Below, piece after piece: positions 1 through 64,000 of a DNA stretch of 64,000 bases. The notes beneath the pieces were generated by a model. It was not told the origin of the DNA. It was given only the letters and a program-made list of their open reading frames with translations, and did not search any database. The stretch is from Asaia bogorensis (GTDB taxonomy: Bacteria > Pseudomonadota > Alphaproteobacteria > Acetobacterales > Acetobacteraceae), in NCBI GenBank assembly GCA_945897825.1, contig CAMDGX010000009.1, forward strand, positions 1 to 64,000. Reading direction: 5' to 3'. The position numbers and the translations under genes are program-made. The number at the start of each line of letters is the position of its first letter. Positions within the stretch are counted from its first letter, which is position 1.

Positions 1-722
1 TGGAGATCGGGCTCGACGTCGCCGCAGGTGCCGTAGAGCAAATGGAGGCGGCGGGCGATGTTGGAGTCGACATGGTAGCCGACCAGCATGCGCTCGTCGA
101 AGCCGTGCAGGCGGAAGGCGTCGGTGCGCAGCATCAGCTGGAAGTCGCCGGGGGCGTCGAAGCGCAGGTAGGGGAGTTCGTGGCCGGTCAGTTCGTTGAG
201 GTGGAACTGGCGGCCCCAGTGTTCGACCTGGGCGATGGTGCCGGGGGCGTCGCGGCGGTCGAGGGTTTCCCACAGGGACTCGGGGAGTTCGCAGCGGGCG
301 AGGTGGTAGTAGCCGTCGGGAAGGGGGGCGGCGATGGCGGAGAGCGACTTGCCGGTGCGCGGCACGAAGATCATGTCGGTGTTGGTCGAGAGCAGCCAGC
401 GGTTCGCGGGGTTCGACCAGCGGACCGCGACGTTGCGGGCGACGGGTTCGAGGGCGACGAGGTGGCTCAGCCTGGCGAAGCGGCGGTGCTGGGCGGGGCG
501 GACGCGCAGGACGCGCAGGATGCGTTTCGCGCGGTCGGTCAGGGTGTCGCGGATGGCTTCGGGGAAGGTGGGGAAGTCGTCGGGGGTGTTGTAGTCTACG
601 AAGAGGATCTCGTCGTTGGGCGCATCCAGCAGCTCGGCGATGCAGTTGAGGCTGAGGGCGGCGCGCTTGTGGAGGTTGTAGCCGTAGCTGTCGTTGCGGC
701 CGTAGAGGATGACCGAAATCAC
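1..722 (-). CDS. Glycosyltransferase, GT-A/GT2-like (3' end cut by window)
   Basis: The reverse strand is open from a GTG at 722 to the window edge (240 codons). It begins ISVILYGRNDSYGYNLHKR, the usual first beta strand of a GT-A nucleotide-sugar-binding fold, and carries NTDMIFVPR around residue 125, where GT2 enzymes have the DxD-like metal/nucleotide motif. It probably transfers a sugar in the cytoplasm during polysaccharide assembly. Its codons end mostly in C, matching a coding reading of this strand, and no in-frame ATG was found just upstream, so GTG is the best start. It is divergent from the GT4 gene that starts 74 bases away, and the two probably share a promoter region. The acceptor and sugar are unknown, and the C-terminus lies outside the window. 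Confidence 0.75.
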   Translation of the reverse strand, partial: MISVILYGRNDSYGYNLHKRAALSLNCIAELLDAPNDEILFVDYNTPDDFPTFPEAIRDTLTDRAKRILRVLRVRPAQHRRFARLSHLVALEPVARNVAVRWSNPANRWLLSTNTDMIFVPRTGKSLSAIAAPLPDGYYHLARCELPESLWETLDRRDAPGTIAQVEHWGRQFHLNELTGHELPYLRFDAPGDFQLMLRTDAFRLHGFDERMLVGYHVDSNIARRLHLLYGTCGDVEPDL

Positions 723-796
723 GGCGCGGTTCCCGTCGTTTGCGGCGCGGGCGTTCCGCGGTCCGGTGCTGGTATGGCGGCGAGGTGTCGCATGTT

Positions 797-3333
<2,537 letters not shown>

Positions 3334-3355
3334 CGATTTCGGCCGGGCCATTGTG

Positions 3356-4303
3356 ATGACACCGCAGCGTATCCTGGTCACCGGGGCCGGGGGATTCGTG
3401 GCGCGGCATTTGCTGCCGCGGTTGCGTGTTGCTTTCCCCGCCGCCGAGCTGGTGCTGATGGGCGGGCAGGGTGCGCGGGTGGACCTGGCCGATGGCGATG
3501 CCGTCGCGGCATTCGTGGCCGGGGTGGCGCCGGATGCGTGCGTGCATCTGGCCGGGGTGACCGCCGTGCCGGCGGCCAATGCCGATCCGGAGCTGGCGTG
3601 GCGGGTGAACCTGCTCGGCACGCTGGCGCTGGCGCGGGCGCTGCAGAAGGCGCGGCCGGATGCGGTGCTGTTATTTGCTTCCAGTGCAGAGATTTATGGA
3701 CGATCCTTCGCGGTCGGGGTGAAGCTGGATGAGGGCGCGGTGCTGGCGCCGATGAACACCTATGCGGCGACCAAGGCCGCGGCCGACCTGGCGCTGGGGG
3801 CGATGGCGGCGACGGGGCTGCGCGTGGTGCGGATGCGGCTGTTCAACCATACCGGGGCGGGACAGAGCCCGAGCTTCGTGGTGCCGGCCTTCGCGCGGCA
3901 GGTGGCGCGGATCGCCGCGGGGCTTCAGGAGCCGAGGATGCAGGTGGGGGCGCTCGACCCGCTGCGCGACTTTCTCGATGTGCGCGACGTATGCGCGGCC
4001 TATGTCGCGGCGTTGGGGCGGGCGGACGGGTTGGCGCCGGGGGTGATCTTCAACATCGCGTCGGGGACGCCGCGGCGCATCGGGGATATCCTGGCCGAGC
4101 TGATGCGGTTGGCGGGGGTGGAGGCGGAGGTGAGCACCGGGACGACGCTGCTGCGCCGGGCGGAGATTCCGCTGGCGTGCGGCGATGCCGGGGCGGCGCG
4201 CGCGGCGCTGGGCTGGGCGCCGGCGGTCGCGTGGGAGACGACGCTGGCGGACGTGCTGGCGGATTGGCGGGCACGGGTGGCCGCAGAGGGCGCCTTGGCA
4301 TAG
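3356..4303 (+). CDS. rmd: NAD(P)-dependent epimerase/reductase, likely GDP-6-deoxy-D-mannose reductase
   Basis: A 315-residue extended SDR with RILVTGAGGFVARHL at the N-terminus, FASSAEIYGRS around the active-site Ser, and YAATKAAADL as YxxxK. Its position 22 bases after gmd, and its similarity in layout to Rmd enzymes, suggest that it reduces GDP-4-keto-6-deoxymannose to GDP-D-rhamnose. The third glycine of the GxxGxxG motif is Ala (GFVA), a tolerated but less common change. An ATG at 3356 is preceded by an adjacent in-frame GTG, so the start could be one codon earlier. An alternative is an epimerase making another 6-deoxy sugar; sequence alone does not decide. Confidence 0.75.
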   Translation: MTPQRILVTGAGGFVARHLLPRLRVAFPAAELVLMGGQGARVDLADGDAVAAFVAGVAPDACVHLAGVTAVPAANADPELAWRVNLLGTLALARALQKARPDAVLLFASSAEIYGRSFAVGVKLDEGAVLAPMNTYAATKAAADLALGAMAATGLRVVRMRLFNHTGAGQSPSFVVPAFARQVARIAAGLQEPRMQVGALDPLRDFLDVRDVCAAYVAALGRADGLAPGVIFNIASGTPRRIGDILAELMRLAGVEAEVSTGTTLLRRAEIPLACGDAGAARAALGWAPAVAWETTLADVLADWRARVAAEGALA

Positions 4304-4354
4304 CGGGCGGCGCCCGGCATCCTGGCCCCTGGACGACACCAAGGGGACAGGCGC

Positions 4355-5572
4355 ATGGCGCATCACGGGCTGCGGTTCGGCATTTTTCTCGCACCGTTCC
4401 ATCGCCTCGGCGACAACCCGACGCTGGCGATGCGGCGCGATATCGAGATGATCGAGTGGCTCGACCATCTTGGCTACGACGAGGCGTGGATCGGCGAGCA
4501 CCATTCGGCGGGGTGGGAGGTGATCGCCTCGCCGGAACTGATTATTGCCGCCGCGGCCGAGCGGACCAAGCACATCAAGCTGGGCTCGGGGGTGACGTCG
4601 CTGCCGTATCACCACCCGTTCATGGTGGCGGAGCGGTTCGCGCAGCTGGACCACATGACGCGCGGGCGGGCGATGCTGGGGTGCGGGCCCGGGGCGCTGG
4701 TTTCGGATGCCTACATGCTCGGCATCGACCCGGTGACGCAGCGGCGGCGGATGGACGAGGCGCTGGAGGCGATCATGGCGCTGCTGGCCTGCGAGGAGCC
4801 GGTGACGATGAAGACCGACTGGTTCGAGATGAAGGAGGCGCGGCTGCACCTGCGGCCGTGGAGCGACCCGCATTTCGACATTGCCGTCGCCAGCACCATG
4901 ACGCCGGCGGGGCCGCAGAGTGCGGGCAAGCACGGGCTGGGTATGCTGTCGCTCGGCGCAGGGCTGCCGGGCGGGCCGGAGGCGGTGGCCGGTCAGTGGC
5001 GGATCGCCGAGGCGGCGGCGGCGGCGGCGGGCAAGACGATGAACCGCAAGAAGTGGCGCCTGGTGATCAACATGCATTGCGCGGAGGAGGATGAACTCGC
5101 GCTGCAGCAGGTGCGCTATGGCGAGCGGCGGGAGACGGTGGATTACTTCTCCGAGGCGCTGGGGCGGCCGCCGGGGCGGTCGGAGGATCCGCTGCGCGAC
5201 GGGGTGGCCTCCGGCTCCACGCTGGTGGGCTCACCCGACCTGATTGCGCGCGGGATCGAGCGGCTGATCCAGCTTTCGGATGGCGGGTTCGGCGGTCTGA
5301 TGTTCCGCGCGCATGACTGGGCGGACCGGGAGCAGACCTGGCGCAGCTACGAGCTGTTCGCGCGGTATGTGATGCCGCGGTTCCAGAACCAGCTTTCGAT
5401 GCAGACGGCGAGCTATGAGTGGGCGAAGGCGAACCGCAAGACGGTGTTCAGCCCGAACGTGGATGCGCTGCGCAAGGCCTATACCGATGCGGGGGTGAAG
5501 CCGCCGGAGGAGTTCGCCAACCGGGCGCTGGGGGCGCGCGACCTCGACACCCAGCCGCCCGGGCAGGGCTAG
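4355..5572 (+). CDS. LLM-class flavin-dependent oxidoreductase
   Basis: A 405-residue luciferase-like (bacterial luciferase TIM-barrel) protein that would use reduced FMN or F420 for oxygen-dependent or hydride-transfer chemistry. Family features visible are LGYDEAWIGEHH, IASPELIIAAAAERT, SLPYHHPFMVAERFAQLD and RAMLGCGPGALVSDA. The start is an ATG with a good AAGGGGACAGGCGC leader. It follows rmd by 51 bases on the same strand and converges on an MBL-fold hydrolase only 3 bases from its stop. It closely resembles the protein at 61742-62977 along its whole length, so the two look like recent paralogues. The substrate is unknown; a role in the polysaccharide pathway is not implied by the family. 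Confidence 0.85.
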   Translation: MAHHGLRFGIFLAPFHRLGDNPTLAMRRDIEMIEWLDHLGYDEAWIGEHHSAGWEVIASPELIIAAAAERTKHIKLGSGVTSLPYHHPFMVAERFAQLDHMTRGRAMLGCGPGALVSDAYMLGIDPVTQRRRMDEALEAIMALLACEEPVTMKTDWFEMKEARLHLRPWSDPHFDIAVASTMTPAGPQSAGKHGLGMLSLGAGLPGGPEAVAGQWRIAEAAAAAAGKTMNRKKWRLVINMHCAEEDELALQQVRYGERRETVDYFSEALGRPPGRSEDPLRDGVASGSTLVGSPDLIARGIERLIQLSDGGFGGLMFRAHDWADREQTWRSYELFARYVMPRFQNQLSMQTASYEWAKANRKTVFSPNVDALRKAYTDAGVKPPEEFANRALGARDLDTQPPGQG

Positions 5573-5575
5573 GGG

Positions 5576-6451
5576 CTAAAACTCGACCATCTCGCAGCGG
5601 AACCCCTCGCCCCAGCGCTTCACGCGCATGGTCGAGGGCGAGGGGAAATGCGAGGTGCAGCAGAGGGTTGCGGTGTCGCAGTGCCGCTCTAGGAAGGCGC
5701 GGCGGGTGGCGGCGGATTGCACCGGGTCGGCGTCGGCGCGCATCGACAGCTCGGGGTAGCGGGCCTGCAGCCGCGTGTGGATCAGGTCGCCGGTGAAGAC
5801 GGCGTCGGTACGGCCGCGGCCGAGTTCGACCGCGACATGGCCGGGGGTGTGGCCGGGCGTGGGGGTCAGGCGGATGTGGTCGCCGATGGCGTGGGTGTCC
5901 GCGACCATGTCGGCGCGGCCGGCCTCGATGACCGGCAGGACGCTTTCGGCATAGACGGGCACGGGCGATTTCGCGTGCAGGGCGCTCCAGTGGGCATATT
6001 CGCGCTCGGCGAAGACGTAGCGTGCGTTGGGGAAGGTGGGCACCCAGCGTCCGCCGACGAGGCGGGTGTTCCAGCCGACGTGGTCGACATGCATGTGGGT
6101 GCACATGACGTAGTCGATGTCGTTGACGCCGATGCCGGCCGTGGCCAGCGCGTTCATGTAGGTGGGGTCGGAGCGGCCGTTCCAGGCGGGGAAGCGCGGG
6201 TTGGTCTTGTCGTTGCCGACGCAGGAGTCGATCAGCACGGTGAAGTGGGGCGTGCGCAGGACGTAGGACTGGATGCAGAGCACCAGCTTGCCGGTGGCGG
6301 GGTCGAGGTCGACGGGCTCCATCCAGGCGCGGTTCTCGGCCAGGATCTCGGGCGCGAGGGTTGGCAGGAAGCCCTGCGGCGTTTCGAACGGCAGCACCTG
6401 CTCGACAATCCGGTGCACGGCGATGTCGCCGACAGCGAAGGACAGGGTCAT
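5576..6451 (-). CDS. MBL-fold metallo-hydrolase, N-acyl homoserine lactonase-like
   Basis: A 291-residue metallo-beta-lactamase-fold hydrolase. It has the dinuclear zinc motif CTHMHVDHVG (HxHxDH) around residue 105, a later PTPGHTPGHVAVEL histidine, FTGDLIH (metal-bridging Asp), and a C-terminal CTSHFPSPS. This arrangement is found in lactonase-type and related MBL hydrolases, so lactone or ester hydrolysis is plausible, but quorum quenching is not shown. The ATG at 6451 is preferred because GGAGG lies about 11 bases upstream; a GTG at 6463 is almost on top of that site. There is no signal peptide, so it is probably cytoplasmic. It is transcribed toward the flavin oxidoreductase, 3 bases apart at their stops. 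Confidence 0.85.
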   Translation of the reverse strand: MTLSFAVGDIAVHRIVEQVLPFETPQGFLPTLAPEILAENRAWMEPVDLDPATGKLVLCIQSYVLRTPHFTVLIDSCVGNDKTNPRFPAWNGRSDPTYMNALATAGIGVNDIDYVMCTHMHVDHVGWNTRLVGGRWVPTFPNARYVFAEREYAHWSALHAKSPVPVYAESVLPVIEAGRADMVADTHAIGDHIRLTPTPGHTPGHVAVELGRGRTDAVFTGDLIHTRLQARYPELSMRADADPVQSAATRRAFLERHCDTATLCCTSHFPSPSTMRVKRWGEGFRCEMVEF

Positions 6452-6787
6452 GGCGCGGTACACCTCCAGCGCCCGCGGTGTTGCGGGAGACGCTTATCAT
6501 CGCGCCGGGCGCCCGGCATTTCCAGTCGGTAGGGGATGTCGCGAAAATTATTCGATTGGTTACGATAGGTAACGTATAAGGAGCTGAAAATCACTTGAAT
6601 TGCGCTGTAGCGTGATGCATTTTTCACGTTGAAGATGCGGTATGAAGCACTGGTCCGGCGGGCCGGTGCTGGTTCGGGGTCATGGAATGACACAGGCTGG
6701 ACGGATGCCGACTTGGCACACCCGGCACCCCTTCAGGGTCTCCCGGACTTTGCCAAGACTGATACGGCGCCCTTTGGGTTGTGTGTC
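6452..6787. other. Divergent AT-richer intergenic region
   Basis: These 336 bases separate the MBL hydrolase start from the FixJ-like gene and hold no convincing gene. The centre (about 6540-6630) is clearly AT-richer than its surroundings and contains a GTTAC/GTAAC dyad and a GGAG-like stretch that does not precede a convincing start. An in-frame open extension of the FixJ-like gene begins at 6629, but it lacks family similarity. The stretch most likely holds promoters for both flanking genes. Confidence 0.6.
6559..6573. promoter_or_regulatory. GTTAC-N5-GTAAC dyad, candidate operator
   Basis: GTTAC and GTAAC form a perfect 5-base inverted repeat with a 5-base spacer (GATAG), inside the AT-rich part of the divergent region before the FixJ-like gene. 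Its position suits a regulator site. The arms are short and chance is possible. Confidence 0.3.
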
Positions 6788-7441
6788 ATGAGTTGCGCCG
6801 ACACGGTTCAGCCCGCTCGTCCCGGGGATATCTCCTGCGGCCAGATCTATCTCGTCGAGGATGACCCAGCGCGCCGGGAGGGGGTTGCCGGGATTCTGGG
6901 CGGAGCGGGGTATGCAGTGCGCAGCTACGAGGCGGCGGCGGCGTTGCTGGCCGACCTCGGCGCGCAGGGGTCGGGCTGCATCGTCTCGGGCCTGGCGCCG
7001 GGTTCAGCCGATTCGGTGGCGTTGCACCGCGAGCTTGCCGCACGCAGTTGGGTGTTTCCGATCGTTGCCCTGACCCCGGCGGCCGATGTGGCGGCGGCGG
7101 TGCTGGCGATGAAGGCCGGTGCCATCGACGTCGTTCCATATCCGATTCGTGTGGACGAACTGCTGGAGGCGGTGAGAGGCGCGCTCGGCGCTGTCGGCCG
7201 CGGCCATGGCGGCACGGCGGCGCAGGTGGTCGATGATCGGCTGGCGCGGCTCACGCGCCGGGAGCGCCAGGTGCTCGACGGTATGGTCCGCGGCCAGGCC
7301 AATAAGGCCATTGCCCACGAGCTCGGTATTTCGCCGCGGACGGTCGAGGTGCACCGGGCCAAGGTGATGGAAAAGCTCGGCTGCCGCAGCCTGCCCGAGA
7401 TCGTCCGCCTCGCCCTGCAGGCAGGGCTTGGCGGAGTGTGA
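6788..7441 (+). CDS. FixJ/LuxR-family response regulator with degenerate receiver domain
   Basis: A 217-residue two-domain protein. The receiver starts IYLVEDD at residues 20-26 with the acidic pair present. However, the phospho-acceptor position of FixJ-type receivers (VTDxRMP) reads VSGLAPG, with Gly at residue 68 instead of Asp. The conserved Lys of EKPF is replaced by Tyr118 (VPYPI). The conserved Thr (LTPAADV) is kept. The C-terminal LuxR-type HTH (LTRRERQVLDGMV, ANKAIAHELGISPRTVEVH) is intact, so DNA binding is expected but phosphorylation control is not. The ATG at 6788 gives the standard FixJ length; an open extension to 6629 resembles nothing. No partner kinase is adjacent. Confidence 0.85.
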   Translation: MSCADTVQPARPGDISCGQIYLVEDDPARREGVAGILGGAGYAVRSYEAAAALLADLGAQGSGCIVSGLAPGSADSVALHRELAARSWVFPIVALTPAADVAAAVLAMKAGAIDVVPYPIRVDELLEAVRGALGAVGRGHGGTAAQVVDDRLARLTRRERQVLDGMVRGQANKAIAHELGISPRTVEVHRAKVMEKLGCRSLPEIVRLALQAGLGGV

Positions 7442-7585
7442 TTTTCGCCGCAGCCGCGTTGTGAACAAATAGGTAAATTTCCTGACTACCATTGCGTGAC
7501 AAAAAGTACGACTCTGCCGTAAGCCGAATGGTACGGAAGCATGTTCCAGTTGCCATCGGGCGCCACGCTTTGCGGAATCGACGCC

Positions 7586-7975
7586 ATGTCCCAACTCCAA
7601 CTGTCCACGCCCGCGACGGAGCCGGTTTTCGAATCGGACGAGTCTGCCGTGCTGGCATCGCCGGTTTCTGCCGAGGTGTTGCCCGCGCAGGATTTCCTTG
7701 ACGCGCTGCTTGCCTCGCTGACCCAGATGGCGGTTCTCAGCCCGCGGCGGCAGGCCGACGTGGCGGTGGCGATGCGCCGGGCGGGGCTGGCCGGTTCGCG
7801 CGAGCTGGTCCAGGCGGCGTTGGACCGGCTGCGCCGCGAAGGCAGCATCGAGCGGCCGTTGCATCTGTCGGATGGCGGGATCCTGGTTTCGGTGACCACG
7901 CGCGGGATCGAGCGGCTGGCCAGTACCGCGCACCGGCATGTCGTTGCGGCGATGATGGCGCCCGGCGGGGCGTAG
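7586..7975 (+). CDS. Hypothetical protein, small winged-helix-like candidate
   Basis: A 129-residue reading frame (144 if an ATG at 7541 is used) with no family I recognise. The body, from about residue 30, is an alpha-rich stretch (QDFLDALLASLTQMAVLS, RRQADVAVAMRRAGLAGS, LVQAALDRLRREGSIERP) ending in a beta-like GGILVSVTTRGIERL. That order, helices then a two-strand wing, loosely resembles a winged-helix DNA-binding fold; this is only a guess from pattern. The N-terminus is low in charge and probably disordered. It follows the FixJ-like regulator on the same strand after an AT-richer gap with its own likely promoter. Both possible starts have weak ribosome-binding sites. Confidence 0.55.
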   Translation: MSQLQLSTPATEPVFESDESAVLASPVSAEVLPAQDFLDALLASLTQMAVLSPRRQADVAVAMRRAGLAGSRELVQAALDRLRREGSIERPLHLSDGGILVSVTTRGIERLASTAHRHVVAAMMAPGGA

Positions 7976-8148
7976 CAATCGGCGCCAGCTTCTGCGCGCC
8001 GGTATCGCCTCGGCGGGAATCCAGCTAAGCCCGCGGCCATGCGTATTCAGTTCATCTCTGCCTTCCGGGCGCGCGATGCGATTCTAGCCGCGGGCGACGG
8101 TGGCCTGGGGTCGGGCGCGGCACGCCGTCGCGCGAAGGAGTCGGCCTG

Positions 8149-9900
8149 ATGTGCGGCTTGGCCGGCGTGATGACGCGCGATGGCGCGGCGCCGGATGCCG
8201 CGATGCTGGACCGGCTGCTCGAGGCGCTGGCGCATCGCGGGCCGGACGGGCAGGGGCGGCTGGTGCGCGGGGGCGTGGCGTTGCTGCACACGCGGTTGGC
8301 GATCGTGGATCTGGATACCGGCGACCAGCCGCTGTTCGCCGGCGACGGGCAGGATGGGCCGGCGCTGGTCTGCAACGGCGAGATCTACAACAATCCCGAG
8401 TTGCGCGCGGCGATGGCCGGCACGCCATTCTGCACCAGGTCGGATTGCGAGCCGGCGTTGTGGCGGTATCTCAGTGACGGCGAGCGGTTCGCGGATGGGC
8501 TGCGCGGGATGTATGCGCTGGCCATCCATGATCCCACGCGCGACCGGCTGGTGCTGGCGCGCGACCCGTTCGGGATCAAGCAATTGTACTACGTGGCCGA
8601 TCGGCGCGGGTTCTTCTTCGCCTCGGAGCCGCAGGCGCTTGTCGCGGCCGGGCTGGTGGCGCCAGGCGTGGACGGGCGGGCGCGGGCGGAGCTTCTGCAG
8701 CTGAAATTCACCACGGGGGCGGCCACGATCTTTCCCGGCATCCAGCGGCTGCTGCCGGGGGAGACGCTGGTGGTGGAAGGGGGGGCCATCGTGGCGCGCC
8801 ACCGGCGGGCGGCGTTGCCGGAGGGGCCGCCGCAAGGCCTGGTCGGGGACGGGCTCGATGCGCTGGAACGGGTGCTGCTGGACAGCGTCACGGTGCATCT
8901 GCGCTCCGACGTGCCGTATGGGCTGTTCCTGTCGGGCGGGATCGACAGCGCGGCGGTGCTGGCGCTGATGCACCGGGCGACGGGGCAGCGCATCCATGCG
9001 CTCACCTGTGGCTGGGATGGCGTGGGGGTGGACGAGACCGCAGAGGCCGCGCGGCTGGCCGCGGCGCAAGGGGCGATCTGCGAGCGGGTGGCGATGGGGG
9101 AGGGCGACTTCTGGGCGCTGGCCCCGCGCATCGCGGCGGCAATCGACGATCCGACGGCCGATGCTGCAGTGTTGCCGACCTGGATGCTCGGCCGGGCGGC
9201 GCGGGCGGCGGGGCTGAAGGTGACGCTGTGTGGCGAGGGGGCGGACGAGCTGTTCGGCGGCTACACGCGCTATCGCAAGCGGCGCGCGCCATGGCGCTGG
9301 ATTGCCCGGCCGCCGCGCAGCCGGGGCGTGCTGGGCGACCTGCCGGGGCTGGCCGGCTGGCGCGACGGGATCGCCGCGCAGGAAGTGTCGGCGCAGGCCG
9401 GGTGGTCGGCGGTGCAGGCGGCCCAGGCGGCGGACATCGCGGAATGGCTGCCGAACGACCTGCTGGTGAAGCTGGACCGGTGCCTGATGGCGCATGGGGT
9501 GGAGGGGCGCACGCCGTTCCTTGACCCGGAAGTTGCGGCATTCGCCTTCCCGCTGCCGGACTCACGCAAAGTTGATATGCGCTTCGGCAAGGTGCTGCTG
9601 CGGCGGTGGCTGGCGCGGGCATTTCCGCAGGCCGGGGCGTTTGCGCGCAAGAAGGGGTTCAAGCCGCCGGTCGGCGCCTGGATCGCGCGGCGGGCCGCGC
9701 GGGTGGCGCCGCTGCTGGCGGCGCAGCCGGGGATTGCGGCGGTCGTTGATTCCGCAACGGTTTCGGCACGGCTGGCCGATGCGGAGCGCGAGCCCCAGGC
9801 GGCCTGGAGCCTGCTGTTCTACGGGCTGTGGCACTGCCGGCACGTGATGGGTGCGGATGCCTCCGGGGATGTCGAGACAGTGTTGCGCGCGGCCGGCTGA
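8149..9900 (+). CDS. asnB: Asparagine synthetase (glutamine-hydrolysing) family protein
   Basis: A 583-residue class-II amidotransferase plus synthetase. The protein begins MCGLAGV, so Cys2 becomes the N-terminal nucleophile that releases ammonia from glutamine. HRGPDGQGRL and CNGEIYNNPEL complete the glutaminase. The ATP-pyrophosphatase loop is LFLSGGIDSAAVLAL near residue 265, followed by LCGEGADELFGGYTRY. It would amidate aspartate or, as in many polysaccharide clusters, a carboxyl group of another substrate. The start has a clear GAAGGAG site 9 bases upstream. It sits between a small unknown gene and an exported hydrolase, inside the glycosyltransferase region, so a modifying role rather than bulk asparagine supply is possible. 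Confidence 0.9.
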   Translation: MCGLAGVMTRDGAAPDAAMLDRLLEALAHRGPDGQGRLVRGGVALLHTRLAIVDLDTGDQPLFAGDGQDGPALVCNGEIYNNPELRAAMAGTPFCTRSDCEPALWRYLSDGERFADGLRGMYALAIHDPTRDRLVLARDPFGIKQLYYVADRRGFFFASEPQALVAAGLVAPGVDGRARAELLQLKFTTGAATIFPGIQRLLPGETLVVEGGAIVARHRRAALPEGPPQGLVGDGLDALERVLLDSVTVHLRSDVPYGLFLSGGIDSAAVLALMHRATGQRIHALTCGWDGVGVDETAEAARLAAAQGAICERVAMGEGDFWALAPRIAAAIDDPTADAAVLPTWMLGRAARAAGLKVTLCGEGADELFGGYTRYRKRRAPWRWIARPPRSRGVLGDLPGLAGWRDGIAAQEVSAQAGWSAVQAAQAADIAEWLPNDLLVKLDRCLMAHGVEGRTPFLDPEVAAFAFPLPDSRKVDMRFGKVLLRRWLARAFPQAGAFARKKGFKPPVGAWIARRAARVAPLLAAQPGIAAVVDSATVSARLADAEREPQAAWSLLFYGLWHCRHVMGADASGDVETVLRAAG

Positions 9901-10023
9901 AGGCCGCGGCGCCAACCCTTCGATATCGAACCTGTTGTATCTTTCCACGCATGTGCCATCTGGCCGAGCACGGAGAACCGGCGGGGGCCGGTCCACGGGA
10001 CCAACAATGGGAGACGAGCCAGG

Positions 10024-11004
10024 ATGACACTGAATCGACGCACTGCCCTTGCCGCGGGTGCCCTCGGGGCCGCTGCGGGCCTGGTTGGCTTGTCGACCGG
10101 GGGCCGCCCGGCTGCCGCACAGGCCGCGGCCTCCGTGGCCAACACCTCGGCCTATCGCTACCGGATCGGCGATGCCGTGGTGACGGCGATCCATGACGGC
10201 GTGGCGAGCCGGCCGCTGGAAGGGTTCATCCGCAATGCGTCGGTGGACGAACTGAAGGCGGCGATGGCCGAGAGCTTCCTGCCGACCGATCGGTTCACCA
10301 TCCCGTTCACCACGCTCGTGGTGCAGACCGGGGGCAAGCTGGTGCTGCTCGACACCGGCAACGGCGACATGGGGGCGCCGACCACCGGGCTGTGGATGGC
10401 GAATTTCCGCGCGGCGGGCTTCGATCCGGCGCAGGTGGATACCGTGGTGATCAGCCATTTCCACGGTGACCACATCAACGGCATGCGCCGGCGCGACGGC
10501 ACCGCCGTGTTTCCGCGCGCCGAGGTGAAGGTGGCGGCGCCGGAATGGGATTTCTGGATGGACGATGCCAAGGCCGCGGCGGCGCCCGACGGGATGAAGC
10601 CGGCGTTCGCCAATGCGCGGCGCGTCTTTGCCCCGATCGCCAAGGACGTGGCCCGCTACCAGTGGGGGCAGGAGGTGGCGCCGGGCATCATGGCCGTGGC
10701 GGCGGCGGGGCATACGCCGGGCCATACCGCCTTCGCCATCACGTCGGGCGGCGGGCGGATGCTGGTGATGTCTGACACCACGAACAATCCGCAGGTGTTC
10801 GCGCGCAATCCCGACTGGGCGGCGATCTTCGACATGGATGCCGACATGGCTCGCGCGACGCGCCACAAGCTGCTGGACATGGCGGCGAGCGAGCGGATGC
10901 AAGTGGCGTTCTACCACGCGCCGTTCCCGGCCACCGGCTTCATCGCGCGCGACGGCGAGAAGCGCTATCGGATGGTGCCGGCGAACTGGCAGGCGGCCGG
11001 CTGA
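10024..11004 (+). CDS. Exported MBL-fold metallo-hydrolase (Tat-type signal)
   Basis: A 326-residue metallo-beta-lactamase-fold protein. The first 35 residues start with NRRTALAAGALGAAAG and end near an AAAQAAA cleavage region, which fits a twin-arginine signal, so it probably folds in the cytoplasm and acts in the periplasm. Metal-ligand motifs are ISHFHGDHING (about 145-155), AAGHTPGHTA and VMSDTTNN, the last at the position of the bridging Asp. C-terminal YHAPFPATGF supplies the final histidine. The fold is shared with the 5576-6451 protein but the sequences are clearly different families. The substrate is unknown. It precedes a strong hairpin that separates it from a convergent receiver gene. 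Confidence 0.85.
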   Translation: MTLNRRTALAAGALGAAAGLVGLSTGGRPAAAQAAASVANTSAYRYRIGDAVVTAIHDGVASRPLEGFIRNASVDELKAAMAESFLPTDRFTIPFTTLVVQTGGKLVLLDTGNGDMGAPTTGLWMANFRAAGFDPAQVDTVVISHFHGDHINGMRRRDGTAVFPRAEVKVAAPEWDFWMDDAKAAAAPDGMKPAFANARRVFAPIAKDVARYQWGQEVAPGIMAVAAAGHTPGHTAFAITSGGGRMLVMSDTTNNPQVFARNPDWAAIFDMDADMARATRHKLLDMAASERMQVAFYHAPFPATGFIARDGEKRYRMVPANWQAAG

Positions 11005-11022
11005 ACCGACTTCAGGCAGAAT

Positions 11023-11046
11023 GGGGGCGGGCTTCGGCTCGCCCCC
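11023..11046. terminator. UUCG-tetraloop hairpin between convergent genes
   Basis: A 10-base-pair GC stem (GGGGGCGGGC with GCTCGCCCCC, one G-T pair) closes a TTCG loop. It lies 19 bases after the stop of the exported MBL hydrolase and 37 bases from the stop of the convergent receiver gene. No T-run follows on either strand, so it may act as a bidirectional blocker or RNA 3'-end stabiliser rather than a classical intrinsic terminator. Confidence 0.7.
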
Positions 11047-11082
11047 GACTGGCTTCGGGTCGTGGCTTTCGGGCCGTGGCCG

Positions 11083-11457
11083 TCAGGCGGTTGCCGGCGC
11101 GAGGGCGGCGAGCAGGGCTTCCTCGCGGAATGGCTTCTCGCAACGGGGATAGCTGCGATAGGCGGCGTCGATCGCCGCGCCGTCGTATCCGGTGGTGAAG
11201 ACGAACCGGATTCCGTGGCGGATCAGCACGTCGGCGATCGGGAAGGAGGGCTGGCCGTGCAGGTTCACGTCCAGCACGACGGCGTCCAGTGCGTCCTTGT
11301 GCGCTTCCAGGAAGGCCAGGGTTTCGGGGACGCGGCCCAGCGGGCCGTGCACATCGGCCCCTGCGCTGCGCAGGATTTCACCCAGGTATTCGGCAACGAG
11401 GAACTCATCCTCGACAATGAGGATGCGACGACCTGCAAGCGCGACATCCTGGCCCAT
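11083..11457 (-). CDS. Single-domain response regulator (receiver only)
   Basis: A 124-residue CheY-like receiver with nothing else attached. Key residues are present: RILIVEDE (acidic pocket), VVLDVNLHG (phospho-acceptor Asp near 53), FTTGYDG (Thr) and CEKPF (Lys). The SAGADVHGPLGRVPETLAFLE segment resembles receivers that partner HWE/HisKA2 sensor kinases, so it may be a phosphate shuttle or sink in a stress circuit. The ATG at 11457 places the receiver at the N-terminus; the longer open frame upstream has no receiver character. No kinase is adjacent; the nearest in the window is at 38362-39537. Confidence 0.85.
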   Translation of the reverse strand: MGQDVALAGRRILIVEDEFLVAEYLGEILRSAGADVHGPLGRVPETLAFLEAHKDALDAVVLDVNLHGQPSFPIADVLIRHGIRFVFTTGYDGAAIDAAYRSYPRCEKPFREEALLAALAPATA

Positions 11458-11737
11458 TTGGCGTCTCCTCAATGGGCCGCCCGGCCCGTCCGGGGCCAGC
11501 ACGGCGCGATGGATCGATCGGTGCCGCGGCGAGGAACCCTGCCTAACAAGATCCCTGTGACGCCGTGTCGCGGCGAGGCACGTGCCACTCACTCGATGCG
11601 GGCGATGCACCGGCAACAACTCCGTTGCCTGCATATCACTCGACTTTGGCACCCTAATATCGAAGGCGTTGACGCCGCTGTCACATTTGCGACAACGGAC
11701 GGCGCCCTGGCTGGTGTGTCGAGGGGACGGTGGCGCT

Positions 11738-13114
11738 TCAGTCCGAGAGAACGTGCGCGGGTCCCGCTGGATCCGACACGGCGGGCGCTGCGGCGAACAG
11801 ACTGTCGTACAGTGCCACGTGCTCGGATACAGTCTCGCGCGCCGGGGTGGGGGGGCGCATGGTGGCGCGCATCGCCGCGATGCGTTGCGGGGCCGCGGCG
11901 AGGGTGCGCAGGAGGGCTGCGAGTTCCGGCGCGCTGCCGACCGGGACGTGCCAGCCGTCGGTGCCTGGCGCCACCTTCTCGGCCATGCCGCCGATGTCGG
12001 AGCAGATGATCGGCACCCGGTTGCGCCGCGCTTCCTGGATCACCACCGGCGAGTTCTCCCACCACACCGAGGGCACCAGCACCAGGTCCTGGGCGCGCAT
12101 CAGCGCATCGACTCGGCTGTTGTCGTAGGGGCCGTGGAAGCGGACGTTGCGGCCGGCCTTGGCGAGGCTGGCGAGGAACTCCTCGCGGAACTCCTCGGGC
12201 TGGCCGGTGTGGTCGCCGTGGATGTTGACCACGACGTTGTCCACGCCCTCGTCCTCCAGGATCGCGGCGGCGTCGAACAGCACCTGGATGCCCTTGAGGA
12301 AGGAGATCTGGCCGAAGAATCCGGCGCGCAGCACGCCGTCCTCGCGCGCGGCCGGGGGCGGGGCGTCGGTGGCGTCGGCGATCACGTTCTCCAGCACATG
12401 CATCCTGGCCGCCGGAATGCCCCACTCAACGTAGCGGCCGGCCAGGAAGCGGCTGGGGGCGATGAAGAGGTCGACCTCCTCGAGGAAGCGGCGGACGTAT
12501 TGCGTGCGCAGGAAGAAATCGGCGCGGCTGAACTCGGGGAAGCAGCGCATGCAGTCCCGCGGGGTGGCCTGGTGGCACAGGGTGCGGGAGTGGCGGGTGA
12601 CCATCTGGCCATAGTGGTGGCAGATCGCCTGGAACTCGTGCAGCGTGACGACGATGCGGGCGTTCGGCAGCGTGCGTCGTGCAATCAGAAGGGCTTCGGC
12701 GCCAAAATTGCTGTAGTGATGGAAGTGGAGCACATCCGGCCGGGTGCGGCGCAGCAGGGCGGCGAAATCGCGCGGGAAGCGTTCGTCGTGGTTGGCGAAC
12801 TTGAACCAGTCGTAGCCGGCCATGGTGTAGAGGAAGTCGTCGGCGCCGAACGGCTGGGTGATGGCGCTGCCGGCCCGCCCGCCGCCCGGCTCGCGGCCGC
12901 AGCCGAGGAACAGGGCGGTGCGGTCGGTGTGGGCGCGCAGCCCTTCGAACAGCCGCAGGGCGGCCAACTCGGCGCCGCCGCGGGTGAGCGCGGGGTGGCT
13001 GTGGGTCAACACCAGCACCCGGGCGGCGCTGGACGGCGGAGGCGCGGCGCGACCGCCGGTGATGCCGGCTTCCAGGGGGAACGGCGCGGCGTGGTTCGGG
13101 GAGTCGGGGCTCAT
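11738..13114 (-). CDS. Glycosyltransferase family 4
   Basis: A 458-residue GT-B enzyme. The N-terminal domain opens with VLVLTHSHPALTRGGAELAALRLFE, the acceptor-side glycine loop of GT4 enzymes, and continues to VTLHEFQAICHHYGQM. The C-terminal domain has FFGQISFLKGIQVLFDAA and the EX7E-type motif ENSPVVIQEARRNRVPIICS. It likely elongates a cell-surface glycan on the cytoplasmic side. Cysteines in CHQATPRDCMRCFPEF are notable and recur in GT4 proteins that act on capsule-like glycans. Its ATG overlaps the stop of the upstream 927-residue glycosyltransferase by four bases (ATGA), showing translational coupling. It is last in the minus-strand run. Confidence 0.85.
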   Translation of the reverse strand: MSPDSPNHAAPFPLEAGITGGRAAPPPSSAARVLVLTHSHPALTRGGAELAALRLFEGLRAHTDRTALFLGCGREPGGGRAGSAITQPFGADDFLYTMAGYDWFKFANHDERFPRDFAALLRRTRPDVLHFHHYSNFGAEALLIARRTLPNARIVVTLHEFQAICHHYGQMVTRHSRTLCHQATPRDCMRCFPEFSRADFFLRTQYVRRFLEEVDLFIAPSRFLAGRYVEWGIPAARMHVLENVIADATDAPPPAAREDGVLRAGFFGQISFLKGIQVLFDAAAILEDEGVDNVVVNIHGDHTGQPEEFREEFLASLAKAGRNVRFHGPYDNSRVDALMRAQDLVLVPSVWWENSPVVIQEARRNRVPIICSDIGGMAEKVAPGTDGWHVPVGSAPELAALLRTLAAAPQRIAAMRATMRPPTPARETVSEHVALYDSLFAAAPAVSDPAGPAHVLSD

Positions 13115-15894
13115 GCCGGCATCTCGACCAGGTCCTCGTCGTTGGCGACGGGCAGGGCGTCGAGCATGTCGCGCCAGCGCCCGTCGTGCAGCCAGGCGTT
13201 GTAGAGCGTCAGGTTCATGCGCCAGCGGTGCTGCGCGCCCGCCTGGGACTGGCGCTCGAGGTGGAACAACTGCACTTCCATGTCGACCCCGACCTCCAGA
13301 CCGCGGGCGCGCAGGCGCAGGCAGAGGTCGGCATCCTCGAAATCGCCGATCGGGTAGGCGGGATCGAAGCCGCCGAGTTCCTGGGCCAGCCAGCGGGCCA
13401 TGACGATGCAGGCGCCGGTGATGGCATCGGCCCGGCGCAGGCCTTCCTCCTGTCGGGGACGCCAGCCCTTGCCGGGATGCATCGGGTAGTGGAAGTCGCC
13501 GTAGGCCGGGAGGCGCTCGAAGCGCATGCCCTGGTGCTGGACGCAGCCATCCTCGTAGAGCAGCAACGGGCCGACGGCGCCGAGTTCGGGCGTGTCGCGC
13601 AGGCGGGCGGTGAGGCGCTCCATCCAGTCGGGCGTGCCGGGAAACACGTCGGAGTTCATGAAGCAGACGAACGGAGCGCGGGCGAGGGCGAGGCCGACAT
13701 TGTTGGCTGGGGCGAAGCCGAGATTCTGCGCCAGCAGCACGATGCGGAAGGGAATGGCGAAGCGGGCGAAGGCGGAGGCGGCCAGGATCTCCAACTGGCG
13801 GGCGCGGGTCGGGTCGTCCAGCACGTAGATCAGCTCGTAGGGCTGGGCGCGGGCATGGCGGGAGAAGAAGGCGAGCTGGTATTCGATGAAGTCGAGCCGG
13901 CCGAACAGGGTGATGATCACCGACAGGCGCGGCAGGCCGGGTTGCGCCCCGAAGTCGATGCAACGGTATTCGGGCGGGGTGGCGAGCCGGGCGGCATTGA
14001 GGCGCATCACGGCTGGGCCGAGCACGTGGTCGAAGGCCGGGGCGACCTCGCCGTAGCGCAGTTCGGACTTTTCCAGGAGCAGGCGGATCGCCGCCATGCC
14101 ACGCAGCCGGGGAGGCGGCAGCGGGTGATAGCCGATCTCGCCGCGGGTGGTGGTGATGGCGATGTGCGGCACCTCGGCCTCGGCCAGGATGTCGGGCGCG
14201 TAGGCGAGGAAGCCGCTGCGCAGTTCGGTGAGGCCGTGGCTGGCGCCGATGCTCTCCAGCGCGTCCGGCCGGTCCAGGCGGGGCAGGTGGTCGAGCACCA
14301 GCACCTGGCTGCGGTCGCCGCAGTTCAGGCGCAGCTCCGCGACGGTGCCCGGCGGGCTCAGCATCCAGCCGCTGAGTGCCAGGCCGGCGCGGCCGCCGGG
14401 TTCGAGCGGAGGGCAGAGGATGGTTTCGTCCACCTGGAAGAACACTGGGTCGCGCAGGGCGGTGAGCGTGCTGGCGCCGGCGTAGGGGCGGCGGGCGAGC
14501 AGGGTGCGCAGGCGGGCGATCGCGGGGCCATTGTCCGGCAGGTCGGCGATGCTGGCGGTGGCGTGGGTGACGAGGATGGGCTCGGCCAGCGGGGCTGCGG
14601 CGACCTGGGCGGGCAGGCGGACGAATTCGCCCGCCGCTTCAAGCTCCAGTTCCACCAGCCCGCTGAGGCCCGGACCGGGCGGCGGGGCGGGAAGGAAGAC
14701 GACCGCGCCGGCGCCGCCGCCGGGCAGGTCCGGGCGTGGGAAGCGGACCAGGGTCGCCGTTCCCCGGACCTCGCCGCCGACGAAGCGGGCGGTCGCGGCG
14801 AGGGGGATCGTGCCGTGGCCGGGCCCGGCCACTTCGCCACCGGGAAGCCAGCCCAGCACGACCCATCCCCCGGCGGTCGCGGCATGGCCGTGGCTGTCGA
14901 TCTGCCCGCCCGGCACCAGGCGCGGGCCTTCATCGTGCTGGCCGGGCGGCGGCGGCGTGTCGCCCGAGAGCAGCAGGTGGGTGAATGCGTCGCGCGCGGC
15001 GGTCGTGGCGATGGCGATGCGGACGGCGGGGGTGGTGTCGCGGTAACGGCGCAGGTCGACATGGGGCGCGGGAGGGCGCTGTTCGCGGGCGCCAGTGCGC
15101 AGGAAGTGGTCGTAGCCGCTGGTGAACCGGCCGGCGCGTACGCCTTCGGCCGCATCCTCGTTGGCGGCGAGGTAGAAGGCTTCGTCGAAGTGCGGCACCG
15201 GGCTGGCGCCCGCGCTGCGCCCGGCGGTGAGGTAGTCGTGCAGCGCGCAGACCGAGAAGCGGCGACGCAGGCGCTCGGCGGCGGCAGGGTGGTGGGCGAC
15301 ATACCAGTCGGGGTCGAACCAGGCGGTGGTGACGGCGTCGCGCTGTTCGAACCAGATGCGGTCGATGAAGTGGTGCCAGGCGCCGATGGCGGCGATGGCC
15401 TGCGTCGCCCCCGGCTCGTGGGCGAGGCCGGCGCGGTAGAGCGCGTGGTCGAACAGCAGGTGCGGCTGGCGGCCGAGCTTCGCGCCGTGGCGGAGGAAAT
15501 GGCCGTAGAGGTTCACGCAGTCCTCGGCGCCGACATCCACCGGGTCGAGTCCGCCGGGGCCGAGATAGGTCCCGGAATCGAACAGCCAGTGCGGCGAGCG
15601 GCCGCGATAGCCGTCGCGGCAATAGTGTTCGAAGCCGGAGCGCAGGCGGCCCTCGGCGATCGCTGCGGCGATGTCGGGGTGGCGCTGGCGGTACCAGCCT
15701 TCGTCGAACCAGCGGTTCGGCGCGTGGCCGAGTGCTGCGCCGACCTCGTGGTAGTGGCGCTGCACCTCTGCGGGATCGCGCGCGGCCTCCGGGCCGCCGA
15801 GATAGGCGCAGGCGTACCAGACATGGTCGAAGCTGCGCCACAGCGGCGCGCCGTCGCCGGGCGGCTCAAGCCGGAGCGGGGCCTGGTCGGTCAT
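13111..15894 (-). CDS. Large GT2-family glycosyltransferase with N-terminal FD-x3-Y repeats
   Basis: A 927-residue multidomain protein. Residues 20-280 hold six repeats spaced 41-45 residues, each beginning F-D-x3-Y (FD at about 22, 63, 105, 148, 193 and 236). The best units read like WFDEGWYRQRHPDIAAAI, then HY, G and GRSP. The middle region is beta-rich and unassigned. From about residue 650 a GT2 catalytic domain begins (LSVIITLFGRLDFIEYQL), with LIYVLDDP, the DxD-like MNSDVFPGTPDWM, and FDPAYPIGDFEDADLCLR near the end. The repeats probably bind glycan or protein partners; that is inference. The ATG at 15894 is chosen; an in-frame ATG at 15942 would add 16 residues. Confidence 0.8.
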   Translation of the reverse strand: MTDQAPLRLEPPGDGAPLWRSFDHVWYACAYLGGPEAARDPAEVQRHYHEVGAALGHAPNRWFDEGWYRQRHPDIAAAIAEGRLRSGFEHYCRDGYRGRSPHWLFDSGTYLGPGGLDPVDVGAEDCVNLYGHFLRHGAKLGRQPHLLFDHALYRAGLAHEPGATQAIAAIGAWHHFIDRIWFEQRDAVTTAWFDPDWYVAHHPAAAERLRRRFSVCALHDYLTAGRSAGASPVPHFDEAFYLAANEDAAEGVRAGRFTSGYDHFLRTGAREQRPPAPHVDLRRYRDTTPAVRIAIATTAARDAFTHLLLSGDTPPPPGQHDEGPRLVPGGQIDSHGHAATAGGWVVLGWLPGGEVAGPGHGTIPLAATARFVGGEVRGTATLVRFPRPDLPGGGAGAVVFLPAPPPGPGLSGLVELELEAAGEFVRLPAQVAAAPLAEPILVTHATASIADLPDNGPAIARLRTLLARRPYAGASTLTALRDPVFFQVDETILCPPLEPGGRAGLALSGWMLSPPGTVAELRLNCGDRSQVLVLDHLPRLDRPDALESIGASHGLTELRSGFLAYAPDILAEAEVPHIAITTTRGEIGYHPLPPPRLRGMAAIRLLLEKSELRYGEVAPAFDHVLGPAVMRLNAARLATPPEYRCIDFGAQPGLPRLSVIITLFGRLDFIEYQLAFFSRHARAQPYELIYVLDDPTRARQLEILAASAFARFAIPFRIVLLAQNLGFAPANNVGLALARAPFVCFMNSDVFPGTPDWMERLTARLRDTPELGAVGPLLLYEDGCVQHQGMRFERLPAYGDFHYPMHPGKGWRPRQEEGLRRADAITGACIVMARWLAQELGGFDPAYPIGDFEDADLCLRLRARGLEVGVDMEVQLFHLERQSQAGAQHRWRMNLTLYNAWLHDGRWRDMLDALPVANDEDLVEMPA

Positions 15895-16043
15895 GCAGCC
15901 GTCATCGCGGCGGGCTGTCTCATGGTGCGGCGCGGTCCTCATGCTCTCAGGCGGGCGACTGAGGACATAAGTAGGTGAAAAATGCGCTGATGAGAACAAT
16001 CACACGCAAGAAGGCAACGCGCAGGTGCAAGGGGGGCGGCGCG

Positions 16044-17033
16044 TCAGTCCCCGTAGCCGGAAGGGTGGGCCTCGCGCCAGCGCAGGGCCGTCGCGACGAT
16101 GTCGTCCAGTGCCGCGAGGCGGGGCGTCCAGCCGGTGTCGCGCATGATCAGGGCCGGGCTGGCCACCAGCCGCGCCGGGTCGCCGGGGCGGCGGGGGGCG
16201 AAGCGGTGCGGCACCGGCCGGCCGCTGACGCGCTCCACGCTGCGGATCACCTCCAGCACCGAATGGCCGGTGGAGGTGCCGAGATTGTAGGTGACGCTGG
16301 CGTGGTCGAGCCGGGCCAGGGCGGCGAGATGGGCAGTGGCGAGGTCGGTCGCGTGGATGTAGTCGCGGATGCAGGTGCCGTCGGGCGTGTCGTAGTCGGT
16401 GCCGAACACCGACAATTCGCCGCGGCGGCCGAGCATGGCATCGATCGCCAGCGGCACGAGATGGGTTTCCGGACGGTGATCCTCGCCCAGTCGGCCGGCG
16501 GGATCGGCGCCGGCGGCGTTGAAGTAGCGCAGGCAGGCCGAGCGCAGGCCGTGGATCCGGTCCGCCCAGGCGAGCGCGCGCTCCAGCATCCACTTGCTGT
16601 CGCCGTAGGGGGAGCCAGGGTCGATCGTGGTGTCCTCGTCGATCGGCATGCGGTCGGGCGTGCCGAACAGGGCGGCGGTGGAGGAGAGCACGAAGCGCGG
16701 CACCTGGTGGCGCACGCAGGCTTCGAGCAGGCGCAACCCGTTGCCGACATTGGCCGCGAGATAGCCGACCGGGTCGCGCATGGAGTCGCCGACCAGCGAG
16801 AGGGCGGCGAAGTGGAACACCGCGTGCCAGGGGCCCTGGGCGAGCACGGCATCGATGGCGGCGGCATCCTCCAGCCCGCCTTCCACCAGTCGGGCGCCGG
16901 GCAGAACGGCGGCGCGGTGGCCGGTGCGCAAGTTGTCGAACACCACCACCTCGGCCCCCTGGTCCAACAGGGCGGCGACGAGGTGGCTGCCAACGAAGCC
17001 GGCACCGCCGGTGACGAGGAAGCGCTGGGTCAT
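16044..17033 (-). CDS. galE: UDP-glucose 4-epimerase
   Basis: A 329-residue extended SDR interconverting UDP-glucose and UDP-galactose. Motifs are FLVTGGAGFVGSHL (NAD binding), VFDNLRTGHR, VFHFAALSLVGDSMRDP, the Ser/Thr stretch LSSTAALFG, catalytic YGDSKWMLE (YxxxK), LRYFNAAGADP and RDYIHATDLATAH, all classic GalE landmarks. Length matches the family (330-340). The active-site stretch has LFG where most GalE have VYG. The ATG at 17033 places the Rossmann motif at residue 4. It lies 64 bases downstream of a glycosyltransferase on the same strand and would supply UDP-Gal for glycan synthesis. Confidence 0.95.
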   Translation of the reverse strand: MTQRFLVTGGAGFVGSHLVAALLDQGAEVVVFDNLRTGHRAAVLPGARLVEGGLEDAAAIDAVLAQGPWHAVFHFAALSLVGDSMRDPVGYLAANVGNGLRLLEACVRHQVPRFVLSSTAALFGTPDRMPIDEDTTIDPGSPYGDSKWMLERALAWADRIHGLRSACLRYFNAAGADPAGRLGEDHRPETHLVPLAIDAMLGRRGELSVFGTDYDTPDGTCIRDYIHATDLATAHLAALARLDHASVTYNLGTSTGHSVLEVIRSVERVSGRPVPHRFAPRRPGDPARLVASPALIMRDTGWTPRLAALDDIVATALRWREAHPSGYGD

Positions 17034-17097
17034 GGATACAACCTGAAATGTTCCCGTTCGGGTTATCCGCAAACCGGGGCTGCTTCAACCGGAGCGA

Positions 17098-18159
17098 TCA
17101 GGCTGGCGGTTCAATTCCCAGAATGCCGGGTTCCTCGCGGGCGATCCAGCCGCGCAGGCCGCCGGGGTCGAACGGGTTCGGGAAGGCACGGCGCAAATCG
17201 GCGCGGTTGCGCCACAGCAGGCGGGCGGCGCGCGGGATAGGAGTGCCGTCGGCGAAGTGGCCGTAGTGCCAGGGGTGCCCGTCGGCAGCCGGGATCGTGG
17301 TGGCGGCGACCGCGCGGCGGTACCAGGCGATGAGTTCATGGATCTCGAAATTTTCGCCGGCGTAGCGCTCGGTCATCACGTCGCCGGGGCCGCGCTGGCC
17401 AATGGGGCCGATCTTGGTGAAGTGGTAGAAGCGCAGCAGGCGGCCGCCGGCGGTCACTTCGCCGGACGGGGTAATGCGGACCGGGCGGTGGGCGATGTTC
17501 CAGCTGGCGAGATTGCAGCCGGGATCGCGCTCGATATGCACGCCGGGGAACAGGCCGGGCACGAGGTCGCAATATTTCTGGTCGGTGAAGATGCCCTGCT
17601 CCGGCGCGTCGTAGCAGGCGGTGAGCAGGCGTTCCTCCCACCAGGCGGCGAAGGCGCGGCCGGTGGCGTCGTTGCGCACGCCGATGAAGCCGAGGTTGTA
17701 GATGCCGTAGCGCATCGAGCCGCCCTCGTTGTCGCGCACCGCCTCCTCGCCCTGGTCCGGCGCGGTCTGGTGGGGGGTCAGGACGATCGAGGCGGCATCG
17801 AGGCGGTCGGTCAGGGGATCGAGCGGGGCGAAGGCGGCGATGTCGGGGTCCAGGTAGATCACCTTGTCGGCGCCCTGCTCCAGCAGGCGGCGCAGCATGG
17901 AGGCCTTCACCGCGGTGCAGGCCTCGACGACGTCGTGCTTGAAGATCCAGGCGGGGAAGCCGGGGATGCCGAGTTCTGCGGCCTCCACGACGCGGTCGAA
18001 ATCGGCCAGTGCCTCAGCCGGCAGGCCGTCTGGCGGGTGGTCGGTCAGCAGCGCCACCAGCGACCAGTCGGGATGCAGGCGGCGCAGCGAGCGGGCCAGT
18101 ACGCGGGCCTTGGCCAGGTAGGCGTAGGTGAAGCTGGTGAAGCAGGCGATGCGCGCCAT
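17098..18159 (-). CDS. Glycosyltransferase, GT8-like
   Basis: A 353-residue GT-A type protein. MARIACFTSFTYAYLAKARVLARSL followed by a hydrophobic strand and IYLDPDIAAFAPLD (a DxD within LDPDI, about residue 110) is the pattern of GT8 and related enzymes that use UDP-sugars with a divalent metal. NLGFIGVRN, DQKYCDLVPGLFP and CNLASWNIAHRP are also seen in bacterial GT8-like proteins. No membrane segment is apparent. Its ATG starts 4 bases after the stop of the upstream 688-residue protein, so they are cotranscribed. The sugar transferred is unknown; galE next door makes UDP-Gal a candidate donor. Confidence 0.8.
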   Translation of the reverse strand: MARIACFTSFTYAYLAKARVLARSLRRLHPDWSLVALLTDHPPDGLPAEALADFDRVVEAAELGIPGFPAWIFKHDVVEACTAVKASMLRRLLEQGADKVIYLDPDIAAFAPLDPLTDRLDAASIVLTPHQTAPDQGEEAVRDNEGGSMRYGIYNLGFIGVRNDATGRAFAAWWEERLLTACYDAPEQGIFTDQKYCDLVPGLFPGVHIERDPGCNLASWNIAHRPVRITPSGEVTAGGRLLRFYHFTKIGPIGQRGPGDVMTERYAGENFEIHELIAWYRRAVAATTIPAADGHPWHYGHFADGTPIPRAARLLWRNRADLRRAFPNPFDPGGLRGWIAREEPGILGIEPPA

Positions 18160-18163
18160 GGGC

Positions 18164-20230
18164 TCAGCCGGCCAGCGGAACGCGGCGCCAGGCGGTGCCG
18201 GGGGCCAGGGTGATCTCCAGCAGGCGCGCGCCCACCATGCGCAGGCGGCCGCGCCCGTCGGTCCAGCGCAATCCGGGTTCGGGCGGGTGCCAGCCGCCGG
18301 CCAGCCGGGGATCGTCGAGGGGCACCTGCACCCCGTCCAGCGCCAGCGTTGCCACGGGAACGCCATGGGGGGCTGTGCGCGGGCCGGTCGGTAGCGCGTG
18401 GCGGGAGTGCAGGCAGACTTCAACGGTGCCGGTCGGCAGGGCGAAGCGGAGCGCCTCTCCGGGCAGGCGCGGCAGGGTGGTGCCGTCGTGCCGAACGACG
18501 ACCAGGCCGGGATCGTCGATGGCCAGGCGGGGCTGCGGGTCGGTGGCGAGGCGCCCGGGCGCCAGGGTCGCCGTGGTGCCGGCGGGGATCAGGCGGGGGG
18601 CGGTCGGGGCGGCGGCGGCGCGCTGGCGGGCGTAGTCCAGCGCCCAGCCTTCCTCGAAGAAGCACAGCAGCGCCGCCTCGTCGCGCAGCACCACGCCGCG
18701 GCGGTGGCGGCGCACGGCGGCGGCGATGTTGCCGCTGTCGGCCAGCGCGATCACGTCCGCGCCGGCGGCGAAGGCTTCGTGGGCGACGAAGGAGAAGGTC
18801 TCCGGCCAGGGGGACAGCACGGCGACCAGGTCCACCTCGGCCGCGCGCAGGGCGCGCACCATGGCGAAGCGGTCGCCGGGGCGCACCTCGACATCGACCT
18901 TTTCCAGCCCGGTCATCGGCACATTGTTGGCCGCGACCGCGAAGTGCAGGAAGCGATAGGTGGCGTGGCCCGCCTGGCGCTGCAGCAGGCGTTGGAAGGC
19001 GGGCCAGCCCTTGGGCGGAATGGCGAAGCCGGCAAAGCCGACGCGCGGCGGCCCTGGTGGTGGCGTGGCGATGGGCGCGCCCTCGTCCAGCACCGCGTTC
19101 TCGTGGACGCGCGCGGTGCGGAAGGGCAGGGCGGTGCGGGCGAGGAACAGGTCGAGCGCCACTCGGCTGGGCGCCACGACGTGGAACGGCACCGTTGTGA
19201 ACAGCGCGTGCATCGCGGCGAGATAGCTGGCGCGCTCGGCGCCATAGACGCAGATGCGGCAGGCGGTGCTGTCGGGCGGCGGGGCGTGGCAGTAGGCGAT
19301 ATCGTTGCGCAGCAGGTTGAAGCCCTCGCACAGCGCCGAATAATCGTGCAGCCATAACACGCTGTGCGCCGGTGCGAGCACGGTGGCGACGCGCGCCAGG
19401 GCCGTGGAACGATGGCCTAGCACGGAGTGGACGATGAAGATGCGGTGCGACGGCAGGAACGGGGCCTGCAGTGCGGCTTCCACCGTGCTTTCCGGCGCCA
19501 GGCCCAGGAAGCGCCCGTTGAGCGAGACCTGCAGCATCACCTCCTCGTCCTGCGGGGCGAAGGTGAAGCGCGCGATCGCCGGGGCGATGTGGAGGTAGGC
19601 GGTGCGGTCGGCGTTGAACAGCGCCTGCTCGTCGGCGATCAGGATCTGCATGCCGCCGGTAACGTTGACATAGCAATCGTGGCTGGCGGCCAGCACCAGC
19701 CCGGTCATGCCCAGGCAGGCCTCGGCCAGTGCGGCGCGCAGCCCGGGCTCGTCGATCGGGGGGGCGCCTTCGGGTGCGTCCCAGCCGGGCGGGCGTTGGG
19801 AGGGGATGCGCGCCTGCTCGACCACGTGGCGCGGCAGGCCGCCGGGGCGGGCGGGCAGGCGGCCTTCGGCGCGGCCGTAGTATTCGTAGTGGAACAGCGG
19901 GTTCATCCCGGCATCGGCGATGTCGGGGTAGAACTCCAAGTAGAACCGGGTGTCGAACCAGCTGTTGGGGTTCAGGCCGGCCTTCCAGCCTTGTTCGGCG
20001 AAATGGCGCACCGGGTCGTCATCCGGGCCCAACCCGGCCACGGCGCGGTAGAAGGAGGGATCGACCGCCGGGGCGATGGTGTCGAGCACCCAGTCGCCGT
20101 AGATCCGCGTGACCGGGGCCTCTTGCGGCGCGGGGGCTGCCGGGGCGAGGGGGCGCAGCGGAAATCGTGACCAGACGATCCAGTCAGGCTGCGGCGGCCC
20201 GGGTTCGGAGGGAGCGGTGTCGGGGGGCAT
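18164..20230 (-). CDS. Large putative glycosyltransferase with N-terminal FD-x3-Y-type repeat
   Basis: A 688-residue protein. Residues about 56-130 contain two repeat units of the kind found in the 927-residue glycosyltransferase (VDPSFY and WFDTRFYLEFYPDIADAG, then FHYEYYGRAEGRLP). The central part (about 155-560) looks like a GT-B fold: HDCYVNVTGGMQILIADE, LWLHDYSALCEGFN, HVVAPSRVALDLFL, VGFAGFAIPPKGW, and PWPETFSFVAHEAFAAGADVIAL as the GT4 EX7E-like signature. The last 130 residues are beta-rich and unassigned. CHAPPPDSTACRICVYG is a Cys-containing loop like that in other GT4 capsule enzymes. It follows the dcyD-like gene after 39 bases. Confidence 0.75.
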   Translation of the reverse strand: MPPDTAPSEPGPPQPDWIVWSRFPLRPLAPAAPAPQEAPVTRIYGDWVLDTIAPAVDPSFYRAVAGLGPDDDPVRHFAEQGWKAGLNPNSWFDTRFYLEFYPDIADAGMNPLFHYEYYGRAEGRLPARPGGLPRHVVEQARIPSQRPPGWDAPEGAPPIDEPGLRAALAEACLGMTGLVLAASHDCYVNVTGGMQILIADEQALFNADRTAYLHIAPAIARFTFAPQDEEVMLQVSLNGRFLGLAPESTVEAALQAPFLPSHRIFIVHSVLGHRSTALARVATVLAPAHSVLWLHDYSALCEGFNLLRNDIAYCHAPPPDSTACRICVYGAERASYLAAMHALFTTVPFHVVAPSRVALDLFLARTALPFRTARVHENAVLDEGAPIATPPPGPPRVGFAGFAIPPKGWPAFQRLLQRQAGHATYRFLHFAVAANNVPMTGLEKVDVEVRPGDRFAMVRALRAAEVDLVAVLSPWPETFSFVAHEAFAAGADVIALADSGNIAAAVRRHRRGVVLRDEAALLCFFEEGWALDYARQRAAAAPTAPRLIPAGTTATLAPGRLATDPQPRLAIDDPGLVVVRHDGTTLPRLPGEALRFALPTGTVEVCLHSRHALPTGPRTAPHGVPVATLALDGVQVPLDDPRLAGGWHPPEPGLRWTDGRGRLRMVGARLLEITLAPGTAWRRVPLAG

Positions 20231-20269
20231 GGCGCGTGATGCGGCGTGCGGCAGGCCCCCCTTGCTGCG

Positions 20270-21292
20270 TCAGGCGGCCGGGGTAAGGGCGGTGCGGTAG
20301 GCGAACAGCCCGACCTGGCCGCCGGTGTGCAGAAACACGATGTTCTGGTCTTTGGACCAGGTCTTCTTGCGCACGAGGTCGATCAGCCCCGCGGCACCCT
20401 TGCCGGAATACACGGGGTCGAGGAAGAGGCCTTCCAGCTGGGCGAACATGGTCAGCGCCTCGACCATGCCTTCGGTCGGGATGCCGTAGCCGGCGCCGAC
20501 ATAGTCGCAATTGGCCTGGACCGCTTCGCGGCGGATGCCGGGCAGGCCCAGCTTCTCCTTCGCGGTCTTCTCGGCAAGGGCATGTACCGCGGCCTCCTGG
20601 CGGTCGCGCGGGTTGCGCACACCGATGCCCAGCACGGGGATGCCCGAATTCAGCGCCTCGAACCCGACCACCAGCCCGGCCTGGGTGCCGGCGGAGCCGG
20701 TGGCATGGACGAAGAGGTCGATCTTCAGGCCCATCTCGTTGGCCTGGGTCATCGTCTCCAGCGCCACATGGGCATAGCCCAGCGCGCCCACGGTGTTGGA
20801 GCCGCCGCCCGGGATCAGGTAGGGCACGTCGCCCTGGGCGCGCAGGCGCTCGCCGACGCCAGCCAGTTCGCCGTTCATGTCGGTGCCGCCGGGACGATAC
20901 TCGATCTGCAGGCCCATCATGCGGTCGAGCAGCACGTTGCCGTTGTCGTTGTAGTCGGTGTCGTTGGTGGCGACGCGGTGCTCCAGCAGGGCGGTGCATT
21001 TCAACCCGAGCTTGGCGCAGGCCGCGGCCGTCTGGCGCACGTGGTTGGACTGCACGGCCCCCTGGGTGACGATGTGGGTCGCACCCTGGGCCAGCGCCTC
21101 GCCCAGCAGGAACTCGAGCTTGCGGTTCTTGTTGCCGCCGGTGGCAAGGCCGGTGCAGTCGTCGCGCTTGATCCACAGCTGCGGCCCGTCGCCGCCGATC
21201 TCGTCGGACAGCGCCTTGGTTAGGCGCGGCATGAACTCGAGCGGGGTGGGGGCGTGGCAGAGCTTCACGCGGGGAAAGCGGGCAAGATGCAT
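20270..21292 (-). CDS. PLP-dependent D-cysteine desulfhydrase / L-cysteate sulfo-lyase family
   Basis: A 340-residue fold-type II PLP enzyme of the ACC-deaminase/D-cysteine desulfhydrase family. [23 protein letters not shown] contains the Schiff-base lysine region (GGNKNRK, about residue 55), followed by [19 protein letters not shown], and [15 protein letters not shown] as the phosphate-binding loop. It would split D-cysteine, L-cysteate or a similar substrate to pyruvate, ammonia and sulfide or sulfite; the annotations DcyD and CuyA are both given to this subfamily and I cannot separate them. It heads the minus-strand run toward the glycosyltransferases, though a functional link to glycans is not obvious. 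The start gives the canonical [10 protein letters not shown]-terminus. Confidence 0.85.
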
Positions 21293-21551
21293 CTTTGGCG
21301 TTCCTGAGGCAGGGCGTGAGCGGTCGAGGCGTGATCAGTCGGGGCGGCAGGCGGCACGGGCGCCGCTGTAACGGCACGCGGCGGCGCATGTCCCTTCGCT
21401 GTTGTCACAGACACGGGGCGGGATGGCAATGGCGCCGGACTGCCCCAACTGACCGTTGAACCGGTGGGGCCGTTGTGGGCATGGTGCGGGGCGAACCTGC
21501 TGCCGCCATGCCGGGGCTCCCGGTGGCGGGAACCAGGAAAGGACCGAGATC

Positions 21552-22547
21552 ATGCGCATCCGCATCCGTCGTGGCTGGGAGATCCCCGAGGCGCAGGCAA
21601 CCCCGGAGGCTGCGGTGATGGCCAGGCGCGGCCTGCTCGGTCGCGGGCTGGTGGGCGCCGGCGCGGCCTTGGCTGCCGGCGCGGGCACGGCGCAGGCCCA
21701 GTGGCTCAGCCCATCCCGCCTGTTCGGCGCCCCGGTCAAGGAACAGCGCCGCCTGCCGCTGGAGGCCGCGCGCAACGAGCGGTTCGTGCCGGGCCGCGCG
21801 GTCACGGAGGAAATCCACGCCACCACCTACAACAACTACTACGAATTCGGCCTGTCCAAGTCGATCGTGGGCCCCGCCCAGGCGCTGGTGATCGAGCCTT
21901 GGTCGATCCGCATCGAGGGCATGGTGGCGAACCCGCGCACCATCGGCCTCGACGAGATCCTCAAGCAGGTGAAGCTGGAAGAACGCGTCTATCGCTTCCG
22001 CTGCGTCGAGGCATGGGCGATGACGGTGCCGTGGGTGGGCTTTCCGTTGTCCGACCTGCTGCGCATCGCCGAGCCCCAGGCAGGGGCGAAATACGTCGTG
22101 TTCAGCACCATCGCCGACGAGAAGGTGATGCCGGGGCTGCGCGAGAGCTTCTACCCCTATCCCTACACCGACGGGCTGACCATGGCGGAGGCGGCCAACG
22201 AGCTGACGATGCTGGCCGTCGGCATGTATGGCAAGACGCTGCCACCGCAGAATGGGGCGCCGATCCGGCTGGTAACCCCCTGGAAATACGGCTTCAAGCA
22301 GCCGAAGTCGATCGTCAGGATCGCCTTCACCGACAAGCGGCCGGTTGGCTTCTGGGAGGCGTTGCAGGCGGAGGAATACGGATTCTGGGCCAACGTGAAC
22401 CCCGCGGTGCCCCATCCGCGTTGGAGCCAGGCGCGGGAGCGCTTGCTGGGGAGCGGCGAGATGGTGCCGACCCAGATCTGGAACGGCTATGGCGAGGCGG
22501 TCGCCGGCATGTATGCGGGTCTGGAAAAGGAGCGCCTGTTCGCTTGA
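21552..22547 (+). CDS. msrP: Protein-methionine-sulfoxide reductase catalytic subunit (molybdopterin)
   Basis: A 331-residue MsrP (YedY) protein. It has a twin-arginine signal (about residues 25-50, ARRGLLGRGLVGAGAALAAG) ending in AQAQ, then a sulfite-oxidase fold. The molybdopterin-ligating cysteine is in YRFRCVEAWAMTVPW near residue 155. TTYNNYYEFGLSK and PWKYGFKQPKSIVRI are family signatures. It repairs oxidised methionines in periplasmic proteins, normally with electrons from the haem membrane partner MsrQ. No MsrQ of normal size follows; instead a 107-residue membrane protein overlaps the stop. The ATG at 21552 yields the standard N-terminus. Confidence 0.93.
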   Translation: MRIRIRRGWEIPEAQATPEAAVMARRGLLGRGLVGAGAALAAGAGTAQAQWLSPSRLFGAPVKEQRRLPLEAARNERFVPGRAVTEEIHATTYNNYYEFGLSKSIVGPAQALVIEPWSIRIEGMVANPRTIGLDEILKQVKLEERVYRFRCVEAWAMTVPWVGFPLSDLLRIAEPQAGAKYVVFSTIADEKVMPGLRESFYPYPYTDGLTMAEAANELTMLAVGMYGKTLPPQNGAPIRLVTPWKYGFKQPKSIVRIAFTDKRPVGFWEALQAEEYGFWANVNPAVPHPRWSQARERLLGSGEMVPTQIWNGYGEAVAGMYAGLEKERLFA

Positions 22548-22867
22548 GTCCCTTCGCCTCCCCCTCGGTGCGCGTGCTGTCGGTGCTTTCGGCATCGTGC
22601 CTCGTGCTGGCCTTCGCGCTGGCCGTGACGATGCCGCCGACCGCCACGCTGTCGCAGCTCATCGCCCGCTGGCGGCCGAAAGGGGTGGCGGGGCTGGAGG
22701 ATTTCATGGGGCGCAACCTGCCCGACTGGGCATGGGAGAGCGTCGTCCTGCCGGTGCTGTCGCGGCCGTGCTGGCTGATGCCGGTCGAGGCGGCGCTGGT
22801 GTTTGGCGGCATCGCCACCACGATGGCGCTGCGGCAGATGCGCACGGCCGAACGGCGCCGGGGGTAG
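22544..22867 (+). CDS. Small membrane protein overlapping msrP
   Basis: A 107-codon frame starting with a TTG that overlaps the msrP stop by four bases (TTGA); a GTG at 22568 is an alternative start. Two hydrophobic segments are visible, near residues 10-30 (VLSVLSASCLVLAFALAV) and 78-98 (CWLMPVEAALVFGGIATTMAL), joined by an amphipathic stretch with RWRPKGVAGLEDFM. No family is recognised. The overlap and matching codon bias suggest it is real and cotranslated with msrP, perhaps as an assembly or anchoring partner. It is too short for MsrQ, which has five or six membrane spans, and no haem-ligand histidine pattern is visible. Confidence 0.6.
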   Translation: MSPFASPSVRVLSVLSASCLVLAFALAVTMPPTATLSQLIARWRPKGVAGLEDFMGRNLPDWAWESVVLPVLSRPCWLMPVEAALVFGGIATTMALRQMRTAERRRG

Positions 22868-22914
22868 GCGGCAATGGGGCGCCCGCGCAACCGCGAGCGC
22901 CCCGAAAGTGGCGC

Positions 22915-24021
22915 CTATTGCGCGGCGATGGCCGCCTGGGTCGGCACGAGATGGGCGGTACGCGGCTTCACCTCGTCGGCGATCAGGCGCAGCGAGGTCT
23001 GCCAGGCCTGCGGGTTCTCGACGTAGTCGAAGCCGAACACCAGCAGCTGTCCGAACCCGCCCACGTCGTTGTAGACGGCCTCGATCTTCTTCGCGACGGT
23101 GGCCGGCGAGCCGACGAGCCAGTTGTGGTGGGCGCAATACTCCACCGTCACCTCCTCGTCCGGCACGTTCGGCTCGTGCTTGAGGTATTCCTTGAAGCCG
23201 AAATTCGACAGCAGCGGCAGGAAATACTCGCGCATCATGCGCCCCATCGGGCCGTTCACCGCGAGGTCCCACGCCTGCTCGTCGGTCTCGGCGACGAAGA
23301 TCTCGCGCACCAGGCGCCAGTCGCGACGGTTCGGCACCCGGCCGGACTTCGCCGCCCCGGCTTCCACCGACTCCCAGTGGCTTTTCACGTAGCCGGGGTT
23401 GAGGTTGAGGCTCATCGGGATGTAGCCGAACTCGCCGGCCATCTTCAGCGTGTCGGAGTTTTTCGACAGGCCGGCCACCCCGATCGGCGGATGCGGTTGC
23501 TGCAGCGGCATGATGTGCGGCTTCAGAAAGCCGAACATCGTGTCGGGCTTGTTCACCGTCCAGTGCTTGCCCTTGTGCTCCCACGGCCCCGGCTGGCTCC
23601 AGAGCTTGAGGATGATGTCCAGCGCCTCGCGCGTCATCTCCCGGTTGGCACCGGACATGCCGTCGACATTGAACATCGCCCAGTCGCTCGGCAGCCCGGA
23701 GGCCGCGATGCCGAAATTGAGCCGTCCGCCGGAGAGGTGGTCGAGCATCGCCACGCGATTGGCCAGCTCCGCGGGGTGATGATAGGGCAGAAGGAATCCG
23801 CCCGGCCCGATGCGGATGCGCTTGGTTTGCAGCAGCGCCTGGGCAATCAGCAGATCGGGCGCCGGGTGTGGTTCCCAGGGTGCCGTGTGGTGCTCGCCGA
23901 TCCAGATTTCCGAGAACCCCAGCTCGTCCAGCCAGCGGAAGGTCTGCAGGTCCCAGTCGTGTCCGTCCTTCAGGCTCCGCTCCGGCGGATGGGACGGCAT
24001 GGTGAAGTAGCCGAATTCCAT
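22915..24021 (-). CDS. LLM-class flavin-dependent oxidoreductase
   Basis: A 368-residue luciferase-like protein starting MEFGYFTMPSHPPERS, with LGFSEIWIGEHHTAPWEPHPAPDLL, GFLLPYHHPAELANRVAMLDHLS and GRLNFGIAASGLPSDWAMF. These match FMN-dependent monooxygenases of the nitrilotriacetate/alkanal type. It belongs to a different subgroup from the proteins at 4355 and 61742, which share GWE(V/M)IASPE and the GPGAL loop. It stands alone between convergent msrP genes and a small exported-protein pair, with about 100 bases of intergenic DNA upstream. The substrate cannot be read from sequence; small organic or xenobiotic compounds are typical for the family. Confidence 0.85.
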   Translation of the reverse strand: MEFGYFTMPSHPPERSLKDGHDWDLQTFRWLDELGFSEIWIGEHHTAPWEPHPAPDLLIAQALLQTKRIRIGPGGFLLPYHHPAELANRVAMLDHLSGGRLNFGIAASGLPSDWAMFNVDGMSGANREMTREALDIILKLWSQPGPWEHKGKHWTVNKPDTMFGFLKPHIMPLQQPHPPIGVAGLSKNSDTLKMAGEFGYIPMSLNLNPGYVKSHWESVEAGAAKSGRVPNRRDWRLVREIFVAETDEQAWDLAVNGPMGRMMREYFLPLLSNFGFKEYLKHEPNVPDEEVTVEYCAHHNWLVGSPATVAKKIEAVYNDVGGFGQLLVFGFDYVENPQAWQTSLRLIADEVKPRTAHLVPTQAAIAAQ

Positions 24022-24125
24022 GGTCGTGTTCCCCTCGATGCCGGGCCGTCGTTGCGGCCCTACGCGAGCCTACAGCGCCAGGCCCTTCGCGCGCCATATC
24101 CGCGCGCTCCTGCAACGAGCCTGCC

Positions 24126-24431
24126 TCAGGGAGCGGCCGCCTCCTGGAACATCGACAGGTCGGCGTCGAACAGGAACTCGCCATAGACCAGGAAGCATCC
24201 CAGGCCAGGCGGCAGTGAATCGTAGGCGTTGCGTGCATACTGCCCCACCCGTTGCGCGACGATGCCCGCCCGCACCGGCGCATCCGCGCTGGAATCGGGA
24301 AACTGGCGGGCCTGCTGACGCAGCACCTGGCTTTCCAGCGCCCGGCACTGGCCGGACGCATCCTCCATCTGCGGCGGCGCGCTCCAGGCAACGGCAGCGA
24401 GCAGCAGCAGCGTGATGATGGTGCGGCGCAT
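24126..24431 (-). CDS. Small exported protein with paired cysteines
   Basis: A 101-residue protein with a signal peptide (MRRTIITLLLLAAVAWSAP), then a helix-rich mature part. Cysteines lie at CRALESQVLRQQ and in DSLPPGLGCFLVYGEFLFDAD, and may form a disulfide in the periplasm. I recognise no family. It shares layout and key residues with the next protein upstream (24487-24837): signal peptide, C-x-ALE, PPGxGC, then a DxD about ten residues later. The two are therefore tandem paralogues. They lie in line with the NUDIX gene, DUF4340 and Gld-like ABC genes, on the same strand, which hints at an envelope-related role. Confidence 0.6.
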   Translation of the reverse strand: MRRTIITLLLLAAVAWSAPPQMEDASGQCRALESQVLRQQARQFPDSSADAPVRAGIVAQRVGQYARNAYDSLPPGLGCFLVYGEFLFDADLSMFQEAAAP

Positions 24432-24486
24432 GCGATCCCCCCCTGGTTGCGCAAGGCTAGGCGCGGGGCACTCGCCGCCGCAACTG

Positions 24487-24837
24487 CTACCGCCCCGACA
24501 GCACGCTGCGCAGCACCTCGCCGATATCCGGATCGAGCGTCATCTTCCACCAGCCCACCACGCAGCCCGCACCGGGCGGAAGCTGGGGGAAGCGCGCGCG
24601 AATTGCCTCCTCGGCCAACATCCCCCGCGTCGCGCCCATCGTCTCGGCGAGGAAGCTGCGCGCGCGCGCTAGCCGCGGATCGGCCGCGAGTTGCGGCGGC
24701 AGTTTCGCCACCTCCGCATCCAGCACCGCCACCGTGCGCCGCTCCAGCGCGGGGCAGGGGGCGTCGGTGCCCTCCGTCAGCTGCGGCCCGAACCATGCCC
24801 CGCCCGCGAGCAGCGCCAACAGGATCAACAGGCGCAT
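24487..24837 (-). CDS. Small exported protein, paralogue of the downstream gene
   Basis: A 116-residue protein with an N-terminal signal (MRLLILLALLAGGAWFGP), then CPALERRTVAVLDAEVAKLPPQL, a central helix, and FPQLPPGAGCVVGWWKMTLDPD near the C-terminus. It matches the neighbour at 24126-24431 in the order C-P/R-ALE, PPGxGC and DxD, so both arose by duplication. Its start lies 4 bases past the NUDIX gene stop, which suggests cotranscription. No family is recognised; a periplasmic binding or chaperone role is conceivable, but nothing shows it. Confidence 0.6.
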   Translation of the reverse strand: MRLLILLALLAGGAWFGPQLTEGTDAPCPALERRTVAVLDAEVAKLPPQLAADPRLARARSFLAETMGATRGMLAEEAIRARFPQLPPGAGCVVGWWKMTLDPDIGEVLRSVLSGR

Positions 24838-24841
24838 CGCC

Positions 24842-25285
24842 CTATAGCGCCAGCAGGCGTCGCGCGATGTCGATCACCCGGTGTGCCTCGCTCCACAGGC
24901 GATACTCCGCTAGCGCATCGACCGACACCCACACCACTTCGGAGACATCGTCGCCCGCCACCGCCTCGTCGCCCTGCCAGAGGGCCGCGAAGTCGATGAT
25001 CGTGTAGTGGTAGCGGACGCGGCCGTCGGGGTCGCGATGGATGGAATCGACATTGGCGGCGAGGTGGACCGCGCCGATCACGATCCCGCATTCCTCCAGG
25101 ATTTCGCGCCGTGCCGCATCGGCCGCCGTCTCGCCGATTTCCTGCGCGCCGCCGGGCAAGGCCCAGGCGCCGAGGCTGGGGGCCTTACCGCGCCGCACCA
25201 GCAGAACCTCCGGTACCCCCGCCCCGGGGCGCAGCACCGCGACTCCGATGCCGACCACCGGGCGCGCCGGATACTCGCGGCTCAT
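24842..25285 (-). CDS. NUDIX hydrolase
   Basis: A 147-residue NUDIX protein. The signature GX5EX7REUXEEXGU is complete: GGAQEIGETAADAARREILEE then CGIV, around residues 44-68, with the glutamates that bind Mg or Mn. It would hydrolyse a nucleoside diphosphate linked to another moiety, such as an oxidised nucleotide, ADP-ribose or a nucleotide sugar. The context suggests ADP-ribose-type housekeeping, but substrates cannot be read from sequence. The ATG at 25285 gives MSREYPARPVVGIGVAV, the usual start of the fold. It lies 25 bases after the DUF4340 gene stop, in the same orientation. Confidence 0.88.
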   Translation of the reverse strand: MSREYPARPVVGIGVAVLRPGAGVPEVLLVRRGKAPSLGAWALPGGAQEIGETAADAARREILEECGIVIGAVHLAANVDSIHRDPDGRVRYHYTIIDFAALWQGDEAVAGDDVSEVVWVSVDALAEYRLWSEAHRVIDIARRLLAL

Positions 25286-25310
25286 GGCGCGCGATGCCGG
25301 GCCGCCTGCG

Positions 25311-26417
25311 TCACTCGCTTTCCTTCTTTTCACCCTCGGGCTTCTCGACCTCGGACTTCTCGGGCTCGGGAGCGTCGGCCGCCGGCGAATCCGCAGCCGG
25401 CTTTTCGGCCTCGTCGCTCTTGAGCTCGTCCAGCGTCGGGACGAAGCCCTTCTCCTTCCACGAGCCCACCTGATACGCCCAGCCACCCAGGCGGGCATTG
25501 AGCGCGTCGGCACGGGCCTTGGCCTCGCCCTCGCCGGCGGCTTGGAACTGCGCCCAGACATCGACGTCGGCGCGATAGACCGTCACCGTCATCTTCATGC
25601 CGTCGGTGAGCGTGTACACGGCCGAGCCCACCTTCTCGCCCGGCTGCTCGGCGGCCGGCTTGACCTCCATCAGCGTCAGCGAGTCGAGCCCGCGGAACAC
25701 GTCCTCGACGCGATATTCGTCCAGCTTAGGGTGCTCCGCCGGCGATTTCAGCACCAGCGTGTCGCCCTCGCGGCCGAATTCCAGCGTGCCCTCCGCGCGG
25801 GTGCTGACGATGCTCGCCACCTCGTCCTTGCGGATGTTGGTGATCTCGCGCTCGAACCACAGCTGCGGGTCCGCGTCGACCGGCACCCGCCCCTCGGCCA
25901 GCCAGGACTGCGCCTCGCCGACGCGACGGATGTAGATGCTCTCGGGCACGTTCCCCGCGGTGCGCACCCGGCGATGGCCGACGATCAGCTCGGCGATCAC
26001 CTTGTCGCCCGGCCCCAGCACGCGCAGCAGGTTCGCGGTCGTGACGGGCTTGTTCGGGTCGCCCACGCCCAGCCGGTCGTATTGTTCGGGGTCGGCGGTG
26101 CGCGCCTCGGTGACGCGCAGTTCCGTCAGTCCGGTCAGCAGCTCGCGCAGCCGGTCCTGCTGCGCGCGATAGCCGCCGCGCTCGGCGATGCCCCAGATGC
26201 CGTCCTTGCGCACCAACGTCAGCGTGCGGCCCTTCGTCGTCACGGTCACGCGCTCGGCTTCCTGCAAGCGTGACGCGAGGCCGGGGAACACCAGCGTGCC
26301 GGGGGCGACCGCCTTCTGCCCGCCGCCGTGGGAGGGCATGCCGAACTGCCAGCCGGCCACCAGGGCGATCGCGCCGGCGACGGCCAGGAACAGGGTGTTG
26401 CGCAGGGTCTTGGTCAT
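25311..26417 (-). CDS. DUF4340-domain membrane-anchored protein
   Basis: A 368-residue DUF4340 protein. One N-terminal membrane helix (about 7-27, NTLFLAVAGAIALVAGWQ) anchors a periplasmic beta-rich domain with repeated motifs such as KDGIWGIAERGGYRAQQDRL and RLGVGDPNKP. The last 35 residues are a highly charged Glu/Lys/Pro tail (for example EPEKSEVEKPEGEKK), probably disordered. In many proteobacteria this gene accompanies a Gld-like ABC transporter (GldG, permease, ATPase), as here. It starts with a strong GAGGAGGGG site, 13 bases after the GldG-like stop. Its job is not established; it may be a periplasmic accessory of the exporter. Confidence 0.85.
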   Translation of the reverse strand: MTKTLRNTLFLAVAGAIALVAGWQFGMPSHGGGQKAVAPGTLVFPGLASRLQEAERVTVTTKGRTLTLVRKDGIWGIAERGGYRAQQDRLRELLTGLTELRVTEARTADPEQYDRLGVGDPNKPVTTANLLRVLGPGDKVIAELIVGHRRVRTAGNVPESIYIRRVGEAQSWLAEGRVPVDADPQLWFEREITNIRKDEVASIVSTRAEGTLEFGREGDTLVLKSPAEHPKLDEYRVEDVFRGLDSLTLMEVKPAAEQPGEKVGSAVYTLTDGMKMTVTVYRADVDVWAQFQAAGEGEAKARADALNARLGGWAYQVGSWKEKGFVPTLDELKSDEAEKPAADSPAADAPEPEKSEVEKPEGEKKESE

Positions 26418-26430
26418 ATCGCGCCCCTCC

Positions 26431-28332
26431 TCAGGCCCGCGCCCGGGCGCGCCGCTGCCGCCGGGCAAGGCCGAGCACCAGGGCCAGCAGTGTCAGCACG
26501 GCGGGCACCAGGGCGATATTGAACAGGCGCAGCTGCGTCTCGAGCGTGCGGATGTCGCGGCGCAATTCCAGCTGAACGTTGCGCAGCTTGCCGCGGGTAT
26601 CTGCGATGTCGCGGCGCAGCGCGTCGATCGTCTCGCGCTGCTGCTCGGAGATCACGGCATTCGGCGCCTGGCTGCCGCGGCCGGTGCGCAGTTCGGTCAG
26701 CTTCTTCTGCGTCTCGTCCAGATGCGCCTGGAGCTGCTGCTCGGTCTGGCGGAATCGCGCCTCGGCGGTGCGCTGCATGTCCTCGACCAGCTCGAACGGC
26801 CGCAGCGAGGCGCCGCGCGAGCGCAGCCCGATCAGCGCGTCGCCGCCGGCGAGCGTGCCGACCAGGTTGGCCACGAACGGCCCGTTGTCGCTGAACGGGG
26901 TGGCTTCCTGCTGGCCGAAGAACTCCTGCACGCGCACCCAGTAGCGGTCGGCGAGGATGTCGCTGTCGGCGACCACCACCATGTTGGCGGCACCCTCGGT
27001 CTTGGATCGGTGCTCCGGCAGCGTCACAGGCTCCTTGGCATCGGCGGGCGGCGGAGGTGCGGCTGCAAAGGCGGATGCCAACTCGCCGCGTACGCGCGCC
27101 GCGATCACCCGGCGCTGGTTGTCCGGCCGGAACTCGGCCAGGATCCTGCCGGGGTCGGGGAAGCTCTTCACCTTGTCCAGCGCCACCGGCCCGGACATCT
27201 CCGAACTGGTCAGCAGCGGCGTGAACTCGATCGTCGTCCCTTCCTTCTTCGACAAAGACCCGGTGGCGGCGACAGTCACCTGCGTCAGCTCCACCGTCGC
27301 CGGGTCGTTGGTGTTGAGCCCGTCGCGAATGTTGTACCAGGCGACGTAGTCCACCACCTGCGCCCGGTCGCCCGGGGAGGCGCGCACCCGCCAGGCGCCC
27401 TTCAGGTCGCCGACCAGATTGGCGTCGTCGAACACGATGCCCCAGGCGTCGAACAGCTTGGCGAGATTGCTGCCGGTGTCGCGCGGCGGCTGCCCGGTCT
27501 GCGGATCGGCCACCGCGCCCTGCGCCTCGCTGTGCGGGTCGACCATCACCATCAGCCGGCCGCCGCGCATCACGAACTGGTCGATCGCATACAGCGTGTT
27601 GTCCGACAGGTTCTGGGCATGCGCCACCAGCAGCACCTGGATCTCGGGGTCGATCACCTGCGCGTTCAGCGGAACCTGCCGCAGCCCGAAGGCCTGGCGC
27701 AGCTGCATCGCGGCCACCCAGGGCTGCCCCGCCGCACGGTTCTGCGTCATCATCATCATGCGCGGGTCGCCCTCGAGCGGCAGGGACGACATGAGCCCGA
27801 TTAGCGGCCGCTTCGGGCTCGACAATTCATAGATCAGCCGCGTCAGGTCGAATTCCAGGAAGCGCTCGCGCTCCGGCTGGAAGAACGCGATGGTGCGCTC
27901 GTCGTCCAGCAGGTTCGAGGCGGCGAGCCCGAAGAACACCTGCTCGCCGGATTGGTCGATCGGCACGCCCTGCAGCCCGTAGGCGACGGCGCGGTCCTCG
28001 GTCGTGCTGAACGGCTCGGGATCGTAGAACTCCAGGCGGATCTTGCCGTCCGACGCGCCGGCATACTCGCGCAGCATCTCGGTCACGCGGTCGGCATACG
28101 CGCCGTACATCGGGATTCGGCTGCCCAGCGTGCGCGAATAATAGAAGCGCAGCGTGATCGGGTCCTTCAGCTCGGACAGGATCTTCCGCGTGCCCGGCGC
28201 CAGCGTGTAGAGCCGCTGCTGCGTCAGGTCGAGCTTGGCCTGGGCCAGGCGATATTCCGCGATCAAGTTGATGCCGACCAGGATGGCGAGCACCGCCACC
28301 ACGCCGACAACGGAGGTCCAGAGACGGCGCAT
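26431..28332 (-). CDS. GldG-like periplasmic component of ABC-type transport system
   Basis: A 633-residue GldG-family protein (DUF4350/ABC-type uncharacterised transport). It has an N-terminal membrane segment (about 7-27), a long extracytoplasmic domain with LRFYYSRTLGSRIPMYGAYAD, EFYDPEPF and MMMMTQNRAAGQPWVAA, then a coiled coil (about 555-600, ARFRQTEQQLQAHLDETQ). A second membrane span lies near the C-terminus (LVPAVLTLLALVLGLARR), followed by a basic tail. It is preceded by the permease (4 bases) and ATPase. Gld proteins act in gliding in Bacteroidetes, but proteobacterial relatives are of unknown function, so a gliding role should not be assumed. Regulation is not visible. Confidence 0.88.
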   Translation of the reverse strand: MRRLWTSVVGVVAVLAILVGINLIAEYRLAQAKLDLTQQRLYTLAPGTRKILSELKDPITLRFYYSRTLGSRIPMYGAYADRVTEMLREYAGASDGKIRLEFYDPEPFSTTEDRAVAYGLQGVPIDQSGEQVFFGLAASNLLDDERTIAFFQPERERFLEFDLTRLIYELSSPKRPLIGLMSSLPLEGDPRMMMMTQNRAAGQPWVAAMQLRQAFGLRQVPLNAQVIDPEIQVLLVAHAQNLSDNTLYAIDQFVMRGGRLMVMVDPHSEAQGAVADPQTGQPPRDTGSNLAKLFDAWGIVFDDANLVGDLKGAWRVRASPGDRAQVVDYVAWYNIRDGLNTNDPATVELTQVTVAATGSLSKKEGTTIEFTPLLTSSEMSGPVALDKVKSFPDPGRILAEFRPDNQRRVIAARVRGELASAFAAAPPPPADAKEPVTLPEHRSKTEGAANMVVVADSDILADRYWVRVQEFFGQQEATPFSDNGPFVANLVGTLAGGDALIGLRSRGASLRPFELVEDMQRTAEARFRQTEQQLQAHLDETQKKLTELRTGRGSQAPNAVISEQQRETIDALRRDIADTRGKLRNVQLELRRDIRTLETQLRLFNIALVPAVLTLLALVLGLARRQRRARARA

Positions 28333-28336
28333 CGGT

Positions 28337-29068
28337 TCAGTCCGCCTTGCGATGTTCGACGATGACGGTGTTCAGGTAGAGCCAGAACCCGATGAAGCTG
28401 GCGAAGTAGATCAGGTCGCGCAGCGAGATGACCCCGCGCGTGAAGCCCTGGAACCGCTCCGCCACCGAAAGCCGCCGCGCGACCTCCGCCAGCGTCGGCA
28501 CCGTCTTGGATAGGAAGTCGGTCACCAGCGGATACGAGGCTACGGCGAACAGGAAGCACACGGCCACGGCCAGCACGAAGGCAATCACCTGGTTCTTGGT
28601 CGCCGCCGACAGCGCCGAGCCGATCGACAGGAAGGCGCCCGCCACCAGCAGCGCCCCGAGATACCCTGTCGCGATCACCCCGTTGTCCGGATTGCCCAGG
28701 AAGTTCACGGTGATGATGAACGGGAAGGTCAGCGCCAGCGCGATCGCACAGAATGCCCAGGCGGCGAGGAACTTGCCGACCACAGCCTGCGCCTGGGTGA
28801 TCGGCAGCGTCAGCAGCAGCTCGATCGTGCCCAGCCGCCGCTCCTCCGCCCAGAGCCGCATGGTGATCGCCGGCACCAGCAGCAGGAACACCCAGGGGAC
28901 GAAGTTGAAGAACGGGGCGAGGTCCGCCTGGTTGCGCTCGAAGAAATTGCCGAGGTTGAAGGTCAGAACCCCCTGCAACGCCAGGAAGATGACGATGAAA
29001 ACCACGGCGACCGGGGTGGCGAAGTAGCCGCCCAGCTCGCGGCGGGCGACGATCATGGTGTTGCGCAT
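28337..29068 (-). CDS. Gld-like ABC transporter permease
   Basis: A 243-residue ABC-2 type permease with about six hydrophobic spans (VAVVFIVIFLALQGV, FVPWVFLLLVPAITM, AWAFCAIALALTF, VAGAFLSIGSAL, VIAFVLAVAVCFLFAVAS). RLWAEERRLGTIELLLTLPITQAQAVVGKF is the ABC-2 signature linking spans 2 and 3. It would form the membrane channel for the ATPase next door and the GldG-like partner. The ATG at 29068 lies 3 bases past the ATPase stop, so the pair is translationally coupled. Substrate is unknown. Confidence 0.9.
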   Translation of the reverse strand: MRNTMIVARRELGGYFATPVAVVFIVIFLALQGVLTFNLGNFFERNQADLAPFFNFVPWVFLLLVPAITMRLWAEERRLGTIELLLTLPITQAQAVVGKFLAAWAFCAIALALTFPFIITVNFLGNPDNGVIATGYLGALLVAGAFLSIGSALSAATKNQVIAFVLAVAVCFLFAVASYPLVTDFLSKTVPTLAEVARRLSVAERFQGFTRGVISLRDLIYFASFIGFWLYLNTVIVEHRKAD

Positions 29069-29071
29069 CGG

Positions 29072-29824
29072 TCAGGCGGCCTTCGGGGCAGGCTGGGTGA
29101 TGGCACGGAACACGTCATCCAGCTTGCCCGAGGGATGCCGCTTCTCGAGCTCCGCCGGCGTCTCGTCGGCCAGCACGGTGCCGCGCGCGATGATGATCGC
29201 CCGCGTGCAGATGGCACCCACCTCTTCCAGGATGTGCGTCGAGATGACGATCGCCTTCTCCGGCGCCATCTGCTGGATCAGCGTGCGCACCTCGTGTTTC
29301 TGGTTCGGGTCCAGCCCGTCGGTCGGCTCGTCGAGCACCAGTACCGGCGGATCGTGCAGCAGCGCCTGCGCCAGCCCGACGCGGCGCTTGAAGCCCTTGG
29401 ACAGCGTCTCCACCGGCTGCAGCCGCACGCCGGCCAGCGTGGTCAGCTCGATCGCCCGCGCGATGCGCCGCCCGGCCTCCTTGCCACCATAGCCGCGCAC
29501 CGCGGCCACGAAGGCCAGGAACGCCTCGACCGTCATCTCCGGATAGGTCGGCGCGCCTTCCGGCAGGAACCCCAGCGTCCGCCGGGCGGCCACGCTGTCG
29601 GTCTGCACGTCATGGCCGCAGATGCGCGCGGTGCCGGAGGTCGGCGTCATGAACCCCGCCAGCATGCGCATCGTGGTGGACTTTCCGGCGCCGTTCGGGC
29701 CGAGAAACCCCAGCACCTCGCCGCGCGCGACGGTGAACGACACGTTGTCGACGGCGGTGAACGCCCCGAAACGCTTGGTCAGTCCCTCGATCTCGATAAG
29801 CGGGGCCTTGCTGTCGGCTGGCAC
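29072..29824 (-). CDS. ABC transporter ATP-binding protein
   Basis: A 250-residue ABC ATPase. Walker A is GFLGPNGAGKSTT (about residue 40), the signature is LSKGFKRRVGLAQAL, Walker B is VLVLDEPTDGLDPNQ, and the H-loop is VISTHILEEV, so it should be catalytically active. It drives the adjacent Gld-like permease from the cytoplasm. The GTG at 29824 is favoured as start because GGGGGACC lies 6-7 bases before it and the residues after it (ADSKAPLIEIEGLTKRFG) resemble family N-termini; an in-frame extension to 29914 looks unrelated. The gene is divergent from the membrane protein at 30090. Confidence 0.92.
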   Translation of the reverse strand: MPADSKAPLIEIEGLTKRFGAFTAVDNVSFTVARGEVLGFLGPNGAGKSTTMRMLAGFMTPTSGTARICGHDVQTDSVAARRTLGFLPEGAPTYPEMTVEAFLAFVAAVRGYGGKEAGRRIARAIELTTLAGVRLQPVETLSKGFKRRVGLAQALLHDPPVLVLDEPTDGLDPNQKHEVRTLIQQMAPEKAIVISTHILEEVGAICTRAIIIARGTVLADETPAELEKRHPSGKLDDVFRAITQPAPKAA

Positions 29825-30089
29825 GTTGGTCCCCCACACAATGACGGTGCGCGCCGGGAGATAGCGCAACGCGGGCGTATTGCAAGGACAAGCGCGCAGG
29901 GTTCCGCATGCCATGCCATTGATTCGTCGCGTGGACGGTTATAGTTCGGCCTAAGCAGGCATGTGTCGGTCGTCCCGCGCATCGGCGGGTGCCGCCGGAT
30001 CTGTCCGGAGTTTCAGCCGCGCGGCGCGGGGATGAAGCGTACGGCCGGCCTTGGAGACGCATCGCGGCCTCGACGTCGTCACGGACACC

Positions 30090-31634
30090 ATGCCGCCCTA
30101 CGCTGGATCGCCGGGCGCCAGCTGCAACCGGGAGGCATTGTTGGACTCAAGAGGCATCGAGCACGCCAAGCGTGTCATGGCGTTGGCCGCCATCGGCCTG
30201 ACGTTGCTGCCGTTCCTGCTGGTCGGGCAGCTCCCGCTGATCGACCTGCCCAATCATGTCGCACGCCTGGTCATTCGCGAGGATCTCCGGGCCGGCGGGC
30301 CGCTCTCGGCCTTCTACGAATGGCAATGGTCGCTGATGCCCAACCTGGCGATCGACCTGCTGAGCGTTCCCTTCTCGGGATTGATCGACCCGGAATTCGT
30401 CGTAACGGCGCTTGTGGTGCTTTCCGTCGCCAGTCTTTACGGCGGCGCCATCGCCATCGACCGCACGCTGAACGGCGCAAGGTGGGGCATGTCGATACTC
30501 ACCGGCGTGATCATGTTCCATGGCGCATTGCGCTACGGCTTCATCAACTACGTCATCGGCCTGGCTGTCGCGGTGCCATTGTTCGCGGCGTGGCTGCGGT
30601 GGCGCGGGCGTCTCGGAATTGGCGGTGTGCTGGCATTCGCGGCGGCCGGTTCGGTCGTGATGTTGATGCACATGTTCGCCTTCGGGCTCTATGCGCTGTG
30701 TGTTGCGGGATACGAGCTGGGGTTGCTGTTGCGGGAGCGGCCGCTCAGGGTCCTGGACCCCGGCCGCCGGTTGTCGCTCGCCGGCGTGGCGGCCACGCTG
30801 CTGGTGCCAGCGAGCATGGCGCTGATCGGACCGGCCTCGGACGCGGCGGCGATCATTCTTTGGAGCACGCCGAGATTCAAATTGGAGGCGATCCTTGCCC
30901 CGATATATTTTAGTCAACCTTATGTCGAGATAGCTCTCCTTGCAGCAATTGTATTGCTGTTTCTGACAGGAGTGTGGTCAAGGACAATTGATTTCAGCAA
31001 TATCATGGTGCCGACGATAGCGGTTCTGTTGTTCGCCCTTCTTGTCATGCCGCGCACATTGTTCGGGTCTACGTTCGCTGATTATCGCCTCCTCTGCGGG
31101 GCCGGGTTCTTCCTGATCGGGGGAGTGCGCATTGCACCCCGGTCAAGGCGCGTTGGATACATCGTGGCGGGCTGTGGCAGTGCCCTGTTGCTGGTGCGTG
31201 TCGGGAGCGTCGGCTTCGAATGGCAGGCCGCGCAGCCGTTCCTGCAGGAATACGGGACGGTGTTCTCCACCCTGCCGGAAGGGTCGCGCGTGCTCGTGCG
31301 GCGTCCCAGCCCGCCGTCGGTGGCCGTGGATCGCCGCACGGCCCTTGAGAGTATTGCCACGCTTCCGGGCGCCCGGAGCAAGGTTTTCGTCGGGCACACG
31401 TTCACGCTGCTGGCCCAACCGCTTCGCCTTCAACCCGAATATGAGGATTACCGCCACCTGTCGCCGGATCTGGAACCGCCTCTCCCACTGGCCAGCTATG
31501 ACTACCTCCTGTCGATGAACGGTTATCGCCCACCGGCCGGCGATCTCGGCTGCGTCAAGGAGGTTTCGTCCGGGATGACGTTCGTATTGTATCGAATTGA
31601 TGTTGGCTGCGCAGAATATAGACAGCTCCCATAA
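30090..31634 (+). CDS. Polytopic membrane protein, function unknown
   Basis: A 514-residue integral membrane protein with about nine to eleven predicted spans. Examples are LAAIGLTLLPFLLVG, VVTALVVLSVASLYG, YVIGLAVAVPLFAAW and MVPTIAVLLFALLVM. A soluble C-terminal domain of about 130 residues follows (from FEWQAAQPFLQEY). The layout, with an early LIDLPNHVARL loop after the first span, loosely resembles GT-C glycosyltransferase-like proteins, but no catalytic motif is convincing. Alternative starts are a TTG at 30051 and a TTG at 30141 with a strong GGAGG. The stretch at about 30900-31010 is very AT-rich for this genome (one 60-base line is 38% GC), which suggests mosaic origin. Confidence 0.7.
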   Translation: MPPYAGSPGASCNREALLDSRGIEHAKRVMALAAIGLTLLPFLLVGQLPLIDLPNHVARLVIREDLRAGGPLSAFYEWQWSLMPNLAIDLLSVPFSGLIDPEFVVTALVVLSVASLYGGAIAIDRTLNGARWGMSILTGVIMFHGALRYGFINYVIGLAVAVPLFAAWLRWRGRLGIGGVLAFAAAGSVVMLMHMFAFGLYALCVAGYELGLLLRERPLRVLDPGRRLSLAGVAATLLVPASMALIGPASDAAAIILWSTPRFKLEAILAPIYFSQPYVEIALLAAIVLLFLTGVWSRTIDFSNIMVPTIAVLLFALLVMPRTLFGSTFADYRLLCGAGFFLIGGVRIAPRSRRVGYIVAGCGSALLLVRVGSVGFEWQAAQPFLQEYGTVFSTLPEGSRVLVRRPSPPSVAVDRRTALESIATLPGARSKVFVGHTFTLLAQPLRLQPEYEDYRHLSPDLEPPLPLASYDYLLSMNGYRPPAGDLGCVKEVSSGMTFVLYRIDVGCAEYRQLP

Positions 31635-31687
31635 GTCTTGAACGGTGCCGGCGAAGATGGGCAACGTGCGCTGCGCAGGTCGCCGGC

Positions 31688-33745
31688 CTACCCCGACTGC
31701 AGCGTCCGCACCGCCGCCCCGCGCTCGAACAGCGCCAGCAGCAACCGCACCGCCGCCCCGCGCTCGGTCTTAAGTCCGGGGTCCTTCTGCACCAGCAGTT
31801 CCGCGTCTCGCCCGGCCATGTGCAGCAGGTCCTCGTCGCGCTCCAGCACCGCCAGTCGCCAGCCCGGCATCCCTGACTGGCGCGTGCCCAGCAAATCCCC
31901 GCCGCCGCGCAGCCGGAAATCCTCGTCGGCGATCACGAACCCGTCCTCCGTGTCGCGCAGCAGCAGCAGCCGGTGCTTGGCGGTTTCCTGCAAGCCGTCG
32001 GCATGCAGCAACAGGCAGAAGCTCTCGGCACTGCCGCGCCCCACCCGCCCGCGCAGCTGGTGCAGCTGCGCCAGCCCGAACCGCTCGGCGTGTTCCACCA
32101 CCATCACGGTTGCCTCCGGCACATCCACCCCGACCTCGATCACCGTCGTGGCCACCAGCACGCGGGTGCGCCCCGCCGCGAAGTCGATCAGCGACGCCTC
32201 GCGCACCGCTGTCTCCTGCCGCCCATGCGCGAGCCCGACGATCGGTCCGAAGTACTGCGAGAGTTCCGCGAACCGGGCCTCGGCATTGGCGAGGTCGATC
32301 GCCTCGCTCTCCTCCACCAGCGGGCATACCCAATACACCCGCGCCCCTTCATCCAACTTGCGCCGCAACGCCTCCACGATATCTGGCAGCGTCGACAGCG
32401 AATGGATCGTGGTGCGGATCGGCTGCCGCCCTGCCGGCTTGCCCGCCAGCCGGCTGGTCTGCATCTCGCCCCACTGCGTCAGCAGCACGGTGCGCGGAAT
32501 GGGCGTCGCCGTCATCACCAGCACATCGGTCGCCGTCCCCTTCGCCCCCAGCGACAGCCGGTGCTCGACGCCGAAGCGATGCTGCTCGTCGATCACCGCG
32601 AGCCCGAGGTCGCGGAACTCCACCCCTTCCTGGATCAGCGCATGCGTGCCGACCACGATCGGCACCGAGCCGTCCGCCAGCCCCGCCAGCACCCGTGCCC
32701 GCGCCCGCCCGGTCACCGACCCGGTCAGCAACTCCACCGGCACCGGGCAGATGCGCGACAGCGTGCGCAAATGCTGGCGCGCCAGCAACTCGGTCGGTGC
32801 CATCAGCGCCGCCTGCGCCCCCGCCTCCACCGCCGTCAGCATCGCCAGCGCCGCCACCAGCGTCTTGCCCGCTCCCACGTCGCCCTGGAGCAGCCGCAGC
32901 ATGCGACGGGGAGAGGCGAGGTCCGCATCGATCTCCGCCAGCGCCGCCACCTGCCCCTCGGTCAGCGCGTGCCCGAATGTCGCCAGTGCCTGCCGCCGCA
33001 GCGCCCCGTCCCCGGCCAACACGCGCCCCGGCCGCGCCCGCACCCGCCGCCGCAGGATCGCCAGCGCCACCTGGCCCGCCAGCAGCTCATCATAGGCCAA
33101 CCGCCGCGACGGCTCGGGCCCCGGAACCGCGCTTGGCGTCTGGACCGCCTGCAACGCCTGGGCAAACCCCGGCCACCGCTCGCGCCGCAGCAGCGCGGCA
33201 TCATGCCATTCCGGCAGCGACGGCACGCGCGACACCGCCTCGGCCACTGGCTTGCGCAGGTGATACCCGAACAGCCCCGCCGTCAGCGGCCACACCGGCT
33301 CCACCCCCGGCATCTGCTCCGCCCGGTCGGCCGGTACCACGAAATCGGGATGCGGCATCTGCCGCCCCTCGCCCCACCGGCCGGAGACGAGCACCCGCGC
33401 GCCCACCGGCAGGCGGGCGGCCGGATAGCGGTTGAAATACACCAGCTCCGCGAACCCGCTCCCGTCGGTCACCCGCACCTTGGTCGGCTGGCGGCTGCTG
33501 CCGGGCGGCTCGATGCCGACGACCTCCACCTCCAGCGTCGCGACCTCCCCCGGCGCCGCATCGCGGATGCGCCGGCGCACCCGCCGGTCGATGTAGCTGT
33601 CGGGCAGGTGGAACAGCAGGTCCACCACCCGCCCGCCGCCCGCCACCTTCGCGATCAGCCCCGACAGGGCCTCGCCAACCCCGCGCAGCGACGTCAGCGG
33701 TTCGAACAGCGGCGCGAGCAAAGCCGCGGGCTCAGGCGCCTGCAC
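31688..33745 (-). CDS. recG: ATP-dependent DNA helicase RecG
   Basis: A 685-residue SF2 helicase that remodels stalled replication forks and Holliday junctions. The N-terminal wedge includes TSLRGVGEALSGLIAKV and a DLLFHLPDSYIDR segment. The helicase core has Walker A LLQGDVGAGKTLVAA, the DExH-type LAVIDEQHRFGVEHR, the TATPIPRT motif and the C-terminal QLRGRVGRGSAES. The length fits the family. The GTG at 33745 gives the expected N-terminus and overlaps the end of pyrF by 14 bases. Placed next to sdhE and mfd, as in many alphaproteobacteria. Confidence 0.95.
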   Translation of the reverse strand: MQAPEPAALLAPLFEPLTSLRGVGEALSGLIAKVAGGGRVVDLLFHLPDSYIDRRVRRRIRDAAPGEVATLEVEVVGIEPPGSSRQPTKVRVTDGSGFAELVYFNRYPAARLPVGARVLVSGRWGEGRQMPHPDFVVPADRAEQMPGVEPVWPLTAGLFGYHLRKPVAEAVSRVPSLPEWHDAALLRRERWPGFAQALQAVQTPSAVPGPEPSRRLAYDELLAGQVALAILRRRVRARPGRVLAGDGALRRQALATFGHALTEGQVAALAEIDADLASPRRMLRLLQGDVGAGKTLVAALAMLTAVEAGAQAALMAPTELLARQHLRTLSRICPVPVELLTGSVTGRARARVLAGLADGSVPIVVGTHALIQEGVEFRDLGLAVIDEQHRFGVEHRLSLGAKGTATDVLVMTATPIPRTVLLTQWGEMQTSRLAGKPAGRQPIRTTIHSLSTLPDIVEALRRKLDEGARVYWVCPLVEESEAIDLANAEARFAELSQYFGPIVGLAHGRQETAVREASLIDFAAGRTRVLVATTVIEVGVDVPEATVMVVEHAERFGLAQLHQLRGRVGRGSAESFCLLLHADGLQETAKHRLLLLRDTEDGFVIADEDFRLRGGGDLLGTRQSGMPGWRLAVLERDEDLLHMAGRDAELLVQKDPGLKTERGAAVRLLLALFERGAAVRTLQSG

Positions 33746-34448
33746 GCATCTCGGCCAGGATTGCCCGCGCCGCCGCCGCCGGATCGGCCTGCGCCACGAT
33801 CGGCCGCCCCACCACCAGGAAGTCCGACCCGTCGCGGATCGCCTGCGCCGGTGTCGCCACCCGCTTCTGGTCGCCCACATCGCTGCCCGCCGGCCGGATG
33901 CCCGGGGTGGCGATCAGCAGCGGCGATCCCGCCGCCGCGCGCAGCGCCTCCGGCCGGTCCTCCGGCGAGGCGATGATCCCCGCGCACCCCGCCTGCGCCG
34001 CCTGCCGCGCCCGGCGCGACACCAGCTCCGAAACACCCATCCGATAGCCGATCTCGGCCAGGTCGCCATCGTCGAGGCTGGTCAGCACCGTCACCCCGAA
34101 CACCATCATCCCGCTCCCGGCCGCCCCCTTCACGGCCGCGGCCATCACCGCCGGTTCCGCATGCACGGTCAGCAGGTCCACCCCCCGCTCCGCCGCCCGC
34201 GCAGCGCCGACCTCCACCGTCTGCGGAATGTCGTGCAGCTTGGCATCCAGGAACACGCGCTTCCCCGCCGCCTTCAGCTCCGCCAGCAGCGCGTCGGCGC
34301 CGGGCGAATACAGCAGCCAGTAGCCGACCTTGTAGAACGACACCGCATCGCCGATGCGCGCCACCAGCCCGCGCGCCGCATCGATCGTCGGCACGTCAAG
34401 CGCCACGATCAGCCGATCTTCCATCGCGGCGGGGCGGGCAGGGGGCAT
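33732..34448 (-). CDS. pyrF: Orotidine 5'-phosphate decarboxylase
   Basis: A 238-residue TIM-barrel enzyme catalysing the last step of UMP synthesis, OMP to UMP. The catalytic motif DxKxxDIPxTV is intact (FLDAKLHDIPQTV, about residue 70). DRLIVALDVP and FYKVGYWLLYSPG at the N-terminus, and IATPGIRPAGSDVGDQKR with VVGRPIVAQADP near the C-terminus, are standard. The ATG at 34448 has an AGGAG site 8 bases upstream; a second ATG at 34424 is possible. The last 14 bases overlap recG, an arrangement that probably couples their translation. It is divergent from sdhE, 146 bases away. Confidence 0.95.
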   Translation of the reverse strand: MPPARPAAMEDRLIVALDVPTIDAARGLVARIGDAVSFYKVGYWLLYSPGADALLAELKAAGKRVFLDAKLHDIPQTVEVGAARAAERGVDLLTVHAEPAVMAAAVKGAAGSGMMVFGVTVLTSLDDGDLAEIGYRMGVSELVSRRARQAAQAGCAGIIASPEDRPEALRAAAGSPLLIATPGIRPAGSDVGDQKRVATPAQAIRDGSDFLVVGRPIVAQADPAAAARAILAEMRAGA

Positions 34449-34594
34449 GGCGGGACTCCTGGCGACAACGCGCCGGTTGTACGGGCTGGGCCGCCGACGC
34501 AGCAACCCGCCTTTGCGTCCACCGAATGCATTCCGCGATGGAATCCCGCGCATGACGGGCTGCAACCCGCCGCGCGAGGGCGTATGGAACCGTC

Positions 34595-34885
34595 ATGCAC
34601 TCCGACGACTCCACCGCAACCCACCTCCGCCGCCGCCGTTTGCTCTTCCGGGCCACCCATCGCGGCACCAAGGAGAACGACCTGATGATCGGCGGCTACG
34701 TCGCCGCCCGCCTCGCCACGCTCACCGATGCCGAGATGGACGCGCTGGAGGCGGTGATGGAACTGCCCGACACCGACCTCGCCGACTGGCTTACCGGCCG
34801 CCGACCGATCCCGCCGGAGGCCGACAGTCCGACCATGCGCGCCATCTTGGACTTCGTGGCCTCCGGCGGAGCCCATTCGCCATGA
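34595..34885 (+). CDS. sdhE: FAD assembly factor SdhE (succinate dehydrogenase assembly factor 2)
   Basis: A 96-residue SdhE/DUF339 protein. The RGxxE-type motif HRGTKENDLMIGGYV, near residue 23, is the hallmark that helps attach FAD to the SdhA flavoprotein of succinate dehydrogenase. The remaining helices (LTDAEMDALEAVMELPDTDLADWL, then TGRRPIP) are typical. It acts in the cytoplasm. The stop overlaps the mfd start by four bases (ATGA), so mfd is likely translated by coupling. The start codon is preceded only by a weak GGAA. Confidence 0.93.
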   Translation: MHSDDSTATHLRRRRLLFRATHRGTKENDLMIGGYVAARLATLTDAEMDALEAVMELPDTDLADWLTGRRPIPPEADSPTMRAILDFVASGGAHSP

Positions 34886-37800
34886 CCATCACCCTCCACG
34901 GCGCGCCCGAGGGGTGGGATGCCGTCCTGCTCGCCCGCCGCGTCACCGAGCATAAGGGTCCGCTGGTCCACGTCGCCCGCGACGATGCCCGTATGGCCCG
35001 CATGTCCGAGGCGCTTTCCTTCTTCGCCCCGGATGCGGAAATCCTGCGCTTCCCCGCCTGGGACTGCCTGCCCTACGACCGCGTCTCGCCGAACCCCGAG
35101 CTGGTCAGCGAGCGCATCGCCACCCTCTCGCGCCTACTCGAACCCGCCCAGGGCACCCGCATCGTGCTCACCACGGTCAATGCCCTCGTCCAGCGTGTGC
35201 CGCCCCGCCACGCCTTCCACGGCGGCAGCCGCAGCGTCAAGCGCGGCGACCGCATCCGCCCGGAGGAACTCGCCGGCTTCCTGGAAGCCAACGGCTACGG
35301 CCGCGCCGCCACCGTCATGGAACCCGGCGAGTTCGCCATCCGCGGCGGCATCATCGACATCTTCCCCTCCGGCGTGCCCGAACCCCTGCGCCTTGACCTG
35401 TTCGGCGACGACATTGAGGACATCCGCAGCTTCGACCCCGCCTCCCAGCGCAGTGGCGCCAAGGTCGACCGCCTCGTCCTGCGCCCGGTCTCCGAGGTGT
35501 TCCTCGACAAGGAGAGCGTCGCCCGCTTCCGGACCGCCTGGCGCGAGCTTTTCAGCCCGGCCGCCGCCACCGACCCGATCTACCTGTCCATCTCCGAGGG
35601 CCGACGCCATCCAGGCATGGAACACTGGGTGCCGCTGTTCCACAGCACCATGGAGACACTACTCCACTACCTCCCTGGGGCGTCCATCAGCCTGGACAAC
35701 CAGGCGGACGAAGTTCTCGCCTCCCGCCTGGAGATGGTCGCCGACCACCACGAAGCCCGCCGCACCTTGCCGCGCGACGGCGAAACCCCTTACCGCCCCC
35801 TCCTGCCCGACCGCCTCTATCTCGACCGCGCCGCCTGGGACGCCATGCTCGGCGCCGGCCCCAGCTTCACCTTCAGCCCCTACGGCCGCCCCGACGGCGC
35901 CGAGGCGCCCGACGCCGGCGCCCGCCCGGCCCCAATCTTCGCCCAATCCGGTGCAGGACCCGGCATCAACGTGTTTGACCAGCTCAAGGCCCAGGCCGAC
36001 CGCTGGACCACCGAGGGCAAGCGCGTCGTCGTCGCCGCCTGGACCAGGGGCTCGCGCGAACGCCTCGCCAACCTGCTGCGCGAACACGGCTTCAAGGCGG
36101 AATCCGCCGATGGCTGGGCCGCCACCCGCAAGTTGCCGCGCGGCCAGGTGGCGCTGGTCACTCTCGGCCTCGAACGCGGCTTCCTCGCCGAGGACATCGC
36201 GCTGGTCTCCGAACAGGACCTGCTCGGCGAACGCATCTCCCGCCCGCCGCGCCGCCGCAAGCGCGCCGACCAGTTCATCGCCGAAGCCACCGAAATCGCC
36301 GAGGGCGACCTCGTCGTCCACCAGGACCACGGCATCGGCCGCTACGACGGCCTCGTCACCCTCCAGGTGAACAACGCCCCGCACGACTGCCTACGCCTGC
36401 TCTACGACGGCGGCGACAAGCTGTTCCTGCCGGTCGAGAACATCGAGATGCTGTCGCGCTTCGGCAGCGAATCCGCCGGCGTCGGGCTGGACAAGCTCGG
36501 CGGCGCGTCCTGGCAGGCGCGCAAGGCCAAGATGAAGTCGCGCATCCGCGACATGGCCGGCGAACTCATCCGCATCGCCGCCGCCCGCCGCCTGCGCGAG
36601 GCCGACGCGATGATGCCGCAAGAAGGCGCGTGGGACGAGTTCTGCGCTCGCTTCCCCTTCGCCGAAACCGAGGACCAGACCCGCGCCATCTCCGACGTGC
36701 TGGAGGATCTTGCCTCCGGCCGCCCAATGGACCGCCTGATCTGCGGCGATGTCGGCTTCGGCAAAACGGAAGTTGCCCTGCGCGCCGCCTTCGTCGCCGC
36801 CATGGCCGGCACCCAGGTCGCGGTCGTGGTCCCAACCACGCTGCTCTCCCGCCAGCATTTCCGCACCTTCTCCGCCCGCTTCGCCGGCCTGCCGATCAAG
36901 GTGGTCCAGCTCTCGCGCATGGTCGGCACCAAGGAAGCCGCCGAAGCGCGCGCGGGCCTGGCCGACGGCTCGGTGAACATCGTCGTCGGCACCCACGCGC
37001 TGCTGTCCAAGAGCGTCACCTTCAGTTCGCTGGGCCTGCTGATCGTCGACGAGGAGCAGCATTTCGGCGTTGCCCACAAGGAGAAGCTGAAGGCGCTCAA
37101 GGAGGACGTCCACGTCCTCACCCTCACCGCCACCCCCATCCCCCGCACGCTCCAACTGGCGCTCACCGGCGTGCGCGAGATGAGCCTGATCGCCACCCCC
37201 CCGGTCGACCGCCTTGCCGTGCGCACCTTCATCATGCCGTTCGACGGCGTCATCATCCGCGAGGCCCTGCAGCGCGAGCGCTTCCGCGGCGGCCAGGTGT
37301 TCTGCGTCGTCCCCCGCATCGAGGACCTCGACCGCATGGCCACCCGCCTGCGCGAGATCATTCCCGATGCGCGCATGATCCAGGCCCATGGTCGCCTCGC
37401 GCCCACCGAGCTCGAACGCGTCATGACCGAATTCGGCGACGGCAAGTACGACATCCTGCTGTCCACCAACATCGTCGAATCCGGCCTCGACATGCCGGCG
37501 GTGAACACGCTGGTCATCCACCGCGCCGACATGTTCGGCCTCGGCCAGCTCTACCAGCTCCGCGGCCGCGTCGGCCGCGGCAAGCAGCGCGGCTACGCCT
37601 ACCTCACCTGGCCCCCCACCCAGCGCCTCTCCGCCGCCGCCGAGAAGCGCCTGGCGGTGATGCACACGCTCGACACGCTCGGCGCCGGCTTCACCCTGGC
37701 CAGCCACGACCTCGACATCCGCGGCGCCGGCAACCTGCTCGGCGACGAACAGACCGGCCACATCCGCGAGGTCGGCATCGAGCTCTACCAGCAGATGCTG

Positions 37801-38319
37801 GAGGACGCCGTCGCCGAACAGCGCGCCACCAAGGGCCGGAAGAAGGCGCTCGACCGCGACTGGACGCCGAACATCAACCTCGGCCTGCCCGTCCTGATCC
37901 CCGAGACCTATGTCCGCGACCTCCCCGTCCGCCTCGGCCTCTACCGCCGCATCGGCGCGCTGGAGGACGACGCCCAGAGCGAAGCCATGGCCGCCGAGCT
38001 GGTCGACCGCTTCGGCGCCCTGCCGGAGGAGGTCGAGAACCTGCTCCAGGTCGTCGGCCTCAAACGCCAGTGCCGCGCCGCCGGCGTAGAAAAGCTGGAC
38101 AGCGGCCCCAAGGGCATGGTCCTCGGCTTCCGCGGCAACGCCTTCTCCAACCCCGCCGGCCTCGTGCAATGGCTCGCCAGCAAGGGCAACACCATCCGCC
38201 TGCGCCCGGACCACAAGCTGGCCATCGTGCGCGACATGCAGGTCAGCGAACGCATCCGCGTCGCGCGCGATCTTGTCGGGAACCTGGAGAGGATCAACCG
38301 GCAGGCGAAGGCAGCGTAA
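34882..38319 (+). CDS. mfd: Transcription-repair coupling factor Mfd
   Basis: A 1145-residue SF2 translocase. It removes RNA polymerase stalled at DNA lesions and recruits UvrA. The N-terminal UvrB-homology region (LHGAPEGWDAVLLARR to HGGSRSVKRGDRI) is followed by the RNA-polymerase-interaction domain (GDLVVHQDHGIGRYDGL). Then comes the motor with Walker A ICGDVGFGKTEVALRAA, LLIVDEEQHFGVAHKEK and LRGRVGRGKQRGYAY, the TRG segment, and a C-terminal D7 domain from about residue 1010. The length agrees with the family. The gene ends in a purine/pyrimidine-rich region separating it from a convergent sensor kinase. No frameshift is seen. Confidence 0.97.
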   Translation: MTITLHGAPEGWDAVLLARRVTEHKGPLVHVARDDARMARMSEALSFFAPDAEILRFPAWDCLPYDRVSPNPELVSERIATLSRLLEPAQGTRIVLTTVNALVQRVPPRHAFHGGSRSVKRGDRIRPEELAGFLEANGYGRAATVMEPGEFAIRGGIIDIFPSGVPEPLRLDLFGDDIEDIRSFDPASQRSGAKVDRLVLRPVSEVFLDKESVARFRTAWRELFSPAAATDPIYLSISEGRRHPGMEHWVPLFHSTMETLLHYLPGASISLDNQADEVLASRLEMVADHHEARRTLPRDGETPYRPLLPDRLYLDRAAWDAMLGAGPSFTFSPYGRPDGAEAPDAGARPAPIFAQSGAGPGINVFDQLKAQADRWTTEGKRVVVAAWTRGSRERLANLLREHGFKAESADGWAATRKLPRGQVALVTLGLERGFLAEDIALVSEQDLLGERISRPPRRRKRADQFIAEATEIAEGDLVVHQDHGIGRYDGLVTLQVNNAPHDCLRLLYDGGDKLFLPVENIEMLSRFGSESAGVGLDKLGGASWQARKAKMKSRIRDMAGELIRIAAARRLREADAMMPQEGAWDEFCARFPFAETEDQTRAISDVLEDLASGRPMDRLICGDVGFGKTEVALRAAFVAAMAGTQVAVVVPTTLLSRQHFRTFSARFAGLPIKVVQLSRMVGTKEAAEARAGLADGSVNIVVGTHALLSKSVTFSSLGLLIVDEEQHFGVAHKEKLKALKEDVHVLTLTATPIPRTLQLALTGVREMSLIATPPVDRLAVRTFIMPFDGVIIREALQRERFRGGQVFCVVPRIEDLDRMATRLREIIPDARMIQAHGRLAPTELERVMTEFGDGKYDILLSTNIVESGLDMPAVNTLVIHRADMFGLGQLYQLRGRVGRGKQRGYAYLTWPPTQRLSAAAEKRLAVMHTLDTLGAGFTLASHDLDIRGAGNLLGDEQTGHIREVGIELYQQMLEDAVAEQRATKGRKKALDRDWTPNINLGLPVLIPETYVRDLPVRLGLYRRIGALEDDAQSEAMAAELVDRFGALPEEVENLLQVVGLKRQCRAAGVEKLDSGPKGMVLGFRGNAFSNPAGLVQWLASKGNTIRLRPDHKLAIVRDMQVSERIRVARDLVGNLERINRQAKAA

Positions 38320-38361
38320 GGAAGAACCTTCTTTTTCCGAAGAAAGAGAGCCACTTCCTTC
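38320..38361. other. Purine/pyrimidine-rich gap with weak hairpin between mfd and kinase
   Basis: The 42 bases between the mfd stop and the convergent histidine-kinase stop contain TTCTT and AAGAA arms (about 38329-38344) around a short spacer. The surrounding text resembles the otsA/SBP hairpin at 44323-44346 (AAGAAGC and CTTCCTT pieces). It may be a degenerate bidirectional terminator. The stem is short. Confidence 0.35.
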
Positions 38362-39537
38362 CTAGCCTACAGGCATTCGCAGCGTGAACCGCGTCTCCGC
38401 GGTCGTGGAGTCCACGCCCAGCGTGCCGCCGTGCACCCGGGCGATCTCGCTGGCGATGTACAGCCCGAGCCCGAGCCCCTGCCGGTTCGCCGGGTCGCCG
38501 CGGAAGAAGGGCTGGAACAGCCGCTCCAGCGCCGCCGGCGGGATCTGCGCGCCGGCATTGCTCACCGACAACAGGAAGTTGCCGTTGTCCGTCACCGCGC
38601 GCACCCGCACTGGCGCCATCGGGTCGCCATGGGTCAGCGCATTGCCCAGCAGGTTCGACAGCAACTGCCCGATCCGTACCGGGTCGCACTGCACCGGCTC
38701 GGTCAGCGCCACCTCCGCCTCGAGCACCCTTTCCGGTGCCGAAGCACGATGCTCGGCAACGACCTGGATCAGCGTCTCCAGCAGCGCCGATCCGTCCCGA
38801 CGCGACAGTTCCAGCCCGCCCCCCAACCGCCCGCGCGCGAAATCCAGTACATCCCCGATGAGCCGCTCCATGCGACCCACCGAGTATTCCATCCGGTCCA
38901 GCACCGGCTGCGCTGCCTCCGGCAGGCCGATCCGCCGCAACACGCGCGTTCCGGACTCGATCGAGGCCAACGGATTGCGCAAATCGTGCCCCAGCACGGC
39001 GATGAACTGGTCGCGCAGCACCTCCCGCTCATTCGCCGCCAGCAGGCGCGAGCGGGCCAGTGCCAGCCGCGCCTGGGCATCGAGATGGAAGGCGATCAGC
39101 TCAGCGAACAGCCCGAAGCTCGCCAGCACCTCAGGCGTGTCCAGCCGCCTCGGCGCCGGATCAACGGCGCACAGCGTCCCGAAGAACGTCCCGTCCGGCA
39201 GCACGATCGGCACCGAGATGTAGCTGCGGATGCCGTACATCGTCGGCGTCGGATGCGCCCGCCAGACCGGATCGCTCTGGGCGTCGTCGATCACCACCAC
39301 CTGGCGATGCTGGCGGATCTCGTTGCAGATTGTCGTCTCCACCCGCAACTCGTCGCCCGGCGCCAGCCCGAAGCCGATCGTGTCGCGCACGCCGCAGGCC
39401 ACCCACTGGTCCTCCGTCACCCGCGCCACCGCTGCGAATCCCATGCCCGTGGTGCCGCACACCACGTTGAGAATGGTGGCCACCGCGCCGATGCGCCCCA
39501 CCGCATCGACATCGGCCCGAACATCGTGCTTCATCAT
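38362..39537 (-). CDS. GAF-domain sensor histidine kinase
   Basis: A 391-residue soluble kinase with no membrane segment. Residues about 15-160 form a GAF domain (GIRSYISVPIVLPDGTFFGTLCAVD). A HisKA domain follows with the phosphorylatable His in AVLGHDLRNPLASIE (near 190). The HATPase_c domain then shows the N-box LLSNLLGNALTHG, and GLGLGLYIASEIARVHGG as the G-boxes. It would autophosphorylate in response to a small molecule, light or redox signal bound by GAF. No response regulator adjoins it. A Cys in the GAF region (ETTICNEIRQHRQ) could be a chromophore or redox site, but that is a guess. It is convergent with mfd. Confidence 0.9.
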   Translation of the reverse strand: MMKHDVRADVDAVGRIGAVATILNVVCGTTGMGFAAVARVTEDQWVACGVRDTIGFGLAPGDELRVETTICNEIRQHRQVVVIDDAQSDPVWRAHPTPTMYGIRSYISVPIVLPDGTFFGTLCAVDPAPRRLDTPEVLASFGLFAELIAFHLDAQARLALARSRLLAANEREVLRDQFIAVLGHDLRNPLASIESGTRVLRRIGLPEAAQPVLDRMEYSVGRMERLIGDVLDFARGRLGGGLELSRRDGSALLETLIQVVAEHRASAPERVLEAEVALTEPVQCDPVRIGQLLSNLLGNALTHGDPMAPVRVRAVTDNGNFLLSVSNAGAQIPPAALERLFQPFFRGDPANRQGLGLGLYIASEIARVHGGTLGVDSTTAETRFTLRMPVG

Positions 39538-39683
39538 CGTGTCCCGTGCTGTCGTTGTCGTGCCGTCGATCTTCCGGCGTCGCCTCGACGCACGCTGCGG
39601 TCCGTCCTGTTCGGAAAAACCGAATCATTACCTGCGGTTGCGTGGATGCACACGGTCTAGGGAATACATCTTAAGGTTGTGCC

Positions 39684-40076
39684 ATGACTGCGCCGGATGC
39701 AACCCTCAACCACCTTCGCTCGCTCTGCCTCGCCCTGCCTGAAGCCGAAGAGCGCACCACCTGGGACAGCCAGACCTTCCGCATCCGTGGCAGGATATTC
39801 GCCATGCATGTCCCCGCTCGCGAACTCGGCCGCGAGCCCGGTCCCGTCCTATGGTGCAAGGCCCCCAAGGGCGTCCAGCACCTGCTGGTCGAAGCCGACC
39901 CGACCCGGTTCTTCCGCCCGCCCTATGTCGGCCCCAAGGGCTGGATCGGCCTGCGTCTCGATGCCCGCACCGACTGGGCGGAGGTCGACGCCCTGGTGCG
40001 GCGCAGCTGGGCCATGACCGCGCCTCGCCGCCTCGCGGCCACCCTGGCCCCACCCGAACCGCCGAACGGGGGTTGA
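39684..40076 (+). CDS. MmcQ/YjbR family protein
   Basis: A 130-residue MmcQ/YjbR protein with the family core: LPEAEERTTWDSQTFRIRGRIFAM, VLWCKAPKGVQHLLVEADPTRFFRPPY, and GPKGWIGLRLDARTDWAEVDALV. These proteins have a CyaY-like alpha/beta fold and are often called DNA-binding, but the function is not settled. It stands between a divergent histidine kinase and a downstream binding-protein gene, 68 bases ahead of that gene on the same strand. A GACC tract near the end and normal codon bias support it as real. Confidence 0.88.
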   Translation: MTAPDATLNHLRSLCLALPEAEERTTWDSQTFRIRGRIFAMHVPARELGREPGPVLWCKAPKGVQHLLVEADPTRFFRPPYVGPKGWIGLRLDARTDWAEVDALVRRSWAMTAPRRLAATLAPPEPPNGG

Positions 40077-40144
40077 TCCCCACCGCACCGGCATGGGACG
40101 CTGCTCCACAACCGGATCACCGGGCAGTTGCAGGGAGGATTACG

Positions 40145-41731
40145 ATGCCGATGAAGCGTCGCACGTTCATGCGTACCTTGGCCGCCGGCGCCGCGGCCGG
40201 CACCCTCGCCGCCCCCGCCCTGGCTCAGCGCGCCAAGGTCCTGAAGTTCGTCCCGACCGCCGACCTCTCCTCGCTCGACCCGATCTGGACCACGACCCAA
40301 ACCGTCCAGACCCACGGCTACTACGTCTTCGATACCTTGTTCGGCGTGAACGCCAAGCTGGAGCCCAAGCCCCAGATGGCCGAGGGCTACACCATCGAAG
40401 ACGATGGCCGCACCTGGCTCATCAAACTTCGCGAGGGCCTGAAATTCCACAACAACGAGCCCGTCCTGGCCCGCGACTGCGCCCAGAGCCTCAAGCGCTG
40501 GTCCGCGCGCGATGTCTTCGGCCAGACGGCGGCCAGCTTCGTCGAGGAGTGGGGCACCGCGGACGACCGCACCATCAAGGTCCGCCTCAAGCGCCCCTTC
40601 GCCTTGCTGGCCGACGCGTTGGGCAAGCCCAACGGCATGGTCCCCTTCATCATGCCCGAGCATCTCGCCAAGACCGACCCGAACAAGCAGGTCACGGAGA
40701 TGATCGGCTCCGGCCCCTACCGCTTCCTGGCCAACGAATTCGTCCAGGGCAGCCACGTCGCCTACCAGCGCTTCGACGGCTACGTGCCCCGCCAGGAGCC
40801 CGCCGAATGGCTGACCGGCGGCAAGCGCGCCCATATCGAGCGCGTCGAGTGGAAGGTCATCACCGACCCCTCCACCGTCGCCGCCGCCCTGCAGAACCAG
40901 GAGGTCGACTGGTGGGAGCAGCTCCAGCCCGACCTGTTGCCGCTGATCCGCCGCATGGCCCACATGCGCGTCCACAACACCAACCCGATCGGCTACAACG
41001 GCACCCTGCGCTTCAACCACCTGCACGCGCCGTTCAACAACCCGGCCGTCCGCCGCGCCGTCGCGCTCGGCCTGCCGCAGGAAGACTACATGCGCGCCGT
41101 CACCGGCAACGACGACAGCCTCTTCACCACCTGCAAGGCCCTGTTCCCCTGCGGCACCCGCTACGGCACCGAGCTCGGCAAGGACATCATCAAGGGCGAT
41201 CTCGCCGCCGCCCGCGCGGCTCTGAAGGCCAGCGGCTACAACAACGAGAAGGTCGTCGTCCTCAACCCCGCCGACGTCCCCTCCATCTCCCCCTTCGGCC
41301 ACGTCACTTTCGACTACCTGCGCAAGCTCGGCATGAACGTCGAGCTCGCCGACACCGACTGGGGCAGCCTGGTCCAGCGCCGCAACTCGCGCGAGCCGGT
41401 GGAGAAGGGCGGCTGGTCGATCTTCCACACCTGGTGGTTCGGCACCTCGCTGGCCCATCCCGCCATCTCCACCGTGATCCGCGGCCTCGGCGCCAAGGGC
41501 TGGGCCGGCTGGTACGAGAACGCCAAGGTCGAGAGCCTCACCGCCGAATGGCTCAACGCCCCCACCGAGGCCGATCGCGACCGCCTCGCCGAAACCATCC
41601 ACCGCGAGACGCTCGAGACGCTGCCCTCCCTCCCGCTCGGCCGCTTCTTCATCAACACCGGCTACAACAAGGCCCTCACCGGCATGCTGGAGGGCACCAC
41701 CCCGGTCGCCTGGAACCTGCAATGGGCCTGA
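40145..41731 (+). CDS. ABC transporter substrate-binding protein, DppA/OppA type
   Basis: A 528-residue family-5 extracellular solute-binding protein. A Tat-type signal (KRRTFMRTLAAGAAAGTLAAP, ending ALAQ) precedes a mature protein with FVPTADLSSLDPIWTT, PQMAEGYTIEDDGRTWLIKLREG, and GSGPYRFLANEF. Such proteins bind peptides, glutathione-like or other small ligands in the periplasm for an ABC importer. It has a good GGGAGGAT site. It is a paralogue of the 42645-44222 protein; both lack nearby permease and ATPase genes in this window. Between them lies a MOSC protein. The ligand is unknown. Confidence 0.9.
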   Translation: MPMKRRTFMRTLAAGAAAGTLAAPALAQRAKVLKFVPTADLSSLDPIWTTTQTVQTHGYYVFDTLFGVNAKLEPKPQMAEGYTIEDDGRTWLIKLREGLKFHNNEPVLARDCAQSLKRWSARDVFGQTAASFVEEWGTADDRTIKVRLKRPFALLADALGKPNGMVPFIMPEHLAKTDPNKQVTEMIGSGPYRFLANEFVQGSHVAYQRFDGYVPRQEPAEWLTGGKRAHIERVEWKVITDPSTVAAALQNQEVDWWEQLQPDLLPLIRRMAHMRVHNTNPIGYNGTLRFNHLHAPFNNPAVRRAVALGLPQEDYMRAVTGNDDSLFTTCKALFPCGTRYGTELGKDIIKGDLAAARAALKASGYNNEKVVVLNPADVPSISPFGHVTFDYLRKLGMNVELADTDWGSLVQRRNSREPVEKGGWSIFHTWWFGTSLAHPAISTVIRGLGAKGWAGWYENAKVESLTAEWLNAPTEADRDRLAETIHRETLETLPSLPLGRFFINTGYNKALTGMLEGTTPVAWNLQWA

Positions 41732-41738
41732 TGGCCCG

Positions 41739-42524
41739 ATGAGCCTTCTCGGCACCGTCCGCACGTTGCGCCGCCACCCGGTCAAGAGCATGGCTGGGGA
41801 GGTGGTGCCGCGCGCCATCGCCAGCCATGCCGGCCTGGTGGGCGACCGCGTCTGGGCCTTCACCGACGCGGCCGCTCCCGCCCACTTCCCCTGGTTCACC
41901 GCCCGCGGCCTCGGCCCGCTCGTCGCCTGGCAAGCCCGCTTCGCCGACCCGGGCCGAACCCTGTCCGATCCGGCCCTGGAAGCCGCCTGGGCCCGCGGCA
42001 GCGGCGTCGCCCCCGCCCTGCCGCCCGACGACGCCTTCGCCGCCCGGATCACCGCGCCCGACGGAACCATCACGCCGATCGACGACCCGAGCCTCCTCGC
42101 CCGCCTGGAGCACGAAGCCGGCCGCAAGCTCGCCCTGCGCTTCGCCACCCGCGGCATGCAGGATTGCCGCCCGCTCTCCCTCGTCGCCACGCAAACGCTG
42201 GAAGGCTTCGCCGCCGAGGCCGCCATTGCGCCCGACCCCCGCCGCCTGCGCATGAACATCGAGTTCGACTGGCCCGGCGCCGCCCCCTTCGCGGAGGCAT
42301 CGCTCGTCGGGCGCCGCATCGCCATCGGCCCGCGCCTGGAACTCGCCATCGTGGAGCCCGACGCCCGCTGCGCCATGGTCGGCATCGATCCCGACACCGG
42401 CGAGTCCGACCGCCGCATCCTGCGCCTGCTCGCCGACCGCCACGCCGGCAACCTCGGCCTCTACGCCGTCGTGCTGCGCGAGGGAATCGTGGCGGAAGAG
42501 GATCAATTGCGCCTGCTCGAATAG
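41739..42524 (+). CDS. MOSC-domain protein
   Basis: A 261-residue MOSC protein. The N-terminal beta-barrel begins LLGTVRTLRRHPVKSMAGE, and AGLVGDRVWAFTD follows. The C-terminal half carries the conserved cysteine in EPDARCAMVGIDPDTGE (near residue 208), the proposed site for sulfur or molybdenum-cofactor binding. MOSC proteins move sulfur or bind the molybdenum cofactor; here no molybdoenzyme gene is adjacent (msrP is 19 kb away). It starts 7 bases after the first binding-protein stop, so cotranscription is likely, which is unusual for MOSC genes. Confidence 0.88.
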   Translation: MSLLGTVRTLRRHPVKSMAGEVVPRAIASHAGLVGDRVWAFTDAAAPAHFPWFTARGLGPLVAWQARFADPGRTLSDPALEAAWARGSGVAPALPPDDAFAARITAPDGTITPIDDPSLLARLEHEAGRKLALRFATRGMQDCRPLSLVATQTLEGFAAEAAIAPDPRRLRMNIEFDWPGAAPFAEASLVGRRIAIGPRLELAIVEPDARCAMVGIDPDTGESDRRILRLLADRHAGNLGLYAVVLREGIVAEEDQLRLLE

Positions 42525-42644
42525 GTTCCCTGTCGCGGCCTGTCGTTTTTGCAATGCAGCAATCCCGCTGCCCGGCCGCGCAGCCCATGACATGCACAGA
42601 TGGCAACGACTACCTTCGCATTCCAACTGGAATCGGAGCGAAGC

Positions 42645-44222
42645 ATGTCGGCAACACGGGCGATCGGACGGCGAACCGCACTGGGCCTGCCCCTCATGGG
42701 TGCCGCGATGGCCACCGGCCTCGCCCGCCCCGCCATCGCCCAAGGTGCGGCCCGCACGCTGAAATTCGTGCCGCACGCCAACCTCACCTCGCTCGACCCG
42801 CTGTGGTCGAACTCCCTGATTTCGCTGATGCACGCCTACATGACCTGCGACCAGCTCTACGGCCTGGACGACGGGCTCATCCCCCGTCCGCAGATGGCCG
42901 AAGGCCACACCCTGTCCGACGATCGCCTCACGTGGACCTTCACCCTGCGCCCGGGCCTGGCCTTCCACGACGGCGAACCCGTCCGCGCTCGCGACGCTGT
43001 GGCCTCCATCACCCGCTGGTCCAAGCGCGACGCCTTCGGCCGCCGCATGGCCTCCCAGCTCGTCGAGATGAAGGCGCTCGACGACCGCCGCTTCGAGATC
43101 AAGCTGAACAAGCCCTTCGCCCACCTGCTCTACGGCCTCGGCGGCACCTTCTGCTTCATCTACCCCGAGCGCATTGCCGCCACCGACGCCTTCACCCAGC
43201 TCACCGACGCCACCGGAAGCGGCCCCTACAAGTTCGTGCGCGACGAATGGGTCGCCGGCGCCTCCGCCGGCTACGTCCGCAACGAGAAATACATCCCGCG
43301 CCAGGAACCCGCGGCCTTCTGGTCCGGCGGCAAAGTCGTCCATTTCGACAAGGTCGACTGGCGCATCCTGCCCGACGCCGCCACCGCCTCCGCCGCCCTG
43401 CAAACCGGCGAGATCGACTGGCTCGAACGCCCGCTGCTCGACCTGCTGCCGGTCCTGCGCCGCGCACCGGGCGTGACCGTCGCCCCGCTCGACCCGCTCG
43501 GCTTCTACGGCATGGTCTATTTCAACCAGGCCGTTCCCCCCTTCGACAACCCGAAGCTGCGCGCCGCCTTGATCCCTGCGATCAACCAGACCGAGTTCAT
43601 GCAGGCCATCGTCGGCGACGCGGCCGACCTCTCCCGCACCAATGTCGGCATGTTCACCCCCGGCTCCCCCTTCGCCGGCCCCGCCGGCATGGACGTCATC
43701 ACCGCCCCGCGCAGCCTCGACCGCGCCCGCCAGCTCATCAAGGACAGCGGATACAAGGGCGAGAAGATCGTCCAGCTCGTCCCCGCCGAACTCCCGGCCC
43801 CCAACGCCATGGCCGAGGTGGCCCGCGCCCTGATGAAGGACCTCGGCCTCAACATCGACTACCAGTCGATGGACTGGGGCACGATGATCGGCCGCATCCA
43901 GTCCAAAGACCCGAACGTCGTGAAGGGCTGGAACATCTACTGCATCGCCTGGGCCGGCCTCTGGCCCTCGAACCCCGGCAGCCACATCCCGCTCTACGGC
44001 TCCACCCCGAACCCCAGGATGGAAGCCCTGCGCGACGCTTGGTTCGACGCACCCGACCTCCCCGCCCAGCATAAGGTCACCGCCGACATGCAGCTCCTCG
44101 GCTTCCAGGAGCCGCCCTACATCCCGATTGGCCAATATTTCATCCCGCACGCCTACCGCAACGGGCTGTCCGGCTTCGTCAAGGCGGCCAATACTGTGCT
44201 CTGGGGAGTCAAGAAAGGCTAA
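42645..44222 (+). CDS. ABC transporter substrate-binding protein, DppA/OppA type (paralogue)
   Basis: A 525-residue family-5 solute-binding protein with a Tat-like signal (GRRTALGLPLMGAAMATGLA, ending AIAQ). The mature sequence parallels the 40145 protein: FVPHANLTSLDPLWSNS, PQMAEGHTLSDDRLTWTFTLRPG, GSGPYKFVRDEW. The two are duplicates that diverged. The ATG at 42645 has a GGAGCGAAGC leader; an in-frame ATG at 42600 precedes it but lies before a non-signal stretch. The gene ends at a strong bidirectional hairpin shared with convergent otsA. No transporter permease is nearby. Confidence 0.9.
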   Translation: MSATRAIGRRTALGLPLMGAAMATGLARPAIAQGAARTLKFVPHANLTSLDPLWSNSLISLMHAYMTCDQLYGLDDGLIPRPQMAEGHTLSDDRLTWTFTLRPGLAFHDGEPVRARDAVASITRWSKRDAFGRRMASQLVEMKALDDRRFEIKLNKPFAHLLYGLGGTFCFIYPERIAATDAFTQLTDATGSGPYKFVRDEWVAGASAGYVRNEKYIPRQEPAAFWSGGKVVHFDKVDWRILPDAATASAALQTGEIDWLERPLLDLLPVLRRAPGVTVAPLDPLGFYGMVYFNQAVPPFDNPKLRAALIPAINQTEFMQAIVGDAADLSRTNVGMFTPGSPFAGPAGMDVITAPRSLDRARQLIKDSGYKGEKIVQLVPAELPAPNAMAEVARALMKDLGLNIDYQSMDWGTMIGRIQSKDPNVVKGWNIYCIAWAGLWPSNPGSHIPLYGSTPNPRMEALRDAWFDAPDLPAQHKVTADMQLLGFQEPPYIPIGQYFIPHAYRNGLSGFVKAANTVLWGVKKG

Positions 44223-44322
44223 GGAAGGCCTTCTGTTTGTGAACAAAAAGAAGCAAAAATACTTCATCCATTTGCACGGTGGTCAACTGTCCTGATCCGG
44301 TGCAAGGCATGAAAAGTTTTTT

Positions 44323-44346
44323 GCTTCTTTTTTTCAAAAAAGAAGC
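44323..44346. terminator. Bidirectional poly-T/A terminator between binding protein and otsA
   Basis: GCTTC followed by T7, then C, then A6 followed by GAAGC makes an 11-base-pair stem with a two-base gap. It lies 100 bases after the binding-protein stop and 14 bases from the stop of convergent otsA. The stem carries its own T-run on either strand, so it should terminate both genes. The same purine/pyrimidine theme recurs more weakly beside mfd. Confidence 0.8.
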
Positions 44347-44359
44347 GCTTGCTTCCTTC

Positions 44360-45868
44360 TCAGTTCAACCGCCGAACGGGTGGCGCTTCCGGGTCCCGCT
44401 CCACGAGCGTCAGCCGCGGCGGCCCGACCAGCGGCGCCGCCGCCATGCTCTCCACCGGGGCGATCGCCGCCGCCACCTTCGGCTTCGGCAAGGGCAGGGT
44501 GGTCCGCATCAGCGCCGCCAGGAACGACCGCCCCCACAGCGCCGGCGTCCGGTCCTCGATCGCGTTCCACAGCCGCTCCCACCGCTGCTGCCGCTCCGGC
44601 AATTCCATCCGCAGCGCCGTATCCATCGCTTCGGCCATCGCATCCGGGTCGTGCGGATTGACCAGCAGCGCATCCGGCAACTGCCGCGCCGCCCCCGCGA
44701 AGCGCGACAGGATCAGCACCCCGGGGTCCTCCGGGTTCTGTGCCGCCACGTATTCCTTCGCCACCAGGTTCATCCCGTCGCGCAGCGGTGTCACCAGCCC
44801 CACCCGCGCCAGACGCATGAACCCGGCCACCGTGTTCCGGTCGGTATTGCGCGACACCACGCGCAACGGCTGCCAGTCCGCCTCGCCGAGGTCGGCATTG
44901 ATGCTCCCCGCCTCGGCATCCAGCGCCGCGCGCAGCGTACGGTAGCTCGCCACGTCCTTGCGGCTCTCGGCGGCGATCTGCAGCATCACCACCTGCCGCC
45001 GCCATTCGGCATGCCGCTCCAGCAGCACCCGCAGCCCGCCCAGCCGCTGCATCAGCCCCTTGGTCGGGTCCAGCCGGTCGATCCCCAGCACCAGCTTCTG
45101 CCCATCCAGGCTCCGCCGCAGCCGCTCGCCCTCCGCCGAATACGCCATGCGCGCCGCCGTCCGCGCGAACGCCTGCGCCTCGATCTCCACCGGGAAAACG
45201 CCCAGCTTCACCCGCCGCCCCTCGAAGATCAGCGCATTGCTCGGCAACCGCTGCGCCCCGGCCAGCTGCACCGCCGCGGCGGCGAAATTCGCGACATCGT
45301 TGTCCGTCTGGAACCCCAGCAGGTCGGCCGCCAGCAGGTCGCGCACCAGCGCCGCCACCTCGGGTGCGGCCGCCAGGACATCGGGGGCGGCGAACGGAAT
45401 ATGCAGGAAGAACCCGATCGGGCACTTCACCCCCCGCGCCCGCAGGCAGGCCGCCAGCGGCATCAGGTGGTAGTCGTGGATCCAGATCGCATCCGTCGGC
45501 CGCAACAGCGGCTGCAGCGAGGCCGCCAGCCGCGCATTCACCTCCCGATACACCCGCGCATCGCGTCGGTCGAAACGCATCAGCTCCGGCATCGTGTGAA
45601 GCAACGGCCACAACACCCCATTGCTGAAGTTGTTGTAGTACCGGTCGTGCTCATCCTGCGTCAGGTCGATGGTGGCATAATCCACCCCCCCGGCGCTCTC
45701 CACCTGCGCCAGCGCTGCGTTCGGCCCGGGATTGATCGCCCCGCTCCACCCGAACCAAAGCCCGCCCCGCTTCTCCATCAACCCGTCGAGCGCCACCGCA
45801 AGCCCCCCGGCCCGCGGTCCAGCCGAGGGCAGGGGAACCCGGTTCGAGACGACGACCAGGCGATTCAT
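44360..45868 (-). CDS. otsA: Trehalose-6-phosphate synthase
   Basis: A 502-residue GT20 retaining enzyme making trehalose-6-phosphate from UDP-glucose and glucose-6-phosphate, for osmotic or desiccation protection. MNRLVVVSNRVPLPSAG gives the N-terminal loop. GFFLHIPFAAPDVL, LLGFQTDNDVANF, LGIDRLDPTKGL, VVSRNTDRNTVAGF and TPLRDGMNLVAKEYVAAQ are the standard acceptor and nucleotide-sugar sites. The ATG at 45868 restores the normal N-terminus; 24 upstream in-frame codons look unrelated. The partner phosphatase otsB is not in this window. It is divergent from the M20 gene. Confidence 0.95.
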   Translation of the reverse strand: MNRLVVVSNRVPLPSAGPRAGGLAVALDGLMEKRGGLWFGWSGAINPGPNAALAQVESAGGVDYATIDLTQDEHDRYYNNFSNGVLWPLLHTMPELMRFDRRDARVYREVNARLAASLQPLLRPTDAIWIHDYHLMPLAACLRARGVKCPIGFFLHIPFAAPDVLAAAPEVAALVRDLLAADLLGFQTDNDVANFAAAAVQLAGAQRLPSNALIFEGRRVKLGVFPVEIEAQAFARTAARMAYSAEGERLRRSLDGQKLVLGIDRLDPTKGLMQRLGGLRVLLERHAEWRRQVVMLQIAAESRKDVASYRTLRAALDAEAGSINADLGEADWQPLRVVSRNTDRNTVAGFMRLARVGLVTPLRDGMNLVAKEYVAAQNPEDPGVLILSRFAGAARQLPDALLVNPHDPDAMAEAMDTALRMELPERQQRWERLWNAIEDRTPALWGRSFLAALMRTTLPLPKPKVAAAIAPVESMAAAPLVGPPRLTLVERDPEAPPVRRLN

Positions 45869-46027
45869 GCAGGCTCTCCCACGCGGCTCGGGACCAAACG
45901 ACCGGGACCCTGCGCCCGAGAAATGGCGAGATAACGGCAAAGTGAGCCCGTAATGAAAAAACCTTCCGGCGTCACCCCCTCATTTTCCCCTCTGGTCAGC
46001 CGGGCCCGGGAGTGGAATCCTCCCCCC

Positions 46028-47173
46028 ATGGACAAGCAACTCGCCGAGACTCTGACCGGGTGGCGCCGGCACCTCCACGCACATCCCGAACTCTCGCTCA
46101 ATGAAAGCAAAACCGCAGCTTTCGTCTGCGAACGTTTGAAGGAATTAGGAATTCCCTTCGTCGCCGGCGTTGGCGGCCATGGGGTCGTCGCCACCATCAC
46201 CAAGGGCAACTCCAACCGCAGCGTCGGGTTGCGCGCCGACATGGATGCGCTACCCATCACCGAAACCACCGGCCTGCCCTACGCTTCCACCACCCCGGGC
46301 GTCATGCACGCCTGCGGCCACGACGGCCACACCACCTCCCTCCTCGGCGCCGGCGCCCTGCTGATGGCCGACCCCAACTGGTCCGGCACCGTCCACCTCG
46401 TCTTCCAGCCCGCCGAGGAAGGCGGCGGCGGCGCGATGAACATGATCAAGGACGGCCTGTTCACCCGCTTCGCCATGGAGTCGATCTACGGCTACCATAA
46501 CTGGCCGGGCCTTGAGGCCGGCACCGTCATGGTCCACGACGGCCCGTGCATGGCCGGCGGCGGCCGCATCGAGATCACCATGGAGGGCCTCGCCGGCCAC
46601 GCCGCCCTCCCGCACCTCACGAAGGACCCCATGCTCGCCGCCGGCCACGTCCTGGTCGCCCTGCAATCCATCGTCGCCCGCAACATCGACCCGCTCGACA
46701 CCGCCGTCGTCACCATCGGCACCATCGAGGGCGGCAAGGCCGGCAATCAGATCCCGTCCAAGGTCGTCATGCGCGGCACCCAGCGCTTCTACCGCGACGA
46801 GGTCCGCGACCTTCTGACCGAGAGCATCGAGCGCGTCGCCCACGGCATCGCCGCCACCTTCGGCATGAAGGCCCTCGTCGACGTCAAGGTCGGCATCGGC
46901 CCGACCGTCAACCACAAGCCTAACGCCGCCCTGGCCGTCGAAGCTTGCGCCGAGGCCAACATCCCCGTCCGCACCGACCTCCGCCCGGCCATGACCGGCG
47001 AGGACTTCTCCTGGTTCCTGCACGAGAAGCCCGGCGCCTTCGTCTGGATAGGCAACGGCCCCAGCGAACCCGGCAAGGATCTCCACAACGACGCCTACAA
47101 CTTCAACGACTCGATCCTGCCCAACGCCTCCGGCTTCCTCGCCGGCGTCGCCCGCCGCGCGCTGCGCGGCTGA
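46028..47173 (+). CDS. M20 family amidohydrolase / hippurate hydrolase-like
   Basis: A 381-residue M20 metallo-amidohydrolase. Metal ligands are visible in LRADMDALPITE (Asp), HACGHDGHTT (His and bridging Asp), and VFQPAEEGGGGAMN (Glu pair). The dimerisation domain includes HAALPHLTKDPML. Members cleave N-acyl amino acids, hippurate or indole conjugates, and here the substrate is unknown. The ATG at 46028 was chosen since similarity starts MDKQLAETLTGWRRHLHAHPEL; an in-frame ATG at 45953 adds 25 uninformative residues. The ribosome-binding site is weak. The downstream DUF3179 gene starts 26 bases later, after a duplicated 12-base element. Confidence 0.9.
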   Translation: MDKQLAETLTGWRRHLHAHPELSLNESKTAAFVCERLKELGIPFVAGVGGHGVVATITKGNSNRSVGLRADMDALPITETTGLPYASTTPGVMHACGHDGHTTSLLGAGALLMADPNWSGTVHLVFQPAEEGGGGAMNMIKDGLFTRFAMESIYGYHNWPGLEAGTVMVHDGPCMAGGGRIEITMEGLAGHAALPHLTKDPMLAAGHVLVALQSIVARNIDPLDTAVVTIGTIEGGKAGNQIPSKVVMRGTQRFYRDEVRDLLTESIERVAHGIAATFGMKALVDVKVGIGPTVNHKPNAALAVEACAEANIPVRTDLRPAMTGEDFSWFLHEKPGAFVWIGNGPSEPGKDLHNDAYNFNDSILPNASGFLAGVARRALRG

Positions 47174-47199
47174 CGCACGATACGCGCCCTGCGCGGCTG

Positions 47200-48582
47200 A
47201 TGCCTCTCCCCCGGCGCCACCTGCTCGCCCTGGCGCCGGGGCTCCTGGCCTGTCGGCCCGCCCAAGCCCAACCCGCCCAAGCCCAATCGATCGACCCCGT
47301 CGACCATGCCATCAGGTCGATGCTCGAAGCCGACTCTCCTGCCGATATCGCCCGCCTCGCCGCCCCCCTGGCCGTCGCCGGCGAACGTCAGGCCGTCCCC
47401 GCCCTCATCCACCTCCTCTACTGGCTCGACCCCGACCGCCACCCCCCCATCGCCGAAGCCCTGGCCGCCATCACCGGCGTATCCCATGGCGCCGACTGGA
47501 TGGCCTGGATGAACTGGCTCCAGCTCAACCCCGATGTCCACGCCCACCCCGGCTTCCCCCGCCTGCTCGCCGACCTCCTGTCCGGCCTCGACTCCCGCTA
47601 CGCAAGCCTCCTCCCCCCCGACGCCCCGGCCACCATCCGCCGCGAGGAACTCGTCTGGGCCTCCCTCACCCTCGACGGCGCCGCCCCGCTCGACCACCCG
47701 CCCCTCGAACCCGCCGTCACCGCCGACTGGCTCGCCGACTCCGACACCGTCCTCGCCGCCCGCATCGGTGGCATCCCCCGCGCCTGGCCCCTGCGCATCC
47801 TCGCCTGGCACCCGATCGTCAACGACACGATCGGCCGCCTCTCCATCACCCTCGCCGCCTTCCCCCTCGCCGGCACCGCCATCCTCTACGCCACGGACCG
47901 CCGCGCCAAACCCCCGCTCACCTTCGGCACCACCGGCCTCCTCCACCGCTCCACCGAACTGATCCACGACCGCGAGACCGGCTCGCTCTGGAACCACCTG
48001 ACCGGCCGGCCCGTCCTCGGCCCCGCAGTCCTCGGCCCCCTCGCCGACGCCGAATCCAGCCTCGTCCCTCTTCCGCTCACCACCACCACCTGGGGCGAAT
48101 GGCGCGCCGCCCACCCCGAAACCACCGTCCTGTCGCGCGACCCCGCCCGCCGCCACGACGATGCCTCCATCCCCCCGCTCGCCGGCTATGCCACCGCCTC
48201 CGCGCTCTACTTCCCCGCCGCCCTGCCGGACGATCGCCTCCCCGCCAAGTCCCGCGTCTTCGCCGTCCGCTGGGGCATCGCCGCCCGCGCCTGGCCGCTG
48301 GCCCGCTTCGCCGGCGGCGCCCTCCTGCACGACCGCCTCGCCGACACGCACATCATCGTGCTCGGCAACGGCGCCGCCGAAGACCTCCGCGCCTATCGCG
48401 GCGCCGCCCCCACCCTCCGCCGCGCCGTCGACGGAACCCTGGCAGACGACTCCGGGCGCTGGACGCTCGCCGAGGACGTTCTCACAGGGCCGGCAGGCCA
48501 GATCCTGCCGCGGCTGCCCGGACTCACCGCCTACTGGTTCGCTTGGTCGAATGCGTTTCCCGGAACGCTCGCAGACACCTGA
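47200..48582 (+). CDS. DUF3179-domain protein
   Basis: A 460-residue protein with a cleavable or lipid-type signal (MPLPRRHLLALAPGLLACRPAQA). Residues about 35-130 form a helical HEAT-like stretch with LIHLLYWLDPDRHPPIAEAL. The DUF3179 core starts near residue 185 (VLAARIGGIPRAWPLRILAWHPIVNDTI), then LTFGTTGLLHRSTELIHDRETGSLWNHL. Typical DUF3179 proteins carry a CPL[CT]G segment after the strand; here it reads AAFPLAGTAILY, lacking the cysteine. Function of the family is unknown; a secreted, possibly metal- or lipid-related role is often supposed. Its ATG uses the last base of a 12-base direct repeat. Confidence 0.85.
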   Translation: MPLPRRHLLALAPGLLACRPAQAQPAQAQSIDPVDHAIRSMLEADSPADIARLAAPLAVAGERQAVPALIHLLYWLDPDRHPPIAEALAAITGVSHGADWMAWMNWLQLNPDVHAHPGFPRLLADLLSGLDSRYASLLPPDAPATIRREELVWASLTLDGAAPLDHPPLEPAVTADWLADSDTVLAARIGGIPRAWPLRILAWHPIVNDTIGRLSITLAAFPLAGTAILYATDRRAKPPLTFGTTGLLHRSTELIHDRETGSLWNHLTGRPVLGPAVLGPLADAESSLVPLPLTTTTWGEWRAAHPETTVLSRDPARRHDDASIPPLAGYATASALYFPAALPDDRLPAKSRVFAVRWGIAARAWPLARFAGGALLHDRLADTHIIVLGNGAAEDLRAYRGAAPTLRRAVDGTLADDSGRWTLAEDVLTGPAGQILPRLPGLTAYWFAWSNAFPGTLADT

Positions 48583-49197
48583 TCCTGCGACGGCTCGTCA
48601 TTGAGACGGCGACGTCTTCGCCTTCACGTGATGAATGGTCAAGCAATGCCCCCTCCTTAGCCAACGTATGCAACAAATCGAGTATCACGTTTGCCGTCGT
48701 GGCGGCCTCGGGAGTTCTGATGACCAGGACGGCTGCCTGACTGAGGTAGGGGAACTTGCCAATCGGTTCCGGGTAAACGGTCGTCCGCAGGGCTCATTTC
48801 GGCGCAGCCTGAGATGCCAGATTGCCTACCCTCCACCCATCGACCGGCCAGGGTCAGCGCACTCGCGGTCGACATGCGGTCTAAAAGGGGAGCCGTCGTG
48901 ATTCGTCCGGATTGCAGCAAGCATTTGTCTGAACTTCGCGGTCGAGGGTCTCGCAGCAACTCGCGCTATCCGTGGACCTATCGTCCGGAGACTCTCGATT
49001 TATTCCCGCATGCAGTCCAACAGCTCGTGGACGGCTGGCTCCGGGAACGCCCATCCGAATGGTGTAGATGCCGATCTTGAAAGATTTTGTCGGAGCGACC
49101 CTCCGGCGCGCCAAGCAGCACCTCGATTTATGACCCAGGCGGCCATAGGGCACTAAATTACTCTGTTCTCTGCCAAGTCAACCACTTAGCGGGTCGC
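48583..49197. other. Low-GC gene-poor scar at the 3' side of tRNA-Gln
   Basis: This 615-base stretch between the DUF3179 stop and the tRNA has no gene I can defend. GC is clearly lower than in flanking genes: three 60-base lines counted give 33, 36 and 33 G+C, against 48 in a line of the DUF3179 gene. The minus strand is open from about 48810 down into the end of the DUF3179 gene, with protein-like text such as VYPEPIGKFPYLSQ and VILDLLHTLAKEGALLDH but no good start. Other frames are short and broken. It looks like the decayed remnant of an element inserted at the tRNA 3' end. Confidence 0.55.
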
Positions 49198-49271
49198 TGG
49201 CTGGGGGACCTGGATTCGAACCAAGGATGCCCGGGTCAGAGCCGGGAGTTTTACCGCTAAACTATCCCCCA
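49198..49271 (-). tRNA. tRNA-Gln (anticodon CTG)
   Basis: On the reverse strand the gene runs 5'-TGGGGGATAGTTTAGC to a 3' TCCCCCA acceptor arm, then discriminator G and an encoded CCA (74 bases with CCA). The acceptor stem pairs 7 of 7, the anticodon stem is CCCGG/CCGGG with loop CTCTGAC (anticodon CTG, glutamine CAG codons), and the T arm is CTTGG-TTCGAAT-CCAGG. No intron and no mismatch of note. Its 3' end faces the low-GC scar, the side where site-specific integrases insert. Confidence 0.97.
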
Positions 49272-49385
49272 AGCGGCGGGAGCGGCGAAGTAGCACGGTG
49301 GGATTCGGTGCGCAACCGCCTGGATGCGCAAACATGCGCGGGTCGCGCATTCGGTGCTTGCCCTTGCGGCGATGGGGGAGAGAAA

Positions 49386-50525
49386 ATGACGGCCGTCAGT
49401 GTGGATGCCATGGCCGATATCGAACCTTCCGTGCCGGATGCGCGCCGTTCCGGGGACTGCGATTTCGACGGGAAGCGGGCCGTCGAGATGTCGCGTGCCT
49501 TTGCGGCGATCGACCTTGGCACCAACAACTGCCGGCTTCTGGTGGGCACGCCGGCGGGGGAGGGATTTCGCGTGCTGGACAGCTTCAGCCGGACGGTGCG
49601 CCTGGGCGAGGGGCTGGAGGAGACCGGGCGGCTGGGCGAGGCGGCAATGGATCGAGCCATCGCGGCACTGCGGGGGTGTGCGCAGCGCCTGGCGCGGCGG
49701 CCGGTCCGCGCGCTGCGGGCGGTGGCGACCGAGGCGTGCCGGCGGGCAGAGAATGGGGCAGCCTTCCTGGCGCGGGCGCGGGCGGAGACGGGGTTGCCGA
49801 TCGAGGTGATCTCGACGCGGGAGGAGGCCGAGCTGGCGCTGGAAAGCTGCGCGCCGCTGCTGCGCGGGGAGGCGCGCCGGGCGCTGCTGTTCGACATCGG
49901 TGGCGGCTCGACCGAATTGGCCTGGGTGCGGCTGGGCGATAGCGACACCGGCGGGGTGCCGCGGCTGATCGGCACCGTGTCGCTGCCGCTGGGCGTGGTG
50001 ACGCTGGCCGAGCGGTGGCCGGACGTGGCGGACACCGAGGAGGGGTTCGAGGCGATGGTCGCCGATGTGCTGCGGCAGCTGCAGCCCTTCGAGGCGGTGC
50101 ACCGGATCGCGCAGGAAGTGCGCCAAGGCGGGGTGGTGCTGCTCGGGACCTCCGGGACGGTGACGACGCTGGCGGGCATCGCGCTGGACCTGCCCCGCTA
50201 TTCGCGAGCGGCGGTGGACGGCACGGTGCTGGCCGGGGCGGCGGCCGATGCGGCCCTGGCGGTGCTGCGGGCACTGGGCCGCGAGGGGCTGGAGCGGCAC
50301 CCGTGCGTCGGGCCGGAGCGGGCGGAGTTCGTGCTGCCGGGGTGTGCGGTTTTTGCCGCAATCCACATGCTATGGCCGGCGCCGCAGGTGGTGGTGGCCG
50401 ATCGTGGGCTGCGCGAGGGGATGCTGCTGCGGCTGATGCGCGCGCCGAAGCGGGGTGGGCGCGCGGCGCCGATGCGCCATGGCGCGGGCCAGAAGGGGCT
50501 GGCGGGCGCGGCGCAGCCGGCGTAA
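49386..50525 (+). CDS. ppx: Exopolyphosphatase / pppGpp phosphatase (Ppx/GppA)
   Basis: A 379-residue ASKHA-fold phosphatase acting on inorganic polyphosphate or pppGpp. The nucleotide-binding motifs are AFAAIDLGTNNCRLLVG (about residue 40) and LLFDIGGGSTELAWVRLG, with TSGTVTTLAGIALDLP later. It is much shorter than E. coli Ppx (513), matching the compact alphaproteobacterial form that lacks the C-terminal domain. The first 35 residues (MTAVSVDAMADIEPSVPD onward) are non-conserved. The ATG at 49386 has GGGGGAG nearby; upstream codons cross the tRNA and are spurious. It leads the plus-strand run to rlmE, guaB and guaA. Confidence 0.9.
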   Translation: MTAVSVDAMADIEPSVPDARRSGDCDFDGKRAVEMSRAFAAIDLGTNNCRLLVGTPAGEGFRVLDSFSRTVRLGEGLEETGRLGEAAMDRAIAALRGCAQRLARRPVRALRAVATEACRRAENGAAFLARARAETGLPIEVISTREEAELALESCAPLLRGEARRALLFDIGGGSTELAWVRLGDSDTGGVPRLIGTVSLPLGVVTLAERWPDVADTEEGFEAMVADVLRQLQPFEAVHRIAQEVRQGGVVLLGTSGTVTTLAGIALDLPRYSRAAVDGTVLAGAAADAALAVLRALGREGLERHPCVGPERAEFVLPGCAVFAAIHMLWPAPQVVVADRGLREGMLLRLMRAPKRGGRAAPMRHGAGQKGLAGAAQPA

Positions 50526-50534
50526 GGGGCCGGC

Positions 50535-51428
50535 ATGGCAAAGCAACCTTCATCCCGTGCCGGCAAGAGCGCTCCCCGCAAAGTGGGGGCGGGCAAGGTT
50601 CCGGCCGGAAAGGTTGGGGCCTCAAAGGCTGGGGGCTCAAAGGCTGGGGTGGGGAAGCCTGCCGTGCGCAAGGCCGGGCCCGCCGGGGCCGCGGCGGGCG
50701 TCGACAAGCCGGTCAACGCGATCGTGAAGCCGACCCCGGGCAAGGCGCCGGCCGGCAAGAAGAAGCGCAGCGGGGCCACGCGCGGGCTGACGGTGATGGT
50801 GCGCACCGGGCGTGGGCGCACGACGGCCAGCCAGGAATGGCTGAAGCGGCAGCTCAACGATCCCTATGTGGCCGCGGCGCAGGCGCAGGGCTGGCGTTCG
50901 CGCGCGGCGTTCAAGCTGATCGAGATGGATGACCGCTACAAGCTGATCAAGCCGGGAATGCGAGTGCTGGACTTGGGGGCGGCGCCGGGCGGCTGGTGCC
51001 AGGTGGCGAAGAAGCGCGGGGCGGGGCAGGTGGTGGCGCTGGACCTGTTGCCGGTGGATTCGATCGCCGGAGTGACGATACTGCAGGGCGACTTCAATGA
51101 CGAGGATATGCCGGCGCGGCTGGAGGCGGCGCTGGGGGGGAAGGCTGACCTGGTGCTGTCGGACATGGCGCCGAACACCACCGGGCACAACGCGACCGAC
51201 CATTTGCGCATCATCGCGCTGGCGGAGCTCGCGCTGGAGTTCGCGGTGAAGGTGCTGGCACCCGGCGGGGCCTTCGTGGCGAAGGTGTTCCAGGGTGGGT
51301 CGGAGAAGCAGATGCTGGCGCCGATGAAGCTGCTGTTCACCAGCGTGCGCCATGCCAAGCCGCCGGCGAGCCGCAAGGAGAGCAGCGAGCTGTATGTCGT
51401 CGCGACCGGGTTTCGCGGGGCGGGCTGA
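50535..51428 (+). CDS. rlmE: 23S rRNA (uridine-2'-O-)-methyltransferase RlmE with basic N-terminal tail
   Basis: A 297-residue FtsJ/RrmJ methyltransferase that methylates U2552 of 23S rRNA during 50S maturation. The K-D-K-E tetrad is visible: SRAAFKL (K127), SDMAPNTTGHNA, FVAKVFQGG and ESSELYVVA. SAM binding is in VLDLGAAPGGWCQVA. The first 80 residues are an unusual low-complexity tail rich in Lys, Ala, Gly and Pro (AGKVPAGKVGASKAGG) not present in E. coli RlmE. It is likely disordered and could bind RNA. The gene starts 9 bases after ppx stops. Confidence 0.93.
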   Translation: MAKQPSSRAGKSAPRKVGAGKVPAGKVGASKAGGSKAGVGKPAVRKAGPAGAAAGVDKPVNAIVKPTPGKAPAGKKKRSGATRGLTVMVRTGRGRTTASQEWLKRQLNDPYVAAAQAQGWRSRAAFKLIEMDDRYKLIKPGMRVLDLGAAPGGWCQVAKKRGAGQVVALDLLPVDSIAGVTILQGDFNDEDMPARLEAALGGKADLVLSDMAPNTTGHNATDHLRIIALAELALEFAVKVLAPGGAFVAKVFQGGSEKQMLAPMKLLFTSVRHAKPPASRKESSELYVVATGFRGAG

Positions 51429-51491
51429 TCCGCTTGGCGTGCAGGCCGGCGGTGCGGGACTCCGCTTGCTTCGGTCAGGCCATGAGATTAA

Positions 51492-53042
<1,551 letters not shown>

Positions 53043-53106
53043 GGCGCATCGGCGTGCGACTTCGCGCGGCGAGCGGCGCCCTCGCTTTTCTGGAGCCGTT
53101 CGCCCG

Positions 53107-54402
53107 ATGACCCCCTCTGCCCGGATCGCCTCGGCGATCGAGTTGCTGTCGATGGTGGAGGCTGCCTCGCGCAAGCCGGCCGATGCCGTGGCCAATGCGT
53201 TCTTCCGCGATCGCCGGTTCATCGGCTCCGGCGACCGGCGCGCGGTGTCGGAGCGCGTGTGGTTGGTGATGCGCGCGCGCCGCCGCCTGGGCTGGTGGCT
53301 GGAGCGGGCCGGGGTGGAGGTGACGCCGCGGCTGCTAGTGGCGGCGAGCCTATTCCTGGAAGGCTGGACGCTGGAGGGTGTCAAGCAGTCCTTCTCCGGC
53401 GGGCAGTTCGGGCCCACGCATCTCTCCACGCCCGAGGCGGCGGCACTGAAGGCGCTGGAGGGGCACACGCTGTCCCATCCCGAGATGCCTGAGGCGGTGC
53501 GGCTGGAGGTGCCGGACTGGCTGGTTCCGCATCTGCGCGCGCGGTTCGGCGATGCGGTGGGCGCCGAGATGGACGCGATGGGCCAGCCGGCCTCGCTCGA
53601 CCTGCGGGTGAACCTGCTGAAGGGCACGCGCGAGCAGGCCGTCGCGGCGCTGGCCGGGGAGGGGATCGTCGCGGTGCCAACCGAGCTGTCGCCCTGGGGA
53701 CTGCGGGTCGAGGGGCGCCGGCCGGTGACGACGGGGCCGACCTTCCAGTCCGGGCTGGTGGAGATCCAGGACGAGGGCAGCCAACTGGTGGCGCTGATGG
53801 TCGGTGCCGCGCCCGGGATGCGGGTGGCGGATTGGTGCGCGGGGGCGGGCGGCAAAACGCTGGCGCTGGCGATGACCATGGACAACAAGGGCTCGATCGT
53901 GGCCTGCGATGTGTCGGAGCCGCGGCTAGAGGGGGCGGTGCGGCGGCTGCGCCGGGCCGGCGTGCACAATGTGGAGCGGCACCTGATCGCACCCGGGGAC
54001 AAATGGGCCAAGCGTCGCGCGGAGAGTTTCGACCGGGTGCTGGTCGATGCACCCTGCACCGGAACCGGCACCTGGCGGCGCAATCCTGACGCAAGGCTGC
54101 GGCTGGTGGAGCGGGACCTGGCGGAGCTGGTACCGAAACAGGCGCAGATCCTTTCGGCCGCGGCGCGGCTGGTTCGCAAGGGCGGCCGACTCGTCTACGC
54201 TACCTGCTCGGTGCTGGTGGAAGAGAACGAGGCGCAGGTGCAGGCGTTCGTGGCGGACCATCCGGAGTTTTCCATTGTTCCCCTGGCGCGGGCCTGGGGC
54301 GGAGACGGCGCGCCGCCGGGCGGGGGGGATTTCCTGTCGTTGACCCCGCGCCGGCACGGCACCGACGGGTTCTTCACCGCGGTGCTGGAGCGCGCGGCAT
54401 GA
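53107..54402 (+). CDS. rsmB: RsmB/NOP2-family rRNA cytosine-5 methyltransferase
   Basis: A 431-residue SAM-dependent RNA m5C methyltransferase. An N-terminal NusB-like helical domain (residues about 1-150, ARIASAIELLSMVEAASRKPADAV) is followed by the catalytic domain: VADWCAGAGGKTLALAM (SAM), VLVDAPCTGTGTWRRNPD (first Cys) and YATCSVLVEENEAQVQAF (catalytic Cys). Both cysteines are present. The target position in rRNA (C967 for E. coli RsmB) is not provable from sequence. The ATG at 53107 fits; the longer reading enters the end of guaB. It overlaps the next gene by four bases. Confidence 0.9.
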   Translation: MTPSARIASAIELLSMVEAASRKPADAVANAFFRDRRFIGSGDRRAVSERVWLVMRARRRLGWWLERAGVEVTPRLLVAASLFLEGWTLEGVKQSFSGGQFGPTHLSTPEAAALKALEGHTLSHPEMPEAVRLEVPDWLVPHLRARFGDAVGAEMDAMGQPASLDLRVNLLKGTREQAVAALAGEGIVAVPTELSPWGLRVEGRRPVTTGPTFQSGLVEIQDEGSQLVALMVGAAPGMRVADWCAGAGGKTLALAMTMDNKGSIVACDVSEPRLEGAVRRLRRAGVHNVERHLIAPGDKWAKRRAESFDRVLVDAPCTGTGTWRRNPDARLRLVERDLAELVPKQAQILSAAARLVRKGGRLVYATCSVLVEENEAQVQAFVADHPEFSIVPLARAWGGDGAPPGGGDFLSLTPRRHGTDGFFTAVLERAA

Positions 54403-54968
54403 TCACCATCCGCCGCGCGCGGCTGTCCGACGCGGTGCCGATTGCCGCCGTGCATGTGGCGGCGTGGCGCAGCACCTATCCCGGCATCCTGCCGGACGCC
54501 TACCTTTCGCGCCTGTCGGTGCCGCGCCAGGCGGGGCACTACGAGCGGGCGATCCGCGCCGGCGCGGGCGTTCATGTCGCCACCGCCTCGGGGATGGATT
54601 TGGGGCCGGAGGGTGGGCCGCCGCGGGTGGTGGGGTTCGCCACCAGCGGGCCGGCGCGCTCGCCGCAGGCGACCGAGATGCTGGGGCAGGGCGAGATCGA
54701 GACGCTGTATGTGCTGGATGACTGGCGCGACCGCGGCATCGGGCGGCGGCTGATGCGGGCGGCGGCGGGGCACCTGGCCTCGATCGGCTGCGCCAGCGCC
54801 TTCCTGTGGGTGCTGCGCGACAACCCCAGCCGCTGGTTCTACACAAGGCTCGGCGGCAAGCCCTCGGCGGAGTCGATGACCGAGGTGGGCGGGCAGGCGG
54901 TGCCGCAGACCGCCTATGTGTGGTCGCCGCTCGACAAGCTGGTCCAGGCGACCCAGTCGGCCCCCTGA
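54399..54968 (+). CDS. GNAT-family N-acetyltransferase
   Basis: A 189-residue GNAT protein. [29 protein letters not shown] opens the fold, and the acetyl-CoA loop is [16 protein letters not shown] (R-x2-G-x-G/A) near residue 112. [20 protein letters not shown] follows as strand and helix of motif A/B. The substrate is unknown. The ATG overlaps the stop of the rsmB-like gene (ATGA), so its translation is coupled. This association suggests a ribosome-linked or housekeeping acetylation, but nothing proves it. Confidence 0.88.
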
Positions 54969-55060
54969 CCTCGCGCTGCGGGGGAGGGTGGCGGTCGCGG
55001 CACTTGCGGCGCGGCGCCTGTCGTGGTGCAACGCACCGCACCGCAGCATCAGGTGCTTCC

Positions 55061-56635
55061 ATGTCCCATGTCACCCCCATCCTGACGACATCGGACCGCG
55101 TGCTGATCCTCGATTTCGGCAGCCAGGTGACGCAGCTGATCGCGCGCCGCCTGCGCGAGGCCGGGGTTTACTGCGAGATCTGGCCATTCAACGCCGCGCC
55201 GCAGCGCATCCGCGACTACAATCCGCGCGCCATCATCCTCTCCGGTGGGCCGGCCAGCGTCACCGAGGGCGATAGCCCGCGCGCGCCGCAGATGGTGTTC
55301 GAGGCCGGTGTGCCGGTGCTCGGCATCTGCTACGGCCAGCAGACCATGTGCGCGCAGCTCGGCGGCGAGGTGCTGGGCAGCGACCACCGCGAGTTCGGGC
55401 GCGCGTTTGTCGACGTCGCGGCTGGATGCGACCTGTTCGACGGTGTCTGGACCCAGGGCGGGCGCGAGCAGGTGTGGATGAGCCATGGCGACCGCGTGAC
55501 GCGGCTGCCGCCCGGCTTCCGCGCGGTCGGCACCAGCGAGGGGGCGCCGTTCGCCGCGATCGCCGATGATGCCCGGCATTTCTACGGCGTGCAGTTCCAC
55601 CCAGAGGTGGTGCACACGCCGCACGGCACCCAGCTGCTGCGCAACTTCGTGCTGAAGGTCGCCGGCTGCACTGGCGGCTGGACCATGGCGGGGTTCAAGG
55701 ACACGCAGATCGCCAAGATCCGCGGGCAGGTGGGGCAGGGCAGGGTGATCTGCGGCCTGTCGGGCGGGGTCGATTCGTCGGTCGCCGCGGTGCTGATCCA
55801 AGAGGCGATCGGCGACCAGCTGACCTGCATCTATGTCGACCACGGGCTGATGCGCGCCGGCGAGAGCGAGGAGGTGGTGCGCACCTTCCGCGATCGCTTC
55901 AACATCAAGCTGGTGCATCGCGATGCGTCGGACCTGTTCCTGGGCGCGCTGGACGGCGTGACGGACCCCGAGGTGAAGCGCAAGACGATCGGGCGGCTGT
56001 TCATCGAGGTGTTCGAGGAGGAGGCGGCGAAGATCGGCGGGGCGGATTTCCTGGCGCAGGGCACGCTGTATCCCGACGTGATCGAGAGCGTGAGCTTCAC
56101 CGGCGGGCCATCGGTGACGATCAAGAGTCACCACAACGTGGGCGGACTGCCGGAGCGGATGCGCATGCAGCTGGTGGAGCCGCTGCGTGAGCTGTTCAAG
56201 GACGAGGTGCGCGTTCTGGGCCGGGAGCTGGACATCCCCGAGTCGATCGTCGGGCGGCACCCGTTCCCGGGGCCCGGCCTGGCGATCCGCATTCCCGGCG
56301 CGATCACGCGCGAGAAGGCCGACCTGCTGCGCAAGGTGGACACGATCTACCTGGAGGAGATCCGCAATGCGGGGCTGTATGACGCGATTTGGCAGGCCTT
56401 CGCCGTTTTGCTGCCGGTGCGCACCGTGGGCGTGATGGGCGACGGACGCACCTACGACATGGCCTGCGCGCTGCGGGCGGTGACGAGCACCGACGGGATG
56501 ACGGCCGAGTTCTATCCGTTCGACATGGGCTTTCTCGGCCGGGTTGCGAACCGGATCGTCAACGAGGTGCGCGGCATCAACCGCGTCACCTACGACATCA
56601 CCAGCAAGCCGCCCGGCACGATCGAGTGGGAGTGA
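55061..56635 (+). CDS. guaA: GMP synthase (glutamine-hydrolysing)
   Basis: A 524-residue GMP synthetase converting XMP to GMP with ATP and glutamine. The class-I amidotransferase domain has [18 protein letters not shown], the catalytic Cys in [11 protein letters not shown] (about residue 92) and [11 protein letters not shown]. The ATP pyrophosphatase domain has [16 protein letters not shown]. The C-terminus ends [12 protein letters not shown], as canonical GuaA does. The ATG at 55061 gives the expected N-terminus; in-frame upstream codons have no similarity. It is converging with the first PEP-CTERM gene, 15 bases apart. Confidence 0.97.
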
Positions 56636-56650
56636 CGCCGGCGCGCCCCG

Positions 56651-57268
56651 CTATGCGACGGGGGGGCGCGCGTGGCGGCGAGCCAGGCCCAGGCCAAGCA
56701 GGCCCGCTGCGACCACGAGCGCGCTGGCCGGTTCCGGCGTGGTGACGGCGGGGGCGGCCGTTGTGACGGTGATGGTATCGGCATCGTCCGTCGCTACAAG
56801 TTCGGGGGCGTCCTGGATGCCGCGCACGGAATAGGATTGCGGGCCGGTTCCCCCGTCGTCGACCACCGACATGGTGAGGGTGTAGTACTGGCCATCGGGC
56901 ATCGGGATGCCGATGGCATCGAGCAGGAAGACAAACTTCTCGTACTCAGAGCTTCCGCCCGCCGCGATGTAGTCGACCACGTTGGCGTAGGTCACGCTAC
57001 CGATCAGCATCGAGGAGTTGTCGTAAAGCTCGACCTGGATGCCGAAGCTGGTGTCGCCGTCATATTTCATGGCGAAGACGGCGCCGGAGAAGAGCGAATA
57101 GGTGGGGCTGGCGTAGAACCCCCAGCTTGCGGGGTTTGCAGCGTCGATGGTGGTCTCGGTCGTTCCAAGGCCGGTGGTCAGATAGAACGTGGCCGCGGGG
57201 GCTGCGGTCGGGGCGAAGGCCAGCGCCAGGGCGAATGCGCCGGAAACTACGGATGCATGCATCTGCAT
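56651..57268 (-). CDS. PEP-CTERM sorting-domain exported protein
   Basis: A 205-residue exported protein. A signal peptide (about 1-25, ending PTAAPAA) precedes a beta-rich domain, then a C-terminal PEP-CTERM module: TPEPASALVVAAGLLGLGLARR with an Arg/His-rich end. Such proteins are cut and sorted by an exosortase (XrtA/EpsH) and are linked to exopolysaccharide production. No exosortase is in this window. The start at 57268 has AAGGA upstream. It is a tandem paralogue of the 57498-58124 protein: both begin ATFY[LV]TTG and share LYDxxxxLIGS. Function of the central domain is unknown. Confidence 0.88.
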   Translation of the reverse strand: MQMHASVVSGAFALALAFAPTAAPAATFYLTTGLGTTETTIDAANPASWGFYASPTYSLFSGAVFAMKYDGDTSFGIQVELYDNSSMLIGSVTYANVVDYIAAGGSSEYEKFVFLLDAIGIPMPDGQYYTLTMSVVDDGGTGPQSYSVRGIQDAPELVATDDADTITVTTAAPAVTTPEPASALVVAAGLLGLGLARRHARPPVA

Positions 57269-57321
57269 GATGATCGTTCCTTTTTGGTGACGTTCGCTCA
57301 ACGCGTCCCATGTATGAGCAA

Positions 57322-57340
57322 ATACACAATTATTGTGCAT
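57322..57340. promoter_or_regulatory. ATACACAAT-T-ATTGTGCAT palindrome upstream of PEP-CTERM gene
   Basis: Two 9-base arms match at 8 of 9 positions around a central T. It lies 54 bases upstream of the proposed PEP-CTERM start (57268), in an AT-rich promoter stretch. Size and symmetry suit a dimeric repressor or activator site. The regulator is not known. Confidence 0.5.
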
Positions 57341-57442
57341 ACAGACTTATCGCAAAAAATTATTGAATTTGCAAGAGCTCACGATGGAGCATGGAGTTTT
57401 ACGCTCTGGAGCGGGCGCCATTCCGTACGGGATACGTACGAA

Positions 57443-57471
57443 AACGGCGCAACCCGTGGGGTTGCGCCGTT
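57443..57471 (-). terminator. Intrinsic terminator of the second PEP-CTERM gene
   Basis: AACGGCGCAACCC pairs perfectly with GGGTTGCGCCGTT (13 bp stem, 3-base loop). Reading the minus strand it follows the 57498 stop by 26 bases, and continues into TTTT, giving a good Rho-independent terminator. Confidence 0.88.
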
Positions 57472-57497
57472 GGGCGAGGCCCAGAATGTCGCGGGGT

Positions 57498-58124
57498 TCA
57501 GGCGGTGGCAGATCCTGTCCCGTCGGCAACGGCGTGGCGACGGCGTGCCACGCCCAGGGCCGCGAGTCCGCCGAGCAGCAACAGCGCGCTGGCCGGCTCC
57601 GGGATCTCGGTGAGATCGACGTCGATGTCGCCGGGGGCGTCGGTGTCGAGCGTCAGATTGGTCGTGTCGCCCTTGATGAAATACTGCTGGTCGCCGCCTG
57701 TGCCGGTCCCGACCTGGGCCAGCTCGACGGTGTAGGGTTGGCCGACCGTCAGCAGGAGCGACTGGCTCGGTGCCGCCACCGCCGAGAAAAGGATCGGCGC
57801 CCACTGCTGGCTACCGCCTCCGATGGCGTCGAATGCTGCCACCGTGTTGAAGCTGGCGCTGCCAATCAGCACGTTTCCGGCGTCGTAGAGATTGAGGCTG
57901 ATCCCGTTCGAGGTCGAGGTGCCGCGCTTCATCACGAACAGGCCGCCGCCGAAAGTGTCGGCTGCCACCGTCGGCGTGATTGACCATGTCTTCGGCGTCA
58001 GCCCATCCACGCTGAACACGCCGCCCGACTGCCCCGTGGTCACGTAGAACGTGGCGGCTTGAGGCGAGGCGAGCCCGATCACGGCAGCGGTCAGGAAGGT
58101 TGTGATGCCCAGACGAATGCACAT
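57498..58124 (-). CDS. PEP-CTERM sorting-domain exported protein (paralogue)
   Basis: A 208-residue exported protein. The N-terminal signal runs MCIRLGITTFLTAAVIGLAS, and the mature part starts ATFYVTTGQSGG. The C-terminus holds the PEP-CTERM module (IPEPASALLLLGGLAALGVARRR). It parallels the 56651-57268 protein across the length (LYDxxxxLIGS, QxYFIKG), so the pair arose by duplication. The ATG at 58124 has a GAAGGGAAC site; a longer in-frame reading upstream has no signal. It ends at a perfect 13-bp terminator. An EPS or biofilm role is inferred from the motif only. Confidence 0.87.
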   Translation of the reverse strand: MCIRLGITTFLTAAVIGLASPQAATFYVTTGQSGGVFSVDGLTPKTWSITPTVAADTFGGGLFVMKRGTSTSNGISLNLYDAGNVLIGSASFNTVAAFDAIGGGSQQWAPILFSAVAAPSQSLLLTVGQPYTVELAQVGTGTGGDQQYFIKGDTTNLTLDTDAPGDIDVDLTEIPEPASALLLLGGLAALGVARRRHAVADGTGSATA

Positions 58125-58408
58125 GGCCTGTTCCCTTCGCGCCCCCGAAAGCGCCTGAATAATCGGACGATCGTATGATTTCGTCTTCTCGCTATTCGCA
58201 TGAGGTTTTTCGCTGTGCAAGACCAAGGGCGTCGAGATCCTGAAATAATGAGTGTTGAGGTATAAATATGTAACAAATGAGATTGATTGATACATAGAAG
58301 ATATTTTGTTACTTTCGGGCGCCTGTTTACGGCGCCGCACCGGCCCTTGCATGGTATGCACCACGACCGCTTGCGGATGCAGGCGGACAGGCGGCGGAGG
58401 AGGACTCG

Positions 58409-59368
58409 GTGCGATCGCGGCGGTGGATCGGTAGCCTGCTCGGCGGCGCCTTGGCGGGGGCATTGGCCGTCCCAGGGGCAAGTGCGGATTCGCCGGCGGC
58501 GGGCGATGTGGCACGGGCCCTGGCCTGGGAGGCGTGCCTGTCTCCCGCGCCCGCGGCGTCATGGGCCGGGTCTTGTGCGGCCGCATTTGAGATGGGCGGT
58601 TGGAACCCGCTGGAAATGGCCACCCTGCTGGGGTACCAGGGCCGGGCCATGCTGGTGGCTGGCGAAGCGTCCGAAGGGCTGCGTGTGCTGAACCAGGCCC
58701 TCGCGCTGGATCCCGATGCCGCGACCGCATTGCTGGCCCGCGGCCTGTTCCTGGTCGGGCGGGGGGATTTCACCGGTGGGGTGCGCGACCTGACGGCGGC
58801 GCTGCGGGTGTTGCCGGGCGACGCCGACGCGATGAATGCCCGCGCGGTCGGCTATGCCCGTCTGGGCCAGATGCCGCTGGCGATCGCCGATCTCGGCGCG
58901 GGGCTGGCGCGGTTCCCGGATCACCCGATGCTGCTGCACAATCGCGCCAATGCCCTGCGCGACAGCGGGGCGGTGGAGGCCGCGCTGCGCGACTACAACC
59001 GGCTCATCCTGGTCCATGGCCGCCGGGCACCCGCCCTCACCGACCGCTGCCTGGCGCATCTGGCGCGCGCCGACCTGCGGCTGGCGCAGGAGGATTGCGA
59101 GGCGGCGGAGGCGCTGGCGCCCAAGGAGGCGGGGATCGTCGAGAACCGCGGCCTGGTCGAGCTGCGCTTGAACCGGCCCGACAAGGCGCTGGCACATTTC
59201 GAGCTCGCGCTGTCGATCCGCCAGGATCTGCCGTGGTCGCTCTATGGCCGCGGGATCGTGCGCCTGCGCCGCGGCGATGCCGCCAGGGCCGGGGTGGACA
59301 TCCGCGCCGCGCGCGCGCTCGACCCCCGGGTGACCGAGGATCTCGCGCGCTTTGGCATCCGGCCGTAG
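58409..59368 (+). CDS. Exported TPR-repeat protein
   Basis: A 319-residue protein starting with GTG and a perfect GGAGGAGG leader. A signal peptide (RRWIGSLLGGALAGALAVPGASA) is followed by about six TPR units (for example GYQGRAMLVAGEASEGLRVLNQAL and ALAHFELALSIRQDLPWSLYGRG). TPR proteins scaffold protein complexes; periplasmic ones with this layout often attend secretion or polysaccharide machinery. The PEP-CTERM pair is divergent, 284 bases away. The stop is 3 bases from the convergent GH1 gene. No partner is identifiable. Confidence 0.85.
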   Translation: MRSRRWIGSLLGGALAGALAVPGASADSPAAGDVARALAWEACLSPAPAASWAGSCAAAFEMGGWNPLEMATLLGYQGRAMLVAGEASEGLRVLNQALALDPDAATALLARGLFLVGRGDFTGGVRDLTAALRVLPGDADAMNARAVGYARLGQMPLAIADLGAGLARFPDHPMLLHNRANALRDSGAVEAALRDYNRLILVHGRRAPALTDRCLAHLARADLRLAQEDCEAAEALAPKEAGIVENRGLVELRLNRPDKALAHFELALSIRQDLPWSLYGRGIVRLRRGDAARAGVDIRAARALDPRVTEDLARFGIRP

Positions 59369-59371
59369 CGG

Positions 59372-60697
59372 TCAGGCCACCGCCAGTTCCGGATGCGCGC
59401 TGGCGCCTGCCAGCGTGAACAGCGCGCCGTGCGGGCTGGCCGGCATCCTGGCGTATTCCCGGACCAGCGCCTTGTATTCGGCGGCGACCGGGTTGGGCGT
59501 GCGGTCGAGCGTATACAGGCCGCAGCCGTTGACCCGCCCGCGGCGTCGGGCCAGCGCCACGTCCCAGTCCACCTGGTCGATCAGACTGTACCAGGTGAAG
59601 CCCAGCACCGGGATGCCGTCCCCGCGCAGCCGCAGCACGTTGAACCACTGCTTCCACAGCCAGCCGGGTCCGTCCTCGGCATGCAGCACGTTCGTCTCGG
59701 TGTGCATGATCGGGCGGCGGTAGCGGTCGTAGTATTCGCGGCCGAGCACGTAGAAGCCCAGCACGTCCTCAACCGGGATGCGCCGGCCGGTGGCGGTCAC
59801 GATGTGCTCGTTGCGGCCGTAGTAGTCGATCCCCAGCACCTGGTGGCCGGCGCGCGGGGTGGACATGAACCAGCCGTATTCGGCCGCGGTCAGCCCGTTG
59901 TCGAATGCGAAGGCGCGGGTTTCGCCGTCAAAGGGTCGCGCGTAGAGCAGGTCGAGGGACATGAAACGGTGGGCATTGAACGCCGCCGTCTTCTCCGAGG
60001 CGGTGGTGCGCCCCTCGTGGACGAACTCCGCACTTTCGCTCGGGATGATGATGGCATCCGGCCGCACCTCGGCGATGGCGTGCGAGGCCAGGATGTTGGC
60101 GGCCACCACGTGCTTCAGCGCGGTGACAAAGCCCAGGTCGGTGCGCATCTGCTCGTTCCACAGCCCGTCCTTGGCGCTGATGCGGGCCGTGACGTACATC
60201 TCGTTGACGGGCGTATAATGCCGCACCCACGGGTAACGCCGGGCGACGGCGCGGGCATACTCGGCGAAGTGCCCCGGCAGCTCCGGGTTCTGGAAGTTGC
60301 CCAGCCAGTCCGGCACGCCGAAATGCATCAGGTCGAGGATCGGGATGATGCCCAGGCGCCGCATCTCGGCCATCGCAAGGTCGGCGAATTCCCAGTCGTA
60401 CTGGCCGGGGCCGCGATGGACGATGTGGTAGGGCAGGCCGTAGCGCAGGAAGCGCAGGCCCTGTTCGCGCACGAGGGCGAGGTCCTCGCGCCAACGGGCA
60501 TAGTGGCCGCACTCCTCAAGCAGGTCGCGGCGGATGCGGCCATGCGCGATGGTCGGGTTGGAGCATTCGATGCCGGTGGCGAACAGGAAGCCGCCGCCGG
60601 TGGCCAGCCCCGATGGCTCGCCCGAATGATCATTGGGTGATGTCGGCACCGTATCCGCGCCTCTCGGGAAGGCATGGAGAAATCCGTGATGTCCCAT
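59372..60697 (-). CDS. Glycoside hydrolase family 1-like protein
   Basis: A 441-residue TIM-barrel with GH1-type features. The acid/base glutamate is in HYTPVNEMYVTARI (NE motif, about residue 165), and the nucleophile candidate is IMHTETNVLHAEDG (near 340). WREDLALVREQGLRFLRYGLPYHIVH with FADLAMAEMRRLGIIPILDL is the early part of the barrel, and GFTWYSLIDQVDWD the late part. It would cleave a beta-glycoside or transglycosylate. No signal peptide is visible, so it is probably cytoplasmic. Neighbours (PEP-CTERM, TPR) support a role around extracellular glycan, but the substrate is unknown. Confidence 0.85.
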   Translation of the reverse strand: MGHHGFLHAFPRGADTVPTSPNDHSGEPSGLATGGGFLFATGIECSNPTIAHGRIRRDLLEECGHYARWREDLALVREQGLRFLRYGLPYHIVHRGPGQYDWEFADLAMAEMRRLGIIPILDLMHFGVPDWLGNFQNPELPGHFAEYARAVARRYPWVRHYTPVNEMYVTARISAKDGLWNEQMRTDLGFVTALKHVVAANILASHAIAEVRPDAIIIPSESAEFVHEGRTTASEKTAAFNAHRFMSLDLLYARPFDGETRAFAFDNGLTAAEYGWFMSTPRAGHQVLGIDYYGRNEHIVTATGRRIPVEDVLGFYVLGREYYDRYRRPIMHTETNVLHAEDGPGWLWKQWFNVLRLRGDGIPVLGFTWYSLIDQVDWDVALARRRGRVNGCGLYTLDRTPNPVAAEYKALVREYARMPASPHGALFTLAGASAHPELAVA

Positions 60698-61054
60698 CGC
60701 TCGCCTCGGCTCTGGCTGGCGCGGGGTGGTTGGGCGGCGTCCCGCGATGCCTGCCCGGCGCTATAGGTCACGGAATCGTGTGATGAAAGCGGCAAGTTTG
60801 CGAAATGACGGTGGCAGTGCAAATTCTCGACGAAAGAGGGGGATCGCAGTAAAGAGGCATATGGTGCGTGGCGCAGGCCGATATATCGTCGCAAAAAACG
60901 ACATCGATTGCCATTTTCATGCGCGCGGCGCATGTCAGTCACGCAGAAATATTACGGTCTGGTGATAAGGGTGCCCGACCCGATCGATATCTCCACCTTC
61001 AAACTATTTCTTTTCATGTCATGAAGTGCAAGTCGCAACAAGCGACGCGGTTGC
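60698..61054. other. AT-rich gap upstream of the GH1-like gene
   Basis: These 357 bases between the SNase-fold gene stop and the GH1 start hold no supportable gene. They are AT-richer than flanking genes. A perfect TTCATG-T-CATGAA dyad lies at 61014-61026, 29 bases from the SNase-fold stop. It might be a regulator site or a weak terminator. Promoter elements for the GH1-like gene (minus strand) are expected here. Confidence 0.55.
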
Positions 61055-61705
61055 CTACCAGAGAGACCGGCAGTAGCCGGGGTTGTCGCCGGAGAAGGGG
61101 CCCACCTCCGCCTGCAGTGCGGCGTAGTCCCGTCGCGGGTCGTGGCGGGCGCATCGGCCGCACAACCGGGAGGCGATCATCATCGCGCCGAGGTCCTCGC
61201 CCCCCGCCAGGCGGCAGCGACCCACCTCGCGGTCATGCGTGCGCTCGCCGTTCAGCGTGCACTGCACCTGGCGCCCCTGCACGAGCCGGCGCATCGCTGC
61301 GGTAGCCTGGTCGCCCAGTACCGTGCCGCGCTCATCGCAGGTCAGACCGCCGAGCCTGATCGGGCGGCGCGCCACCTCGATCGTGTCGCCGTCGCGCACA
61401 TGGGTGACCACGCCCGCCAGTTCGGTGCCGGAGCGGCCCGGCGGTCCCTCCAGCCACCACCACGTCGCCCCGGCCAGCGCCACCATACCGACGCCGCCAG
61501 CGCCGACCAACGCCAGCCCCCAGCGTCGCAGGGATCCGTGCCGGCCGGCCGGCACGGCGGCCCGCGGCAGGGACCGACTGCGCGGCGTTCCCCGCCGTGG
61601 CGCTGGACGGCGCCGCCAACGCCTAGCCGCGCGAAGCCCGAACAGGACGGCGACGAGCGCCAGCAGCGGCCCCACCTCGCCCCATGAGACATCGGCGAAG
61701 TCCAC
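61055..61705 (-). CDS. Membrane-anchored SNase-fold (thermonuclease-like) protein
   Basis: A 216-residue protein. The first 90 residues hold two hydrophobic stretches (VGPLLALVAVLFGLRAA and VGAGGVGMVALAGATWWW) separated by a very Arg-rich loop. From about residue 97 an SNase-like beta-barrel follows: GVVTHVRDGDTIEVARRPIRLGG, then QATAAMRRLVQGRQVQCTL and HDREVGRCRLAGGEDL. The catalytic pattern is only partly kept (IRLGGLTCDERG replaces the usual IRLxGIDAPE), so nuclease activity is uncertain. Cysteines in SRLCGRCARHD may bind metal. It is the last gene before the AT-rich gap. Confidence 0.75.
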   Translation of the reverse strand: MDFADVSWGEVGPLLALVAVLFGLRAARRWRRRPAPRRGTPRSRSLPRAAVPAGRHGSLRRWGLALVGAGGVGMVALAGATWWWLEGPPGRSGTELAGVVTHVRDGDTIEVARRPIRLGGLTCDERGTVLGDQATAAMRRLVQGRQVQCTLNGERTHDREVGRCRLAGGEDLGAMMIASRLCGRCARHDPRRDYAALQAEVGPFSGDNPGYCRSLW

Positions 61706-61741
61706 GAACGACAGCAGCGTCGGGCGAGGTGGAGCCTGCGG

Positions 61742-62977
61742 CTATTCCGCCGCGCGGCCCTTGTCGAAGTCCGGCACGTTGGACGACGAGGCCGCCAGCA
61801 TCGGCGACTTGGTCTTCTTCAGCGCCTCGGCGGCCGCCTCGTTCTCCTGGATCTTGGCCATCACGGCGTCTTTCGCGCGCTCGAAATACTCGCGGTTGTT
61901 GACCACGAACTCGCGGCTCTTGCGCAGCTCGTTCAGGTAGCCGTTGATCTCCGGCACCACATAGCGCGCCACCAAGTCCCAGCTGCGCATCGTGTTCTCG
62001 GGGTTCGCCCAGTCGTGCACGAAGCCGACCACGGTGCCGAAGCCGCCGCTGATCTTCAGCACGTCCTTGATCTTGGCCACCAGGTCGTCCGGCGTGCCGA
62101 TCGTCGCCACCGCGCCAGGGCCGAACGCCGTCATGTCGACGGCCTGGTCAGGGTCGGTGAACGGCTTGCTGCCGGGGCGCTGCAAGGTGCCGTGGATGTA
62201 TTCGTTGTGGTGGCGCATGAGGCCCGGCCCGGCCTGGCGCCGCGCCTCCTCGCGCGTCTCGGCGATGTGCCAGGAGAGCAGCACGCGCCAGTTCTTCCGG
62301 TCCACGGTCTGGCCATGCTTCTTGGCCGCCGCCTCCGCGAAGCCCCACTGCGTCGGCAGCGCGTTCAGCCCCTCGCTCGACAGCGAGCCGATCGAGATGA
62401 TGCCGATGCCATGCTTGCCCGCCAGCGTCATGCCCGAGGGCGAGATCTGCGACGCGACGGCGAACGGCATGTCCTCCTGCAGCGGCAGAAGCTGCAAGGC
62501 CGCGTCGTTCAGCTGGAACCACTCGCCCTTGTAGGTCACGCGCTCGCCCTTCATCAGGCGGCGGATGATCGGGATCGCCTCGTCCTGGCGGTCGCGCAGC
62601 ACCATCGGGTCGATGCCCAGCGCATGCGCGTCCGACGCCAGCGCGCCGGGGCCGGAGCCGAAGATCGCGCGGCCGTTGCTCATCCAGTCGAGCTGGACCA
62701 TGCGCTGCGCCACATGGAACGGATGGTGGTAGGGCAGGGAGACCACGCCGGTCGCCAGCTTGATCCGGCTGGTGCGCTCGGCCGCGGCGGCGAGGAACAT
62801 CTCCGGCGAGGCGATCATCTCCCAGCCCGAGGAATGGTGCTCGCCACACCAGAACTCGTCGTAGCCGAGCTTGTCCATGTGCTCGACCAGCGCGATGTCG
62901 CGGCGGAACTGGAGCATCGGGTGCTCGATCACCGGATGGTGGGGCGCGAGGAAGGCGCCGAAGCCGAGGCGGGCCAT
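61742..62977 (-). CDS. LLM-class flavin-dependent oxidoreductase (paralogue of 4355-5572)
   Basis: A 411-residue luciferase-like protein. MARLGFGAFLAPHHPVIEH, then LGYDEFWCGEHHSSGWEMIASPEMFLAAAAERT, SLPYHHPFHVAQRMVQLD and IFGSGPGALASDAHALGIDP run closely parallel to the 4355-5572 protein, so both descend from one gene. The start has AGGAG 7 bases upstream. A TetR regulator lies 68 bases upstream in the same direction, so it may control this oxidoreductase. A C-terminal Ala/Lys-rich tail (AAAEALKKTKSPML) is poorly conserved. Substrate unknown. Confidence 0.88.
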   Translation of the reverse strand: MARLGFGAFLAPHHPVIEHPMLQFRRDIALVEHMDKLGYDEFWCGEHHSSGWEMIASPEMFLAAAAERTSRIKLATGVVSLPYHHPFHVAQRMVQLDWMSNGRAIFGSGPGALASDAHALGIDPMVLRDRQDEAIPIIRRLMKGERVTYKGEWFQLNDAALQLLPLQEDMPFAVASQISPSGMTLAGKHGIGIISIGSLSSEGLNALPTQWGFAEAAAKKHGQTVDRKNWRVLLSWHIAETREEARRQAGPGLMRHHNEYIHGTLQRPGSKPFTDPDQAVDMTAFGPGAVATIGTPDDLVAKIKDVLKISGGFGTVVGFVHDWANPENTMRSWDLVARYVVPEINGYLNELRKSREFVVNNREYFERAKDAVMAKIQENEAAAEALKKTKSPMLAASSSNVPDFDKGRAAE

Positions 62978-63045
62978 GGAGGTCTCCTGGAGCTGTGCGG
63001 GCATCGGGCATCGCCTGCCCGCCGCGGATTGTTCTCCCGGGAAGC

Positions 63046-63711
63046 CTAGGTTCCGGGCGGAGGCGGGGCAAGCGCGGCGGCGCGGGTCTGCCCCGGCGCC
63101 TGCGCGAACAGGCGGCTCACCAGGATCTCGCGCAGCATCGCCTCCTCGCCCGCCGCGTCGTCCTGCGGCAGGTAGGGCAGGCGCCCGGTGATCGCCAGGT
63201 CGGCCATGCCGTGCACCAGCGCCCAGGTGGAGGCCACCACCGCCCGGCCCTCCGCGGTCGCTTCCGGGTGCGCGCCCAGCACTGCGCCGACGTCTGCCAC
63301 CAGCTGCTCGAAGGCAGAGCGCGCCGCGGCGCACAACGCGGCGTCGTCCTGGTCGGGCCGGTCGGAGGCGAAGATCAGCCGAAACAGGGCGGGATTGCCG
63401 CGCGCGAAATCGACGTAGCCCAGTCCAGCGGCGACCAGCTGCGCCTGCGCGTCGGGCGCGGCCTGTTGCTTGTGCCGCGCCTGGACTGCGAGGAATCGCT
63501 GGTAGCCGATCGTGGCCAGTGCTGTCAGCAGACCGTTTGCATCACCGAAGTGATGCGCTGGTGCTGCATGGGATACCCCGGCGCGCCGCGCGCAGCCGCG
63601 CAGGGTGAACCCCTCCACCCCATGCTCGCGCAGCTCGGCCTCTCCGGCGTCGAGCAGGGCCGCCCGGAGGTCACCGTGGTGGTAGCGCTCCTTGGCAGTG
63701 GGACGTGGCAT
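63046..63711 (-). CDS. TetR/AcrR family transcriptional regulator
   Basis: A 221-residue repressor. The N-terminal HTH is typical: HHGDLRAALLDAGEAELREHG, then FTLRGCARRAGVSHAAPAHHFGDANGLL (recognition helix SHAAPAHHF, about residues 40-70). The C-terminal TetR_C-like ligand domain contains NPALFRLIFAS and ATAEGRAVVASTWALVHGMADLA. The ATG at 63711 follows GGAGG; one at 63729 adds six residues. It faces the ABA4-like gene, and the spacer holds two copies of a TTGNCANTGNCAA dyad that suit its binding. Confidence 0.9.
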   Translation of the reverse strand: MPRPTAKERYHHGDLRAALLDAGEAELREHGVEGFTLRGCARRAGVSHAAPAHHFGDANGLLTALATIGYQRFLAVQARHKQQAAPDAQAQLVAAGLGYVDFARGNPALFRLIFASDRPDQDDAALCAAARSAFEQLVADVGAVLGAHPEATAEGRAVVASTWALVHGMADLAITGRLPYLPQDDAAGEEAMLREILVSRLFAQAPGQTRAAALAPPPPGT

Positions 63712-63752
63712 AGGGCCTCCGAGCATCATCGCGCTGCTTCTCGCGCATCATA

Positions 63753-63765
63753 TTGACATTGGCAA
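63753..63765. promoter_or_regulatory. Candidate TetR operator copy 1 (TTGNCANTGNCAA)
   Basis: TTGACATTGGCAA is a 13-base dyad (TTG.CA.TG.CAA) in the divergent spacer, 42 bases before the TetR gene start. A second copy lies 34 bases downstream in the same orientation. Duplicated dyads are typical for TetR autoregulation. Confidence 0.65.
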
Positions 63766-63786
63766 GATACGGCGACTATGAGTTTC

Positions 63787-63799
63787 TTGACAATGACAA
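63787..63799. promoter_or_regulatory. Candidate TetR operator copy 2 (TTGNCANTGNCAA)
   Basis: TTGACAATGACAA repeats the dyad of copy 1; over 16 bases the two match at 14. It lies 13 bases before the ATG of the ABA4-like gene, where bound repressor would block transcription or initiation. Confidence 0.65.
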
Positions 63800-63812
63800 G
63801 ATGGAGGGAGCG

Positions 63813-64000
63813 ATGACACCTGACGAGTTGTTCGGCTGGGCCAACAGGCTGGCGCTGGTCGGATGGGCCACGCTGCTGCTGGGGCTGTGGGGGCCGCGCT
63901 GGCTGATGCAGGCCGGTGGCTTCGTGCTGCCCGCGGTGCTGGGCTGCCTCTACACCGGCCTCGTCCTGGCCTTCTTCGCCGGCGCGGAGGGCGGCTTCTC
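63813..64000 (+). CDS. ABA4-like (DUF4281) membrane protein, 5' part only
   Basis: A frame of 62 full codons running off the window end. MTPDELFGWANRLALVGWATLL, a WGPRWLMQAGGFVLPAVLGCLYTGL segment and AGAEGGFS match the N-terminal half of the ABA4-like family (DUF4281), which has about four membrane spans. Plant ABA4 acts in neoxanthin synthesis, whereas bacterial members have no settled role. The ATG is preceded by GGAGGGAGC, a strong ribosome-binding site. It is divergent from tetR across the two dyads, so it is a likely target of that regulator. Confidence 0.7.
   Translation, partial: MTPDELFGWANRLALVGWATLLLGLWGPRWLMQAGGFVLPAVLGCLYTGLVLAFFAGAEGGF

Follow-up and report, generated by a model that had tools for sequence, protein, structure and literature searches.

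The stretch of DNA analysed here, referred to as the window, comprises 64,000 nucleotides of Asaia bogorensis (contig CAMDGX010000009.1, positions 1 to 64,000). On its minus strand lies an operon with the gene order B, GT8-like enzyme, epimerase, A, GT4, in which the proteins that we call A and B carry arrays of short repeats built around the motif F-D-x3-Y. The genes and catalytic regions are as follows.

18164..20230, minus strand: protein B, 688 residues; two array units, a GT-B/GT4-like enzyme with four conserved cysteines, and a beta-rich C-terminal region
18611..19702, minus strand: approximate GT-B/GT4-like catalytic region of B, with boundaries drawn from predicted secondary structure
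17098..18159, minus strand: GT8-like enzyme, 353 residues, with only weak matches to PF03407 and PF01501
16044..17072, minus strand: NAD-dependent sugar epimerase (PF01370); the frame begins with TTG and has an ATG at 17033
13111..15894, minus strand: protein A, 927 residues; a seven-unit N-terminal array, a middle part with no significant family match, and a C-terminal GT2 domain
13534..13923, minus strand: matched part of the GT2 catalytic domain of A (PF00535)
11738..13114, minus strand: GT4 glycosyltransferase, whose ATG overlaps the stop codon of A (ATGA)

The ATG of the GT8-like gene is found 4 nt past the stop of B. For A, the ATG at 15894 gives the 927 residues listed; a second in-frame ATG is present at 15942. 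The GT2 label that the initial annotation gave to A holds, with a match to Glycos_transf_2 (PF00535) of 38.8 bits against a Pfam gathering cut-off of 23.3. For B no more than GT4-like can be said: the score for Glycos_transf_1 (PF00534) is 14.2 bits, under the gathering cut-off of 26.4, whereas a Foldseek search with a weak model of B (mean pLDDT 58.6) gave 50 listed matches that are mostly GT-B enzymes, including GtfC, SenB, BshA, PimA and glycogen synthase, with E-values from 9e-7 and query TM scores of only about 0.16-0.26. Five GPCR entries also stand among the matches listed, one of them titled as a fusion with PGS.

The units of the two arrays, as delimited with an iterated unit profile, are given below.

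15718..15831, minus strand: A unit 1 (FDHVWY...)
15592..15711, minus strand: A unit 2 (FDEGWYRQRHPD...)
15463..15585, minus strand: A unit 3
15334..15456, minus strand: A unit 4
15199..15321, minus strand: A unit 5
15070..15192, minus strand: A unit 6
14959..15057, minus strand: A unit 7, degenerate (VDLRRY...), missing from the initial annotation
19967..20062, minus strand: B unit 1
19853..19960, minus strand: B unit 2

The F-D-x3-Y motifs of A begin at residues 57, 98, 140, 183, 228 and 271 (numbering of the 962-codon open frame) and are thus spaced by 41, 42, 43, 45 and 43 residues; the seventh, degenerate unit occupies residues 315-347. Coordinates, motif counts, the spacing of 41-45 residues and the two units of B were all correctly described at the outset, and only the number of units in A has to be changed, from six to seven. 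While the structure model of A is unusable (mean pLDDT 36.2), that of B has a helix pair in both units, with 10-residue blocks at pLDDT 40-81, poorest in the second half of unit 2. Each unit is probably a helix-turn-helix that would stack with its neighbors into a rod.

The motifs of A and B could be similar merely by chance or composition, as unrelated bits of the catalytic folds or of helices rich in alanine. As to a repeat shared by A and B, evidence from the window is mixed. A profile of six units of A scores 15.4 bits on the N-terminus of B, compared to 12.7 for the best shuffle (804 of 1000 shuffles gave a score); the reverse test, with the two units of B on A, gives 4.0 bits, below the best shuffle at 12.5. 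When each unit of A is left out in turn, units 2, 3 and 6 outscore all the shuffles that gave a score; four shuffles reach unit 4, two reach unit 5 and 74 reach unit 1. Judged by the window only, chance thus has in its favour that neither unit 1 nor the test of B on A does better than shuffled sequence. Evidence from homologues, however, is decisive. Profile-profile comparison of the family of A arrays to that of B arrays gives a score of 49.0 (probability 93.5%), while the best of 200 column shuffles reaches 21.9 (probability 3.7%), and the short and long types of unit align with a probability of 99.3% and an E-value of 3.4e-20; the units form one common profile, as had been claimed. These comparisons rule out chance similarity. 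The array recurs, moreover, in 129 of 150 Acetobacteraceae genomes and in 52 of 398 Pseudomonadota genomes (the search covered Pseudomonadota, with plasmid records included irrespective of host), and small proteins without a catalytic domain also bear it. We judge chance to be vanishingly improbable and, on the evidence of the homologues, conclude that the arrays of A and B are homologous.

No model in the family libraries searched covers the arrays of A or B significantly, and Pfam gives no match for them at E-values up to 10. PHROGs returned two weak matches inside the array of A (E 0.05 and 0.3), both to families with no assigned function, and a search of 50,697 phage records with one short-type two-unit query gave no match at E 1e-3. 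Sel1 and TPR-like helical hairpin repeats resemble the array in unit length and in the predicted helix-turn-helix (B model, low to medium confidence), but differ in profile: Sel1 (PF08238) was rejected with an hhalign probability of 0.5% against nine Sel1 dimers of the window's genome and no Pfam match, the comparison to TPR being by Pfam scans only. DUF4214 (PF13946) was also rejected, having no match at E 0.001 in the whole of the window's genome and hence none on A or B. Among solved structures, a profile of nine single units found 28 weak matches, mainly nanobodies (best E 0.005), and a two-unit profile found two chains (E 0.23 and 0.38), none of which we accept as genuine; profiles built on the complete proteins found no relative either (E 0.01 for B, 0.001 for A). 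A search of open PMC papers for the motif strings or the concept found no description of the repeat.

The proteins that carry the array are diverse. Glycosyltransferase domains were found in 31 of 53 carriers scanned with Pfam, a set taken from the top-scoring matches rather than at random; among the remaining carriers are secreted and decorating proteins. Enzymes other than glycosyltransferases comprise a sulfotransferase-like protein, a nucleotidyltransferase and methyltransferases, and the secreted carriers are RTX, M10, subtilase and Ig-like proteins, in agreement with the earlier suggestion that similar repeats occur in secreted proteins. On the Bradyrhizobium plasmid pUSDA135-2 an array-bearing WbsX gene adjoins type I secretion genes. 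The number of units per protein ranges from 1 to 18, and there are small stand-alone proteins of two units. Frequent catalytic partners elsewhere are WbsX (PF14307), RgpF (PF05045) and WsaF (PF21374, PF22772), none of which is matched by A or B. Glycosyltransferase domains of the B type have an array in 24 of 28 cases, or in 16 of 20 once the eight profile seeds, which were chosen as array-bearing, are set aside (in one search all four genomes matched hold seeds). To judge by this range of carriers, the array is portable from one enzyme to another. It is a module absent from the family libraries searched that, by these comparisons, recurs on many surface-sugar enzymes and on some secreted proteins of Pseudomonadota.

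The operon is complete, from B to GT4, in 10 of 17 related loci. Array ORFs are also clustered in five of eight other genomes, picked for their many matches (22 of 57 ORFs lie within 10 kb of another, where 1.9 are expected), with no clustering in the remaining three; the occurrence of repeat-bearing glycosyltransferases together in one operon, which the initial annotation had pointed out, is thus not peculiar to the window. Part of this clustering is due to polysaccharide genes clustering anyway. In the window's own genome (208 contigs, 96.7% complete) six array ORFs were found, all of them glycosyltransferases or small array-only proteins. With no secreted protein among the six, we rejected, as a general account, the idea that array glycosyltransferases modify array-bearing secreted proteins. 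Acetobacter PolE was considered as an array protein of about 1000 residues and dropped: in Kozakia, according to the part of PMC5553594 that deals with it, a PCR product of 3000 bp still measures 1950 bp after deletion of polE.

One function that would cover every kind of carrier is glycan binding. Each unit would then bind weakly to the polysaccharide, growing or complete, so that glycosyltransferases and decorating enzymes could hold the acceptor chain and secreted proteins could be kept in the cell's own surface polysaccharide. The conserved residues are of a suitable kind: across 353 distinct units (each position scored over the units that have a residue there) Y7 is conserved in 99%, F2 in 97%, G34 in 95%, H29 in 91% and D3 in 83%, and the conserved set is largely aromatic or charged (F2, D3, W/F6, Y7, H29, Y/F30, R39). 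However, residues conserved in every unit may be no more than the structural core, and glycan binding does not predict arrays that end one protein and open the glycosyltransferase next door. We regard it as a serious rival, though on balance an unlikely one.

Arrays of just this disposition are found. Among 13 adjacent same-strand pairs of array genes, seven (L115, L127, L134, L173, L183, L184 and L185) are split C-end to N-end, meaning that the upstream protein ends at most 11 residues past its last unit and the first unit of the downstream protein lies within the first 68 residues of its frame; the other six pairs lack the pattern. The upstream protein has a strong coil in four of the seven (L115, L173, L184 and L185), and here, as assigned from a coil heuristic, the array profile and annotation, a coiled-coil protein with a C-terminal array is followed by a glycosyltransferase with an N-terminal array. 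The three pairs from enterobacteria should not be counted as independent, since they seem to come from related capsule loci. By the same home-made heuristic, eight of 85 array ORFs have a strong coiled coil, compared to 11 of 1443 six-frame ORFs without an array, a set that contains many non-genes; in all eight the array is C-terminal of the coil. Two of the loci with a coil and a C-terminal array, L119 and L122, had no second array ORF in the stretch fetched. On two plasmids the parts are joined, with coil, array, methyltransferase and GT2 in one polypeptide (Azospirillum L178, methyltransferase by annotation and GT2 by eye; Allorhizobium L182, where annotation gives a glycosyltransferase and inspection by eye the methyltransferase and GT2).

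The position of the array in these fused chains, between coil and catalytic domain, would suit a passive, stiff spacer or an aid to folding, one that keeps catalytic domains off the membrane or off each other and has no specific partner, as would the wide variation in unit number. Against this, sequence is preserved position by position to an extent that a spacer would not need. In a set of 10 seven-unit proteins, from which six closely related to A were left out, units that share a position are 45.8% identical, compared to 27.3% between positions and 27.6% within one protein. The array is therefore an old ordered domain; by this measure it is ordered and not freshly duplicated. Small stand-alone proteins of two units also fit a spacer poorly, and we consider the explanation rather improbable.

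The split arrays recall a known system. In the O-antigen system treated in PMC11231755, the terminating enzyme WbdD has a long coiled coil and recruits the polymerase through its C-terminal region; the passages of that paper on recruitment do not describe the site as an FD-x3-Y repeat. The WbdD-like arrangement, a coil protein with a C-terminal module beside a polymerase-like glycosyltransferase, is present in L115, L173, L184 and L185. WbdD-WbdA complexes, which belong to ABC-transporter-dependent O-antigen synthesis, share with such loci the pairing of a coil-bearing terminator with a polymerising glycosyltransferase and the large modular glycosyltransferases; many of the array loci viewed, in annotated stretches hand-picked from the match listings, likewise have rhamnose genes and an ABC exporter nearby. 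E. coli provides a second parallel. The sections on group 3 capsule loci in PMC13171606, PMC10433991 and PMC13410964 place as the first gene past the export region a putative methyltransferase whose coiled coil varies in length, and mention the coil, not the repeat. In KE47 and p2-S1-ZIM-01-A, assigned to group 3 from gene order and not by typing, this methyltransferase has an array at its end and the glycosyltransferase that follows has one at its start; in one E. coli capsule locus the order is export genes, coil-array methyltransferase, array GT2. Unlike the window, these are gammaproteobacterial loci with few units. The operon in the window differs from the WbdD-WbdA system in lacking a terminator, a coil and an exporter. 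A strong coiled coil is missing from all six array ORFs found in its genome (the best has 6 windows, against a threshold of 20), and no coiled-coil partner of A or B was found, so the WbdD-like scaffold arrangement is not seen there. ABC2_membrane matches in this genome are confined to contigs C108, C55 and C37, and are absent from the contigs with array glycosyltransferases (C9, C7 and C52); there is no match to Wzt_C.

The resemblance of the split-array loci to the recruitment of a polymerase by WbdD suggests that the array can be read as a docking joint of polysaccharide-assembly complexes. More specifically, the array may be a repeated protein-docking module of approximately 35-43 residues per unit that keeps the enzymes of surface-polysaccharide assembly at one site, a proposal to which we give somewhat less than an even chance. 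Divided arrays would stack against each other, or against a partner that they share, allowing chain-terminating or ruler proteins and polymerising glycosyltransferases to work in one complex. The arrays of A and B, we infer, would dock the two enzymes to one another, to further enzymes with arrays, or to the genome's small proteins of two units. The idea of tethering is favoured because adjacent genes split arrays C-end to N-end in seven of 13 pairs. Several observations count against docking: the secreted RTX, M10, subtilase and Ig-like carriers would need a second explanation; six of the 13 pairs are unsplit, L119 and L122 have no array neighbor and three of the eight genomes have no clustering; and the window's genome has neither a strong-coil array ORF nor an exporter on the array contigs.

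To our knowledge, the coupling of the enzymes that make long surface polysaccharides, and the setting of chain length, have been worked out for only a few O-antigen systems. The FD-x3-Y array may be a general coupling joint of the surface-polysaccharide machines of Pseudomonadota, as yet undescribed: a solenoid that can be split across genes and reassemble between proteins, so that one interchangeable module plugs together terminators or rulers and polymerases (in the capsule loci of E. coli), two glycosyltransferases (in the window) and perhaps also surface proteins that are secreted. This broader proposal is a tentative one, with the chances distinctly against it. If the array does mark the members of an assembly, then its sequence would allow partners to be predicted across many bacteria, including for some capsule types of E. 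coli, and the array profile would annotate an unmodelled protein region in most of the Acetobacteraceae genomes sampled.

Repeat units of the form F-D-x3-Y stand in two proteins of the window, A (927 residues) and B (688 residues), whose genes are:

13111-15894, minus strand: gene for A, a repeat array joined to a GT2 domain
18164-20230, minus strand: gene for B, two repeat units joined to a GT-B/GT4-like enzyme

The initial annotation had reported six such repeats in A, 41-45 residues apart, and two in B, and the observation is real: the motif occurs at frame residues 57, 98, 140, 183, 228 and 271 of A (spacings of 41, 42, 43, 45 and 43 residues), and an iterated unit profile, with the consensus LFDEAWYLAAYPDVAAAVAAGGFANAYDHYLRRGAAEGRSP, finds two units in B and raises A to seven. 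The GT2 label is right for A, the C-terminal end of which is a GT2 domain (PF00535, 38.8 bits against a cut-off of 23.3). B is GT4-like only: GT4 models match it below their cut-off (14.2 against 26.4 bits), and a fold search with its predicted model (mean pLDDT 58.6) gives mainly GT-B enzymes (such as GtfC, SenB, BshA and PimA) at low TM scores, with five GPCR entries, one a PGS fusion by title, among the 50 matches listed. The prediction for A (pLDDT 36.2) is too poor to place the fold or the conserved residues. A cysteine set, C-x(12-14)-C-x(7-9)-C-x2-C, is present in B and in the downstream GT4 protein (11738-13114); all four cysteines are invariant in the eight rows of the B-family alignment, which suggests a putative metal site in the glycosyltransferase.

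Taken by itself, the window sequence makes an only partly convincing case that the two arrays match better than chance. A profile of the six units of A scored 15.4 bits against the N-terminus of B (12.7 for the best of the 804 shuffles that scored), while the reverse test of the two B units against A gave 4.0 bits, below the 12.5 of the best shuffle; when each unit of A was left out in turn, units 2, 3 and 6 were clear, 4 and 5 marginal, and unit 1 not significant. With homologues included, the units align as one common profile: the A-array and B-array families match at a probability of 93.5% and a score of 49.0 (21.9 for the best of 200 column shuffles), and the short unit type matches the long one at 99.3%. 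Among 353 distinct units (368 found), the most conserved residues, counted where the position is filled, are Y7 (99%), F2 (97%), G34 (95%), H29 (91%), D3 (83%) and R39 (75%). A comparison of 10 seven-unit arrays, which excludes six close relatives of A, gives 45.8% identity for units at the same position in different proteins, 27.3% for units at different positions and 27.6% for units of one protein; the array is therefore a domain of long standing with a fixed order of units, and did not arise by recent tandem expansion.

The array is also broader than first reported, being spread over many Acetobacteraceae and Pseudomonadota genomes and carrier types. At E 0.01 the window's genome contains six array ORFs: A, B, a 1304-residue WbsX-GT4-GT2 protein, a 945-residue GT2-WbsX protein, and two small array proteins with frames of 199 and 170 residues; the 199-residue frame lies directly upstream of the gene for the 945-residue protein. 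A match at E 1e-5 is present in 129 of the 150 Acetobacteraceae genomes searched and in 52 of the 398 from Pseudomonadota. One short-type two-unit query matched 115 of 72,556 plasmid records and, at E 1e-3, none of 50,697 phage records. Many Acetobacteraceae genomes encode small proteins that comprise two units and little else (many frames of at most 300 residues); those of the window's genome (L-numbers, here and below, name individual stretches of DNA) are:

L010:8434-9030, contig C7: small two-unit protein, encoded shortly upstream of an array glycosyltransferase, with rml (dTDP-rhamnose) genes, recognised by eye, nearby
L011:1000-1509, contig C188: small two-unit protein

In the window the gene order is B, GT8-like, epimerase, A, GT4, with 4 nt between the B stop and the GT8-like start and the stop of A overlapping the GT4 start in ATGA. 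Ten of the 17 loci examined keep this order complete: six from close relatives (L013, L014, L016-L019) and four more distant ones (L055, L056, L057, L061). Three loci are cut by a contig edge (L015, L020, L021), in L058 neither the B nor the GT8-like gene was seen, and in L059, L060 and L062 only the C-terminal part of A and the GT4 gene were. In the named genome collection 10 loci encode a relative of B. Nine belong to metagenome genomes with the labels Alphaproteobacteria, Asaia, Acetobacteraceae or Rhodospirillales; the last is from Acidisphaera, where the match covers 86 C-terminal residues only. In two genome samples 24 of 28 B-type glycosyltransferase domains bear the array, or 16 of 20 without the eight profile seeds, which are array-bearing by choice. 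The four array-free domains are in L213-L216; on the contig of L216 a separate array frame lies some 350 bases upstream. In one relative (L018/L198, CAMBRC010000057.1) the B gene is interrupted by a stop codon and its open frame runs to just 537 residues; the gene may be decayed or reflect a sequencing error. Two distinct B copies, 73% and 71% identical to the window's B (L014 and L015), occur in one metagenome assembly named Asaia bogorensis; the bin may be mixed, and the species name looks doubtful.

Eight genomes picked for their large number of matches contain 57 array ORFs, of which 22 have another one within 10 kb (expected 1.94; maximum 12 in 20,000 random placements); the clustering is seen in five genomes and in none of the other three. 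Clustering alone is little proof, because polysaccharide genes cluster anyway. A coiled-coil heuristic was positive for 8 of 85 array ORFs and, in a background of 1443 array-free six-frame ORFs not all of which are genes, for 11; in all eight array ORFs the array is C-terminal of the coil (L115, L119, L122, L173, L178, L182, L184, L185). Among 13 adjacent same-strand array pairs, seven are split, the upstream protein stopping at most 11 residues past its last unit and the downstream protein starting with an array; six lack this pattern. The upstream protein of the split pairs has a strong coil in four (L115, L173, L184, L185), is a small two-unit protein in L127, and has little or no coil score in L134 and L183. 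L119 and L122 combine coil and terminal array, with no second array ORF in the stretch examined. In L178 (Azospirillum MTCC4035 p6) and L182 (Allorhizobium), coil and array share one chain with a preceding methyltransferase and a following GT2, as assigned by annotation or by eye. This layout resembles that of WbdD, which recruits the polymerase through its C-terminal region (PMC11231755).

Since split arrays at gene boundaries, together with fused counterparts, are expected of parts that work in contact, the array would be a docking joint between parts of the polysaccharide-assembly machinery. For A and B this would be an extension by homology. The earlier proposal that the arrays tether both glycosyltransferases to one assembly site is partly supported, mainly by observations made outside the window. 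Against it, a strong coil is absent from all six array ORFs identified in the window's genome, and ABC2 permeases lie on contigs other than those with array glycosyltransferases, in an assembly of 208 contigs where gene distances can be read only within a contig; Wzt_C has no match in this genome.

On plasmids of Paracoccus, Phaeobacter and Cereibacter (L179, L180, L181, L188), coil proteins that lack the array and are annotated as sulfotransferases are encoded next to array glycosyltransferases or close to them; they may be the terminators there. On a Methylocystis iwaonis plasmid (L175) the module looks as if it formed a separate polypeptide: after an array-free coil protein with a methyltransferase annotation comes a 321-residue frame that has six units and lacks any annotated function.

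Pfam scans of 53 carriers, chosen among the best matches, gave a glycosyltransferase-type domain (E 1e-4) in 31, another domain in seven (RTX in two, subtilase, Ig-like/FG-GAP adhesin, adenylation-carrier-thioesterase, sulfotransferase below cut-off, nucleotidyltransferase) and none in 15, four of these last being B-type glycosyltransferases by eye that served as B-profile seeds. Carriers on plasmid records also include M10 metallopeptidases, a Hint protein next to type I secretion genes and, in Rhodospirillum rubrum, an array RTX protein next to type I secretion genes and rfbC. Such secreted carriers would also be accounted for if the array were a glycan-binding module, a reading that we rate next after docking. 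In 20 annotated stretches viewed, nine have an ABC permease and ATPase, read from their neighbours as polysaccharide exporters, and four have type I secretion genes. Further placements are a GT2 C-terminus (L118) and adenylation-carrier-thioesterase (L140), sulfotransferase-like (L148) and nucleotidyltransferase (NTP_transf_5, L151) proteins; on a Pseudoroseomonas cervicalis plasmid (L160) six units end each of two adjacent M10 metallopeptidase genes. Some glycosyltransferases have very long arrays, of 18, 14 and 12 units (L130, L070, L150).

Neither Pfam nor NCBIfam has a model that covers the array of A or of B, PHROGs gave weak matches only (E 0.05 and 0.3), and six stand-alone array proteins had nothing better than E 0.01 over their units in Pfam and NCBIfam. 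Helical repeat scaffolds and recruited polymerases are already a known kind of thing; the model libraries and papers searched appear to contain no description of this repeat family or of its split use.

The capsule locus of E. coli KE47, a group 3 capsule as read from gene order, has directly after its export genes a 910-residue methyltransferase (921-residue open frame) with two units at its end, followed by a GT2 that starts with one unit. DNA of this gene pair has a match in 52 of 5426 E. coli genomes; in 37 of them the match spans 80% or more of the pair. The KE47 record NZ_CP141089.1 (4.94 Mb) is a "plasmid" in the plasmid collection and a chromosome in the E. coli collection. The coiled coil of group 3 methyltransferases is already in print (PMC13171606), and the parts of that account available to us make no mention of the array repeat. 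For the K96 capsule, the portion of PMC13410964 consulted reports that insertions or mutations in either wsaE or wcaA leave cells without capsule; the array, if present in these genes, would tie the module to a phenotype.
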